DNA of 49,671 nucleotides from an uncultured Ruminococcus sp. (GTDB lineage Bacteria; Bacillota; Clostridia; Oscillospirales; Acutalibacteraceae). Shown here one piece after another: positions 1-49,671 of this stretch. Within the stretch, counting starts at the first letter, position 1. Each line of letters opens with the position of its first letter. Below the pieces are notes generated by a model that ran no database searches, had not been told where the DNA came from, and saw nothing but the letters and a program-made list of their open reading frames with translations. The translations under genes and the position numbers were made by a program. Location: contig CACZYF010000015.1 of the NCBI GenBank assembly GCA_902785355.1, positions 1-49,671 on the forward strand, read 5' to 3'.

Positions 1-81
1 TGGAAATCCCCTCGCGAGTTCCTTTACCATTTCCTCAATACCAGCGAGGTCATCTTTTCTTGAATTTGTGTAACACATCAT
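1..81 (-). CDS. Partial unidentified ORF running off the left edge
   Basis: Two consecutive ATG codons at 79-81 and 76-78 open a frame with no stop to the window edge (27 codons, starting MMCYTNSRKDDLAGI). An in-frame TAA lies five codons upstream, so the start must be here or at a TTG just before it. It follows yunB by about 35 bp on the same strand. There is no good ribosome binding site and I do not recognise the sequence. It could be the start of a real downstream gene or a chance open frame. Confidence 0.3.
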   Translation of the reverse strand, partial: MMCYTNSRKDDLAGIEEMVKELARGFP

Positions 82-114
82 TGACAAACCAACATTTTAC
101 GCAAAATATTGGGC

Positions 115-765
115 TCAGTAGGAGCCGAGTACCCCGCCGTAGGACGGCACCGAGCCGACAATCACCGTCTGGGCGATCTCGAAGGTCGACGAGGTGCTGA
201 CGGTCTGACGGATACGGAAGGGATTATAGACCAGCAGATCGACGTACACGGTCATCGTGATATGGTGGACGGTCTGGTTCAGCCCCGCCCCCTCGAAGGT
301 GCTCTCGAACTCGCAGGACACGGTCTGTGTACTGTCGACGGGGAGACGCACCTCGGGACCGACGTTGAGCAGAATGACCAGTCCCGTGAAGCTGCCCAGC
401 CGCGTGCTGATCCCCTGCGTGTGCGACAGCTCGTCGATGTATGCCTGCGCTCTCTTCGTCACGGAGGTCTTGACCGCGTTGACCGCAGCGGTATCGGCGC
501 TCAGAGCGGCGACGGATCCGTCATGGAAGCTGATACGGCACAAGCTCTCTCCGATATCGGGATTCTCCGCTAAATAATCGTCGACCGCCAGCGTGACCGC
601 TCTCTCACTGAGGGTCTGCATATCGCGGATGATGATATCTCTGAGCTGGGTTTTTACCGCAAGCTCAAAATAGGTCAGACAAAGAATGATCCCCGCGACC
701 GTCAGAGTGATCAGCTTACGCGCTCTGCGTCGGCGGGGCGTGGGTCGTTTACGGCACAGCATCAT
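115..765 (-). CDS. yunB: Sporulation protein YunB
   Basis: 216 aa. A basic, Arg-rich N-terminus (about residues 4-17) is followed by one transmembrane segment (about 18-36) and an extracytoplasmic domain, the layout of YunB, a sigma-E-dependent protein of the mother cell in Bacillus with a poorly defined role in spore formation. Recognisable family features are YFELAVKTQLRDII just after the membrane segment and the C-terminal stretch LVYNPFRIRQTV. Two adjacent ATGs are possible starts: the second (762) sits 5 nt from a GAGGTG ribosome binding site, the first (765) only 2 nt, so 762 may be the true start. The gene is monocistronic on its upstream side, where a repeat block begins. Confidence 0.85.
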   Translation of the reverse strand: MMLCRKRPTPRRRRARKLITLTVAGIILCLTYFELAVKTQLRDIIIRDMQTLSERAVTLAVDDYLAENPDIGESLCRISFHDGSVAALSADTAAVNAVKTSVTKRAQAYIDELSHTQGISTRLGSFTGLVILLNVGPEVRLPVDSTQTVSCEFESTFEGAGLNQTVHHITMTVYVDLLVYNPFRIRQTVSTSSTFEIAQTVIVGSVPSYGGVLGSY

Positions 766-795
766 ATCACCTCACGGTATCATATGCGCGAGAGG

Positions 796-1089
796 AGGAG
801 AAGTGAGAAGTTAGGAACGGAGAATGGTGAATGGTGAATGGTGAATGGTGAATGGTGAATGGTGATGGGAAAGCCTGACGGCTTTGTTGAACTAAGAAAT
901 AAGAAATAAGAAATAAGAAATAAGAAGTTACGGAAAGCCTGACGGCTTTTGGATTGGTATAACGACTGCTTTTCATACGTCTGCGACTCTTTATCGGGTC
1001 GCAGGCATTACGGTTAAATCCCGTTTTACAAATCAGGTGCGGACAACGTCCGCCCTTCACCATTCACTATTACCCATTCACCATTCACC
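796..1089. repeat. Composite intergenic element A bounded by inverted heptamer arrays
   Basis: Left array 796-865 is ten 7-bp units drifting from AGGAGAA and GTTAGGA to six exact ATGGTGA units. It runs into TGGGAAAGCC with a hairpin AAAGCC/GGCTTT. A second array of five TAAGAAA-type units lies at 893-927, followed by another copy of the AAAGCCTGACGGCTTTT hairpin (933-949). The core ends in the hairpin GTGCGGAC/GTCCGC (1037-1053) and an inverted array of ATTCACC-type units (1055-1089). Open frames across it are low complexity and not credible genes. The same plan recurs at 23534-23779. Confidence 0.8.
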
Positions 1090-1320
1090 AAATAATCGGG
1101 TGCGGGGGATCTCCCCTAAGGGGAGGTGTCGCGAAGCGACAGAGGGGAGCCGTCTCCGGCGAGGAAGCGCCCGCCTTCCACCGTTCTCTGTTCTCCGTTC
1201 TCTGTTCTCCGTTCTCCGAATATTCCTCACTCCTAACCAAGAAAGCGCGCTCTGCGCGCATTTCGTATAGCCATCGCTCGTTGTTGCGCAGCAACAAACT
1301 GAGCGGGCATACAAATCTTT
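1090..1320. repeat. Repeat-rich gene-free block (hairpins plus heptamer array)
   Basis: No gene is seen here. The block holds nested palindromes (CTCCCCTAAGGGGAG near 1112-1126, TGTCGCGAAGCGACA at 1127-1141, a GCGCGC pair near 1245-1260, TGTTGCGCAGCAACA near 1283-1297). At 1178-1239 there is another heptamer array of CCGTTCT/CTGTTCT units degrading to CCTCACT and CCTAACC. From experience the first palindromic block resembles dispersed elements of gut Clostridia; I could not verify this. Confidence 0.65.
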
Positions 1321-1356
1321 TTTACTTTACAGGAAACGAGCAGTTTCTTATAAAGT

Positions 1357-1388
1357 AAAAAAAGCGGCACGCCGCAGCGCACCGCTTT
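1357..1388 (-). terminator. Rho-independent terminator of the CD1247-like gene
   Basis: On the minus strand, an AAAGCGG/CCGCTTT stem with a GC-rich loop ends in a run of seven Ts, 13 bp after the stop codon. A second stem (TTTACTTTA/TAAAGTAAA, about 1320-1360) lies immediately beyond it and could work in either direction. Confidence 0.75.
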
Positions 1389-1400
1389 ACATTCTCTTGA

Positions 1401-1886
1401 TTATTTATCTTCTTCAACTTCCTCAGCGTCGGCTTCGAGCGCCTTGATGTCCTCGTCGAGCTCAGAGAAGTCGAACTCGATCTCCTCACCGCAGTAGGGG
1501 CAGTCAAGCTCGCCCTCGATCAGCGCGTCCTCGTCGACGATCGTGGTCTCGCCGCAGGTAGGACAGGTGACCTCATAGTAGGGCTCGTCGTCATCAAAAT
1601 CGAAGTCATCGTCGTCATCATCATCGTCGTCGTCATCATCATCGTACCACTCGCAGTCCTCGCCGTCACCGTAGAGCTCTTCCTCTACCTCGGCAAGATC
1701 CTCGTCGATCTCGTCGACCTGATCACACACATCATCGATGATATCTTCCATATCGACTACATCGTACGCCATATCCTCCAAGAGGTCGATGATCGCGTTG
1801 ATAACCTTGACCTCGTCCTTGGTCTCGTCGAGCTTGAGTCCCTCAGCCAGTCCGCGGATATACGCAATTCTCTCAGTCAGATTCAT
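1401..1886 (-). CDS. CD1247-like acidic zinc-ribbon protein
   Basis: 161 aa. The N-terminal region (1-75) is helical, starts MNLTERIAYIRGLAEGL and matches the N-terminal domain typical of Clostridial CD1247-type proteins of unknown function. A linker follows with an uninterrupted run of 13 Asp plus more acidic residues (about 80-100). The next segment is a zinc ribbon with two CPxC knuckles (CPTC and CPYC, about 108-132), then a second acidic tail. It is cytosolic and very acidic. The ribosome binding site AAGGAG precedes the ATG. It lies downstream of efp with a short palindromic repeat between them and ends in its own terminator. The molecular role is unknown. Confidence 0.75.
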   Translation of the reverse strand: MNLTERIAYIRGLAEGLKLDETKDEVKVINAIIDLLEDMAYDVVDMEDIIDDVCDQVDEIDEDLAEVEEELYGDGEDCEWYDDDDDDDDDDDDDFDFDDDEPYYEVTCPTCGETTIVDEDALIEGELDCPYCGEEIEFDFSELDEDIKALEADAEEVEEDK

Positions 1887-1912
1887 ACTATTCTCCTTGT
1901 TAAATCGGTTGC

Positions 1913-1945
1913 GATTGCCACGGGGTCAAAGCCCCTCGCAATGAC
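1913..1945. repeat. REP-like palindrome GATTGCC...GCAATGAC (copy 1)
   Basis: GATTGCCACGGGG pairs imperfectly with CCCCTCGCAATGAC around a short loop, and TCGGTTG stands just before it. The same unit occurs at 21592, 32617 and 32664 and, degenerate, at 29358. All lie in short gaps between genes. Confidence 0.75.
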
Positions 1946-1958
1946 GATTTGTATATTC

Positions 1959-2516
1959 TTATGCTCTGCCCAGATACTCGCCGGTACGGGTGTCGATCTG
2001 GATCATCTCGCCTTCCTCGATGAAGAGCGGAACCTTGATCTCGGCGCCGGTCTCGAGGGTAGCGGGCTTGGTCGCGTTGGTCGCGGTGTTGCCCGCGAAG
2101 CCGGGGTCGGTCTGGGTGACCTTCAGCTCAACGAAGTTGGGCGGCTCTACGCCGAATACATTGCCCTTGTAGGACAGGACCTTGCAGACCATGTTCTCTT
2201 TGACGAACTTGAAGTTATCGCCGAGGATAGAAGCGTTGATCGGGATCTGCTCCCATGTCTCGGTATCCATGAAGTAGTACAAATCGCCGTCATTGTAGCT
2301 GTACTCCATATCCTTGCGATCGATGAACGCGGTGGGGTACTTGTCGTTGGGGTTGAAGGTCTTTTCAACCACGGCACCGGTAATGACGTTGCGAATCTTA
2401 GTTCTTACGAAAGCGGCACCCTTACCGGGCTTTACATGCTGGAATTCGATGATGGAAACAACCTGTCCATCCATCTCAAAGGTTACGCCGTTTCTGAAAT
2501 CGCCGGCAGAAATCAT
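1959..2516 (-). CDS. efp: Elongation factor P
   Basis: 185 aa from the chosen ATG. EF-P binds the ribosome between the P and E sites and relieves stalling at polyproline. The three beta-barrel domains are intact. Domain I carries the tip loop KPGKGAA, with Lys32 the expected modified residue (5-aminopentanol in Bacillus). The C-terminal signature ([19 protein letters not shown], about 157-175) is present. An upstream in-frame ATG two codons earlier sits only 2 nt from AGGAGG, while the chosen start sits 8 nt from it, so MISAGDF is the N-terminus. A strong sigma-A promoter lies 57 bp upstream. Confidence 0.96.
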
Positions 2517-2572
2517 ATACATTTCCTCCTAGTAATTAAGTTTCAAGTGCCAAACAGCACTTTATCTCTAGT

Positions 2573-2601
2573 ATTATACAGGGATTATCGGGAAAAATCA
2601 A
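2573..2601 (-). promoter_or_regulatory. Sigma-A promoter for efp
   Basis: On the minus strand: -35 TTGATT (2596-2601), 17-bp spacer, -10 TATAAT (2573-2578). The short leader has a small hairpin (AAGTGC/GCACTT, about 2544-2561) before the ribosome binding site. Confidence 0.75.
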
Positions 2602-2630
2602 TACTTTCAAAGAATAATAATCCACTGAAA

Positions 2631-3695
2631 TCAGATAATTGTCAATTCTTTCGGGATTTCGGCGAGGTCGACCGCCTCATCCCCCTTGACGAGGAACATA
2701 TCCTCGATCCTCACGCCGAAGCGGCCGGGCAGATAGATACCGGGCTCGTCGGTGATGACCATGCCGTCCGAAAGGATCGTCCCGCATCTGCCGCTGACAG
2801 CGGGGGCTTCATGGATCTCCAGCCCTACGCCGTGACCCGTGCTGTGTCCGAAGTAATCGCCGTAGCCGCACATCGCGATGTGGTCGCGGGCGGCGGCGTC
2901 AACCTCCGCAGCGGGTACGCCCGCTCTGATCGCCCGCTGCGCCTTCTTATGCGCTTCGAGCACGGTCTCATAGATCATCCGCATCTCGTCGCTCGCGTGA
3001 CCGACCGCGACGGTACGGGTCATATCGCTGTGGTAACCGTCGTAGACGGCGCCGATATCGAAGGTGAAGAAGTCGCCATCCCTGACGACCCTCTCCCCCG
3101 GTACGCCGTGCGGAAGCGAGGTATTCGCGCCGGTGATGCAGATCAGGTCGAACGCGACCCGCTCGCCGCCGTAGACATGGATCAGATGCTCGAGCTCCAC
3201 GGCGATTTCGCGCTCGGTCACACCGGGACGTAGGAGATTCAGCACCTCAGTGTAAGCGCGCTCGGTGATCCGCTGGGCGGTGATGATCTTCTCGATCTCG
3301 TCGGGCGTTTTGACCATGCGTATCTCACTGAGCTTCTCGGACAATCCGCCCGCAATCACCTGAGCCGAAAGCGCCTCGTCGAGCTGTCGAAACACCGCGA
3401 GGGTGATCGAATCATCCTCGATCAGAATGGTCTTAATATTCTCTGATGGAATTATATTATTGATATTCTCCGTCATCCGCTGCATCCGCATGACCTCGAT
3501 CGGCGGCTGCACCGACTTCTGCGCCGCCTCAAAGTAACGGAAGTCGAGCAGTAGGATCGCGCGGGTCTTGGTAACTAATACCGCACCCGCGGAGGAGGTA
3601 AAGCCGCTGAGATAACGGCGGTTGACGTCGCTCGTGATCAGCGCGGCGGAGGTTTCATCAGGCAGAAACGCCTGTACTCTCTCTACAGCTGTCAT
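2631..3695 (-). CDS. Xaa-Pro peptidase, family M24 (aminopeptidase P / prolidase-like)
   Basis: 354 aa, the usual size for Firmicute short aminopeptidase P/PepQ proteins. It is expected to remove or cleave next to proline in peptides, using two divalent metals in the cytosol. An N-terminal creatinase-like domain (1-130) precedes the pita-bread catalytic domain (about 135-354). All five metal ligands are visible: Asp213 and Asp224 (DIGAVYDGYHSD), His288 (HSTGHGVG), Glu317 (DEPGIY) and Glu331 (RIEDMF). The start codon follows the stop of the lipoprotein gene by 5 bp with no strong ribosome binding site, suggesting translational coupling. The sequence alone does not separate aminopeptidase from dipeptidase activity. 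Confidence 0.92.
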   Translation of the reverse strand: MTAVERVQAFLPDETSAALITSDVNRRYLSGFTSSAGAVLVTKTRAILLLDFRYFEAAQKSVQPPIEVMRMQRMTENINNIIPSENIKTILIEDDSITLAVFRQLDEALSAQVIAGGLSEKLSEIRMVKTPDEIEKIITAQRITERAYTEVLNLLRPGVTEREIAVELEHLIHVYGGERVAFDLICITGANTSLPHGVPGERVVRDGDFFTFDIGAVYDGYHSDMTRTVAVGHASDEMRMIYETVLEAHKKAQRAIRAGVPAAEVDAAARDHIAMCGYGDYFGHSTGHGVGLEIHEAPAVSGRCGTILSDGMVITDEPGIYLPGRFGVRIEDMFLVKGDEAVDLAEIPKELTII

Positions 3696-3700
3696 ACGTC

Positions 3701-4273
3701 TTACGCGATATCATAGTCGATCGACTTGATCTTCAGGTCGTCGTCGTAGGTGATGCGGGTATGGTAGCCGTCCTGGGAATAATGGTCGGATACAAGCTCA
3801 TGACCCTCGCGGTCGAGCAAAAACGGGAAATAACAGGACGGGTCGGCGTACTGCACCTTTGCGATCGGATCGCCGACCTGAAGCTTATCAAAATAAGCGC
3901 GGGTAAGCACGGTATAACGGAGCGACTCGAGCTTTGAGCGCTCGATCCAATTCGCGTCCTTATCAAAGTACAGCACGAGTATCTGATTCTCACCGACATA
4001 GACGGTATGATAGCCGTCGTCATCCTGTCTCAGACAGGTGATCGCGTACTTCTTGTTCACATCGTTGATATCCCTGCTGGACGCCATCAGGTTATAGATC
4101 TCGACGAGCTGAGCGTCCTTGTAATTCTCCTCCGCGAGCTCGTACATGCTACGGGCGGGATCGGACAGCGCCGCGGGAAAGCCGGGAGCGTTCTGAGAAC
4201 AGCCGCAAAGGCATACGCAGAGCAAGAGCGTCACACCCAGTAAAAAAGCGGGTAGTGCGATAGATTTTTTCAT
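3701..4273 (-). CDS. Putative lipoprotein of unknown function
   Basis: 190 aa from an ATG preceded by GAGGTG at 6 nt; the frame is open further upstream, but that part lacks a ribosome binding site and a plausible N-terminus. The N-terminus MKKSIALPAFLLGVTLLL with a lipobox ending LCGC (Cys about 24) marks a type II signal peptide, so the protein should be anchored to the outer face of the membrane. The mature part is hydrophilic with several Tyr/Asp-rich segments and no catalytic motif I recognise. It overlaps the expression unit of the M24 peptidase downstream, which hints at a link but proves none. Confidence 0.7.
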   Translation of the reverse strand: MKKSIALPAFLLGVTLLLCVCLCGCSQNAPGFPAALSDPARSMYELAEENYKDAQLVEIYNLMASSRDINDVNKKYAITCLRQDDDGYHTVYVGENQILVLYFDKDANWIERSKLESLRYTVLTRAYFDKLQVGDPIAKVQYADPSCYFPFLLDREGHELVSDHYSQDGYHTRITYDDDLKIKSIDYDIA

Positions 4274-4382
4274 AGCTGACACCTCGATTGGGTTACTCCG
4301 GTTTAATCGGTATCGGTCAAGGAACTGAACACGCTTGCCTGTAACCGTTTCGTTGATGGAAACGCGCGGTTTCCAATAAAGC

Positions 4383-4409
4383 AAAAAACGGACAGGAGAC
4401 CTGTCCGTT
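4383..4409 (-). terminator. Terminator of rpsU
   Basis: A 10-bp perfect stem (AACGGACAGG/CCTGTCCGTT) with a 3-nt loop is followed on the minus strand by six Ts, 10 bp after the rpsU stop. Confidence 0.88.
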
Positions 4410-4419
4410 CATTTGTTGA

Positions 4420-4596
4420 TTATCTGTACTTGCGCTTGCGAGCAGCCTCGGACTTCTTTTTACGCTTTACAGAAGGCTTCTCGTAAGCCTCTCTCTTACG
4501 AACCTCAGCGATGACGCCGGCGCGTGCGCACTGCTTCTTGAAGCGGCGCAGAGCACTTTCCAAAGATTCGTTTTCTTTGAGTCTTACTTCTGACAT
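4420..4596 (-). CDS. rpsU: 30S ribosomal protein S21
   Basis: 58 aa, normal for S21, a small-subunit protein near the anti-Shine-Dalgarno region of 16S rRNA. The sequence starts [19 protein letters not shown] and ends in the expected Arg/Lys-rich tail ([15 protein letters not shown]). The frame is open upstream, but the chosen ATG has GGGAGGG at 6 nt and gives the family-length protein. It is a single-gene transcript: a consensus promoter upstream and a strong terminator downstream. It is not beside yqeY or dnaG here. Confidence 0.96.
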
Positions 4597-4650
4597 GTAT
4601 TTCCCTCCCATCCGCCATAAGGCAGGGGTAATTCGCATATAGCAACATTG

Positions 4651-4679
4651 ATTATACATTAATGTTCCCGAAGTGTCAA
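4651..4679 (-). promoter_or_regulatory. Sigma-A promoter for rpsU
   Basis: On the minus strand: -35 TTGACA (4674-4679), 17-bp spacer, -10 TATAAT (4651-4656), both perfect consensus. The leader to the start codon is about 50 nt. Confidence 0.88.
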
Positions 4680-4783
4680 GGGTTAACGCCCAATTTGTAG
4701 GAATTTGACAAATTCGAGTACAAAATTTTTACATATTGGCGAATATACGAGCTAAGGTTATACAAATCATCCGGCGTCGCCGA

Positions 4784-5566
4784 TCAATCTCCTTGGTCGA
4801 TCATTTGCCAGTAGCCCGCAGTATCGTGCTCAAAGCGCTCGCCGTAGGCGTCATACCATTTTTGCGATAAAAAAGGCATGGGCGTATGCGGCGGCAGCTG
4901 ACGCGCCAGACGGTCGATGTTATCGCACAGGTAGAGGGCGATACGCTGCCGCTGTTCATCCATCGAGATCTCGGGATCATAGGCGATCGGCTTCCCGACA
5001 GAGATCACGGCGTTTTTCTTTTCAACATAGACCGGATAGAAATTGATCCGTTTACCGGATCTGCGGTAGTACAGGCGTGCAAAGTCGATAAAGCCGACCT
5101 GCAGACGGTTGATATACTCGGTATATCGCTCTGAGGATTCGGCGAAGATCACCAGGCTTTCGCCGTCGTTGAGAGCTTTTATACTCTGCTTAAAGGTAGA
5201 GATGAGATTACTGTCGTGGTAAACAGGGATCACGGGTTCATACTTCAAAAGCTCGGGCAGCGCTATGGAAATGACCTTTGACAAGAATCTGTAAAAGCCC
5301 TTGAAGCGCCTGCTATCCCCCACCAGGATATCATGAAAAGCATAGTTGACCGCCTTTTTACGATCCATCGCGTAGCTTAAGGTCCATGTTTTGTGCCTGA
5401 CGTGAAAATCAAGCGTCATCAACACAGGTCCGCGAATTCCGGAATGATTGCAGACAAACACAGCCGGTTCATTATCAAACGGTATTTCAAATACCGTTTT
5501 CGCTTTCGGAAAAACCATTCTCGCGATGGCGTGCATGATTTTGTTGTAGACTTGTCCGAATTTCAT
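4784..5566 (-). CDS. PlsC-like acyltransferase family protein
   Basis: 260 aa from an ATG preceded by AAGG at 6 nt. It resembles the lysophospholipid acyltransferase (PlsC) superfamily, membrane-associated enzymes that move fatty acyl groups onto glycerophosphate lipids. The supporting features are NHSGIRGP (about 40-47), in the place of the catalytic NHxxxxD box, and FAESSERY (about 141-148), in the place of the FPEGxR box. The usual Asp of the first box is not obvious, so activity is uncertain. Downstream of leuS and its terminator, it is probably transcribed separately. Confidence 0.65.
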   Translation of the reverse strand: MKFGQVYNKIMHAIARMVFPKAKTVFEIPFDNEPAVFVCNHSGIRGPVLMTLDFHVRHKTWTLSYAMDRKKAVNYAFHDILVGDSRRFKGFYRFLSKVISIALPELLKYEPVIPVYHDSNLISTFKQSIKALNDGESLVIFAESSERYTEYINRLQVGFIDFARLYYRRSGKRINFYPVYVEKKNAVISVGKPIAYDPEISMDEQRQRIALYLCDNIDRLARQLPPHTPMPFLSQKWYDAYGERFEHDTAGYWQMIDQGD

Positions 5567-5596
5567 TCCAAACCTTCCCTTCCTATACGATACGCA

Positions 5597-5629
5597 CAAA
5601 ACCAAGCAGCCTGAAGACTGCTTGGCTTT
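5597..5629 (-). terminator. Terminator of leuS
   Basis: On the minus strand an AAGCCAAGCAG/CTGCTTGGTT stem with a short loop ends in TTTTG, about 14 bp after the leuS stop. Confidence 0.75.
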
Positions 5630-5642
5630 GAATCATACTGCG

Positions 5643-8057
5643 TCAGGGCTTGACGACGATATTGACGAGGCGACCCTTGATATAGATCTCCTTGACGATA
5701 TTCATGCCGCTGATCACCTCGGCGACCTTCGGCTCCGCCTTCGCGAGCTCCAGCACCTCAGCCTGCTCGGCGTCGGCGGCGATATTCAGCTTCGCCTTGA
5801 TCTTGCCGTTGACCTGCGCGACGATCTCGATGGTATCGTCGACGCACTTCGCCTCATCATACTCCGGCCACTTTGCCTCGGCGACGATGCCCTCGCCCAG
5901 CGCCTTCGCCTCCCAGACCTCCTCGGTCACGTGGGGCGCAAACGGATTGAGCAGGATTGCGAAGATCCCCAGCTCCTTCTTCGTGACCTTACCGGTCGCG
6001 TAGATACTGTTGATCAGCGCCATCAGCGCGGCGATCGCGGTATTGAACTTGATATTCTCGATGTCGTTACCGACCTTCTTGATGGTTTTGTGGAACTCCT
6101 TCTCGAGCTCGGGACGGATGAAGTCGTCTTCGGTCATGAACTCCTGCATATTCCAGAAGCGCTCGATGAACTTGCGGCAGCCGCGGACGGAGTTGGTGCT
6201 CCAGGGAGCCGCCTTCTCAAAGTCGCCGATGAACATCTCGTACATACGCAGGGTATCCGCGCCGTACTCGTTGACGATATCGTCAGGGTTGACGACGTTG
6301 CCGCGGGACTTGGACATTTTCTCGCCGTTCGCGCCGAGGATCATACCGTGGGAGGTACGCTTCGCATAGGGCTCCTTGGTCGGGACGACGCCGATATCAT
6401 AGAGGAACTTATGCCAGAAGCGGGAGTACAGCAGGTGGAGGGTGGTATGCTCCATACCGCCGTTGTACCAGTCGACCTGATGCCAGTAGTCGAGGGCTTC
6501 CTTAGAGGCGAGCGCCTCGCTGTTGTGGGGATCCATATAACGCAGATAATACCACGACGAGCCCGCCCACTGGGGCATGGTATCCGTCTCGCGGTAAGCC
6601 TTGCCGCCGCAGCACGGACAGATCGTCTCGACCCACTCGGTCATGTTGGCGAGGGGGCTCTCGCCGGTATCGGTCGGCTCATAGCTTTCGACCATCGGGA
6701 GCTTTAAGGGAAGCTCGCTCTCGGGGATCGGGACATAGCCGCACTTGTCGCACTTGACGATCGGGATCGGCTCGCCCCAGTAGCGCTGGCGGGAGAATAC
6801 CCAGTCGCGCAGCTTGAAGTTGACCTTCTGATGACCGATGCCCTTCTCGGTAAGTACTTCGATGATCTTCTTCTTCGCGTCCTCAACGCTCAGACCGTCG
6901 AGGATATCGGAGTTGACCATGATGCCGGTCGCGCAGTCGGTGAACGCCTCCTTCTGAACGTCCTCGCCGCCCTTGACGACCTCGATGATCGGCAGATCGA
7001 ATTTCTTTGCGAACTCCCAGTCGCGGGTATCATGAGCGGGGACTGCCATGATCGCGCCGGTACCGTAGGAGATCAGAACGTAATCGGAGATGAAGATCGG
7101 GATCTCGCGGCCGTTGACGGGATTGATCGCGGTCACGCCCTCGAGGCGCACGCCGGTCTTGTCCTTGTTGATCTCGGTACGCTCAAAGTCGCTCTTCTTC
7201 GCGGACTCCGCCTGATAGGCTCTGACGGCGTCCATATTGCTAAGCTTATCCGCCCACTTCTCGATGTAGGGATGCTCGGGGGATACGACCATGTAGGTCG
7301 CGCCGTAGAGGGTATCGGGGCGGGTGGTATAAACGGTCAGCTTATCGCCGGCGGTGGTGTCGAACTCCACCTCGGCGCCGTAGCTGCGTCCGATCCAGTT
7401 CTTCTGCTGGAGCTTGACGCGCTCGGGGTAATCGACCAGCTCCAAATCGTCGATCAGGCGGTCGGCGTACTTGGTGATACGCAGCATCCACTGGCTCTTG
7501 ACCCTGCGGACGACCTCGCTGCCGCAGCGCTCGCACACGCCGTTGACGACCTCTTCGTTCGCCAAAACGCACTTACAGGAGGTACACCAGTTGACGGACA
7601 TCTCCTTCTTGTACGCTAAATCATGCTTGAACAGCTGGAGGAAGATCCACTGGGTCCACTTGTAGTAGTCGGGGTCGGTGGTATTGATCTCGCGGCTCCA
7701 GTCGAAGGAGATACCCAAGGACTGAATCTGCTTCTTGAAGCGGGCGATGTTATCCGCCGTGACCTTCTCGGGATGGATATGGTTCTTGATGGCGTAGTTC
7801 TCGGTGGGCAGGCCGAAGGCGTCCCAGCCGATGGGATACAGCACGTTGTAGCCCTGTAAGCGGCGCTTACGCGACACGGTATCGAGGGCGGTGTACGGAC
7901 GGGGATGTCCGACGTGCAGACCCTGACCAGAGGGGTACGGGAACTCGATCAGGGAAAAGAACTTCGGCTTATCCGAATTGGTCTCGGCATGGAAAACGCC
8001 CTTATCCTCCCAGATCTTCTGCCATTTAGGCTCGACAGCCTTGTGATTATACTTCAT
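5643..8057 (-). CDS. leuS: Leucine--tRNA ligase
   Basis: 804 aa class I synthetase that charges tRNA-Leu. The HIGH-type box is HVGH in [16 protein letters not shown] (about residues 40-55) and the KMSKS loop is [10 protein letters not shown] (about 568-577). A zinc-binding insert with CTSCKC...CERCG is visible around 150-175 and a second Cys pair (CDKCG, CPCC) around 430-480. The CP1 editing domain ([14 protein letters not shown]) is present. The start was set at an ATG 8 nt from GGAGG; upstream in-frame codons have no ribosome binding site. The 117-bp gap to rsfS is too short for a T-box leader and shows none. Confidence 0.97.
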
Positions 8058-8174
8058 GTTATATACCTCCAAGCGGACGCGCGCGTCATTATTCACCATA
8101 CTACGGTGTCGGCGCTTGTCATTTGTTTAATCTATCACTGCAAGCAGCGTGTCATAATGAGAAAGGGAGCCTGT

Positions 8175-8531
8175 TTACTCGGTTATGACGTCCGAGATAT
8201 CGACGACCTCGCCGTCCTCCCAGAGGCGGTCGAGATCATAGTACTGGCGGCTCTCCTCGTTGAACACATGGACGATGACGTCCACATAGTCGAGCAGGAT
8301 CCAGGTATCGGAGCGGTGTCCCTCGATATGGCTGACGGACACGCCCTGCTCGTCCATCTCATACTCCACATAGTCGGCGAGCGACTTGACGTGGGTCGAG
8401 GAGGTACCGGTGGCGATCACCATATAGTCGGCAAGAGAGGAGATGTCCGCGATCTTCAGCACACGGACGTCCATTCCCTTGCGGGCGTCTAAAATCTTTG
8501 CGATAGCTTTTGCTTCCTGTAATGAATCCAT
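8175..8531 (-). CDS. rsfS: Ribosomal silencing factor RsfS
   Basis: 118 aa, the normal RsfS/DUF143 length. RsfS binds ribosomal protein L14 and blocks subunit joining when nutrients are low. Family motifs visible are ADYMVIATGTSSTHVKSLAD (about 34-53), EGHRSDTWILLDYVDVIVHV (about 69-88) and the C-terminal YYDLDRLW. GAGG lies 6 nt before the ATG. It stands in the common order nadD-yqeK-rsfS, but a 115-bp heptamer-rich gap separates it from yqeK. Confidence 0.95.
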   Translation of the reverse strand: MDSLQEAKAIAKILDARKGMDVRVLKIADISSLADYMVIATGTSSTHVKSLADYVEYEMDEQGVSVSHIEGHRSDTWILLDYVDVIVHVFNEESRQYYDLDRLWEDGEVVDISDVITE

Positions 8532-8571
8532 AGTTTACCTCTTTTTGGCGAATGGTCAACGGTTAACTCTT

Positions 8572-8650
8572 CACCCTTATTTCTTAGTTCTTATTTCTTA
8601 GTTCTTAGTTCTTATTTCTTAGTTCTTATTTCTTAGTTCTTAGTTCTTAT
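8572..8650. repeat. Heptamer array TTCTTAG/TTCTTAT
   Basis: About eleven 7-bp units fill the gap between yqeK and rsfS. The array reaches into yqeK: its stop codon and the last few codons (SEEQ) are in phase with the repeat, so the array has either grown into or donated the end of that gene. The rest of the gap shows no promoter. Confidence 0.85.
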
Positions 8651-9213
8651 TGTTCTTCACTCAATAGTATTTCGTTATAAGCCGCGAGCGCGTCGGGGCT
8701 GACGAGATTGCCTCTGCCGATCAGTCGGGAGAGGGTGAATTTGAGCCCGTAGAGCATCCCTTCCTCAAGGGAATTCTCGGCATGCTCACGGATGATATCG
8801 ATATCGGGATAATCGCGCTCCGCCGAGGTGAAGTCAGCGAGGAACACGACCTTCTCGAGCATACTCATCCCCGCGCGGGCGGTGGTATGGAAACGGATCG
8901 CGTTGAAAATATCGGGATCGTCGATACCCAGCACGTCGCGCACATAGCAGGCGCCGGAGATCGCGTGCCAGAGCTTAGGCGAGCGTTTCTCGGTTTCGCT
9001 GAGAATTATACCACCCTTTTCGATGATTTGCAACTGTTTATCGCCGTCTGTCTCCTTGGTGACGTCGTGCAGCAGTCCCGCCAGACGCGCCTTTTCGACG
9101 TCGGCGCCGTATTTTTCGGCGAAGCGAACCGCTTCCTTCGACACGTTCAGCGAATGGACGCGGCGGTATTCGGACAGAGCGTCAAGCTCACTGAGATATT
9201 GTTCGATATTCAT
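8647..9213 (-). CDS. yqeK: HD-domain hydrolase YqeK (probable symmetrical Ap4A hydrolase)
   Basis: 188 aa. YqeK-type HD proteins cleave diadenosine tetraphosphate in Firmicutes. The HD metal site is LLHDVTKE (about 47-54) preceded by RRVHSLNV (about 17-24, first His), with HAISGA and FHTTARAGMS giving the later His/Asp ligands. The gene lies 4 bp downstream of nadD, as in many Firmicutes. The last residues are encoded inside a heptamer repeat array. Confidence 0.92.
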   Translation of the reverse strand: MNIEQYLSELDALSEYRRVHSLNVSKEAVRFAEKYGADVEKARLAGLLHDVTKETDGDKQLQIIEKGGIILSETEKRSPKLWHAISGACYVRDVLGIDDPDIFNAIRFHTTARAGMSMLEKVVFLADFTSAERDYPDIDIIREHAENSLEEGMLYGLKFTLSRLIGRGNLVSPDALAAYNEILLSEEQ

Positions 9214-9217
9214 AAGC

Positions 9218-9811
9218 TCACCTGTATAAGTCGTTATCCTGAATGTATTTCAATACGCGGCTGTCGATCATCGAGCTGACGTCCGCGCCCGAGGCGATCC
9301 CCTCGCGCACGATGGTGGACGACAGTTCGCCGATACCCTGATGGGCGATGATGGTACGGCAGTTGTACAGCAGTTTGTATTCCTTGTATTTTTCTTTTAA
9401 AGAATCATAATCCAGCTCGTCACGCGGCGCGACAAGGATCGTCGCGTTATCGAAGATATAGCGGAACTCGTGCCAGCGGTCGAGCGTCATATACATATCC
9501 GCTCCGACGATCAGGAACAGGCTGTCCTCGTCGTTCTTCAGCGCCGCGATGGTATCGGATGTGTAGCTCTCCCCCTCGCGCCTGAGCTCGATATCGCTGA
9601 CCTCCAGCTGCGGGTAATCCTGCGCCGCGAGCTCGCACATCCTGTAGCGGTGCATGCCGTCGACGATATGGGAATTATCCTTCAGGGGTGTGACGCGGGT
9701 CGGGATCAGCGTCACGCGGTCAAGCTCAAACTGACGCGCAAAGGTCAGCGCCAGGCGGATGTGGTCGTTGTGGATGGGGTTGAACGAGCCCCCGTAGATC
9801 GCCCGCCTCAT
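9218..9811 (-). CDS. nadD: Nicotinate-nucleotide adenylyltransferase
   Basis: 197 aa; transfers AMP from ATP to nicotinate mononucleotide in NAD synthesis. The nucleotide-binding GGSFNPIHNDH motif is at residues 7-17 (His14 and His17 in the HxGH position) and the C-terminal SSTxxR loop appears as ELSSTIVREGI (about 162-172). LIPTRVTPLKD is the usual substrate loop. The start ATG overlaps the stop of yhbY by 4 bp (ATGA), so the two are translationally coupled. Confidence 0.96.
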   Translation of the reverse strand: MRRAIYGGSFNPIHNDHIRLALTFARQFELDRVTLIPTRVTPLKDNSHIVDGMHRYRMCELAAQDYPQLEVSDIELRREGESYTSDTIAALKNDEDSLFLIVGADMYMTLDRWHEFRYIFDNATILVAPRDELDYDSLKEKYKEYKLLYNCRTIIAHQGIGELSSTIVREGIASGADVSSMIDSRVLKYIQDNDLYR

Positions 9812-10101
9812 TTGACCAGCTTGATCTTGGGGTCTTTCTTATTGCGGCGGTACAGGACGAACTTGGAGCCGATGACCTGTACGACGTCCGCGCCGATCTG
9901 CCCGGCGATCTCGTCGGCTGCCTCGCGCGCGGAATACTCGCACGCCTCGAGCACCTTGCCCTTGATCAGCTCGCGGGCGGTGATCGCCTCGTCGGCGGTT
10001 TTATAAAGCTGCTCCGAGAAGCCGCCCTTACCGACCATCAGCACGGTGTCGATGGGGTTCGCGAGCGCGCGGAGCTGGGCTCTCTGTTTACTGGTTAACA
10101 T
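9808..10101 (-). CDS. yhbY: YhbY-family RNA-binding protein (CRM domain)
   Basis: 97 aa, a single CRM domain as in YhbY/YqeI, thought to help in large-subunit assembly. LTSKQRAQLRALA opens the domain; the GKGG loop (about 24-27) and the end segment VVQVIGSKFVLYRRN are typical. It is the first of the yhbY-nadD-yqeK-rsfS set and overlaps nadD by 4 bp. A 63-bp gap separates it from rdgB. Confidence 0.94.
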   Translation of the reverse strand: MLTSKQRAQLRALANPIDTVLMVGKGGFSEQLYKTADEAITARELIKGKVLEACEYSAREAADEIAGQIGADVVQVIGSKFVLYRRNKKDPKIKLVK

Positions 10102-10164
10102 AGCGTCCTCCGTTAAAGGTAATGAATGTTTCGATAGTGATTCAAATATCCCGCGATTTGTCTA

Positions 10165-10764
10165 TCACAGAATCGCGGAATACGGAAGCAGCGCCTCGCG
10201 GAGCTTTCTCAGGGCGTTGCCGCGATGGCTGTACTTATCCTTCTCTTCCCCGCTGAGCTGAGCGAAGCTCACGCCGTTCACGGTGAATACGGGATCGTAG
10301 CCGAAGCCGCCTTCCCCACTCGGCGCGAGGGCGATTTTACCCTCACAGCGACCCTCGACCTCGATCACGGTATCGTCGTCGAGGATACAGCAGACAGCGC
10401 AGGAGAAATGTGCCCCGCGATCCTCTTCGGGAACGTCCTTCAGCTCCTTTAGCAATAAAGAGATCTTCTCGATATAGGTGCTGTCCTCTCCCCCGTAGCG
10501 TGCGGAATACACGCCCGGTCTGCCGCCGAGCGCGTCGACGCACAAGCCGGAATCATCCGCGATCACGGGCTGACGGCACAGGTCGTAGGCGTGCTTCGCC
10601 TTGATATAGGCGTTGGCGGCGAAGGTATCGCCGTCCTCGACTACGTCGCCGAGGTCGATCCCCTTCTCTTTCGCCGAGACGGCGGTCATACCCAGTGGGG
10701 CGAGGATACGTCCGATCTCTTCAACCTTGTGGCTGTTGCCGGTGGCGATCATCAGCTCCATCAT
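10165..10764 (-). CDS. rdgB: XTP/dITP diphosphatase (RdgB/HAM1 family)
   Basis: 199 aa; hydrolyses non-canonical purine triphosphates to keep them out of DNA and RNA. N-terminal ATGNSHKVEEI (about 7-17) binds the triphosphate, ADDSGLCVDALGGRPGVYSA (about 69-88) holds catalytic acids, and GGFGYDPVF and YSHRGNAL complete the family signature. The first ATG overlaps the ftsY stop (ATGA), giving coupled translation. Confidence 0.96.
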   Translation of the reverse strand: MMELMIATGNSHKVEEIGRILAPLGMTAVSAKEKGIDLGDVVEDGDTFAANAYIKAKHAYDLCRQPVIADDSGLCVDALGGRPGVYSARYGGEDSTYIEKISLLLKELKDVPEEDRGAHFSCAVCCILDDDTVIEVEGRCEGKIALAPSGEGGFGYDPVFTVNGVSFAQLSGEEKDKYSHRGNALRKLREALLPYSAIL

Positions 10765-11678
10765 CGCTCGTCCTTTACGAACAGCGCCTTGGAAAACTCG
10801 ACCGGGTCGAAGGGCTGCAGATCGTCGATCTGCTCGCCGACGCCGACGAACTTCACAGAGATACCGAGGGTATCCTTGATGGCGAGGACGACGCCGCCCT
10901 TGGCGGTACCGTCGAGCTTGGTCAGCACGATACCGGTGATACCGGTCGCCTTGGCGAACTCAGCCGCCTGATTGATGGCGTTCTGACCGGTGGTCGCGTC
11001 GAGCACGAGCAGCGCTTCCTTATCCGCGTCGGGCAGTTCGCGATCGATGACGCGGCGGATCTTCGCGAGCTCGTCCATCAGATGCTTCTTGTTATGCAGT
11101 CTGCCGGCGGTGTCGATGATGATGATATCGGAGCCCTTCGCCTTTGCGGAAGAGATCGCGTCAAAGACGACCGCCGCGGGGTCGCTCCCCTCGCCCTGCG
11201 CCACGATATCGGCGCCGCTGCGGTCAGCCCAGATACGCAGCTGATCGATCGCCGCCGCGCGGAAGGTATCGGCAGCTGCCATCGTGACCTTCTTACCCTG
11301 CTTGATGTAATAATTCGCGATCTTGCCGATCGAGGTGGTCTTGCCGACGCCGTTGACGCCGATGACCAGGATCACGGAGGGCTTGGTGTTCAGCTGCATC
11401 GCGTTGTTCTCGGATAAAAGCTCCGCCGATACCTCGGCGATCTCATCCATGATCTTCGCGGGCTTGCTGATGCCCTTCTCACGCACGCGGATACGTACCT
11501 CGCCGCAAATCTTGTTGGCGGTTTCCATACCGACGTCACCCATGACGAGCAGCTCCTCGAGTTCCTCAAAAAGGTTATCGTCGATAACCGTAAAGGTCTG
11601 GAGCATCGCGTCGATCGAACCCACAACGCTGTCGCGGGTCTTTTTTAAGCCTTCTTTTAATTTACTGAAAAATCCCAT
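10761..11678 (-). CDS. ftsY: Signal recognition particle receptor FtsY
   Basis: 305 aa, short as usual in Gram-positives because the acidic A domain is nearly absent. It docks SRP-ribosome complexes to SecYEG. An N domain (1-95) leads to the GTPase domain: P-loop GVNGVGKT 107-114, DTFRAAA about 137, DTAGR 189-193, TKLDGTAKGG 253-262. A start-proximal amphipathic helix (MGFFSKLKEGLKKT) could bind the membrane. GGAG lies 7 nt before the ATG. smc lies upstream, the conserved smc-ftsY order. Confidence 0.97.
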   Translation of the reverse strand: MGFFSKLKEGLKKTRDSVVGSIDAMLQTFTVIDDNLFEELEELLVMGDVGMETANKICGEVRIRVREKGISKPAKIMDEIAEVSAELLSENNAMQLNTKPSVILVIGVNGVGKTTSIGKIANYYIKQGKKVTMAAADTFRAAAIDQLRIWADRSGADIVAQGEGSDPAAVVFDAISSAKAKGSDIIIIDTAGRLHNKKHLMDELAKIRRVIDRELPDADKEALLVLDATTGQNAINQAAEFAKATGITGIVLTKLDGTAKGGVVLAIKDTLGISVKFVGVGEQIDDLQPFDPVEFSKALFVKDER

Positions 11679-11721
11679 AATCTACTCCTTCTCTATCAAT
11701 GGTCAGTCAAGGAAAATACAA

Positions 11722-11777
11722 ATCGGGTGCGGGCAGCGCCCGCCCGTAACCATTCACCATTCACTATTCACCATTCT
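11722..11777. repeat. Half element: GC hairpin plus inverted heptamer array
   Basis: GGTGCGGGCAGCGCCCGCCC (hairpin) is followed by ATTCACC-type heptamers (about 11748-11777) that end one base from the smc stop codon. This matches the right half of the elements at 796-1089 and 23534-23779 without their left half. Confidence 0.75.
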
Positions 11778-11778
11778 C

Positions 11779-14700
11779 TTAATTCGCTTTCATTCCCAGT
11801 CTTGCCGCGACCTCGCTCGCGCGCAGCTCCAAGAGCTTGCTGATACCCTCGTCCTGCATGGTCACGCCGTAGAGGACGTCCGCCTCCTCCATCGTACCGC
11901 GGCGGTGGGTGATCAGGATGAACTGGGTGCTGCTTGTCAGATTGCGCAGGTAGCTTGCGAAGCGGTCGACGTTGACCTCATCCAGCGCCGCCTCGATCTC
12001 ATCCATCACGCAGAAGGGCGCGGGACGGACCTTCATGATCGCAAAATACAGCGCGATGGCGACCAGCGCCTTCTCGCCGCCGGAGAGCGCCTCCAGATGC
12101 ACCACGATCTTACCGGGCGGGTGGACGATGATGTCGATGCCCGAGGTGAGGATGTTCTCGGGGTCGGACAGCTCCAGATGACCCTCGCCGCCGCCGAACA
12201 GCTCCTTGAAGGTCACGGTGAAGTTGCGGTTGATCTCGCCGAAGGAGTCGACAAAAACCTCCTTCATCTGCTTGGTGAGATTCACGATCAGGTTCTCGAT
12301 CTCCTTCTTGGACTTCTCGACGTCGTCGACCTGGGTTTTCATGAAGGTATAGCGTTCGCTTACCTCCTTGTACTCCTCGATCGCGCCGGTGTTGACGGAG
12401 CCGAGCGCCTTGATCTTGTTCTTGAGGGATGACAGGCGGGAACGCGCCTCGGTGAGGTTCTCGATCTCGATCGCCTGCTCCTCCGCCTCGCGGCGGGTCA
12501 GCTCGTATTCCTCCCAGAGCTTGCTGATAATATCGTCGAACTCCTTCTGCTTACTCGCCTTGCGTTCCTCCAGACGGGAGAACTCATTGGAGGCGAGCTC
12601 GCGCTCGGAGGTCTTATCTCTCTCTAACTGGCGGAGCTTGACGGTATCGCGTTCGAGCTCCAGCTTCTCGTTGTTCAGGCGCTCGATGTTCTCAGCGTTC
12701 TGCTTCTGCTTCTCGGTAAGCGCCTCGATCTCAGCCTGATAGCCGGTGATTTTATTTTCTATTTCAGAATTATTATTCTCATAATCCGTCTTTTCATTCT
12801 CGAGCTCACGGATGCGGAGCTGCTGATCGGAGCCGGTGCTCTCAGCGCTCTCGATCTCAGCCTTGCGGGTATCGACGTCCTTTTCGAAGCCGAGGATGTC
12901 GAGCCGCAGCTGCTGGAGCTTATCGGCATATTCCTCACGCTTCTGCGTAAGCTCCTTGCGGGAGCCGGAGATCGTCTTGATCTTCAGCTCGGTGGACTCG
13001 ATATCGGCGTTGAACCGGATCATATCCTTCTGCGCAAGCTCGCGAGCCGCCTTCGCCTCGGTGATCTTCTCAGCGCCGGCACTCAGCTCGCGGTCGATAT
13101 CCTCGAGGTCGCGGCTGACGGCGGCAAGCTCCGACAGACAGGCGTTGTACTCGGCGTTCAGGCGCACCTTGTCGTTCTGGGTATTGGTCAGGTCGGCGCG
13201 CGTACCGAGCAGGTCGGCTTCGACCTTCGCGTACTGCTGCTCGGCGTCGGTGAGCTTCTCCGCGGCGTTCTTCGCCTTGGCGCTCAGCTCCGCCGCCTGC
13301 TTACGCAGCGAGTCGATCTCGCTCTCACGCGAGAGCAGACCGCTGTTCTTCGCCCTCGAACCGCCGGTAAAGGAACCGCCGGCGTTGATGACCTGACCGT
13401 CAAGCGTGACCACCTGGAAGCGGTAACCGTAGCGCTTCGCGATCGCGGAAGCGGCATTCAGATCCTCGGCGATGACGATCCGTCCTAAGAGATTCGAGAG
13501 GATATTGGCGTACTTCGGCTCGGTCGAGCACAGCTCGGAGGCGATACCGATGTAGCCGTAGCAGTCGTCGAGCCCTTTTTCATCCAAGGTACGGGGCTTT
13601 ATGGTCGTGATGGGCAGAAAGGTCGCGCGGCCGCCGTCACGCTTCTTGAGCATTTCGATCGCGCGCTTGGCGTCGGAATCGGTGTTGACGACAATGTGCT
13701 GCATCTTCGCGCCGAGGGCGACCTCCATCGCGATGTTATACTCGGACGGCACCTTGATCAGCGTGGTAACGGGACCGCAGATACCGCCTACAGCGCCGCG
13801 CTTCGCCTCTTTCATGACGATCTTGACGCTGTTGTAAAAGCCCTCAAAGTTTGCGGAGAGGTCTGACAGCAGCTTTGCGCGGCGGGATTTCTCCTCCGCG
13901 TCAAGGCGCAGCGTCTCGGCGGTGCGGCGGAGCTCCTCGCGCTTCTGCGCGCGGGCGTTCAGCTTCATCTGCAGGCCGTCGATCGAATTGCCGAGAGCGG
14001 CGATCTTCTGCTCCGCGGTTTTGATCTTTGTTTCGTAATTTTCTTTTATGGAAATTAAATCGTCGCGCTGGGTGCGCTTTGCTTCACTTGAAGCACGCAG
14101 CGTCTTGCCGCGTTTCTCCAGCTCGTCGATGGTTGACGCGCTGGTGATATCGGTCACGCGCACATCGGCTAATCGCTGGGACAGCGAGGCGATGATGGCG
14201 GAGAGCTTCTGCAGCTCGTCGCCCGAACGCGACGCGTCGTTGTTGATATGGTTCAGCTCGTCGGAGATCGCGTTGTAATCCGACTGCTTAGCGGCGATCT
14301 GCTCCTTTAAAGCGGTGATCTCGGCGATCTTCGTCTCGACGACCTTTTTGATGTCGACGGTGGAGCTCTCGGCCTTCTCGATCTCGCCGACGATACGCTC
14401 GATGTTTTCCTTATTATGCAGGATATCGTTCTCGGATACGGAGATCAGCGCGCGCTTCTCGGCGATCTGCGCCTCAAAGAGGGATGAAGCGGCGCGTTCC
14501 TGTTCGATCTGCGAGCTGAGCATGCCGTTCTTGACATAGATCTCCTCGGTTTGGGTCGCGATGGAGCTCAGGGTCGCCTCCGCCTCGTCATACTGCGCCT
14601 TGGCGACAGCGATCTTGTCCTCGTGATCGCGCAGTACCGCCGAGCTCTTATTCAGCGTATCGAGCCAGAGAGCGATCTCCAGGCCGCGTTTCTCACCCGA

Positions 14701-15354
14701 GTATTCAAGGAACTTCTGCGCCTTCTCGGACTGGATACGCAGGGGCTCTACCCTGTCCTCGAGCTCCGTGACGATATCGCGCAGTCTGAGCAGGTTATCC
14801 TCGGTATGGGCGAGCTTACGCTCCGCCTCGGTCTTGCGGTAACGGTAGCGGGAGATACCCGCCGCCTCCTCAAAGATTTCGCGCCTGTCCTCGCTCTTGG
14901 AGGCGACGATGGAGTCGATCTTGCCCTGACCGATCATGCTGTAGCCGTCGCGGCCGAGACCCGTATCCATGAACAGCTCATGGATATCCTTGAGTCGGAC
15001 AGAAGCCTTGTTGATCAGGTACTCGGACTCGCCGGAGCGATAGTAGCGGCGGGTGACCGCTACGTCGTCGCCGCCGTAGGGCAGGCTGCGGTCGGAATTG
15101 TCGATGGTCAGGGTGACCTCGGCATAGCCCTGCCGCTTGCGCTTATCGGTACCGTTGAACACGACATCCTCCATCTTGGAGCAGCGCAGCGCCTTGGCGC
15201 TCTGTTCACCCAGTACCCAGCGGATGGCGTCACTGATGTTGGACTTGCCGGAGCCGTTGGGACCGACGACCGAGGTGATGCCGTGGTCAAAGGTCAATTT
15301 CGTTTTATCGGGAAAGGTCTTGAAACCTTGCAGTTCAAGAGATTTTAAAAGCAT
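11779..15354 (-). CDS. smc: Chromosome segregation protein SMC
   Basis: 1191 aa, full length. SMC is the ATPase of the condensin-like SMC-ScpAB complex that organises the nucleoid. Walker A GPNGSGKS is at 31-38; two long coiled coils flank the hinge (about 510-690, with GGSFTGGS near its end); the signature LSGGEKALVAIAL and Walker B FCVMDEIEAALDE lie near residues 1095-1135. The ATG is followed by the expected LLKSLELQGFKTF. It sits between the radical SAM gene (15 bp upstream) and ftsY. Confidence 0.98.
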   Translation of the reverse strand: MLLKSLELQGFKTFPDKTKLTFDHGITSVVGPNGSGKSNISDAIRWVLGEQSAKALRCSKMEDVVFNGTDKRKRQGYAEVTLTIDNSDRSLPYGGDDVAVTRRYYRSGESEYLINKASVRLKDIHELFMDTGLGRDGYSMIGQGKIDSIVASKSEDRREIFEEAAGISRYRYRKTEAERKLAHTEDNLLRLRDIVTELEDRVEPLRIQSEKAQKFLEYSGEKRGLEIALWLDTLNKSSAVLRDHEDKIAVAKAQYDEAEATLSSIATQTEEIYVKNGMLSSQIEQERAASSLFEAQIAEKRALISVSENDILHNKENIERIVGEIEKAESSTVDIKKVVETKIAEITALKEQIAAKQSDYNAISDELNHINNDASRSGDELQKLSAIIASLSQRLADVRVTDITSASTIDELEKRGKTLRASSEAKRTQRDDLISIKENYETKIKTAEQKIAALGNSIDGLQMKLNARAQKREELRRTAETLRLDAEEKSRRAKLLSDLSANFEGFYNSVKIVMKEAKRGAVGGICGPVTTLIKVPSEYNIAMEVALGAKMQHIVVNTDSDAKRAIEMLKKRDGGRATFLPITTIKPRTLDEKGLDDCYGYIGIASELCSTEPKYANILSNLLGRIVIAEDLNAASAIAKRYGYRFQVVTLDGQVINAGGSFTGGSRAKNSGLLSRESEIDSLRKQAAELSAKAKNAAEKLTDAEQQYAKVEADLLGTRADLTNTQNDKVRLNAEYNACLSELAAVSRDLEDIDRELSAGAEKITEAKAARELAQKDMIRFNADIESTELKIKTISGSRKELTQKREEYADKLQQLRLDILGFEKDVDTRKAEIESAESTGSDQQLRIRELENEKTDYENNNSEIENKITGYQAEIEALTEKQKQNAENIERLNNEKLELERDTVKLRQLERDKTSERELASNEFSRLEERKASKQKEFDDIISKLWEEYELTRREAEEQAIEIENLTEARSRLSSLKNKIKALGSVNTGAIEEYKEVSERYTFMKTQVDDVEKSKKEIENLIVNLTKQMKEVFVDSFGEINRNFTVTFKELFGGGEGHLELSDPENILTSGIDIIVHPPGKIVVHLEALSGGEKALVAIALYFAIMKVRPAPFCVMDEIEAALDEVNVDRFASYLRNLTSSTQFILITHRRGTMEEADVLYGVTMQDEGISKLLELRASEVAARLGMKAN

Positions 15355-15369
15355 ATGAACCTCTTTTGC

Positions 15370-16356
15370 TTATAGAATAACTTCCAGATCCTTCAGATTC
15401 TCATCTTCCAGTATAGTGATATCATAACCCCTGTCAAACAGGGCGATCAGATTCATTTTTTTATTGCCGGTCATCTTGGAGCGGCTCCTCGGCGACACAC
15501 GAAGGGTGTATGCCCCGGGCTCTTTATCCTTCAAAAGCGCTGTCGCCTTATCGAGCATGATACGGCTCTCGCACAGCTCGCGGAAGGCGGGATGATACGG
15601 CCCCGCCAGCATATCGCGGCGCAGGCTCTCGGTATCGTGCAGACCGACGCGGATCACGCGGATGCCCCCGCGCTCAAACAGCGTGAGAAGTCTCGCGCAC
15701 AGCGCGACCGCTCCGTCGAGCTCCTGCGGACGGTAAACGCCCTGTTCATAGAGTTCGCCGAGCCTTGTCCCCTTCATCACGATCGTCGGATAGACGCGCA
15801 CGGTATCGGGGCGCAGCTCGATGAACCGCTCCGCCGTGTATAGATCGAGCTCGTCACTGCTGCCGTAGAGTCCTGTCATCATCTGCAAGCCGAGCTCGAA
15901 GCCGCCGTTACGGATCAGTTCAGCCGCGCATACAACGTCGGCTGAGTTATGTCCGCGCTCGTTCATACACAGCACCCGGTCATCCATGCTTTGGGCACCC
16001 AGCTCGATCGCCGTGACCTTATTCTGCCTGAGCAGCGAGAGGATCTCACCGTCGATACAGTCGGGGCGGGTGGATATCCTGATCCCCTTGAAGCGGTCAA
16101 AATACGGCGTGGCCGCTTCGAGCAGCATGTGCATATAATCACGGTCGAGGGCGGTGAAACTACCGCCAAAGAAGGCGATCTCACTGTGTTTTGTATTTTC
16201 TTTTAAAGAATCAACAGCTGTTTCCAGCGTCGAACGTACATCCTCAGCCGTCGGCTGATATACCCTGCCGGTGATACTGCGCTGATCGCAGAAGGAGCAC
16301 CGGTGCGGACAGCCGTTGAACGGGACGAAGATCGCGACGTTAGCGTGCTTAGACAC
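15370..16356 (-). CDS. Radical SAM protein, ELP3/YhcC-like
   Basis: 328 aa. The [4Fe-4S] cluster motif is CPHRCSFC (residues 16-23, CX3CX2C). FFGGSFTALDRDYM and RISTRPDCID are typical of the ELP3-like radical SAM subfamily, but the GNAT domain of true Elp3 is absent. In Clostridia this gene is often found between rnc and smc, as here. A role in tRNA or other RNA modification is plausible but not shown. The start is GTG, 6 nt after AGGGGTG; the gene follows rnc by 10 bp. Confidence 0.82.
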   Translation of the reverse strand: MSKHANVAIFVPFNGCPHRCSFCDQRSITGRVYQPTAEDVRSTLETAVDSLKENTKHSEIAFFGGSFTALDRDYMHMLLEAATPYFDRFKGIRISTRPDCIDGEILSLLRQNKVTAIELGAQSMDDRVLCMNERGHNSADVVCAAELIRNGGFELGLQMMTGLYGSSDELDLYTAERFIELRPDTVRVYPTIVMKGTRLGELYEQGVYRPQELDGAVALCARLLTLFERGGIRVIRVGLHDTESLRRDMLAGPYHPAFRELCESRIMLDKATALLKDKEPGAYTLRVSPRSRSKMTGNKKMNLIALFDRGYDITILEDENLKDLEVIL

Positions 16357-16366
16357 TGCCGCACCC

Positions 16367-17044
16367 CTAATAGCCCATCAGCTCCAGGGCTTCACGCGCC
16401 GCCTGCTGTTCGGCTTCTTTCTTAGAGCGTCCGCCGCCCCTGCCGATGACGTTGGAGTTCAGGCAGACCTCGACCTTGAAGTGCTTGTCGTGGTCGGGAC
16501 CGGACGAGCCGATCAGCCGATACTCGAGCTTCTCGCCGGGATTCTTCTGGATGATCTCCTGCAAGGCGGTTTTATAATCTTTAAAAGAATTATTCTTATG
16601 ATGCTCGATTTCCGGAATCACAAAGCGCAGAATGTGCCGCCGCGCGGCATCCATGCCGCCGTCAAGATAGATCGCCGCGATCAGCGCCTCAAAGGCGTCG
16701 GATACGATAGACGGGCGCTTAGCTCCGCCGTTACGGCGTTCACCGTTAGACAGGCGCAGGTAAGAGCCCAGCTCGATCTGCTTGGCGAAATCGAACAGGC
16801 TTTTTTCACAGACCAGAGAGGCGCGGAGCTTGGTCAGCTCGCCCTCGGGCAGGTCGGGACAATGCTTGTAGATATAATCGGACACAACGATCGAGAGCAC
16901 CGCGTCGCCGAGGAACTCCAGCCGTTCGTTGTACTTCATATTCTTATGCTGTTCATGGGCGTAGGACGAGTGGGTCATCGCCTCGGTCAGCAGAGCGGGA
17001 TTGTGAAAGGTATAACCGATGATTTGCTGTAGATCCTTCATCAT
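16367..17044 (-). CDS. rnc: Ribonuclease III
   Basis: 225 aa; cuts double-stranded RNA, including rRNA precursors. The signature NERLEFLGDAVL is at 39-50 (Glu43 and Asp47 as metal ligands), a second acidic cluster is SDAFEALIAAIYLDGG (about 114-129), and a dsRNA-binding domain fills about 153-225 (KTALQEIIQ... GRGGGRSKKEAEQQAA). It overlaps plsX by 4 bp; acpP, which usually sits between them, is missing. Confidence 0.97.
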   Translation of the reverse strand: MMKDLQQIIGYTFHNPALLTEAMTHSSYAHEQHKNMKYNERLEFLGDAVLSIVVSDYIYKHCPDLPEGELTKLRASLVCEKSLFDFAKQIELGSYLRLSNGERRNGGAKRPSIVSDAFEALIAAIYLDGGMDAARRHILRFVIPEIEHHKNNSFKDYKTALQEIIQKNPGEKLEYRLIGSSGPDHDKHFKVEVCLNSNVIGRGGGRSKKEAEQQAAREALELMGY

Positions 17045-18057
17045 TCATCCTCTTCTCCGCTGTCCTCGAGCGTACTCAGCGCTTCGGTCACGGTCTCGAT
17101 CACACGGTTATCAACATAACCCATACAGACGCGGATCGCGTTCTTGATGGTCTTGGCGTTGGCGTTGCCGTGCGCCTTAAAGACGGGCTTGGAGCAGCCG
17201 AGCACCGCGGTACCGCCGAACTCGTCGAGGTCCATCGTCGCCTTGAACTCCTTCATATCCTTGAGCACCAGCGCGGCGGCGAGCTTATTCTTCACGCTCT
17301 TGGTGAAGATCCCCTTGATCTTCTTCAACAAACCGATCGCTACGCCCTCATAGGTCTTGATGATCAGATTGCCGGTGAAGCCGTCGCAGACAACGACGTC
17401 CGCGCCGTCGAGCGGGATATCGCGACCCTCGACGTTGCCGATGAAGTTGACGGGCGTTTTCTGCAGAAGCTTATAGGTCTCCTGACGCAGCTCGTCGCCC
17501 TTATGCTCCTCGGTGCCGACGTTCGCAAGCCCCACGCGGGGGTTGTCGATGCCGAGCACCTTGTTCATATACACAGAGCCCATCACGGCGAACTGCTGGA
17601 GCACCTTGGGGCGGACGTCGGTATTGATACCGCTGTCGATCAGCATGAACTTGCCGGTCATGTTGGGAATGACGGGTGCGAACGCGACGCGCTTGACGCC
17701 CTTGATACGCTTGACGATGAACATCGAGCCCGCGCCGATCGCGCCGGAGTTACCGGCGGAGAGGAACGCGTCGCCTTCGCCGTCCTTTAACAGACGGAAG
17801 CCGGTCGCCAGCGAGGTATTCGCCTTCGCCTTGGTGCGGATCGAGGAGGGCTGGTCGTTGTTGGTGAACACGTCGGGCGCATGCACGATCGCGATACCGT
17901 CGAGGCTGATCTCATTCTCCTTCGCCACACGACGGATGGTGTCCTCGTCGCCGGTGAGGACGATATCCACCTTGTATTCGTTCTTCGCGTCAACTGCCCC
18001 CCTGATGATCTCCAAGGGGGCGTTATCGCCGCCGAAAGCATCTACGATGATTTTCAT
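17041..18057 (-). CDS. plsX: Phosphate acyltransferase PlsX
   Basis: 338 aa; makes acyl-phosphate from acyl-ACP for phospholipid synthesis with PlsY. Diagnostic segments: MKIIVDAFGGDNAP at the N-terminus, SAGNSGAIGAG (about 100-110), VGTEEHKGDELRQETYKLL (about 181-199), GNVEGRDIPLDGADVVVCDGFTGN (about 206-229). A short acidic tail ends the protein. It lies 25 bp downstream of trmFO and overlaps rnc by 4 bp. No fapR, fabD or acpP neighbours are present. Confidence 0.97.
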   Translation of the reverse strand: MKIIVDAFGGDNAPLEIIRGAVDAKNEYKVDIVLTGDEDTIRRVAKENEISLDGIAIVHAPDVFTNNDQPSSIRTKAKANTSLATGFRLLKDGEGDAFLSAGNSGAIGAGSMFIVKRIKGVKRVAFAPVIPNMTGKFMLIDSGINTDVRPKVLQQFAVMGSVYMNKVLGIDNPRVGLANVGTEEHKGDELRQETYKLLQKTPVNFIGNVEGRDIPLDGADVVVCDGFTGNLIIKTYEGVAIGLLKKIKGIFTKSVKNKLAAALVLKDMKEFKATMDLDEFGGTAVLGCSKPVFKAHGNANAKTIKNAIRVCMGYVDNRVIETVTEALSTLEDSGEEDE

Positions 18058-18082
18058 ATTACCAAATCCTTATCTTATATAT

Positions 18083-19402
18083 TTAAAGCAAATTATTATC
18101 CTCAATAAACTTTTTCAGGTCGCCCAGCGCCCTGTCGGCATAAGCCTGTCCGCGCTCCGCCTTGTCGCGGGGACGGTGTTCGAGTTCGGGCAGGATACCG
18201 AAGTTCGCGCCCATCGGCTGGAAGTCGGTGACGAACGGATCGCTGATATAGCGGCTCATCGCGCCCATCATGGTGGTCGCGGGGAGGGTCATGGTAGGCT
18301 CTCCGTTCAAAAGCCGCGCGGCGTTGATACCGCAGAGCAGCCCCGATGAGGCGCTCTCCATATAGCCCTCGACGCCCGTGAGCTGACCGGCGAAGAAGCG
18401 GTTTTTATTTTCCTTATCAGAATAATCCGAGTTGAGAATCCTCGGAGAGTCGATGAAGGTATTGCGATGCATCACGCCGTAGCGCAGGAACTCCGCATGA
18501 CGTAAGGCGGGGATCATGCTGAACACCCGCTTCTGCTCGCCGAATTTCAGGTTCGTCTGGAAGCCGACGAGGTTGTACATCGTGCCGTCGGCGTTCTCCT
18601 TGCGCAGCTGCAGCACCGCCCACGGACGGTGACCGGTGCGCGGGTCGCGCAGTCCGACAGGCTTCATCGGGCCGAAACGCACGGTATCCACACCGCGCTG
18701 CGCCATCACCTCGATCGGCATACAGCCCTCGTAGACCTTGGGATTCATCACGTCGAACTCGTGAACAGGCGCGCGCTCGGCGCTGATCAGCGCTTCATAA
18801 AACGCCTCGTACTCCTCTTTATTCATCGGACAGTTGAGGTAGTCCTCTCCCCCGCCCTTGCCGTAGCGCGACTCATAGAAGGCGTATTCCATATCGATGG
18901 ATTCAGCCGCCACGATCGGCGCCGCCGCGTCAAAGAAACGCAGGCTCTGTCCGTAGCGCCGGGCGATATCCGCCGCCAGCGCGTCATGGGTGAGCGGACC
19001 GGTCGCGACGATGGTCACGCCGTCCTCGGGCAGGCTCGTCAGCTCTTCTTCGATCACGGTGATATTCGGATCACTTCGGATCGCGTCGGTCACCAGCTGT
19101 GAGAACAACTCGCGGTCGACCGCTAAAGCGCCCCCGGCGGGTACGGCGCATCGGTCGGCACACTGCAAAAGCAGAGAGCCGAGGGTACGCATCTCCTCCT
19201 TGAGGAGTCCCGCGGCGGAATTGACGCGCTTCGCCTTGAAGGAATTGGAGCAGACGATCTCGCACAGGAGATCGGAGTGATGTGCGGGACTTTTCTTTAT
19301 CGGCTTGCTGTCATAGAGCTCGACGCGAATACCGCGCCTGCTCAACTGATAAGCCGCCTCGCAGCCGGCGAGTCCCCCGCCGATAACGGTTACTTTCTTC
19401 AT
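18083..19402 (-). CDS. trmFO: Methylenetetrahydrofolate--tRNA-(uracil-5-)-methyltransferase TrmFO
   Basis: 439 aa; makes m5U54 in the T-loop of tRNA using methylene-THF and FAD. The FAD-binding GGGLAGCEAA is at 8-17. Cys51 in EIVCSNSF matches the Cys53 region of the Bacillus enzyme, and the second key cysteine is in EGCMPIEVMAQRG (about 216-228). The C-terminal GANFGILPEL is typical. It sits between topA and plsX; topA-trmFO is a common Firmicute order. Confidence 0.97.
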   Translation of the reverse strand: MKKVTVIGGGLAGCEAAYQLSRRGIRVELYDSKPIKKSPAHHSDLLCEIVCSNSFKAKRVNSAAGLLKEEMRTLGSLLLQCADRCAVPAGGALAVDRELFSQLVTDAIRSDPNITVIEEELTSLPEDGVTIVATGPLTHDALAADIARRYGQSLRFFDAAAPIVAAESIDMEYAFYESRYGKGGGEDYLNCPMNKEEYEAFYEALISAERAPVHEFDVMNPKVYEGCMPIEVMAQRGVDTVRFGPMKPVGLRDPRTGHRPWAVLQLRKENADGTMYNLVGFQTNLKFGEQKRVFSMIPALRHAEFLRYGVMHRNTFIDSPRILNSDYSDKENKNRFFAGQLTGVEGYMESASSGLLCGINAARLLNGEPTMTLPATTMMGAMSRYISDPFVTDFQPMGANFGILPELEHRPRDKAERGQAYADRALGDLKKFIEDNNLL

Positions 19403-19432
19403 TGTCAGCAGTCAGTGGTCGGAAGTTGATTC

Positions 19433-19464
19433 AACTCCTCACTCCTAACTCCTCACTCCTAACT
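19433..19464. repeat. Heptamer array (GTTAGGA/GTGAGGA on the minus strand)
   Basis: About four and a half alternating 7-bp units fill the gap between topA and trmFO and end 3 bp from the topA stop codon. The units match single heptamers in the drifting array at 796-823. Confidence 0.8.
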
Positions 19465-19467
19465 GTT

Positions 19468-21537
19468 TTATTTCTTATATCCGCAGCCTTCACGGGCGCA
19501 GAATAATCCGCCCTTCTTGCCCTTGCGCTTGAAGAGGATATCGCCGCAGTTCGGGCAGCGCTCGTTGACCGGCTCATACCACGACACAAAGTCGCAGTTC
19601 GGGTAATTGGAGCAGCCGTAGAAGGTCTTGCCCTTGCCGGTGCGCTTCACGATCACGTCGCCGCCGCACTTGGGACACTTCACGCCGACGTTCTCGACGT
19701 ACTTTTTGACGTTCTTGCACTCGGGATAGCCGGGACAGGCGATAAACTTGCCGTAACGTCCGACCTTGACGACCATCTGACGTCCGCATTTCTCACAGAT
19801 GATGTCCGTCTTGTCCTCCTCGAGCTGTATCTTCACGCCCTGCATATCGGCTTTCGCCTTCTTGAGGGTCTTTTCGAAGTCGGTATAGAACTCGTCGAGC
19901 AGATCGTTCCATTGGATCGTACCGTGCTCGACGGTATCGAGCTCCTGCTCCATCTGGGCGGTGAACTTGACGTTGACGATCTTGGGGAAGCGCTCCTTCA
20001 TCAAGCCCGCCAGCGCCTCGCCGAGCTCGGTGGGGATCAGGGTCTTGCCCTCGCGCTTGACGTACTCGCGGGAGGTGATGGTAGAGATGGTGGCGGCATA
20101 GGTAGAAGGTCTGCCGATGCCGTACTCCTCCAGCGCCTTGATCAGCGACGCTTCGGTAAAGCGCGCGGGCGGCTGGGTGAAGTGCTGGTTCGGCACGAGC
20201 TCCTTGAGCTTACAGGGAGTATCCTTCTCGAGCGAGAGGATTCGGTTATCCTTATCGTCCGCCTCGTCCTTGCTCTCGACATACAGAACGGTGAAGCCCT
20301 CGAAGTCGACGCGGTAACCCGCCGCCTTGAAGACATAGCCGTTCGCCTCAATATCCGCCTGAGTGGTCTTCTGGATGCAGTCCGCCATCTGGGACGCCAT
20401 GAAGCGCTCCCAGATCAGCTTATACAGCTTATACTGATCGGTCGTCAGGCTCGACTTGAGCTGAGCGGGGGTGATGGATGGGGTGGAGGGACGGATCGCC
20501 TCGTGGCCGTCCTGAGCGCCTGCGCGGGATTTATAGACGCGGGGCTTTGACGGCAGAAACTTATCGCCGTAGGTATCGCGGATATAGGTCTGCGCGTCGG
20601 CGATCGCGTCGTTGGACACACGCAGGGAGTCGGTACGCATATAGGTGATCAGACCGATCGCGCCGATGCCCTCGACCTCAACGCCTTCATACAGCTCCTG
20701 AGCGACCTTCATGGTGCGGCGGGACTGGAAGTTCAGCTTGCGGGAAGCCTCCTGCTGCAGGGTGGAGGTGATGAACGGCGGCGCGGGGGATTTCTTGCGG
20801 GTACCGTTCTTGACCTTGGTGATGATATAGGAAGCGCCGTCAAGATCGGAAAGGATCTTATCCGCCTCTTCCTTATTGTGTATTTTCAGCTTGCCGTTTT
20901 GATCGCCGTAAAGGGACGCGGAGAACGCCTTGCGCGAGCCCTTGGGGATGAGCTTCGCGTCGATAGACCAGTATTCCTCGGGCTTGAAGGCACGGATCTC
21001 GTTCTCCCGGTCGACGATGATACGCACCGCGACAGACTGCACGCGGCCGGCGGACAGTCCGCGGTGGATCTTCTGTGATACAAAGGGGCTGAGCTTATAG
21101 CCGACCAGACGGTCGAGGATACGGCGCGCCTGCTGGGCGTTGACCAGATCGATATTGATGGTACGCGGAGCCGCCATACCGTTTTTGATACCGGTCTTGG
21201 TGATCTCGGTGAACTCGACGCGGTCGATCTCATCCAGCGGCAGGTTCAGAAGATACGCCAGATGCCACGAGATCGCCTCGCCTTCTCTATCAGGGTCCGT
21301 CGCGAGATAGACTTTATCGGATTTCTCCGCCTTCGCCTGCAGCTCGCTGACGAGCTTTTCTTTTCCTCTGATGACCTCATACTTCGGCTCAAAGTTGTTG
21401 TTGACGTCTACGCTCAGGCGCGCCGAGGGCAGATCCCTGACGTGACCCATGGACGCGACGACGTCGTAATCCTTGCCTAGGTACTTCTTGATGGTTTTCG
21501 CCTTTGCGGGCGACTCAACGATAACCAGATTAGACAT
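19468..21537 (-). CDS. topA: DNA topoisomerase I
   Basis: 689 aa type IA enzyme that relaxes negative supercoils. The TOPRIM domain opens with LVIVESPAKAKTI and has the acidic ATDPDREGEAISWH. The active-site Tyr is in LITYMRTDSLRVS (about 300-312). Three C-terminal zinc fingers are visible (CEKCG...CPGYPEC, CPKCG...CSNYPNC, CPNCG...CAREGC). The frame is open 21 codons upstream, but MSNLVIVESPAK is the family N-terminus and has GGAGG ahead of it. A REP-like repeat separates it from dprA. Confidence 0.98.
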   Translation of the reverse strand: MSNLVIVESPAKAKTIKKYLGKDYDVVASMGHVRDLPSARLSVDVNNNFEPKYEVIRGKEKLVSELQAKAEKSDKVYLATDPDREGEAISWHLAYLLNLPLDEIDRVEFTEITKTGIKNGMAAPRTINIDLVNAQQARRILDRLVGYKLSPFVSQKIHRGLSAGRVQSVAVRIIVDRENEIRAFKPEEYWSIDAKLIPKGSRKAFSASLYGDQNGKLKIHNKEEADKILSDLDGASYIITKVKNGTRKKSPAPPFITSTLQQEASRKLNFQSRRTMKVAQELYEGVEVEGIGAIGLITYMRTDSLRVSNDAIADAQTYIRDTYGDKFLPSKPRVYKSRAGAQDGHEAIRPSTPSITPAQLKSSLTTDQYKLYKLIWERFMASQMADCIQKTTQADIEANGYVFKAAGYRVDFEGFTVLYVESKDEADDKDNRILSLEKDTPCKLKELVPNQHFTQPPARFTEASLIKALEEYGIGRPSTYAATISTITSREYVKREGKTLIPTELGEALAGLMKERFPKIVNVKFTAQMEQELDTVEHGTIQWNDLLDEFYTDFEKTLKKAKADMQGVKIQLEEDKTDIICEKCGRQMVVKVGRYGKFIACPGYPECKNVKKYVENVGVKCPKCGGDVIVKRTGKGKTFYGCSNYPNCDFVSWYEPVNERCPNCGDILFKRKGKKGGLFCAREGCGYKK

Positions 21538-21591
21538 ATGATAATTGTCCTCCAATGATTTTGCTTTCTGTATATTAGAATGAGATTGCCA

Positions 21592-21617
21592 CGGCTCCAA
21601 AGGAGCCTCGCAATGAC
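21592..21617. repeat. REP-like palindrome (copy 2)
   Basis: GAGATTGCCACGGCTCC pairs with GGAGCCTCGCAATGAC around a 4-nt loop, between dprA and topA, ending 4 bp from the dprA stop. Confidence 0.75.
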
Positions 21618-21620
21618 AAC

Positions 21621-22730
21621 TTATATGATACGGTACATTCTGCCCTTATCCGCCTCGATCAGCCCTTCGAGCTCCAGCTCGGTCAGCGCTGTCAGAACTT
21701 CGCTCACGGGCAGTCCCGAGACTTCGGTGATACTGTCGATATGCGTCGGGTCGGGCGTCAGCATTCGATAGACCTTCTCCGCTTGTTCGGAAACGTCGAT
21801 ATCGGTCTTATGCTTCGGGATAGGCTTAACAACGTCGTCAGGCTCGCCCTCGATACCAAACCGCGGATAATATGAGGTGATGTCCGTGAAGTCGGTCACG
21901 GGGATCGCGCCGTCCTTGATCAGCGCGTTCGTTCCCTGAGAATAAGGCGAGGTGATGTTGCCCATCACGGCGAACACATCTCTCCCCTGCTCCAGAGCGG
22001 TTCGCGCAGTGATCAGAGAGCCGCTCTTTGAGCCGGCTTCGATCACCAAAACGCCGTTGCTCAGTCCCGAGATGATACGGTTGCGCTCGGGGAAGGTGAA
22101 CCTGCCCGGCGGATAATCGGGCGGGTACTCGGAGACCACGGCGCCTCGCTCGACAATCGTCTGTCGCATTTTGAGGTTGCCCATCAGGTAAGGGTAGTTG
22201 ATCCCACAGCCGAGCACGCATACGGTCACGCCGCCGGTCTCCAGCGCCGCGGTATGGCTGAGGCTGTCGATACCCATCGCGCCGCCGCTGACGATGATCA
22301 CGCCGACCTTTGCGAGAGAACCCGCGAGCACATGCGAGGTCATCTTGCCGTAGGCGGTCGCGTTGCGCGTACCGACGATCGCGATCGAGAGATTATGCTC
22401 AAAATCAGGGAGCCGACCCTTCAGATAGAGCACTGCAGGCGGATCATAGATTTCTTTGAGCTGCTCCGGATAAGCCGGATCGTCCAGCGAAACGACAGAG
22501 ATCCCCAGCTGATTACAGCGCGCGATCACCTCGATCGCCTTGCTAAGGGGCGTACTTTCCAAAGCGGCGATATCCTTCGTGCCGAGCACGCCGGACAATC
22601 GCCACTCCGGTTCACCGCCGTTGTAAAATTCGGCGATATCGGGATATAAGGACGCGAGCGCCTTGCACTTAGGCGTGCTGTAGCCCAGCGCCTGACTCAA
22701 CCAGATAAAGTACTTTGTCGCGTTGGTCAT
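21621..22730 (-). CDS. dprA: DNA-processing protein DprA
   Basis: 369 aa; loads RecA onto incoming single-stranded DNA in transformation. The Rossmann-like core shows IAIVGTRNATAYG (about 116-128), IIVSGGAMGIDSLSH (about 144-158), VLGCGINYPY and EYPPDYPPGRFTFPERNRIISGLS (about 202-225). An N-terminal helical region (1-75) and a C-terminal winged helix (about 300-369) complete the domain plan. It overlaps the upstream methyltransferase gene by 4 bp. Other competence genes are not in the window. Confidence 0.96.
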   Translation of the reverse strand: MTNATKYFIWLSQALGYSTPKCKALASLYPDIAEFYNGGEPEWRLSGVLGTKDIAALESTPLSKAIEVIARCNQLGISVVSLDDPAYPEQLKEIYDPPAVLYLKGRLPDFEHNLSIAIVGTRNATAYGKMTSHVLAGSLAKVGVIIVSGGAMGIDSLSHTAALETGGVTVCVLGCGINYPYLMGNLKMRQTIVERGAVVSEYPPDYPPGRFTFPERNRIISGLSNGVLVIEAGSKSGSLITARTALEQGRDVFAVMGNITSPYSQGTNALIKDGAIPVTDFTDITSYYPRFGIEGEPDDVVKPIPKHKTDIDVSEQAEKVYRMLTPDPTHIDSITEVSGLPVSEVLTALTELELEGLIEADKGRMYRII

Positions 22731-23512
22731 TTCACCATTTCCCAGAGGATGATACCTGCGGCGGCAGAGACGTTCAGACTCTCCGCGTCGCCGCGCATGG
22801 GGATATAAAGCTTGCGGGTACAGGCGGCAATCGTCTCGGGCGTCAGCCCGTTGCCCTCGTTGCCGACTGCGGAAAGTACGGCGCCGTTCAGGTCACATTC
22901 CGTCAGCGGAACGGATCCGCGATCCAACACCGCCGCATAGGAGGTACCGAAGCGGTTGAAATCCCCGATCAGCGCGGGCAGATCATCGGTGATGTGCAGG
23001 GGCTGGCGGAACACCGCGCCCATACTGCCGCGCACGACCTTCGGCGCGTAGACGTCACAGCAATCTCTGCTGAGGATGACCGTATCCACGCCGAATGCCT
23101 CGGCAGTCCGGAGGATCGTACCGAGGTTAACGGGGTCCTGAACATTTTCAAGAGCCAACACTTTTCCATTATTCTTAATTTTATCAAAGTCAAAGCTTTT
23201 GTCAAGTCTTTTTATCACGAACAGCACGCCCTGAGGGGTCTTGGTATCGCTGACAGCGCTGAAAATGTTGTCGCGCAATACAAGGCACTCCCCCGCTTTG
23301 CGCTGAGCTTCGTCGATAAAGTCGGGATTCTTTTCGATAAAGCTCTGTGAAAAGTACGCCGAAACGACCTCGGCGCCGCTTCTCAGCGCGTCGGAGCAAA
23401 GACGCAGCCCCTCGGCGGCAAAGACCCCTTCCTCCCTGCGGAAGGAAGCGGAGGAGAAGAGCTTTTTCAGATATTTGATTCTTTTATTTTCTTTAGAAGA
23501 AATAAGTTCCAT
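22727..23512 (-). CDS. TrmH/SpoU-family RNA 2'-O-methyltransferase
   Basis: 261 aa. The N-terminal substrate-binding domain (SSKENKRIKYLKKL..., 1-95) is followed by the SPOUT domain with the three family motifs: NVQDPVNLGTILRTAEAFG (about 124-142), VGNEGNGL (about 217-224) and IPMRGDAESLNVSAAAGIILWE (about 237-258), which form the knotted SAM site. The substrate is probably 23S rRNA, but it could be a tRNA. The gene resembles Bacillus YsgA, which commonly lies near rplT. It overlaps dprA by 4 bp. Confidence 0.92.
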   Translation of the reverse strand: MELISSKENKRIKYLKKLFSSASFRREEGVFAAEGLRLCSDALRSGAEVVSAYFSQSFIEKNPDFIDEAQRKAGECLVLRDNIFSAVSDTKTPQGVLFVIKRLDKSFDFDKIKNNGKVLALENVQDPVNLGTILRTAEAFGVDTVILSRDCCDVYAPKVVRGSMGAVFRQPLHITDDLPALIGDFNRFGTSYAAVLDRGSVPLTECDLNGAVLSAVGNEGNGLTPETIAACTRKLYIPMRGDAESLNVSAAAGIILWEMVK

Positions 23513-23533
23513 ATTATTACCTATTATTATGAT

Positions 23534-23779
23534 AAGGTGAATGGTGAATAGTGAATGGTGAAGAGTGAAGGGTGAAGAGTGAAGAGTGAAGGGAAAGCCT
23601 GACGGCTTTTGGATTTGTATAACAACTGCTTTTCAAACGCCTGCGGCTCTGTATAAAGGGTCGAGTGTGTTGTTTCCCGATCAAACGTTATATAAATCCG
23701 GTGCGGACAGCGTCCGCCCGCCACCATTCACCATTCACTAATCACCATTCACCGTTAACCGTTCTCCATGATCCGTTCC
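23534..23779. repeat. Composite intergenic element B bounded by inverted heptamer arrays
   Basis: Eight 7-bp units (AAGGTGA, ATGGTGA, AGAGTGA types) at 23534-23589 lead into AGGGAAAGCC with the hairpin AAAGCC/GGCTTTT. The core, GGATTTGTATAACAACTGC onward, matches element A with about four in five bases alike by eye, and ends with GGTGCGGACAGCGTCCGCCC. The inverted array of ATTCACC and CGTTCTC units runs to 23779. This fills the 313-bp gap between the rRNA methyltransferase and rplT; no gene or promoter is evident. Confidence 0.85.
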
Positions 23780-23780
23780 C

Positions 23781-23813
23781 AAATATAAAAGCGTTTGGGG
23801 GTTACCCAAACGC
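23781..23813 (-). terminator. Terminator of infC-rpmI-rplT
   Basis: On the minus strand GCGTTTGGG/CCCAAACGC forms a 9-bp stem with a 5-nt loop followed by TTTTATATTT, about 13 bp after the rplT stop. Confidence 0.85.
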
Positions 23814-23825
23814 AGTTATAGCTTT

Positions 23826-24176
23826 TTATGCGTTTTTGACCTGCTCAACAAGAGCGGTGAAAGCGGCGGGATCGGAGATTGCGATCTCGGACAGAACCTT
23901 GCGGTTCAGGGCGATACCGGCTTTCTTCAGACCGTTCATGAAGGTGGAGTAGTTCATGCCGTTAGCCTTGCAGCCGGCGGAGATACGGGTGATCCACAAT
24001 CTGCGGAAGTCTCTCTTCTTCTGCTTTCTGCCGATGTAAGCGTAGTTGCCGCTCTTCATCACCTGCTGCTTCGCCATCTTAAAGTGCTTACTCTTCGCAC
24101 CATAGTAGCCCTTAGCCAGCTTTAATACTTTCTTTCTTCTCTTGCGAGTCATCATCGCGCCTTTAATACGTGCCAT
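23826..24176 (-). CDS. rplT: 50S ribosomal protein L20
   Basis: 116 aa, full length. L20 is needed for early 50S assembly and represses its own operon by binding the leader [27 protein letters not shown]... and the C-terminal [18 protein letters not shown] match the family. It is last in infC-rpmI-rplT, 38 bp after rpmI, with a terminator directly behind it. Confidence 0.98.
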
Positions 24177-24214
24177 TTATAGTTACCTCCGTTATCTTAG
24201 TAAAAAGTGCTGAA

Positions 24215-24412
24215 TTATTTGTAGGGAACCAGGCGCTTAACCTGAGCTACATTGGTCTTATCAGCTACGGTAGTCTTTCTCAGACCTCTCTTACGCTTGG
24301 TGGTCTTCTTGTTCAGGATATGGCTCTTGTTAGCATGAGCGCGGATAACCTTACCGTTCTTAGACAGTTTGAAACGCTTTTTAGCTCCGCTGTGAGTTTT
24401 GATCTTAGGCAT
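24215..24412 (-). CDS. rpmI: 50S ribosomal protein L35
   Basis: 65 aa, the usual size. [21 protein letters not shown] is the standard N-terminus and [18 protein letters not shown] the central basic segment. AAAAGGAGG lies shortly before the ATG. It is the middle gene of the infC operon, 71 bp after infC. Confidence 0.98.
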
Positions 24413-24483
24413 ATTGATAATCCTCCTTTTAATACATTAGGGTTCGGCTTTCATCAGGGCGTAACACGCCGTAAAGCCTTAGC

Positions 24484-25002
24484 TTACTTTGTGGGCTTGG
24501 GAGCCAGGAACATGAGCATCTGGCGACCCTCGAGCTTAGCGGGACGCTCGATGTTGGCGACCTCGGCGCATGCGTCCGAGAACCTCTTCATCGTCTCGTA
24601 GCCGTACTCGGAATGACCCATCTCACGACCTCTGAATCGGATCGAAACCTTGACCTTATCGCCGTGAGCAAAGAACTTCATCGCGTTCTTGAGCTTGGTG
24701 TTAAAGTCGTGCGTGTCGATGTTAAGTGAGAGCTTGATCTCCTTTACGTCGACGGTGTGCTGGTTCTTTCTCGCTTCCTTCTCGCGCTTCGCCTGCTCAA
24801 AGCGATATTTACCGTAGTCCATGATCTTACAGACGGGCGGCGCAGCCTGAGGGGCGATCTTGACGAGATCGAGATTCTTCTGGTCGGCGATATGCTGGGC
24901 GTCGGCAGCTGACATGATGCCGAGCTGTGCGCCGTCGGGACCGATTACGCGCAACTCTTTGTCGCGAATTTCCTCATTGATCTGAGGTTCCTGTTTGCTG
25001 AT
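24484..25002 (-). CDS. infC: Translation initiation factor IF-3 (ATC start codon)
   Basis: 172 aa if started at the ATC codon 25000-25002, giving (M)SKQEPQINEEIRDKELRVI, the standard IF-3 N-terminus. GGAGG lies 9 nt upstream. No ATG, GTG or TTG stands at a sensible place: the nearest upstream ATG would sit before the ribosome binding site. IF-3 rejects non-canonical starts, so a rare start codon lets it limit its own synthesis, as shown for the ATT start of E. coli infC. The N domain (1-75), linker and C domain (HTVDVKEIKLSLNIDTHDF..., about 80-172) are complete. Confidence 0.95.
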   Translation of the reverse strand: MSKQEPQINEEIRDKELRVIGPDGAQLGIMSAADAQHIADQKNLDLVKIAPQAAPPVCKIMDYGKYRFEQAKREKEARKNQHTVDVKEIKLSLNIDTHDFNTKLKNAMKFFAHGDKVKVSIRFRGREMGHSEYGYETMKRFSDACAEVANIERPAKLEGRQMLMFLAPKPTK

Positions 25003-25022
25003 AAGTAAGCACCTCCAAAGTT

Positions 25023-25160
25023 TCATAAACAAATAGAAAAGCGGACAGATAGCTCCGTCCGCATACAATACAACATAAAGGGATCATATCCCCTATCGGT
25101 ATTGACCCGTGCAGACGACACCCCACAGGTGAAAGCTAAAAGTGCTTTACTTTGTTTTCG
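25023..25160 (-). promoter_or_regulatory. infC-rpmI-rplT leader with attenuator (L20-leader type)
   Basis: The transcript leader of about 140 nt contains several paired segments (CACCTGTGGGGTG, GGGGATATGATCCC) and ends in a strong terminator hairpin: GCGGACGGAG/CTGTCCGC stem at 25041-25062 followed by TTTTCTATTT (25031-25040), just before the infC ribosome binding site. This is the layout of Firmicute L20-controlled leaders, in which bound L20 favours premature termination. Assignment to that RNA family is by position and architecture; no covariance model could be run. Confidence 0.7.
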
Positions 25161-25166
25161 ATATGT

Positions 25167-25195
25167 ATTATAATATCTTTCATATTGATTGTCAA
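25167..25195 (-). promoter_or_regulatory. Sigma-A promoter for infC operon
   Basis: Perfect consensus on the minus strand: TTGACA (25190-25195), 17-bp spacer, TATAAT (25167-25172). Confidence 0.92.
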
Positions 25196-25265
25196 GAATT
25201 ATTTTTTCAAATCTTTGTATTATCATTGATTGGAAGATAAAAAGAACCCTCAAAGGAGTAATATC

Positions 25266-26309
25266 GTGCAAAACTATCCGTATAATCCGCCACAGCAAGC
25301 CTATCCGCAGCCTCCGCGCTATATTCCGCCCGCAATGACAAACGAGGAATATCAGACGCTGAGATATCAGAAGGGACTCAGACGCGCCGCGAACGGTCTG
25401 GGGATCCTGATGATCTGCTTCTTTGCGTTGGAGCTTTTGATCGCCCTTGTATCCCAGTTCATCCTCTACGCGCACGGACTGGCGAATGATGTACTGGAGC
25501 TTGACGTGCTGCAGATGCTCGAGAGCGGTATGATCTCATCCGTCGTCTTTTTTGTCACGGGACTGATCTACTGCTGTTTCCGCAAGCTCAGATTCAGCTC
25601 CCTGTTCCCTTTTCAAAAAACGGGCGCAAAGATGCTGTACCGCCTGTGCGCCGTCGGCATCGCGTTCTCTCTGATGAGCAACTATGTCGTCGATCTGCTG
25701 AACAATAATCTCGGTCTGTTCGGTATCGAGAACAACGGCGGCATTTTCGAGACCGGAGATAATCCGAATATCCTGATGTACTTTTTGACCGTCGCGATCA
25801 TCCCCGCGTTCGTTGAAGAATTCGCCTTCCGCGGCGTGATCATGGGCGTACTGCGCCCCTACTCCGAGGGAGTGGCGATCTTCGTATCCTCCGCCGCCTT
25901 CGCGCTGATGCACGGCAACTTCGTCCAACTGCCGTTCACCTTCTGCTGCGGTCTGGTGTTCGCTTATATCGACATCAAGGCGAACTCCATGCTCCCCTCG
26001 ATCATCGTACACTTCCTCAACAACGGCTTGTCGGTGCTGTCCGATATCCTGACCTCCTACAAGGTCATTTCCGAAACTACCTCCAACCTGATCTACGGCG
26101 CGATCTTCGTCGTGACCGGCGTGCTGGCGTTCCTCGCGATCCGCGGAATTATTAAAGAAAAGGAAAGCGGCTGGTTCAGTCTCAAGGGCGGCGACGATAT
26201 CATTCCCTTCAAGCGGAAGATGAAAACCGTCTGCACCTCTCCCTTCATCATCAGCTTCGCCGCGGTCATGCTGATCTACTGCGTGGTCGTGATGGTGAGC
26301 GGTCTGTAA
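25266..26309 (+). CDS. CPBP-family intramembrane metalloprotease
   Basis: 347 aa from a GTG that has AAAGGAG at 7 nt; a TTG 12 codons earlier has no ribosome binding site. A Pro/Tyr/Gln-rich cytosolic N-terminus (about 1-30) precedes about seven transmembrane segments. The CPBP (Abi/CAAX) motifs are in order: EEFAFRG with the EExxxR core, then ALMHGNFVQLPF, then VHFLNN, which supply the catalytic Glu and zinc-binding His residues. Substrates of such proteases range from bacteriocin systems to membrane regulators and cannot be named here. Its stop overlaps the tadA start (TAATG). Confidence 0.88.
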   Translation: MQNYPYNPPQQAYPQPPRYIPPAMTNEEYQTLRYQKGLRRAANGLGILMICFFALELLIALVSQFILYAHGLANDVLELDVLQMLESGMISSVVFFVTGLIYCCFRKLRFSSLFPFQKTGAKMLYRLCAVGIAFSLMSNYVVDLLNNNLGLFGIENNGGIFETGDNPNILMYFLTVAIIPAFVEEFAFRGVIMGVLRPYSEGVAIFVSSAAFALMHGNFVQLPFTFCCGLVFAYIDIKANSMLPSIIVHFLNNGLSVLSDILTSYKVISETTSNLIYGAIFVVTGVLAFLAIRGIIKEKESGWFSLKGGDDIIPFKRKMKTVCTSPFIISFAAVMLIYCVVVMVSGL

Positions 26310-26755
26310 TGGAACGGCGATTCATGGAGCGGGCGCTCGCGCTCGCGAGGGAGGCGGCGGACGAGGGCGAAGTACCTGTAGGCGCCGTTGTCGTCAGGAA
26401 CGGCCGGATCGTCGGCGAGGGACGAAACCGCCGCGAAAAGGCGAAAAACGCCTTATCCCACGCGGAGCTGGAAGCCATCGGCAACGCCTGTAAGGCGCTC
26501 GGCGGCTGGCGGCTGTGGGAATGCGAATTGTATGTTACGCTGGAGCCATGCCCCATGTGCGCGGGCGCGATCGTCAACGCCCGTATCCCGCAGATCTTCT
26601 TCGGCGCTTATGACAGCAAGAACGGCTGCGTCGGCTCCGTCGCAAACATCCTCGAGCTGCCCCTCGCCTTCCATCCGAAATACGAGGGCGGCGTCATGGA
26701 GCAGGAATGCGGCGCCATCCTCACCGAATTTTTCAAACAACTTCGCAAACGGTGA
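26309..26755 (+). CDS. tadA: tRNA-specific adenosine deaminase TadA
   Basis: 148 aa; converts A34 to inosine in tRNA-Arg(ACG). Zinc and proton-transfer residues are all present: His51 and Glu53 in HAE, Cys81 and Cys84 in PCPMC. Other family marks are VPVGAVVV (22-29) and FFGAYDSKNGCVGS. It is coupled to the CPBP gene by a 1-bp overlap. A second in-frame ATG five codons later is a possible alternative start. dnaX, its frequent neighbour, is not here. Confidence 0.95.
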   Translation: MERRFMERALALAREAADEGEVPVGAVVVRNGRIVGEGRNRREKAKNALSHAELEAIGNACKALGGWRLWECELYVTLEPCPMCAGAIVNARIPQIFFGAYDSKNGCVGSVANILELPLAFHPKYEGGVMEQECGAILTEFFKQLRKR

Positions 26756-26759
26756 ATCT

Positions 26760-28031
26760 ATGAATACAGAACTCCGCTACGCGGGCGATATCCCGGTCTA
26801 TTACGCTCCCGATCAGGCGCTCCGTCGCTTCTGCCTCTGTATATACGTCAAGGCGGGAGCGATCTACGAAAGCCGTGAAAACAACGGCTACGCGCATCTT
26901 TTCGAGCATATCGTGTTCCGCAATCTGAAAAAGCAATACGGCGACGGCTTCTACACGCTGTTGGCGCAGAACGCCGTCGATTTTAACGCTTCCACTCATA
27001 AGAGCGTGATACAATTCACCTTTTCGGGACTGCCCCGGGGGATTCCGCTCGTCTGCGAGATCATCGCCCTCATGTTCAGCGCGCTCGTCGTCAATACGGG
27101 CGAATTCAACATTGAGAAGAGCCGTATCAAAGCGGAATACAAGGAGGATGAACCGCACAGGCGATTCTCCTACCTATGCGGACAGACGGTCTGGGCGGGC
27201 AGTACGGCGCGGCAGGACGAGCTCGGCTATCTCACCAATATCAACAGAGCCTCCCTTTCATCCCTGGACCGCTATCGGCGCGAGGTCATCTCGAGAGGTA
27301 ACATCTTTGCCGTTGCGACGGGTTGCGTCAGCCGAGATGAACTGGGTATGCTGTCGAAGGCTCTCGCGTCCGTCCCGCTCTCCGACGCGCCGATCAAGGA
27401 GAAAACGGTCGACGTTCCCGCCCGCTATCTCTGCCGCGACTGTACGATGGTCATTAGGGACGACGTCTACACCTACCTGCATTTTTCATTCGATCTCGGA
27501 GATACCGCCGCGTACTATCACCTTACCGACTTTCTCTACTTCCTCCTGTTCTTCGGCTACGATTCCGTTCTCCAACAGGAGCTGTCGGAGAAGCGAGCGC
27601 TGATCTATGGCTTTGATTCGGGTGTTGAACGCTACCGCAATATCGGTATCCTGGACTTTTCCTTTGAGGTGTACAACCATCGGTTGGAAGAAGCGATGAC
27701 CGCAGTAGTCGACACCCTGAACCGCGTCAAAAGCGGCGACTTCGATTATGATACGACGATACAGAAGCTCGTCACCGATCATACCGAGATCCTCGACGAT
27801 ATCGAGGGCCTCAACTGGGATATCGCCTATCACCACCTTCTGTTCGGTCAGACACGGGACGGAGAAGCCGAGCTGAAAACGCTCATGAGCTTAAACAAGG
27901 GTGAAATCGCCGCTTTCGCCGCAGAGCTGTTCAGAACCGACCGTCTGGTGCTCGGGCTCAAGGGGAATAAGCGTGCCATCGATAAAAACCGCGATAAGCT
28001 GAAAGCCATCCTTCAAAAGCTCGATATATAA
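26760..28031 (+). CDS. M16-family (insulinase-like) zinc peptidase
   Basis: 423 aa, the size of a two-domain M16 half-protein. The inverted zinc motif HxxEH is HLFEH (His46, Glu49, His50), and the distal Glu ligand is probably in the EKSRIKAEYKED segment about 70-80 residues later. The C-terminal half (about 215-423) looks like the non-catalytic M16 domain, with the RALIYGFDSGVERY region. Bacillus YmfF/YmfH work as a pair, but only one such gene is here, without the ymf neighbours. It starts 4 bp after tadA and ends in a strong terminator. The substrate is unknown. Confidence 0.82.
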   Translation: MNTELRYAGDIPVYYAPDQALRRFCLCIYVKAGAIYESRENNGYAHLFEHIVFRNLKKQYGDGFYTLLAQNAVDFNASTHKSVIQFTFSGLPRGIPLVCEIIALMFSALVVNTGEFNIEKSRIKAEYKEDEPHRRFSYLCGQTVWAGSTARQDELGYLTNINRASLSSLDRYRREVISRGNIFAVATGCVSRDELGMLSKALASVPLSDAPIKEKTVDVPARYLCRDCTMVIRDDVYTYLHFSFDLGDTAAYYHLTDFLYFLLFFGYDSVLQQELSEKRALIYGFDSGVERYRNIGILDFSFEVYNHRLEEAMTAVVDTLNRVKSGDFDYDTTIQKLVTDHTEILDDIEGLNWDIAYHHLLFGQTRDGEAELKTLMSLNKGEIAAFAAELFRTDRLVLGLKGNKRAIDKNRDKLKAILQKLDI

Positions 28032-28034
28032 TGT

Positions 28035-28073
28035 ATAAGTAAAGCTCCCGTTTTCGGCGGGAGCTTTACTTAT
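28035..28073. terminator. Bidirectional terminator between convergent genes
   Basis: A perfect 16-bp stem (ATAAGTAAAGCTCCCG and its complement) with a short TTTTCGG loop lies between the M16 gene (+) and the methionine gamma-lyase-like gene (-), 4-6 bp from each stop codon. Confidence 0.85.
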
Positions 28074-28078
28074 ATCCA

Positions 28079-29335
28079 TTACTGTATCTTCTCGACCTCT
28101 TGCGCGGCGAGCATCACGCTCAGCTTGGCGGTATTGAAGGACAAGCCGCCCTGTAAGTACACGGCGTACGGCTCGCGCAGGGGGCCGTCGGCGCTGATCT
28201 CGATGGACGAGCCGAGGGTAAAGGCGCCCGCCGCCATGATGACCTCACTGTCATAACCGGGCATCGGCGAGGGCTGGGGCGACACGAAGCTGTCGATCGG
28301 CGAGCCGCTCTGGATACCGCGGCAGAAGGCGCACATCTTCTCCGGAGAGCCGAGGGTGATCACGTCGATAATATCGCCACGTTTCTTTTGATAAGAAGGC
28401 TCCACGTCGTAGCCGAGCACCTCGAACAGCGCCGAGGCAAACACAGCCGTCTTGACCGCCTGAGCAGCGGCGATCGGGGCGTTATACGCGCCGAGATACA
28501 TCTCGCGCAGCGTGCCGAGGGTACAGCCGAGCTCTCTGCCCGTACCGGGAGCGCTCAGGCGATAGGCGCACAGCTCCACGAGGTCTGCCCTACCCGCGAT
28601 ATAACCGCCGGTAGGCGCGATACCGCCGCCGGCGTTCTTGATCATCGAGCCCGCCATGATATCAACGCCCACGGTGATCGGGGACTCATACTCGGTGAAC
28701 TCGCCGTAGCAGTTGTCGAGCATGATAATGGTTTCGGGCGAGATTGGCTTGACGATATCGCAGATCTGCCTGATCTCCTCATTCCGCAGGGACGGACGAA
28801 GGGCGTAGCCCTTACTGCGCTGGATGTAGACCATCTTCGGCTTTTTCACGCTGACCGCCTCGCGGATTCCGTCGAGGTCGAGACTGCCGTCGGGCAGAAG
28901 CGCGACCTCGCTGAACTTTACGCCGAAATCCGCGAGCGATCCGCTGCAGGGCGTTATGCCGATAACGGGCTGTATCGTATCATAGGGCGTACCGGTAACT
29001 GCGAGCATCTCGTCGCCCGGTCTGAGCATACCGAAGAGCGCCACGGTCAGGGTATGGGTACCGCTCATGAAGTGCTGACGCGCGAGCGCGTCCTCCGCGT
29101 CAAAAACGTAAGCATAGATCTTATCGAGCGTATCTCTGCCGCGGTCGTCATAGCCGTAGCCGGTCGAGCCGGCGAACATGCTCTCACTGACCTTGTATTC
29201 CTGAAACGCCTTGAGCATCTTCTGCTGGTTATATTCCTGCACGCGGTCGAGCTGAGCAAAATGCTCCGCGCACATCGCCATCGCCTGATCGGCGGCTAAG
29301 CGTATCTTTTCATCAATTTCAAACAGTGTTTTCAT
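28079..29335 (-). CDS. Methionine gamma-lyase family protein (aluminium-resistance protein family)
   Basis: 418 aa PLP enzyme of fold type I. The family is annotated from a Clostridial aluminium-resistance locus and from Bacillus YnbB; the real reaction is not settled. PLP-related features: GTHTLTVALFGMLRPGDEM (about 92-110), LDNCYGEF (206-213, Asp207 for the pyridine nitrogen) and Lys233 in AGSMIKNAGGG for the Schiff base. Gly-rich GGYIAGRADLVEL follows. It is monocistronic by appearance, with a degenerate REP-like repeat upstream. Confidence 0.88.
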   Translation of the reverse strand: MKTLFEIDEKIRLAADQAMAMCAEHFAQLDRVQEYNQQKMLKAFQEYKVSESMFAGSTGYGYDDRGRDTLDKIYAYVFDAEDALARQHFMSGTHTLTVALFGMLRPGDEMLAVTGTPYDTIQPVIGITPCSGSLADFGVKFSEVALLPDGSLDLDGIREAVSVKKPKMVYIQRSKGYALRPSLRNEEIRQICDIVKPISPETIIMLDNCYGEFTEYESPITVGVDIMAGSMIKNAGGGIAPTGGYIAGRADLVELCAYRLSAPGTGRELGCTLGTLREMYLGAYNAPIAAAQAVKTAVFASALFEVLGYDVEPSYQKKRGDIIDVITLGSPEKMCAFCRGIQSGSPIDSFVSPQPSPMPGYDSEVIMAAGAFTLGSSIEISADGPLREPYAVYLQGGLSFNTAKLSVMLAAQEVEKIQ

Positions 29336-29357
29336 ATACTCTCCTTATTGATCGGTT

Positions 29358-29407
29358 AAGATTGCCGCAGCTATGTAAAACAAAATATTCACAAAGCTTT
29401 GCAATAA
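29358..29407. repeat. Degenerate REP-like palindrome (copy 5)
   Basis: TCGGTTAAGATTGCCGCAGCT ... AAAGCTTTGCAATAACT keeps the ends of the GATTGCC/GCAAT unit around a longer, AT-rich middle. It ends at the stop codon of the GNAT gene. Confidence 0.5.
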
Positions 29408-30157
29408 CTAATGAATAAAACATTCTCTGAATACCGCGACGGTCTCAAAACCGGAATTCTGATAAAAGCGTGTATTCGCTTCACTTGCGCTGAACACATA
29501 AGCGGCTCTGCCCTGCTTATTGATCTGAGAAGCAAGCGTTCTTACCAGCTCGCGCGATAAGCCCCGCCGTCTGTAATCGGGATGGGTCGATACCGCGCCG
29601 AGGATGGCGACGTTCTCCGTCTCGGAGACCGTCATCACTGCCGACGCAAGCGAGCCTTCAACGTCCGTTCCGAGGATTCGGCACTTTCCGAGATTCAGCC
29701 TATGCCGTACATCCGAGAGAAATACCATATAATCGGGCACGATAAAAATATCGCTCGCACAGCTTTGCAGAAGGGCGTATAACGGCTTGATCTCGGGTTG
29801 ATATAATTCTAATTCAGAATTATAATCCTCTCCGCAATAGCGGAGCACCTGTCCGCCTATCTCCCGCTTCGCCTTGATATCGAGCGTGAATCGTCCGTCA
29901 AACATAACGGAACCCGCCCCCTGAAAGCTCAGGAAGGCGGATATCTCGTCAAAATCAGCGCTGTCGGTCAGGTACAGGCTGAATTTATCCTCGAAGCGCG
30001 AGATCGCGGCGACCTCTTCCCCGTCGTGCTCCTGTACCCAAAAGCCCGTGAAGGCATAGCCCTCACCGTAGCTCTCGTACAGCGAGAGGATGCGTGTATA
30101 GAAGGGATCGTCGGTACGAAAAGCCGTCAGCGAATCCCGTTCGGCGAGTCGGATCAC
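29408..30157 (-). CDS. GNAT-family N-acetyltransferase
   Basis: 249 aa. A divergent N-terminal half (1-125) is followed by a GNAT core at about 130-249. The acetyl-CoA loop is seen in AVSTHPDYRRRGLSRELVRTL (about 190-210; RRRGLS matches Q/RxxGxG/A), followed by AAYVFSASEANTRFYQNSGFE, the usual beta5-alpha4 segment. The start is a GTG overlapping the murD stop (GTGA), so it is coupled to murD. The substrate is unknown; nothing but position ties it to the cell wall. Confidence 0.85.
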   Translation of the reverse strand: MIRLAERDSLTAFRTDDPFYTRILSLYESYGEGYAFTGFWVQEHDGEEVAAISRFEDKFSLYLTDSADFDEISAFLSFQGAGSVMFDGRFTLDIKAKREIGGQVLRYCGEDYNSELELYQPEIKPLYALLQSCASDIFIVPDYMVFLSDVRHRLNLGKCRILGTDVEGSLASAVMTVSETENVAILGAVSTHPDYRRRGLSRELVRTLASQINKQGRAAYVFSASEANTRFYQNSGFETVAVFRECFIH

Positions 30158-31542
30158 AGCGCGTTCACCAGCGCCTTGAAGTGCTTGCCGCGCGCGTCAA
30201 AATCCTTATACAGGTCGAAGCTCGCCGACGCAGGCGACATCGACACGATATCACCGCTCTGCGCGTGCTCACGCGCCGCCTGCACCGCCTCCGCCATATC
30301 CTTGACGCGGATGATCAGCGGATTGTTTTCGGAATAGCTCTTTGATTCACGGATCGCGGTCTCGATCTTGTCGGCGGTCGCGCCCATCAGGATCGCGGTC
30401 TTGACCTTCTTGCAGATCACGTCTCCGAGCTCGGTATAATCGAGGTGCTTGTCATAGCCGCCCGCGATCAGGATGATCTTGAAATCGTACAGAGAGAGCG
30501 TACCGCTCGCGGTACGGGTCGGGCTGGAGGCGATCGAATCGTTATAGTACTTCACGCCGTCGAGCTCGCGGACGAACTCCGCACGATGCTCCACACCGCC
30601 GAAGTTGCGCGCAACATACACGATGTTCTCAACGTCCACGACGCCCCAAACGGCGCAGATTGCGGTCATGTAATTCTCGACGTTGTGCATACCGGGGATC
30701 TTGATATCGCGGATATCGAGCACCTCGGTTTTCTTCTCTCCGTCGGTATATATAATGGTATTGCCGTCGAGATAAGCGCCGCGCTCGACCGCCTGACGGC
30801 GTGAGAAATACACGACCTCGCCCTTACATTCAGGCGCGAAGGACGCGGTGATCTCGTTGTCGAGATTCAAAACGGCTTTGTTGTCTTTATTCTGATAAAG
30901 AATAATATTCTTCTTGCTGTCGATATACTCCTGCATATCCTTGTGGATATCGAGGTGGTTGGGCGCGAGGTTGGTCACGACTGCTGTATCGGGACTCTGA
31001 CGCATCGAGATCAGCTGGAAGGAGGACAGCTCAACCACACAGACATCCTCGGAACGAATGGTCTCAATCTCGGGTAGGAGCGGCTTACCGATATTGCCGC
31101 CGATATGTACGGTGTAACCCTGCTTCTTGAGCATCTCGGAGATGACGGTGGTCGTGGTGGTCTTGCCGTCGGAGCCGGTCACCGCGAAGATCCTACACGG
31201 ACAGATGTCGAAGAATATCTCCATCTCCGAGCTGATGACGACGCCTTTCTCGCGCAGGGCGTTCAGCTCATCGCAGTAGAAGCGCATGCCCGGCGTACGC
31301 AGGGCGATATCGACGTCGATATCATCGAGATAATGCTCGCCGAGCGAGAGCAGCGCGCCGTCCGCCTTCGCTTTCTCTGCGATCTCACCCAGCGCCGCTT
31401 CGTCACGCTTATCACAGGCGATAACGGTCGCGCCGTATTTCGTAAACAGCGGGATCAGAGGCATATGACTGCGCCCCATGCCGATCAGCGCGATCCGCTT
31501 TCCGCTGATGGACTGAAAAAATGATTCTATACTCTGTTTCAT
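30154..31542 (-). CDS. murD: UDP-N-acetylmuramoylalanine--D-glutamate ligase
   Basis: 462 aa; adds D-Glu to UDP-MurNAc-L-Ala in peptidoglycan synthesis. An N-terminal Rossmann domain (IALIGMGRSHMPL, about 17-29) precedes the ATPase domain with P-loop GSDGKTTTT (about 124-132) and NLAPNHLDIHKDMQEY (about 190-205, with the YIDSKKNI Lys). The C-terminal domain has NDSIASSPTRT and LIAGGYDKHLDY. GGAGG stands 7 nt before the ATG. It is away from a dcw cluster. Confidence 0.97.
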   Translation of the reverse strand: MKQSIESFFQSISGKRIALIGMGRSHMPLIPLFTKYGATVIACDKRDEAALGEIAEKAKADGALLSLGEHYLDDIDVDIALRTPGMRFYCDELNALREKGVVISSEMEIFFDICPCRIFAVTGSDGKTTTTTVISEMLKKQGYTVHIGGNIGKPLLPEIETIRSEDVCVVELSSFQLISMRQSPDTAVVTNLAPNHLDIHKDMQEYIDSKKNIILYQNKDNKAVLNLDNEITASFAPECKGEVVYFSRRQAVERGAYLDGNTIIYTDGEKKTEVLDIRDIKIPGMHNVENYMTAICAVWGVVDVENIVYVARNFGGVEHRAEFVRELDGVKYYNDSIASSPTRTASGTLSLYDFKIILIAGGYDKHLDYTELGDVICKKVKTAILMGATADKIETAIRESKSYSENNPLIIRVKDMAEAVQAAREHAQSGDIVSMSPASASFDLYKDFDARGKHFKALVNAL

Positions 31543-31581
31543 ACAAATCCCTCCAAAGGCACAGAATATTCATTATATCTT

Positions 31582-31609
31582 ATTATACTATCTTTTTATA
31601 AAATATCAA
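31582..31609 (-). promoter_or_regulatory. Sigma-A promoter for murD-GNAT
   Basis: On the minus strand: TTGATA (31604-31609), 16-bp spacer, TATAAT (31582-31587). The -35 box overlaps the end of the AI-2E-type permease gene. Confidence 0.75.
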
Positions 31610-32592
31610 CCTTTTTCAAAGGCTCCGGCGAGATTGAGCACACGATACACCATGAACAGGCTCAGAATATAAAACAGCACCCCGATATTCATGCTCAGGA
31701 TCGAGAAGTAGATCGCCGAGAGCACGACCAGCGGATGCACCTTCACGCTGTCGGATACGATCCGCGGCTCGAGAATCTGGCGCACCGCGACCGTCACCAG
31801 AAAGCCGATCAAGAGAGCGACCCCGGAGATATAATTCTTTTGGAGAATCATAACAGCTGCCAGCGGCAGATAAACCGCGCCCGGTCCCAGTACCGGCAGG
31901 ATATCGGCGACCGCCGCGATGAACGCGAACGCCAGCGGATATTCCACGCCCGTCAGATAGAAGATCACGACCGCCTCGGCGAAGGTGATCAGGTACAACA
32001 GCAGATACGAGCGGATAAACCTGCGAACCATCGTATAGGCGATGTGCAGCACCCGCCCGAGCAGCGGCGCGTAGTCCTCCCCCGCCCTATCCGTCAGACG
32101 ACGGCGGATATCTCCCAGATGATGGAGGAAAAATACCGTCAGCGCGAACGTCACCACTACAAAGGTAATGGCCGTAGGAACCGCCTGAAACAACGTTCCC
32201 GCTACGCCGGAAGCTACCTTGAACAGATTACCCGACAATGCCAGAGCCCTAAGATTATCGAGCAATTCTCCCGATGTCAGATAATCCGCGATCATGTAAC
32301 GGTACTCGGTAAACAGGCTCAGCGCCTGACGTATGACGAGAAACAGCAGAAAGCCGACCGCCGCGAACAGTACGCCGAAGATCAAAAGCGTCAGCAACGT
32401 CGCCGCGAAGGTAGACCGAAAGCGAAACCGCTCACGAAGATAATCGTACAGCGGCTTCATCACCACGGCGACGATCATCGCGATCACGAACGGCAGCACA
32501 AACCCGACCGCCTGCATCGCCAGCGCAAAGCACAATGTATAGATCAGAAAAAACACGACTCTCGGATTCTTCAGCCAAGCTCTGATATTCAT
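31606..32592 (-). CDS. AI-2E-family / YtvI-like membrane permease
   Basis: 328 aa from an ATG with GGTGG upstream; the frame extends 17 codons further without a ribosome binding site. About seven or eight hydrophobic segments, with the family features FVLPFVIAMIVAVVMKPLYDYL near the N-terminus, a central cytosolic region (about 190-215) and DILPVLGPGAVYLPLAAVMIL (about 240-260) near the C-terminus. Members include quorum-signal exporters and YtvI, which Bacillus uses in sporulation. Transport of AI-2 is not implied by the family name. It ends inside the murD promoter. Confidence 0.83.
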   Translation of the reverse strand: MNIRAWLKNPRVVFFLIYTLCFALAMQAVGFVLPFVIAMIVAVVMKPLYDYLRERFRFRSTFAATLLTLLIFGVLFAAVGFLLFLVIRQALSLFTEYRYMIADYLTSGELLDNLRALALSGNLFKVASGVAGTLFQAVPTAITFVVVTFALTVFFLHHLGDIRRRLTDRAGEDYAPLLGRVLHIAYTMVRRFIRSYLLLYLITFAEAVVIFYLTGVEYPLAFAFIAAVADILPVLGPGAVYLPLAAVMILQKNYISGVALLIGFLVTVAVRQILEPRIVSDSVKVHPLVVLSAIYFSILSMNIGVLFYILSLFMVYRVLNLAGAFEKG

Positions 32593-32610
32593 CCGAAACA
32601 CCACCCTTAT

Positions 32611-32706
32611 TCGGTTGAGATTGCCGCGGGGATTCCCTCGCAATGACTCAATTTTATATGGTTGAGATTGCCGCGGGGACTCCCTCGCAATGACTCATCT
32701 TTATAT
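32611..32706. repeat. Tandem pair of REP-like palindromes (copies 3 and 4)
   Basis: Two units of 47 bp each hold GAGATTGCCGCGGGGA and TCCCTCGCAATGACTCA and are joined by TTTATATGG. They lie upstream of the AI-2E-type gene. The two copies differ at only a few bases, implying recent duplication. Confidence 0.8.
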
Positions 32707-32753
32707 GGTTAGTTATGGCTGAAAAACGGGCAATCATACGATTTTCGTACAAA

Positions 32754-32789
32754 TTCAAACGGTAGGCCCCGAAAGACCTACCGTTTGAA
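32754..32789 (-). terminator. Hairpin, probable terminator of the XRE gene
   Basis: A perfect 13-bp stem (TTCAAACGGTAGG and its complement) with a 10-nt loop lies about 50 bp after the XRE gene stop. No long T run follows, so it may act mainly as a structural stop or processing site. Confidence 0.55.
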
Positions 32790-32836
32790 AAACAGAAACC
32801 AAAATGCTTGGAAAAACTCTGAATGATTCAATTGTC

Positions 32837-33088
32837 TTACTGCGGAGCACGTCCGAGCAGGAAATCGACCGAAACCTCAAGGATATCCGCCAGCGCGACG
32901 AGCTCTACGTCAGTCACGAACCGGATCTGACCCTCAAGCTTTGAGAGGCCGGAGGCGTTCATATCCACGCCGTTGACCTGCAGCTGAGCGAGCAGCTCCT
33001 TCTGCTTCATACCCTTCTTTTTGCGGGCGGCTTCAACGCGCGCACCCACAAGATTACGATCGCCTAATTCCTGTTTACGAAGTCTCAT
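32837..33088 (-). CDS. Small XRE-family HTH regulator
   Basis: 83 aa. A cro/C1-type helix-turn-helix covers about residues 14-75: VGARVEAARKKKGMKQKELLAQL, then a recognition helix region MNASGLSKLEGQ, and ELVALADILEVSVDFLLG closing the fold. There is no effector domain. GGGGAG stands 5 nt before the ATG. An AT-rich palindrome about 35 bp upstream is a plausible operator for self-control. Targets are unknown. Confidence 0.85.
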   Translation of the reverse strand: MRLRKQELGDRNLVGARVEAARKKKGMKQKELLAQLQVNGVDMNASGLSKLEGQIRFVTDVELVALADILEVSVDFLLGRAPQ

Positions 33089-33119
33089 TTTATCTCCCCA
33101 AATCTATACTATACAGAAA

Positions 33120-33140
33120 AATTATTTCTTTTAAATAATT
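33120..33140. promoter_or_regulatory. Candidate operator palindrome upstream of the XRE gene
   Basis: AATTATTT and AAATAATT are inverted around CTTTT. The site is about 35 bp before the XRE start codon and just upstream of a TATAGT (-10-like) hexamer at about 33107-33112. Function is inferred only from position. Confidence 0.35.
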
Positions 33141-33428
33141 CCTTACGGAAATTCTTTAAACGTATTAAATCGAATGTACATGTATTATAATACGTTATTC
33201 GAAAAAAAACAACCCTTTTTTGTAAGAAAATTTAAATTTTTGATACATTTTTCACCTTTTCGTTACAACCCTTTAATTTTTGCACAAGAAAAAGTATCAT
33301 TTTTTGTAAACTTTTTCATGCTGCTTGTTGTTGACAAAAACCGACATACAAGATGTAGATTTGGTGAAAAAAGTATCTTACAAAGATTTGAGAAAGGATA
33401 GATTCACCGCCCTGTCGTTTTGAACAGA
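33141..33428. other. AT-rich gene-free region
   Basis: Strongly AT-rich compared with the rest of the window, with long A and T runs. A plus-strand 75-codon open frame exists but has no ribosome binding site and a Phe/Lys composition expected of AT-rich noncoding DNA. A TTGACA with TGTAGA 17 bp later (about 33332-33360) could be a plus-strand promoter with no gene behind it. I see no RNA gene before the rnpB terminator. Confidence 0.5.
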
Positions 33429-33452
33429 GAAAGCCCCCTTACGGGAGCTTTC
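33429..33452 (-). terminator. Hairpin at the 3' end of rnpB
   Basis: GAAAGC(T)CCC and GGGGGCTTTC pair on the minus strand around GTAA, directly behind the conserved 3' end of RNase P RNA. The following tract (TCTCTGTTC) is only weakly T-rich. Confidence 0.6.
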
Positions 33453-33831
33453 GGATGAGTAGATCTATAAGCCGGGTTCTGTATTGGGCAGTCATCTATC
33501 TTGGCCGTGCGTTGCCGCGACGGCTCGGTGCCACCTCCACGGGACAGCCGAGCAGGCCGTATGTCCCTCCGCGGTGTTGCTTCGGATAGGGTTTACACAG
33601 CAGTGAGGTCTCCCCCACTCCGGTGAGCTCTTACCTCGCCTTTCCACCCTTACGTCGTCACGGTCTGTGCTCGGTTAAGGAGCATTACGCGACGATTCGC
33701 GGTAATTTTCTGTTGCACTTTCCCTGGGGTCGCCCCCGGCGGCCGTTAGCCGTTATCCTCGCTCTGTGAAGCCCGGACTTTCCTCGGACAGGGGCTTTCG
33801 CCCGTTGACCGCGACTGCCTGACCTACTCAT
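33453..33831 (-). ncRNA. rnpB: RNase P RNA, class A
   Basis: Catalytic RNA of RNase P, which trims tRNA 5' ends. Conserved blocks in order on the minus strand: GAGGAAAGTCCGGGCTTC (P4 5' side and CR-I, about 33772-33789), GGGTGGAAAGGCGAGGTAAG (about 33625-33655), and ACAGAACCCGGCTTATAGAT near the 3' end (about 33463-33482), which pairs with the 5' block to form P4 and carries the GGCTTATAG end. Length of about 380 nt fits. The 5' end is set by a consensus promoter ending about 7 nt upstream; the 3' end by the hairpin. Boundaries are good to a few nucleotides. Confidence 0.95.
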
Positions 33832-33837
33832 AACCTT

Positions 33838-33866
33838 ATTATATATAGGAACTCACGCTTTGTCAA
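33838..33866 (-). promoter_or_regulatory. Sigma-A promoter for rnpB
   Basis: Perfect TTGACA (33861-33866), 17-bp spacer and TATAAT (33838-33843) on the minus strand, overlapping the last codons of cca. Confidence 0.9.
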
Positions 33867-35193
33867 ATGTCGCCGTTACATACGCGAGCAGCGCGGCCTT
33901 TTCGTTAGGAAGCTCGCCGGCGATCACCTGATCGAGCGCCGACTCCAGCATCTCGCCGATCTGCTTCCCCGAACGATAGCCGAGGTGGAGCAGGTCAGCC
34001 CCGCTGATACCGAGCATCCTCAGCGAATAACACTCGCCCGATTCCAGTATGCGCAGAAGCTCGGTATAGACTGCGCCGAGCTTTCGCAGCTTCTCGTCCC
34101 TCATATAGGACGACTGCGCCATGATATCCGCGCGCTGTATCTTATACAGCCGCTTCATATGCTCCGGACCGAGCTGTTTTAAAAACTGCTTGAGCTGTAC
34201 CGTATCCGGCTCAAAACGAACATCATGATAACGAATCAGCGTACAGACCTCGTCGATAAAATGATTCGGCAGGCATAATCGGCGCAGGATCTCCCGGGTC
34301 ATCGCGGCGCCGATCTGCGGATGGTTGCGATAGTGATACTCACCCTTCTTATCCACCGTCTGCGCCAGCGGCTTTCCGATATCGTGAAAGAGCATCGTCA
34401 TCCTCAGGAGCGGATCGGGCTCGATATTCCGCACCGAAGCGACAATATGACGATACACATCGCGGTTATGGTGCTTGTTGTGCTGGTCGAAGTCGAAGGT
34501 GCCCATCAGCTCGGGGATCACCACCGCGATCACCGAACGGTAACGCCGCAGGATGAAGTCGACCTTCTCTCCGCACAGAAGCTTCAGCAGCTCGTCGCGC
34601 ACACGCTCGGCGGAGATATCGGCGAGAAGCCTCCGCTGTTTGAGGATCGCCTCCGCCGTCCGCTGCTCGATGCTGTAGCCGAGCATCGCCGCAAATCGCA
34701 GCGCGCGCAGGATCCGCAGCGCGTCCTCACAGAAGCGCTGCTCCGGCTCGCCGACGCATCGGATCACACCGAAGCCCATATCCGACCTGCCGCCGTACAG
34801 ATCGACCAGCCCGTCGCGCTCATTATACGCCATCGCGTTGATCGAAAAGTCCCGCCGCGCAAGATCATCACAAAGGCTGCTCGAAAAGCTCACCTCGTCG
34901 GGGTGGCGCGTATCGCTGTAGCCGCCGTCGACCCGGTAGGTCGTGATCTCATGCGGCGCGTCGTCGAGGATCACCGCGATCGTACCGTACTGCTTACCGA
35001 CCGTAACGGTCGGGTGATCCGCGAACACCCGCTCGATTTCGTCGGGCAGCGCCGAGGTGGTGAAGTCCCAGTCGTTCGGCTCAACGCCCCTGAGGCTGTC
35101 GCGCACGCATCCCCCGACCGCGTAACACTCATAACCCGCGTTCTGCAATTTTTCAATAATATATTTGGCATTATCCGGTAAATTGATTCTCAT
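33853..35193 (-). CDS. cca: CCA tRNA nucleotidyltransferase
   Basis: 446 aa class II nucleotidyltransferase that adds or repairs the 3' CCA of tRNA. Head: GGCVRDSLRG (about 25-34) and the DxD metal pair in PNDWDFTT (about 38-45). RRDFSINAMAY (about 112-122) and EDALRILRALRFAA (about 156-169) follow. A C-terminal HD domain is present (MLFHDIGKP, about 265-273), as in some Firmicute and Gram-negative CCA enzymes with phosphohydrolase activity. The frame opens earlier, but the ATG giving MRINLPDNA has GGTGG 3 nt ahead. It diverges from spoIVB. Confidence 0.95.
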   Translation of the reverse strand: MRINLPDNAKYIIEKLQNAGYECYAVGGCVRDSLRGVEPNDWDFTTSALPDEIERVFADHPTVTVGKQYGTIAVILDDAPHEITTYRVDGGYSDTRHPDEVSFSSSLCDDLARRDFSINAMAYNERDGLVDLYGGRSDMGFGVIRCVGEPEQRFCEDALRILRALRFAAMLGYSIEQRTAEAILKQRRLLADISAERVRDELLKLLCGEKVDFILRRYRSVIAVVIPELMGTFDFDQHNKHHNRDVYRHIVASVRNIEPDPLLRMTMLFHDIGKPLAQTVDKKGEYHYRNHPQIGAAMTREILRRLCLPNHFIDEVCTLIRYHDVRFEPDTVQLKQFLKQLGPEHMKRLYKIQRADIMAQSSYMRDEKLRKLGAVYTELLRILESGECYSLRMLGISGADLLHLGYRSGKQIGEMLESALDQVIAGELPNEKAALLAYVTATFDKA

Positions 35194-35402
35194 AATCCAC
35201 CAAAATCGTATTTTTTTCCAGTATAGCATTAAATCATACAGGTTACAATAGAATTGAACAGAAATAATCAAACATTTCCAATCAAGATTACTTCCGATTT
35301 CTCAGCGCCTGCAGCCGAATTGCCGAAAACCTTCCTCTTGTATCGACACGCACCGCTCACATACTACCCTCGGAGCGTCTGCTCCAAGGAGGGAGGAAAA
35401 AT

Positions 35403-36380
35403 ATGCATCGAAAGATCCTATCCGTTCTGGTTGCTTTTCTGCTGCTGTTCCCGGTCTGTACGGTATCGGCGGCAGACAAGCCGAAGAAGGTCATCCTCGG
35501 CGGAATCCCCTTCGGGCTGACAATGTACACGGGCGGCGTGATGGTCGTCAACATCGACGAAAGCTACGATTCCCCCGCGAAGCAGTCGGGGCTGAAGGAG
35601 AACGACGTCATCACCCATGCCGACGGCACCGAGATCACCTCGAACGAACAGCTGCGATCGCTGATCGAAACGTCAGAGGGGTCGGATATCGAATTATCCG
35701 TCTTGCGCGATAAGAGCCCGATATCCCTCAGCGTGACCCCCAAGCGTGACGAACGAGGCGATTACACGGCGGGCATGTGGGTACGCGACTCCACCGCGGG
35801 ACTGGGTACCGTCACCTATTTTGACGAAGAGACCCACACCTTCGGCGCCTTGGGTCACGGTATATGCGACCGTGACACCGGAATGCTGCTGCCGCTGGGC
35901 AGCGGAAAAATCGTCAAGGCGCAGATCACCTCGATCAGTAAAGCAAAGAAAGGCGTTGCAGGCGGCTTGAACGGCTATATGAGCGACGAGATCATCGGCG
36001 ATATGACCGTCAACAGCGACTTCGGCGTATATGGCAGCTATACCGCCGTGCCGAAGGGCAGGGCGCTGGAATGTGCCGACAACAGCGATATCCACACGGG
36101 TGAAGCGGTCATCTACTCGACGATCGGCGATACCGAACCGCAGGAATACACCGTGAACATCGAGAGCCTGAATCTGAACGCTAACAGCGGTCAGAACATG
36201 GTCATCCGCGTCACGGATAAAAAACTGCTGAATACGACAGGCGGCATCGTACAGGGCATGAGCGGCTCGCCCATCGTACAGGACGGCAAGCTGATCGGCG
36301 CGGTCACCCATGTCTTTGTCAATACGCCCGAGAAGGGCTACGGCATCAGTATCGGCAATATGCTCGGCTGTACGGCGTAG
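35403..36380 (+). CDS. spoIVB: SpoIVB serine peptidase (S55)
   Basis: 325 aa. SpoIVB is secreted from the forespore into the intermembrane space, where it cleaves SpoIVFA and so triggers pro-sigma-K processing. A signal peptide or anchor (residues 4-23) leads to a PDZ domain (about 43-112) and the S55 domain with His152 in FGALGHGICD and the nucleophile serine in GIVQGMSGSP (281-290). GGAGGGAGG stands about 6 nt before the ATG. It directly precedes spo0A, the order conserved in spore formers. Its 210-bp upstream gap shows no sigma-G promoter I would defend. It is somewhat short compared with the Bacillus protein (about 425 aa), mainly at the N-terminus. Confidence 0.95.
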   Translation: MHRKILSVLVAFLLLFPVCTVSAADKPKKVILGGIPFGLTMYTGGVMVVNIDESYDSPAKQSGLKENDVITHADGTEITSNEQLRSLIETSEGSDIELSVLRDKSPISLSVTPKRDERGDYTAGMWVRDSTAGLGTVTYFDEETHTFGALGHGICDRDTGMLLPLGSGKIVKAQITSISKAKKGVAGGLNGYMSDEIIGDMTVNSDFGVYGSYTAVPKGRALECADNSDIHTGEAVIYSTIGDTEPQEYTVNIESLNLNANSGQNMVIRVTDKKLLNTTGGIVQGMSGSPIVQDGKLIGAVTHVFVNTPEKGYGISIGNMLGCTA

Positions 36381-36383
36381 TTT

Positions 36384-36432
36384 AGCTTAAAGCTTAAAGG
36401 TCAAAGCTTAATTCTCAAAGCTCAAAGGCCAA
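36384..36432. repeat. Heptamer array AGCTTAA/AGGTCAA/AGCTCAA
   Basis: Seven 7-bp units start 3 bp after the spoIVB stop codon. Units are more diverged than elsewhere, but the period is exact and each ends in AA. Confidence 0.75.
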
Positions 36433-36514
36433 AGCCGATGAAGGCTGTCGGGAAAAGCGACGCGCCGGACATTGCATCCGCATTTTTTCGTCCTAAATCA
36501 CAATCCGCAAAATC

Positions 36515-36521
36515 TGTCGAA
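36515..36521 (+). promoter_or_regulatory. 0A box upstream of spo0A
   Basis: TGTCGAA matches the Spo0A-binding core TGNCGAA. It lies 97 bp before the spo0A start and about 30 bp upstream of a candidate -35 box, suggesting autoregulation. Confidence 0.5.
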
Positions 36522-36551
36522 TGATTCTTTTGAAAATTTTTTAGTTTCCTC

Positions 36552-36580
36552 TTGCCAAATTTACCAATTTATGGTAAGCT
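36552..36580 (+). promoter_or_regulatory. Candidate promoter for spo0A
   Basis: TTGCCA (36552-36557) and TAAGCT (36575-36580) are separated by 17 bp and end about 30 bp before the start codon. The -10 box is weak, as expected for an activated promoter; a sigma-H promoter overlapping it cannot be excluded. Confidence 0.45.
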
Positions 36581-36611
36581 TATTTCACAAAACGAAACAG
36601 GAGATGTAAAA

Positions 36612-37391
36612 ATGACAGAAAGAATCAAGCTCTTGATGACCCAAGATAATGCTGAGAATATGACCGACGCCAAAAACACCCTCGAACAACACGGTATCGC
36701 CGTCAGCTTCTGTATGAAGGACGGAGAGGAGGTCATCAGCCGGATCGCCTCCGATCAGCCCGACGTGGTCATCATGGATCTGTTCATGACCCATATCGAC
36801 AGCATCGGCGTGATGCGCGCCGTTCACAGGCAAAAGCCCGAGAAGCTTCCGCTCTTCGTGGTGTACTCCGGCTTTGACAGCCCGGTGCTTGAGCGCGAGG
36901 TCATGAGCGCGGGCGCGACGTATTTCGTGCTAAAGCCGTTCAATCTGGGCGATCTCGCCGAGAATATCATTCGCCTGAACAAGCGCCGAAAGGCACGCGC
37001 CAAGGGCGGGATCCGAGCGGCCGGCTTTGACGGCGGCAGCCTCGAGATGAAGGTGACGGAGATTCTGCACCAGATAGGAGTCCCCGCTCATATCAAGGGC
37101 TACCATTATCTGCGCGACTCCATCATCCTCTCCATCGAGAAGCCCGATATCATCAACGCCGTGACCAAGCAGCTCTACCCCACCGTCGCGAAGAAGTACG
37201 ACACTACCTCCTCCCGCGTAGAGCGTGCGATCCGTCACGCGATCGAGGTCGCGTGGGATCGCGGCGACGTCGAGGTGCTCAACTCCTACTTCGGCTATAC
37301 CATCCAGGGCAGCCGCGGCAAGCCCACCAACAGCGAGTTCATCGCCATGATCTCGGATAAGCTGAGATTACAGATGAAAAACGCGGGATAA
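36612..37391 (+). CDS. spo0A: Sporulation master regulator Spo0A
   Basis: 259 aa. A receiver domain (1-120) has the phosphorylation site Asp56 in [10 protein letters not shown], the switch Ser in VVYSGFD and Lys in VLKPF (about 106). The effector domain (about 145-259) carries the near-invariant recognition helix [15 protein letters not shown] and the ending [25 protein letters not shown] precedes the ATG; upstream in-frame codons overlap the promoter. The receiver's first acidic pocket residue is Gln11 (TQDN) where most relatives have Asp or Glu, so metal binding may differ. It follows spoIVB and a 0A box. Confidence 0.97.
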
Positions 37392-37420
37392 GCTGCCCGT
37401 GATCTATCCACTCTTCATTA

Positions 37421-37566
37421 TACTAATCCTTAATAAAAACCTTTATCATCTATTGCGCTATATTTCGTATAGCTTTGTTGGGCTCCTTGACAGGCGCCAG
37501 CCTGTCTGCGTCTCCTCCGAAATATATCACTAATATCTGATTAAATCTTTTTATCAAGGATTAGTA
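37421..37566. mobile_element. MITE copy 1 (146 bp)
   Basis: The ends TACTAATCCTTAATAAAAA and TTTTTATCAAGGATTAGTA are inverted repeats with one mismatch. If the outer TA is taken as a duplicated target, the element begins CTAATCC and ends GGATTAG, as expected for an IS630/Tc1-type MITE. The interior contains the palindrome GACAGGCGCCAGCCTGTC. A second copy in the opposite orientation lies at 47570-47751. No transposase is present. Confidence 0.85.
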
Positions 37567-37573
37567 TTAATCC

Positions 37574-37609
37574 ACAAAACCACTCGTTTTATGCAACGGG
37601 TGGTTTTGT
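37574..37609 (+). terminator. Terminator downstream of spo0A
   Basis: ACAAAACCACTCG pairs with CGGGTGGTTTTGT around a short loop; the 3' side ends TTTTGTT. It lies beyond the MITE, which has therefore probably been inserted between spo0A and its terminator. Confidence 0.65.
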
Positions 37610-37636
37610 TACGGATGAGAAATTATCGTTATCGTC

Positions 37637-37665
37637 TTTTCAACATACTTTTTCTATGTTATAAT
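37637..37665 (+). promoter_or_regulatory. Sigma-A promoter for the L,D-transpeptidase gene
   Basis: TTTTCA (37637-37642), 17-bp spacer, TATAAT (37660-37665), about 87 bp before the start codon. Confidence 0.7.
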
Positions 37666-37751
37666 AGAACATGACGAAGGTAGTGTTCGTTTGCTCGGAC
37701 ATTCATTGCTTTCACGATCAAATATTTCAGAAAAAAGGAGAATGAGAAAGA

Positions 37752-38591
37752 ATGAAAATCAAACAATTAACTGCGGGGCTCCTTGCGATCATCCTGGTAT
37801 GCTCTGCTTTATTCATGAGCGGCTGCAGCACAACAAAACCGACGCAGGCTACCGAAACCACTGCTGAAGCCACTGCCGAAACCACCGCCGAAACCACCGC
37901 CGAAACCGCCGCCGAAACCACTGCCGAAAGCTCATCTGTACTGTTCACGACGCCCCGCGAGCGTATCGGGGAGGACGCGGAGGATTCTCCCGAATGGGTA
38001 ACAAAACTCGACGCGGCAAAGGATGCGAAGCAGCTCTTTGTGGTCGCGGGCTATGAGCGCTCGACCGCTTGGATCTCCATGCACGAAAAGGACGAAAACG
38101 GCAACTGGAAAATGATTATGACTACGCCCGGCTTTATCGGTAAAGAAGGTCTGGGCAAGACCAAGGAGGGCGACGGCAAGACGCCTGTCGGCACCTTCAG
38201 CTTTAACAAGGCTTTCGGCATCGCCGATGACCCGGGCTGTGCGATCCCCTACACCAAGGCGGATGAAGATACCTATTGGTCGGGCGACAATGACGTCATG
38301 TACAATCAGATGGTCAGCATCAAGGATTATCCCGACCTCGACACCGAGAGCAGCGAGCATATCGTGGATTATCGGTATGAATACCGCTACTGCCTGAACA
38401 TCAGCTATAATCCCGACGGCACCAAACACGCGGGCTCGGCAATCTTCCTACACTGCTTTGGCAACAGAAAGCCCCGCACCGGCGGCTGCGTCGCGATTCC
38501 CGAGGAACAGATGTATTATGTGATGCGTCACGTTGACCCTGCATGCGTCGTGGTGATCGATTCTATGGAGAACCTCGGAGCGGAGTTTTGA
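37752..38591 (+). CDS. L,D-transpeptidase (YkuD-type) lipoprotein
   Basis: 279 aa. A lipoprotein signal peptide ends at Cys25 (FMSGC). A Thr/Ala/Glu spacer (about 34-60, TAET repeats) links it to a YkuD-like domain (about 95-275). The catalytic motif is IFLHCFGNRKPRTGGCVAIP with His234 and Cys246, the HxxG...GC arrangement of enzymes that form 3-3 crosslinks or attach proteins in peptidoglycan. SD-like AAGGAG lies 11 nt before the ATG, rather far. It is a single-gene unit with its own promoter and terminator-like hairpin. An amidase or other transfer role is possible. Confidence 0.85.
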   Translation: MKIKQLTAGLLAIILVCSALFMSGCSTTKPTQATETTAEATAETTAETTAETAAETTAESSSVLFTTPRERIGEDAEDSPEWVTKLDAAKDAKQLFVVAGYERSTAWISMHEKDENGNWKMIMTTPGFIGKEGLGKTKEGDGKTPVGTFSFNKAFGIADDPGCAIPYTKADEDTYWSGDNDVMYNQMVSIKDYPDLDTESSEHIVDYRYEYRYCLNISYNPDGTKHAGSAIFLHCFGNRKPRTGGCVAIPEEQMYYVMRHVDPACVVVIDSMENLGAEF

Positions 38592-38620
38592 TCGCTCAAA
38601 ACAACTGAATAGACCGTTAG

Positions 38621-38695
38621 AAAAGGGACTGTGGGAAAACACTGTCATTGCCGGAAGTGATGACAAAGGAGGTGTTATTTCACAGTCCTTTTGTT
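38621..38695 (+). terminator. Long hairpin behind the L,D-transpeptidase gene
   Basis: AAAAGGGACTGTG pairs with CACAGTCCTTTTG, with a second inner stem (AACACTGTCAT with ATGACA and GGTGTT) between. T-rich sequence follows. It starts 30 bp after the stop codon. Confidence 0.65.
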
Positions 38696-38696
38696 A

Positions 38697-38726
38697 TTGA
38701 CATAGCAGAGAGCAAAATGGTATAAT
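38697..38726 (+). promoter_or_regulatory. Sigma-A promoter for the DUF4364 gene
   Basis: TTGACA (38697-38702), 18-bp spacer, TATAAT (38721-38726). The -10 box is part of an inverted repeat in the 110-nt leader. Confidence 0.75.
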
Positions 38727-38835
38727 AACCTTATAAATCCGGTTATTATACAAATTTATATGCCCGCCCGGTTTGTCGCTTCGCGACAACGGGTGATGGC
38801 TGATTATACCATATAAACATAAAGGCGGTGAAGAG

Positions 38836-39432
38836 ATGGCATTCGATACCTTTGATGAAGGCATCAGCTTAGGCGGTATGCGCTCCAAGACGGAGATCCG
38901 TACCCTGATATGCTATATGTACAAGAGCGTCGGCTCCCCCATGAGCAAGGACGCCGTGATCAACGCGCTGATGGAGAAGGGGCTCGCGAACTACTTTGAG
39001 ACCAGCGCATGCTTTGAGGATCTGGTCAGCAAGGGTAACATCGAACTGACCGACGCCGAAAAGGGCTTGTACTACAATACCGAAAACGGCGATATGATCG
39101 CAACCCAGCTCGAGGATACCCTCGCCCCCACCGTGCGCGAGCGCGCGACCGAATGTGCCCTGAGCCTCTTGAAGCGCGAGCAGATCGAGAGCAGCAACAA
39201 GGTCACGATCGAGAAAACCGAGAACGGCTGTAACTTGACCTGCCGTATCTCGGGCGGCGATATGGACCTGCTCAGCTTTACCGTATATGTACCGGATGTC
39301 GCCCAGGCGCGTCAGATCCGCAAGAACTTCTATAAGAATCCCGACATGTTCTACGACGTGATGATCGCCATGCTCACCCGCAACAAGCGCGAGGTCAGAG
39401 ATATCTTAAACGAGCTCGGCTCCGTTATCTAA
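38836..39432 (+). CDS. DUF4364 family protein (winged-helix-like)
   Basis: 198 aa. It matches the Clostridial DUF4364 family, which looks like a DNA-binding winged helix in its first 75 residues (TEIRTLICYMYKSVGSPMSKDAVINALMEKGLANYFETSACFEDLVSKGNI), followed by a mixed alpha/beta domain (about 110-198). There are no membrane segments. GGCGGTG stands 6 nt before the ATG. It is alone between a promoter and a terminator, convergent with the bofA-like gene. The function is unknown. Confidence 0.8.
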   Translation: MAFDTFDEGISLGGMRSKTEIRTLICYMYKSVGSPMSKDAVINALMEKGLANYFETSACFEDLVSKGNIELTDAEKGLYYNTENGDMIATQLEDTLAPTVRERATECALSLLKREQIESSNKVTIEKTENGCNLTCRISGGDMDLLSFTVYVPDVAQARQIRKNFYKNPDMFYDVMIAMLTRNKREVRDILNELGSVI

Positions 39433-39436
39433 GCCC

Positions 39437-39464
39437 AACGGCTCCCTTCTCCGGGGAGCCGTTT
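39437..39464 (+). terminator. Terminator between DUF4364 and bofA-like genes
   Basis: AACGGCTCCC/GGGGAGCCGTT stem with a TTCTCC loop, then TTTAT. It overlaps the last bases of the convergent bofA-like gene. Confidence 0.8.
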
Positions 39465-39726
39465 ATAACGCCGTCAACAGCACCAGCAGCGCGACGCCCG
39501 GGACGCCGCCGATCATCGAGGTCAAAAGCGTCAGCCGCGTAACGGGGATATATACCCCGATCAGATTTGACAGGCAGTTGACCGCGCACAGTACCGCGAT
39601 TCCCAATACCATCGACAGAAAAGCCCTCTTGAAGGGCTTTTTACTTTTTGCCGCGTAATGGATGAAAGAAAACAACAGGAAGGTACACCCGACCGCTAAA
39701 AACACATACAGCATACTTTTCTCCAA
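39463..39726 (-). CDS. BofA-like pro-sigma-K processing inhibitor family protein
   Basis: 87 aa, the same length as Bacillus BofA. There are two or three hydrophobic segments (about 4-22, 36-56 and 66-85). The C-terminal segment LIGVYIPVTRLTLLTSMIGGVPGVALLVLL matches the BofA pattern of an IP-containing loop followed by GGxPGVALL. In Bacillus, BofA holds the SpoIVFB protease inactive until SpoIVB acts; spoIVB is about 3 kb away here. The usual recR neighbour is absent. It lies just behind the secG terminator. Confidence 0.72.
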   Translation of the reverse strand: MEKSMLYVFLAVGCTFLLFSFIHYAAKSKKPFKRAFLSMVLGIAVLCAVNCLSNLIGVYIPVTRLTLLTSMIGGVPGVALLVLLTAL

Positions 39727-39759
39727 AACAAAAAGACTACCGGATCACTCCGATAGTCT
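39725..39759 (-). terminator. Terminator of secG
   Basis: On the minus strand AGACTATCGGA pairs with TCCGGTAGTCT, ending in TTTTTG, 27 bp after secG and right before the bofA-like start. Some read-through into bofA is likely. Confidence 0.8.
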
Positions 39760-39785
39760 ATTCTATGTTGTACGTTATGAAATTA

Positions 39786-40103
39786 TTATGCCTCGTCGGC
39801 AGTAGCGGTCACAGCCGCGGAGTCGGGAGTCGCGGTAGCAGCGGTATTGGCATTACCCTTAACAGCGTAAGCGATGATGTTCAGCGCCAGAACGACGACG
39901 ACAAAGACGATCGCGAACCACTTGGTCGCGCGGGAGAGGAACGCGTCATAAGAGCGCGCCTTGTTCTTAGAGAAGAAGGTGTCCGCACCGCCGGAAACAA
40001 CGCCGATGCCCTGCTGGTTACCTTCCTGCAGAATAATAACAACAACCAGTACAATAGAAGCGATCAGCAGAAGTGCTCCTAAGATAATTTCAACAGCAGA
40101 CAT
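39786..40103 (-). CDS. secG: Protein translocase subunit SecG
   Basis: 105 aa. Two transmembrane helices (about 5-25 and 60-82) flank the conserved LQEGNQQGIGVVSGGADTFF loop, the SecG signature. SecG assists SecYE in protein export. An Ala/Thr-rich cytosolic tail (about 84-105) is longer than usual. GGAAG stands shortly before the ATG. It has its own promoter and terminator. rnr and smpB, its frequent neighbours, are absent. Confidence 0.93.
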   Translation of the reverse strand: MSAVEIILGALLLIASIVLVVVIILQEGNQQGIGVVSGGADTFFSKNKARSYDAFLSRATKWFAIVFVVVVLALNIIAYAVKGNANTAATATPDSAAVTATADEA

Positions 40104-40147
40104 AATTTATCTTCCTTTCAATGCGATTATACTCAAATGCAAAGATA

Positions 40148-40176
40148 ATTGTATCATACAAACAATCAGATTGCAA
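40148..40176 (-). promoter_or_regulatory. Sigma-A promoter for secG
   Basis: On the minus strand: TTGCAA (40171-40176), 17-bp spacer, TACAAT (40148-40153). Confidence 0.65.
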
Positions 40177-40222
40177 GTATTTTTTTATAAACCCGCAAAA
40201 TTTGTTAAATCCTCCCGCTGAC

Positions 40223-42463
40223 TTATAATATCGACAGCTGTTGGGCTTCATCATCGGATGACGGCAGAGCGCCCGCGGCGGGCAGCGTGCGCGTACGGTA
40301 GCGCGAAGGCTTGCTGAACCTGCCCTCCTCGTAGGGTGCGATACTCATGACGCGATGACCCTTCCTGAGCTTCATGACCGCTACGCCCTGGGTGTTCTTG
40401 GTGGTCTTGGGCGCGATCGAACCGCTGTGGAAGAGCAGCATACGACCCGCGGAGGACGTCAGGAGGAACTCTCGATCCTCCTTGCAGTAGTCGATACCGG
40501 CGAGCGGCGATTTATCCGAGTAAGCGTTGATCAGCTTCTTGCGGTTGGTCTTGGTCTCGTAAGCGTTCAGCGGCACCTTCGCGACCTTGCCGTTCTCGAA
40601 TGCAAAGAGCAGATAGCCGCTATAGTCCTTGGTCTTGAGGACGAATACCGCCTTCTCCCCTTCATCCATGCCGAGACGCGCGGGGATATACTCGCCGAAG
40701 GCGCTCGCCTTGGTATCGGCGATCTCGCTGACCTTGGTCTTGTAGACCTGACAGCGATCGGTGAAGAACAGCAGATCGGTGTTGTTGGTGGTCTCGGTGG
40801 TATAGACGATCTCGTCGTTCTCCTTGAGCTTCTGCTCACCGCTCATACGCAGGCTCTGGGGCGTGATCTTCTTGAAGTAGCCTTCCTTCGTAAAGAACAG
40901 GTGAACAGCGTAATCGGGGATCTCCTCCTCGACGTTGACGTCGTCGGGCAGCTCGTCGGCACGCAGCAGCGGACACAGCCTGTCCTTGCCGTACTTATCG
41001 GCGACCTCCTTGAGCTCCTTGACGATGATGGTCTTGACGCGCGCCTTGGAGTTGAGGATCGCCTCGAGCTCGGCGATATCCTTGATCAGCTGTTCGATCT
41101 CAGCGGTACGCTTGAGGATATATTCGCGGTTGAGATGACGCAGGCGTATCTCGGCGACATATTCCGCCTGGATCTTGTCGATGCCGAAGCCGATCATCAG
41201 GTTCGGTACGACCTCCGCCTCCTCCTCGGTCTCGCGGACGATCCTGATCGCCTTGTCGATATCCAAGAGAATCAGCTTCAAGCCTTCGAGCAGATGGAGC
41301 TTATCCTGCTTTTTCTTTAAGTCAAAATAGGTTCTGCGGCGGATGCACTCGACGCGGAACGCGATCCACTCGTTGAGGATTTCCTTGACGCCTAAGGTCA
41401 TCGGTACGCCGCCGATCAGGATGTTGAAGTTACAGGAGAAGCCGTCCTCCAGCGTGGTGAGCTTAAAGAGCTTCTGCATCAGCTTATCGGGATCGGTACC
41501 GCGCTTTAGGTCGATGGTGATCTTCATACCGTCGAGACCGGTCTCATCGCGGATATCGGAGACCTCCTTGACCTTGCCGTTCTTGACGAGGTCGATAACC
41601 TTCTCGATGATGACCTCGGTGGTGGTAGTCGGCGGGATGTGGGTGATGTCGATGCAGTTCTGCTTTTTGTCGTACTCGTAGATGGAGCGGACCCTGATCG
41701 AGCCTCTGCCGGTACGGTACACCTCACGGATGGTCTCTTCGTTATAGATAATCTGCGCGCCGCCGGAGAAATCGGGAGCGGGCAGCGTGGTGATGATATC
41801 ATGATCCTTGTCGCGGATCAGCGCGGCGGTCGTCTCGCAGATCTCGCGCAGGTTGAAGGAACAGATATTAGACGCCATACCGACCGCGATACCCGTATTG
41901 GCGTTGACCAGCACCGAAGGATAGGACGCGGGCAGAAGGGTCGGCTCCTTCATCGTATTATCGTAGTTGTCGACGAAATCGACGGTGTCCTTGTCGATAT
42001 CCTTGAACAGCTCGTTACAGATCGGGTCGAGCTTCGCCTCGGTATAGCGGGAAGCCGCCCACGCCATATCGCGGGAGTAGAACTTACCGAAGTTGCCCTT
42101 GCTGTCGACGTACGGATGCAGCAGCGCCTCATAGCCGCGGCTGAGTCGCACCATCGTATCATAGATCGCGCTGTCGCCGTGGGGGTTGAGCTTCATCGTC
42201 GCGCCGACGATATTCGCGGACTTGGTACGGGCGCCCGTGAGCAAGCCCATCTTATACATGGTATACAGCAGCTTGCGGTGCGAGGGCTTGAAGCCGTCGA
42301 TCTCGGGGATCGCGCGCGACATGATGACACTCATCGCATAGGGCATGAAGTTCTCTTCGATCGTCGAAGCGATAGGCTGCTCGACGATATCGCCCGCGCC
42401 GGCGATCACGCCGTTGGTGATCGGTTTTATATTAGGTTTTTTCGTTTGTTTTTTCTTAGCCAT
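40223..42463 (-). CDS. Type IIA topoisomerase subunit A (ParC/GyrA-like), non-canonical
   Basis: 746 aa. The breakage-reunion domain is intact, with HGDSAIYDTMVRLSR (95-109, quinolone-region equivalent) and the catalytic Tyr140 in AWAASRYTEAKL. A long coiled coil (about 400-480) leads to a reduced beta-pinwheel C-terminal domain (about 510-720). The GyrA-box is not recognisable, only TKNTQGVAVMKL. That and the divergent partner subunit argue for a topoisomerase IV-like decatenase/relaxase rather than gyrase. The N-terminus is Lys-rich. It is 65 bp downstream of the B subunit. Confidence 0.88.
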   Translation of the reverse strand: MAKKKQTKKPNIKPITNGVIAGAGDIVEQPIASTIEENFMPYAMSVIMSRAIPEIDGFKPSHRKLLYTMYKMGLLTGARTKSANIVGATMKLNPHGDSAIYDTMVRLSRGYEALLHPYVDSKGNFGKFYSRDMAWAASRYTEAKLDPICNELFKDIDKDTVDFVDNYDNTMKEPTLLPASYPSVLVNANTGIAVGMASNICSFNLREICETTAALIRDKDHDIITTLPAPDFSGGAQIIYNEETIREVYRTGRGSIRVRSIYEYDKKQNCIDITHIPPTTTTEVIIEKVIDLVKNGKVKEVSDIRDETGLDGMKITIDLKRGTDPDKLMQKLFKLTTLEDGFSCNFNILIGGVPMTLGVKEILNEWIAFRVECIRRRTYFDLKKKQDKLHLLEGLKLILLDIDKAIRIVRETEEEAEVVPNLMIGFGIDKIQAEYVAEIRLRHLNREYILKRTAEIEQLIKDIAELEAILNSKARVKTIIVKELKEVADKYGKDRLCPLLRADELPDDVNVEEEIPDYAVHLFFTKEGYFKKITPQSLRMSGEQKLKENDEIVYTTETTNNTDLLFFTDRCQVYKTKVSEIADTKASAFGEYIPARLGMDEGEKAVFVLKTKDYSGYLLFAFENGKVAKVPLNAYETKTNRKKLINAYSDKSPLAGIDYCKEDREFLLTSSAGRMLLFHSGSIAPKTTKNTQGVAVMKLRKGHRVMSIAPYEEGRFSKPSRYRTRTLPAAGALPSSDDEAQQLSIL

Positions 42464-42528
42464 AGTTTTTCCTTTGATTGAAGAACTCTTTTACAACGAT
42501 TCACGATACAAAAACCGTGTTACCGTCA

Positions 42529-44529
42529 TCACGAAACGTCCAGGTTATCCGTGTAATTCGCGCCGAACTCGACGATATAATCCTTTCTGCCCTGCAAATT
42601 ATCGCCTAAGAGGACGTCGAAGATATGCGCCGTGCGCTCTGCGTCGTCGGGCATGACCTTGATCAGGCGGCGGGTCTCGGGGTTCATGGTAGTCAGGCTC
42701 ATCATATCGGGCTCGTTTTCGCCCAGACCCTTCGAGCGCTGGATCGTGAACTTTGCATTACCGATCTCACTGATATACTTCTCCTTCTCCGCCTCGGTAT
42801 AGGCGAAGTAGACCTTATCCTTCGCGGTGATCTCATACAGCGGGGACTCGGCGATGAACACCTTTCCCGCCTTGATCAGATCGGGCGTCAGGCGGTAGAT
42901 CATCGTCAGGAGCATCGTGCGGATATGGAAGCCGTCGACGTCGGCGTCGGTACAGATGATGACCTTGTTCCAGCGCAGGTTATCGAGATTGAAGGCGTTG
43001 ATATCCTTCTTCTTCGACTTGGTCTTGCCGGTATCGACCTGCACGCCGCAGCCGAGGATCTTGATCAGATCGGTGATGATCTCGCTCTTGAAGATGCGGT
43101 CGTAATCGACCTTGAGGCAGTTGAGGATCTTGCCGCGAATCGGCATGACCGCCTGAAAGTCGGGGTTACGCGCCTGTACGCAGGCGCCCTTCGCCGAATC
43201 GCCCTCCACGATGAACAGCTCGCGTTCCTCGACGTCCTTTGAGCGGCAGTCGGTGAACTTCGCGATCTTAGAGGTGATGTCCATATTCGCGGTCAGGTTC
43301 TTCTTGATCGTCTGGCGCGTTTTCTCGGCGTTTTCACGGGAGCGCTTGTTGATCAGCACCTGATTGGCGATCTTGTCCGCTTCGAGCGGATTCTCAATAA
43401 AGTAGACCTCCAGCTGCTTTCTCAGGAAATCGTTCATTGCGTCCTGGATGCCCTTGTTGGTGATGGCGAGCTTCGTCTGGTTCGCGTAAGAGGTAACGGA
43501 CGAGAACGAGGATATGACGATGACCAGACAATCGGAAACGTCCTCGAACTTGATCTTGCTCTCGTTCTTGTTATACATGTTCTTGCTCTTTAAGTAGCTG
43601 TCGATCTGGTAGACAAAGGCGTTGCGAACCGCCTTATCCGGCGCGCCGCCGTGCTCGAGCCACGAGGAGTTATGGTAGTATTCGGTCACGTTGACCTTGT
43701 TGGAGAAGGCAAGCGCGACGTTCATCTTGCACTTGTACTCGTCCTTGTCATCGCGGTCGCGGCACATGCGCTCGCCGCTCCAGCTCTGGACAGTCGTGAA
43801 GCCGTCCTCGCCGATCAGCTCCTGTACATGGTCGCTGATACCGTTCTCGTAGTAGAACTCCTGTACGTCGAAGGAACGACCCGCCTGCTGACGGAAGATG
43901 AACTTCACGCCGGGGTTGACGATCGCCTGGCGGCGGATCATTTCGGTGAAGAACTCCGGCTGCATGTTGATGTCGGTAAAGACCTCGAGATCGGGCTTCC
44001 AGCGGATCTTGGAGCCGGTATCTCTGCCGTTGTAATCGGTGGATTGCAGTCCGCCGACGTTCTCACCCTTCTCAAAATGCAGGGTATATTTCTTATGATC
44101 GCGGCGTATCTCGGCGTCCATATACTCGGACGCGCACTGGGTCGCCGCCAAACCCAGACCGTTCAAGCCCAGCGAGAACTCATAGTTCTCGGCGTTCGCG
44201 TTGTTGTACTTACCGCCGGCATACATCTCACAGAACAGCAGATGCCAGTTGTAGTCCTCCTCCGCCTTGTTATAATCGACGGGGATGCCGCGTCCGTGGT
44301 CCTCGATCTCGACCGAGCCGTCGTTGTAAACGGTCAGTACGATCTCCTTACCGTAGCCCTCGCGCGCCTCGTCGATAGAGTTAGAGAGGATCTCGAAAAC
44401 ACTGTGCTGACAGCCCTCGATACCGTCGGAGCCGAAGATGACCGCGGGGCGCTTACGCACGCGGTCGGCGCCCTTTAAGGACGAGATACTGTCGTTGCCG
44501 TAATCCGGCTTTTTCTTTGCCTTAGCCAT
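42529..44529 (-). CDS. Type IIA topoisomerase subunit B (ParE/GyrB-like), non-canonical
   Basis: 666 aa from the ATG that follows AAGGTG; the frame is open 24 codons earlier without a ribosome binding site. The GHKL ATPase domain has VRKRPAVIFGSDGIEGC in place of the usual VRKRPGMYIGS, Glu46 and Asn50 in VFEILSNSIDEA, and GLNGLGLAATQCAS where GLHGVGxxVVNALS is normal. TOPRIM motifs are EGDSAKG (canonical EGDSAGG) and TDADVDGFHI; RSKGLGENE replaces RYKGLGEM. Fold and catalytic residues remain, so it is probably active but belongs to a divergent clade. It lies between uvrB and the A subunit. Confidence 0.88.
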   Translation of the reverse strand: MAKAKKKPDYGNDSISSLKGADRVRKRPAVIFGSDGIEGCQHSVFEILSNSIDEAREGYGKEIVLTVYNDGSVEIEDHGRGIPVDYNKAEEDYNWHLLFCEMYAGGKYNNANAENYEFSLGLNGLGLAATQCASEYMDAEIRRDHKKYTLHFEKGENVGGLQSTDYNGRDTGSKIRWKPDLEVFTDINMQPEFFTEMIRRQAIVNPGVKFIFRQQAGRSFDVQEFYYENGISDHVQELIGEDGFTTVQSWSGERMCRDRDDKDEYKCKMNVALAFSNKVNVTEYYHNSSWLEHGGAPDKAVRNAFVYQIDSYLKSKNMYNKNESKIKFEDVSDCLVIVISSFSSVTSYANQTKLAITNKGIQDAMNDFLRKQLEVYFIENPLEADKIANQVLINKRSRENAEKTRQTIKKNLTANMDITSKIAKFTDCRSKDVEERELFIVEGDSAKGACVQARNPDFQAVMPIRGKILNCLKVDYDRIFKSEIITDLIKILGCGVQVDTGKTKSKKKDINAFNLDNLRWNKVIICTDADVDGFHIRTMLLTMIYRLTPDLIKAGKVFIAESPLYEITAKDKVYFAYTEAEKEKYISEIGNAKFTIQRSKGLGENEPDMMSLTTMNPETRRLIKVMPDDAERTAHIFDVLLGDNLQGRKDYIVEFGANYTDNLDVS

Positions 44530-44556
44530 AGTTTCACCTTGGTTTCTGTTAGTTAA

Positions 44557-44596
44557 GAGGCGCTGACAGCGCCGCGGGAGAGCCGAAACTCTCCCC
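44557..44596 (-). promoter_or_regulatory. Double hairpin between uvrB and the topoisomerase B gene
   Basis: GGGAGAG/CTCTCCC and GGCGC/GCGCC stems lie side by side on the minus strand in the 73-bp gap. There is no T run, so they may stabilise or process the mRNA rather than terminate it. Confidence 0.45.
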
Positions 44597-44602
44597 TGCA
44601 AT

Positions 44603-46564
44603 TTATTTGATACCTTTCAGCTTCTTGATCTGGTCGCGCAGGAACGCGGCGTGCTCAAATTCGAGCAGCTTCGACGCCGCCTGCATCTCCTTCGTGAGCT
44701 GTTTGATCATTTCATTCTTCTGTTCACGCGACATCCTGCCGACGTATTCCATCTCTTCATCGGTATGGGTCGAGATCTCGATGATATCATTGACCTTCTT
44801 GATGATGGTCTGCGGGGTAATGCCGTGTTCTTCGTTATATTTCTGCTGGATACCGCGGCGGCGGTTGGTCTCGACGATGGTGTTCTTCATGCTCTCGGTC
44901 ACGCTGTCGGCATACATGATGACCGTACCGTCGGCGTTGCGCGCGGCTCTGCCGACCGTCTGGATCAGCGAGCGCTCCGATCTGAGGAAGCCCTCCTTAT
45001 CCGCGTCGAGGATCGCGACTAAGCTGACCTCGGGGATATCCAAGCCCTCGCGCAGAAGGTTGATACCGACGAGCACATCGAACTTACCCAGTCGCAGGTC
45101 GCGCACGATCTCCATACGCTTGACGGTATCGATATCGTGGTGCATATAGCGCACCTTGATATCCATGCTCTCGAGGTATTCGGTCAGGTCCTCCGCCATC
45201 TTTTTCGTCAGGGTCGTCACCAGTACGCGCTGACCCTTCTCCGTGCGGATATTGATCTCGGAGATCAGGTCGTCGAGCTGACCCTCGGTCGGTCTTACGG
45301 AGATCTCCGGATCGAGCAGACCGGTGGGTCGTATGATCTGTTCAGCTACGACCGCGCTTTTCTCCAGCTCCAGAACACCGGGAGTCGCGCTGACAAAGAC
45401 CGCCTGATTCAACCGTTCATAAAACTCGTCAAAATTAAGCGGGCGGTTATCATACGCGGACGGCAGGCGGAATCCATAGTCGATCAGGCTCTTCTTGCGG
45501 GCGTGATCGCCGCCGTACATACCGCGCACCTGCGGCAGCGTGACGTGGCTCTCGTCAACAAAGAGCAGAAAGTCCTTCGGGAAGTAGTCGAGCAGGGTAA
45601 ACGGCGCCGAGCCGGGCGCGCGACCCGACAACACGCGGGAGTAGTTCTCGATACCCGGGCACATGCCGATCTCCTGCAGCATTTCGATATCATAGTGGGT
45701 ACGCTGCTCAATGCGCTGAGCCTCCAGCAGCTTACCATTGTCGCGGAAATATTTCAGCCGTTCCTCGAGCTCCCGCTCCAGCTCCGCGATCGCGCGGCTC
45801 ATCTTCTCGCCGTCGACGATATAGTGCGAGGCGGGATAGATCGCGGCATGGCGCAGGTTTGCGATCAGCTCGCCGGTCAGCGGATTGATCTCGGTGATAC
45901 GGTCGATCTCATCGCCGAAAAATTCCACACGGATCACTCGGTCGGAGGACGACGCGGGAAAGATCTCCACAATATCGCCGCGCACGCGGAACTTATCGCG
46001 CACGAAATTGATATCGTTGCGCTCATACTGCAGCTCGATCAGCTTACGGATCAGGTCGTCACGGCTTTTCTCCATTCCGGGTCGCAGGGAGATCACCATG
46101 TTGCGGTAATCGATCGGATCGCCCAGTGAATAGATACAGGACACCGAGGCGACGATGATCACGTCGCGGCGCTCCGACAGCGCGAGAGTTGCGCTGTGGC
46201 GCAGCTTATCGATCTCATCATTGATCGCGGAATCCTTTTCGATATAGGTATCGCTCTGAGGAATGTATGCCTCAGGCTGGTAGTAATCATAGTAAGATAC
46301 AAAGTACTCCACCGCATTCTCGGGGAAAAACTCCTTGAACTCGGAGCAGAGCTGCGCGGCGAGAGTTTTATTATGCGCTAAAATCAGGGTCGGACGGTTC
46401 ACCTGCGCGATGATATTCGCCATAGTGAAGGTCTTGCCCGAGCCCGTAACGCCCAGCAGGGTCTGTTCCCTATTCCCCGCGTTGATACTGTCGACCAGCT
46501 TTTGTATCGCGGCGGGCTGATCGCCCGTGGGCCGGTATTCCGATACAAGCTTAAAGCTATCCAA
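44603..46564 (-). CDS. uvrB: Excinuclease ABC subunit B
   Basis: 653 aa. UvrB verifies damage in nucleotide excision repair with UvrA and recruits UvrC. Walker A GVTGSGKT is at 38-45, the damage-probing beta-hairpin around [14 protein letters not shown] (about 89-102), the DEAD-like LFVDESHV (about 330), and the helicase motif [25 protein letters not shown] UvrC-interacting UVR domain closes the protein (about 615-650). It is 6 bp downstream of radC; uvrA is not in the window. I saw no DinR/LexA-type box (CGAAC-N4-GTTCG) upstream. Confidence 0.98.
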
Positions 46565-46570
46565 GCCTCA

Positions 46571-47266
46571 TCATCCTTTTCGTTTTACATCAAACAAGCC
46601 CGACTCCGCCATCGACACGCAGTCGTGATCGGCGACGATAAAGTGGTCGAGCAGATTCACCTTTACAAGCGCCAGCGCATCCATCAGCTCAAAGGTCAGA
46701 CGGACATCCTGCTGCGAGGGCAGAGCGCAGCCGCTGGGATGACTGTGGGCGAGGATACAGGAGGTAGCGCCGTAGTTCAGCGCCAGAGTTACGATCTCGC
46801 GGATCGAGATACTCACCGAGTTAAAATCACCGTGAGCGATCATCCCGCTGTACAGCTCCTTACCCTTCTGATCCATGAGCAGCAGAAACACATGCTCCTC
46901 TTCCTCCATACCGATAAAGCGATCAATAATAAGGCGAGGGATCGAATCCTGCTTGATCACCTTGGCGGGGTTATGATGCTTATCGACGAGGTAAAGCCGC
47001 GTTACATTGGGGAACAGCTTCAAATACAGCGCCTGGTGCTCCGTCAGCCCGGCGCGCTTGAGCATATCCATACTCGCGTCAAGTACCGCCGACAGCGAAC
47101 CGAAGCGAGCGATCAAGTTCTTTGCGATATCATTCGTATTGCGCTGAGGGATCGCGTAATAGAGGAGGATCTCCAGCACCTCATGCGGCGCAAACATATC
47201 GATCCCCTGCTCGAGCAGTTTTTTCTTCATGCGGGCACGGTGACCGCTGTGGTCAGCTTTTTGCAT
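46571..47266 (-). CDS. radC: RadC-family JAB-domain protein
   Basis: 231 aa from an ATG 8 nt after GAGGAGG; the frame extends 12 codons upstream without support. An N-terminal helix-hairpin-helix-like region (about 12-70, HEVLEILLYYAIP...) precedes the JAB/MPN domain with the metal motif AHSHPSGCALPSQQD (about 170-184) and an upstream Glu in MEEEEHVFLLLMD. Despite the name, a direct role in repair is not established for the family. It heads the radC-uvrB unit, downstream of a sigma-A-like promoter. Confidence 0.9.
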   Translation of the reverse strand: MQKADHSGHRARMKKKLLEQGIDMFAPHEVLEILLYYAIPQRNTNDIAKNLIARFGSLSAVLDASMDMLKRAGLTEHQALYLKLFPNVTRLYLVDKHHNPAKVIKQDSIPRLIIDRFIGMEEEEHVFLLLMDQKGKELYSGMIAHGDFNSVSISIREIVTLALNYGATSCILAHSHPSGCALPSQQDVRLTFELMDALALVKVNLLDHFIVADHDCVSMAESGLFDVKRKG

Positions 47267-47410
47267 CACAACACCTCCTCGATGAACTCCGGACGCATAC
47301 AAAACAGTAAAACACCCCTAACACGTGCTATATAGCATCGTCAGCGTTCTCTATACTGTTATAAGGCATACAATACCGTTATAAACCCTATATGTAGCCA
47401 TTTTAAATAG

Positions 47411-47439
47411 ATTTTAACACAATTTATAGTAGATTGCAA
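47411..47439 (-). promoter_or_regulatory. Sigma-A-like promoter for radC-uvrB
   Basis: On the minus strand: TTGCAA (47434-47439), 17-bp spacer, TAAAAT (47411-47416). It gives a leader of about 140 nt. Confidence 0.6.
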
Positions 47440-47510
47440 TATTTATCAAATGATTGTAACCGTAGAAACGCCTTTTTCAAGCCAGTTTTGAACCGTATAT
47501 TTCCGAATAA

Positions 47511-47540
47511 GAAAAAAGTGCCGTTCTTTGTGAACAGCAC
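47511..47540 (-). terminator. Terminator of the TasA-like gene
   Basis: GTGC-GTTC pairs with GAAC-GCAC on the minus strand around ACAAA, followed by six Ts. A MITE separates it from the TasA-like gene, so it is now 190 bp behind that gene's stop codon. The rest of the gap to radC (47267-47510) holds the radC promoter and otherwise AT-rich sequence. Confidence 0.8.
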
Positions 47541-47569
47541 CTGCTTCACAGCTTTTGCGTGAACTTTTA

Positions 47570-47751
47570 TACTAATCCTTGATAAAAAGATTTAATCAGA
47601 TATTAGTGATATATTTCGGATAGCGCGACGGGAGACGCAGACAGGCTGGCGCCTGTCACTTCCCGAGTACAGCGAACGACGACGACAACAAAGCTATACG
47701 AAATATAGCGCAATAGATGATAAAGGTTTTTATTTAGGATTAGGATTAGTA
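47570..47751. mobile_element. MITE copy 2 (182 bp)
   Basis: The same ends as copy 1 (TACTAATCCTTGATAAAAA ... GGATTAGTA), inverted relative to it. The interior matches copy 1 except for two internal expansions (about 47622-47633 and 47662-47687) and a duplicated GGATTA at the right end. TA dinucleotides flank both ends. Its right end overlaps the 3' end of the TasA-like gene. Confidence 0.85.
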
Positions 47752-48245
47752 TCAGCAATAGAAACGCCCTTAATGTAAAACTTCTTTGATGCAGCTTGAG
47801 CAGCGTCAGAACCATCGGACAATCTGCAATAAATATGCTCCATATATACTTCGTCAGTACCCGAACGACCGGCATCAACGGTAGTCATTGACTCTCCGCT
47901 CTTTGCGCCGTAGTTGCTGGAGTTAGCTGCAATAACGGTCCAGAACTTGATGTCGTTAGTAATAGTACCAGCAGGATCATCATAGGCGATGGACGCAGGA
48001 GTTGCATTGAAGGTTGCATTGTTGTCTGCGTTGTTCAGTTTAGCACTGTGAGACCATTCACCGTCTGTATCGGTTTTTACAACCAGACCGGCAGCAGCGG
48101 TGGTCTTCATGGAGATACCGTGTGCTTCGGCATCAGGGTTAGCAGCGAACCATGCGAATGTTGCGGAACCAAGAGCTACGAGAGCTACGAGGAGCATCGC
48201 AACGGAAGAGAGTAACGCTCTCTTTCTGAATTTAGTGTTTGTCAT
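47730..48245 (-). CDS. TasA/camelysin-like SipW-type secreted protein
   Basis: 171 aa. The long signal peptide (MTNTKFRKRALLSSVAMLL..., cleavage expected after GSATFAWFA about 24-33) is the SipW-dependent type of TasA, the Bacillus biofilm amyloid fibre, and its relatives. The mature part is rich in Ala, Ser, Thr and Asn and beta-prone. AAGGAGG stands 7 nt before the ATG. The last seven codons and the stop (DTNPNPK) are read from the right end of a MITE, so the original C-terminus is lost. No SipW gene is in the window. Confidence 0.75.
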   Translation of the reverse strand: MTNTKFRKRALLSSVAMLLVALVALGSATFAWFAANPDAEAHGISMKTTAAAGLVVKTDTDGEWSHSAKLNNADNNATFNATPASIAYDDPAGTITNDIKFWTVIAANSSNYGAKSGESMTTVDAGRSGTDEVYMEHIYCRLSDGSDAAQAASKKFYIKGVSIADTNPNPK

Positions 48246-48340
48246 GAGAATTCCTCCTTAAATTATTTTTGTCCCAAACACGAGGACAGATTTACTATTT
48301 AATCAAGCGTTTCTGCGCTTGTTTAAACCGAAAATGTTTC

Positions 48341-48840
48341 GGGAGAACGGAGAACAGAGAACGGAGAACGGTGAAGGGAAAATCCTTTGGATTTTTGAAT
48401 ATATATACCGTTTCATCTATTTACCGTTCTTTGAGGTTTTCAGCGTTGCTGTTAACATACGGATCAACGACTTTAATAAAGGCTTTAAATCGTTATACGA
48501 TTCATCAAAGAATCCGGATTGTTCTAAAATAATAAGCCAAAACTCTGTTTCGTTCGCTTCTTTTGCTGCTATTTGAATTTTGTTAATAAAATCTGCTTTA
48601 CTGATTGCGTACTCAGCTTCATGGATATTGGCGCCTATACTCGTACCGCTTCTAAGAATCTGTCTTGCCACGACATACTCGCGCTTAACTTCTGTAAGCC
48701 ATTTATAGTAAGAAATGATCCTCAGCGAAAACTCTATTGAATAGGTTGCCAGTTCACCTTTTATAATCTAAAACCATCAATAATTGAACGAGCGGAGCGA
48801 GAAACATGCACCGTTCTCTGTTCTCCGTTATCCGTTCTCC
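48341..48840. mobile_element. Element C: four-helix-bundle gene bounded by inverted heptamer arrays
   Basis: Five units of GGAGAAC/AGAGAAC/GGTGAAG (48342-48376) open the element and four inverted units of CGTTCTC type (48811-48840) close it. Inside the left array edge, GGGAAAATCC/GGATTTTT forms a hairpin like the GGGAAAGCC hairpin of elements A and B. The interior carries a four-helix-bundle gene. The element sits between two TasA-like genes, 8 bp from the stop of the second. Mobility is inferred, not shown. Confidence 0.55.
48417..48767 (-). CDS. Four-helix-bundle protein (S23/IVS-type, TIGR02436-like), start uncertain
   Basis: Up to about 116 residues. The hallmark is RQILRSGTSIGANIHEAEYA, followed by KADFINKIQIAAKEANETEFWLIIL, as in proteins encoded in 23S rRNA intervening sequences and in small standalone genes; they form pentameric bundles related to DGR Avd proteins. 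The conserved first helix (ATYSIEFSLRIISYYKWLTEVKREYVV) is encoded upstream of the only GTG (48671), but no ATG, GTG or TTG starts it: the frame opens after a TAG with ATT ATA. Either a rare start is used or the start is lost. Confidence 0.7.
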   Translation of the reverse strand: MIKGELATYSIEFSLRIISYYKWLTEVKREYVVARQILRSGTSIGANIHEAEYAISKADFINKIQIAAKEANETEFWLIILEQSGFFDESYNDLKPLLKSLIRMLTATLKTSKNGK

Positions 48841-48848
48841 ATAAAAAA

Positions 48849-49527
48849 CTATTCAAACGAATTTCCGTTTTCATCGGCTCCGCCGAAGAGCATTTGGATG
48901 GTCAGATTTGAATCCTGTACATCGTTGTCACACTCGGGGTCGTTACCCTCTGCCCAGATACGAACCGTGATCTGCTTCGGCTCGAGCTTGTTCAAATGGA
49001 AGAGCCGGGAATCGGCGCCGAAGCTCTGACCTACGTCAAAGGTACTCTGGCCGTTGACCGGGGTGCCGCGGTTGAGCTCCCAAATAGCGGCGGAGCCGCT
49101 GTCCTCGAACGACGTACGAACCGCCCGGATGATATCCGCCTTGGAGCCGGTCTCGGTAGTGGTACATGCGGTGGTAGCGTTAGAGCCCTCAACCTGTACG
49201 GTCTGTCCGGACAGGTGAACATACATATCCGTGGTAGCGATGAACCAGACCTTGAACTCAAGATAGGATGAGGTCTCATTCGCGTTACGGGAGCTGCCGT
49301 TCTGACTTACAAAGGTGATACCGTTGCTGGTAGTAACCGGATCAAGTCGCTGATCGGCGATCCTCGTACCGTTCACCGAGGAAAGATACTGGTTGATCAT
49401 ATCGTTGGTCAGCACCTTCTTCCACTGGGAAACGTCGGTACCGCGGTTCTCGATATCAAGGTACAACTCGTGAGTCCGATGACGAAACCGTTGAAGAAAA
49501 GTTCTATAACGGACACCTCCAAGACTC
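48849..49527 (-). pseudogene. TasA-like protein gene truncated at its 5' end by IS256-type insertion
   Basis: About 226 residues remain. The frame has no native start: its first residues would be read from the IS end. The retained part is typical of the C-terminal domain of TasA-like proteins in Clostridia (SSYLEFKVWFIATTDMYVHL about 110 residues from the break, then PKQITVRIWAEGNDPEC and a final LTIQMLFGG). It lies upstream of and parallel to the other TasA-like gene, so the two probably formed one locus before element C and the IS arrived. The signal peptide must lie beyond the IS. Confidence 0.75.
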
Positions 49528-49573
49528 GATAAGGTATAATAAATTGCGCAAAAACAAAATGGCATAAAAAGCA

Positions 49574-49646
49574 GACATAGTTTGCAGAATCTGTTAGAAT
49601 GAAGTTACGACACAAAACATTCTGAAAGGAGACAGCAAACTATGTC
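49574..49646 (+). promoter_or_regulatory. Inverted repeat hiding the transposase start codon; candidate promoter inside
   Basis: GACATAGTTTGC (49574-49585) is perfectly inverted at 49635-49646, which contains the ATG. A candidate promoter (CAGACA 49572-49577, 17-bp spacer, TAGAAT 49595-49600) would start transcripts after the left arm. Only read-through RNA would then carry both arms and hide the start codon. Confidence 0.55.
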
Positions 49647-49671
49647 CAAGAAAATTGTACAACTAAATGAA
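49642..49671 (+). CDS. IS256-family transposase (first 10 codons)
   Basis: MSKKIVQLNE, cut by the window edge. AAAGGAG stands 10 nt before the ATG. The N-terminus matches what I recall of IS256-family (mutator-type, DDE) transposases from gut Firmicutes. The catalytic domain is not visible. Confidence 0.75.
   Translation, partial: MSKKIVQLNE

Follow-up and report, generated by a model that had tools for sequence, protein, structure and literature searches.

The window analysed here, a stretch of 49,671 nucleotides from an uncultured Ruminococcus sp., carries at about 48342-48840 a small element that is laid out as an array of about four to five heptamers, a hairpin, an S23 gene, a second hairpin and the inverse of the first array. 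Together with its counterparts in other genomes, this element suggests that small mobile elements of one family are widespread, distributed over many bacterial phyla and located both in rRNA and between protein genes. With a probability of roughly 0.55, we read the S23 element as a relative of the 23S rRNA intervening sequence (IVS) that resides between genes and is ended by heptamer arrays, probably read by a pentameric S23 ring.

The left array (48342-48375, plus strand) consists of GGAGAAC, AGAGAAC and GGTGAA units, and the right array (48809-48840, minus strand) is its inverse. TRF reported the former at 48342-48379 (period 7, 5.4 copies, 83% matches) and the latter at 48811-48840. The inverted-arm score of the element was 24.5, whereas arms of identical geometry placed at random 2000 times in the window scored 7.4 on average and at most 12.5. 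This agrees with an earlier note on this DNA, which had described GGAGAAC-type heptamers on the left with their inverse on the right. The note had also proposed a hairpin starting GGGAAA just inside the left array, and such a hairpin, GGGAAAATCC-TTT-GGATTTT on the plus strand, indeed begins at 48376 and extends to 48398; it was recognized by reading the sequence and is paired in the minus-strand fold. To this we add a second, right-hand hairpin at about 48785-48805 (minus strand), which reads GTTTCTCGC...GCTCG on the gene strand; hairpins of this type are also present at elements in two sister genomes (e.g., L301 and L309). As judged from the arm score and the RNA fold, the ends of the element are complementary and capable of forming a long stem.

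Between the hairpins lies a frame of 116 residues (48417-48767, minus strand), which matched the S23/four-helix-bundle profiles TIGR02436 with 93.3 bits (cut-off 24) and PF05635, "23S rRNA-intervening sequence protein", with 80.3 bits (cut-off 33.8), substantiating the single gene for an S23-like four-helix-bundle protein that had been suggested. This copy has probably decayed and is no longer translated, because no ATG, GTG or TTG precedes an internal GTG in the frame; in two sister species, G496 and G510, the orthologues at this site are intact and begin with methionine where a start is expected. Other frames of at least 80 codons overlap the element (85 and 87 codons on the plus strand, and 81 codons from 48784) and were catalogued as open frames only. 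No transposase, as would characterize a classical insertion sequence, was seen in this 500-bp element, of whose frames the profile scan covered that of S23. The element lies between two open frames and not inside an rRNA gene, and the Rfam scan of the window returned RNase P RNA as its sole match. Because it lies outside rRNA, the element is a relative, and not a member, of the 23S rRNA IVS. The genome contains a second S23 gene, at G000:C27:34026-34349, which is flanked by inverted 7-bp arrays of the GAGGAAT type.

Two further elements in the window, A and B, had been described in the earlier note as repeating this order of parts while lacking the gene. This description holds for both; unforeseen was that element A is compound, with two array-plus-hairpin modules stacked at its left end (815-949). 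On the plus strand, element A comprises an outer GGTGAAT-type array (815-865, also found by TRF), a first GGGAAAGCCTGACGGCTTT hairpin (867-885, hairpin pattern), a second array of the AAGAAAT type that belongs to the stacked module and has no inverse partner seen on the right (889-926), and a second hairpin with a gene-less core that ends in GGTGCGGACAACGTCCGCC (931-1054, pattern scan). It is closed by a minus-strand ATTCACC array (1056-1090, TRF). A further array of CCGTTCT units lies at 1181-1218 (TRF, period 7). Element B has a left array (23536-23589, plus strand, also found by TRF), a GGGAAA hairpin, a core and a GTCCGCC hairpin (23591-23718, plus strand), a stretch that is absent from the site in sister species G496, and a right array (23722-23769, minus strand, TRF). 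The GGGAAA hairpins of the gene-less elements have a layout identical to that of the left hairpin of the window S23 element.

These elements belong to a larger population in the same genome. Three consecutive GRNGAAN units gave 50 overlapping matches at about 20 places, compared with 1 for the reversed pattern, and the GGGAAAGCCTGACGGCTTT hairpin, with up to 3 mismatches, occurred 36 times at 26 places, compared with 0 for its reversed pattern. A hairpin-pair scan of 34 sources from this genome (33 stretches and the window) yielded 29 hairpins, 19 with a partner hairpin further in, representing 14 distinct elements, and 10 without. When the AAGAAAT arrays in the stacked modules are disregarded, left and right array agreed in their type of word in 13 of these elements: GGWGAAY in 11 and GAGGAAT/GAGTTAG in 2 (L115 and L116), with L043 mixed. 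The cores of L115 and L116 match the family of the others despite their different word, so core and word can separate. Stacked modules were found in 6 of the 14, in addition to further incomplete ones (L112 and L114). Heptamer ends thus also bound more than 12 gene-less copies in this genome, which supports the proposed family of a gene-bearing member and short gene-less members sharing one type of end. Among gene-less elements of sister genomes, some had left and right arms that were only partly similar (L298, L309 and L313).

Inverted hairpin doublets in many intergenic copies are also the hallmark of REPINs, described as short, gene-less, intergenic pairs of inverted hairpins present in many copies (PMC3116915). 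We therefore weighed a miniature DNA transposon of this kind, in which a Y1/RAYT-type transposase would mobilize the hairpin ends in single-stranded form and S23 would be either a passenger or a helper. The paired inverted hairpin ends, the many gene-less copies and the stacked end modules speak for it, as does a RAYT-like Y1 protein encoded in this genome (G000:C53, L132; 67.6 bits to REP_Tyr_transpos, below the cut-off of 80, and 24.6 bits to Y1_Tnp, cut-off 23). However, the likeness to REPINs and BIMEs holds for the gene-less members only: the ends here are heptamer arrays with several hairpin stem types, and the encoded protein is S23 and not a transposase. The link between hairpin and RAYT gene is likewise missing, as the 1.1 kb around the RAYT-like gene contained neither heptamer arrays nor the GGGAAA hairpin and its hairpins are of another kind (GTAGGGCGGG...). 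We thus rejected this gene as the owner of the heptamer ends and consider the REPIN-like explanation unlikely. REP-like hairpins starting GTAGGG (GTAGGGCGGG... and GTAGGGGCGACC...) were observed at L132 and L043 and apparently form a separate repeat family.

Sister species were informative on the gain and loss of the element. We searched 60 genomes of the genus with positions 47730-49565; 45 matched, and we read the seven loci with the longest matches; weaker matches to both flanks occur in other genomes. The S23 gene and both arms were present at the same site in G496, G510 and G172, and G498 had an array, a hairpin and a truncated S23. In G161, G502 and G166 both flanks were found with 25-46 bases between them and no S23 element, answering the earlier suggestion to look for empty sites; G502 and G166 retain small palindromes there, which may be relics of the element. 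The joint gain and loss of gene and arrays that the earlier note had made a touchstone is therefore supported in part over these seven species: gene and arms occur together in G496, G510 and G172 and are both absent from G161, whereas the palindromes of G502 and G166 and the truncated copy of G498 deviate from a strict pattern.

The arm words at this site differ between species: the window element has GGAGAAC, the elements of G496 and G510 have AGATAAC in either arm, and that of G172 has GTGAAGA in either arm. The window S23 scored highest with the same-site copies (374, 394 and 327; the next best pooled locus, its own locus L002 excluded, reached 265), and on these sequence scores we favour one old insertion whose arms changed jointly, the alternative being replacement by related elements. 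Comparison of the G496 and G510 copies gave a dN/dS of 0.08 at a dS of 1.27, which is near saturation. In G172, a second S23 frame lies on the opposite strand about 1.6 kb from the orthologous-site copy (L271). The site of element B was examined in the same way (54 of 60 genomes matched; eight loci read). Its flanks abut in G496 and are separated by 26-50 bases in G172, G515 and G518, partly array relics (G172 and G518); other sequence lies there in G161 (763 bases), G504 (266 bases) and G498 (154 bases, of which an array and a hairpin come first), and the G502 locus (L239) aligned on one side only. At sister sites without the S23 element, the flanks were too diverged to fix the exact join when we checked for a target site duplication. 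Recent S23 duplicates were rejected as a means of defining the borders, as paralogues are either diverged or part of long duplicated blocks and their words are mostly different.

To extend the analysis beyond this genus, we took 400 bases of flank on either side of each S23 gene and compared the upstream flank with the reverse complement of the downstream one. TIGR02436 was present in 71 of 150 genomes of the family and in 53 of 299 of a phylum sample. A first set comprised 61 loci, 59 of them usable (2 were dropped for short flanks), and 600 mismatched-locus pairs served as control (99% point, 14.5). Overall, 37 of the 59 loci exceeded 14.5, and 32 of these 37 had a best period of 7 or 14. 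One mismatched pair reached 38, which counts against the association. Direct, non-inverted comparison of the flanks in this set was also raised (mean 14.2, 95% point 40.9, maximum 73.5; the inverted mean was 17.8), because several flanks hold further repeats. Similarly, among 80 named loci from many phyla, the best 80 of 567 relatives (78 usable), 44 exceeded the 99% point of 16.0 obtained from 2000 mismatched pairs, with period 7 in 19, period 14 in 20 and period 8 in 5; 23 of the 34 loci below this point still had a best period of 7 or 14. None of 141 shifted controls from the same loci exceeded 16.0; one mismatched pair reached 27, again counting against the association.

Pooling these sets with further paralogues gave 163 loci, 161 of them usable (L128 and L190 were dropped); these are not independent, as a number of them share a genome or stem from closely related ones. 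At a cut-off of 14.5, 115 of the 161 had arms, with period 7 in 58, period 14 in 42, period 8 in 7 and another period in 8, so that 100 of the 115 had a period of 7 or 14. The matched arm had a median length of 31 nt, or 4.4 units (quartiles 3.9-5.1), and was rich in purines at 77 of 100 loci. The pitch is not strictly seven nucleotides everywhere, because seven loci show period 8 (L135, L156, L166, L185, L188, L197 and L208); L109 has period 11. The proposal that inverted 7-bp arrays flank TIGR02436-like genes beyond chance is thus upheld against both the mismatched-locus and the shifted controls, and the arm comparison supports heptamer arrays, instead of classical terminal repeats, as the ends. 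Four-helix-bundle genes elsewhere that lack such arrays had been named as evidence to the contrary, and here the association stands for the most part: most loci have arms, but 46 of the 161 do not, including a group with other upstream repeats. Clusters of small hairpins with mirrored tags such as GTGAAG...CTTCAC lie upstream of the S23 genes at L060, L064, L066, L068-L077 and L080, which, except for L066, have no arms at the cut-off.

Five of the S23 copies lie inside 23S rRNA genes according to Rfam (L095, L103, L104, L111 and L214), and the ends of all five are 7-nt periodic, with a best period of 7 or 14 (14 in L214). Reports of S23 proteins in rRNA intervening sequences date back to the 1990s, yet the proteins have no known function, and the Coxiella IVS is described as having tandem GACAGAT heptamers ahead of its S23 frame and an end stem of 28 bp (PMC4990558). 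The window element shares with these the PF05635 protein and complementary ends, and the rRNA-borne copies share the 7-nt period in turn. It differs in lying between protein genes, in a word that varies between species and within one genome, and in its many gene-less relatives. Furthermore, the repeats are treated in the portion of that work covered here as a local feature of one IVS (PMC4990558).

We next considered whether the arms share a word. A single heptamer fitted to 100 arms was TYAGNNN, read on the gene strand of the 5' arm, with a score of 1.70 compared with a maximum of 1.27 in 30 permuted controls. In a held-out test, a model built from 51 named loci scored 1.26 on the 49 others, and the controls scored 0.63 with permuted columns (maximum 0.98 of 500) and 0.59 in antisense. 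YAG occurred in the unit at 33 of the 51 named loci (permuted expectation 15.0) and at 25 of the 49 others (13.5). The main words of this genome fit TYAG poorly, which counts against the preferred reading.

Within and between genomes, the words behave as local dialects. The arrays of this genome use GGTGAAT/GGAGAAC and some GAGGAAT, those of G496 are mostly AGATAAC-like among the array places listed, and the same-site S23 element carries the local word on both arms. Words mostly differ between S23 paralogues of one genome (the two of G080 are similar) and even between S23 proteins about 70-75% identical (e.g., L059, L065 and L227); hence, the arms turn over fast, and often together. Arm similarity followed protein similarity weakly overall (Mantel rho 0.19, with 0 of 999 permutations as high; 100 loci), and agreement became clear only once protein identity passed about 60% (the top two bins, of 72 and 12 pairs), which indicates that the arm word drifts faster than the protein. 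Fast joint turnover would be expected if the arms are read as sequence or are copied from one another.

S23 is a plausible reader, to judge from the strand-specific TYAGNNN word and the species dialects. The Xanthomonas S23 protein is a homopentameric ring (PMC4990558). The S23 relatives of known structure, 2rld and 2gsc, have five chains each. TRAP (trp RNA-binding attenuation protein), a protein ring with a fold unlike that of S23, reads evenly spaced NAG triplets at a spacing of about 5 nt. By analogy, each subunit of the S23 homopentamer would read one heptamer, so that an array would serve as a sequence code; the analogy concerns only the way of working, since the spacing is 7 nt in the S23 arrays and the S23 reading is putative. 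Reading of the arrays, which on our account is probably performed by a pentameric S23 ring, would mark the ends of the element for copying, and gene-less members would be copied in trans. This role of the ring is suggested by the number of units in an array, by the strand specificity of the word and by the existence of dialects. Counting against it are the lack of a usual start codon in the window S23, the candidate reader of the local dialect, together with the 46 loci that have no arms at the cut-off and the 8 loci with arms of some other period.

A broader version of this proposal is possible, although we put it forward tentatively: a bacteria-wide class with dialect-coded ends. In such a class, TYAGNNN arrays would be wound with one unit per S23 subunit, would identify the ends in trans and would evolve in concert with the protein; the rRNA IVSs would be members that landed in rRNA, and the gene-less crowds would be copied by any S23 able to read their dialect. 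The strand-specific heptamer code at S23 borders is a concrete candidate ligand for proteins that have long been without a function. If the proposal is true, rRNA IVSs, orphan four-helix-bundle genes and scattered heptamer arrays would constitute one class of element, which could account for part of the short-repeat content of many genomes.

S23 proteins and rRNA IVSs are known; the general inverted-array association, the word TYAGNNN, the many gene-less members and the dialects of different species appear to be new with respect to open-access PMC. There, titles and the beginnings of abstracts yielded no report of a general association of S23 or helix-bundle genes with heptamer or inverted arrays, the nearest being the Coxiella remark. 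The TAACTGA repeats of Beggiatoaceae, cyanobacteria and Bacteroidetes are likewise intergenic heptamer arrays, and TAACTGA is the complement of TCAGTTA, which fits TYAGNNN. They differ in being described as direct repeats, with one inverted case, and a term search of the main text of that paper found neither "S23" nor "helix bundle" (PMC4679880).

The position of the elements relative to host genes bears on how they may spread. Using the longest open frames as genes, without annotation, we found an upstream frame of at least 100 codons ending within 250 bases at 91 of 107 loci with arms, and 79 of these 91 frames run in the direction of S23 (p = 3e-13). Downstream frames were co-directional with S23 at 78 of 95 loci, and both neighbours ran in the S23 direction at 66 of the 83 loci having both. 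In 63 of 79 cases, no more than 15 nt separate the upstream stop codon from the start of the arm. Likewise, in 40 array clusters from this and two sister genomes, a stop codon lay within 15 nt of the array at 30 of 39 element-facing gene ends; however, of the 35 clusters in which both neighbours were called, 12 had them in divergent or convergent orientation. PF05635-type genes have been noted inside cas loci (PMC3936711), which agrees with insertion between co-directional genes. Such an element would ride in host transcripts. At two loci in genomes of the family (L058 and L067), S23 elements adjoin a tRNA-Leu, part of whose 5' end is repeated beyond the element; ARAGORN recognized one complete tRNA-Leu at each.

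The predominantly sense orientation next to genes, together with the copies in rRNA, could also be accommodated by an element acting at the RNA level, whose arms are complementary since the transcript must fold into a long stem, with S23 incidental. The RNA folds are good (z-scores of -7.8 for element B and -4.0 for the window S23 element), and rRNA intervening sequences are cut by RNase III (PMC4990558). Yet arm mismatches showed no excess of G-U-preserving changes (108 versus 130 not preserving, 107 loci, p = 0.17), and on these grounds we rejected RNA pairing as the force keeping the arms complementary; moreover, pairing alone accounts for neither the 7-nt period nor the strand-specific word. 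We regard this explanation as rather improbable.

A retroelement, in which S23 would act like Avd with a reverse transcriptase (RT) supplied in trans, is suggested by the homology of Avd and PF05635 proteins in sequence and structure comparison (PMC10053308) and by one RT gene in this genome. That gene (PF00078, C3:123382), the only one found, lies on another contig than the window element and appears group II-maturase-like from its sequence. Avd is a pentamer. In diversity-generating retroelements, Avd works with a linked RT, whereas S23 showed no association with RT here: among 150 genomes, 71 had S23, 48 had RT and 25 had both (Fisher p = 0.48), and no RT was detected in 46 of the 71 S23-positive genomes, some of which are drafts that may miss it. 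The link to a reverse-transcribing enzyme raised in the earlier note was thus not supported, RT was rejected as the S23 partner on this lack of association, and we consider the retroelement explanation very unlikely. With RT showing no association and the RAYT-like gene being without these ends, we assign no enzyme to the movement of the element. Finally, slippage arrays arising independently and by chance on both sides of small genes would give the variation of units seen inside single arrays, but are hardly credible and refuted as a full explanation by the mirror arrangement, well above mismatched-locus and shifted controls, by the sister sites without the element and by the shared hairpins (36 versus 0 reversed).

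Several other repeats and features were observed in the window. TRF detected further period-7 arrays at 8576-8649 (CTTAGTT, 10.6 copies), 11749-11776 (ACCATTC), 19433-19464 (AACTCCT) and 36384-36435 (AGCTCAA), as well as a 47-bp tandem repeat of 2.1 copies at 32613-32710. The RNase P RNA is of class A and complete (33452-33830, minus strand, Rfam). The 38-base stretch at 49528-49565 recurs identically at G000:C11:77295-77332 and in similar form elsewhere in the genus; a dispersed repeat may thus lie at the end of the window.
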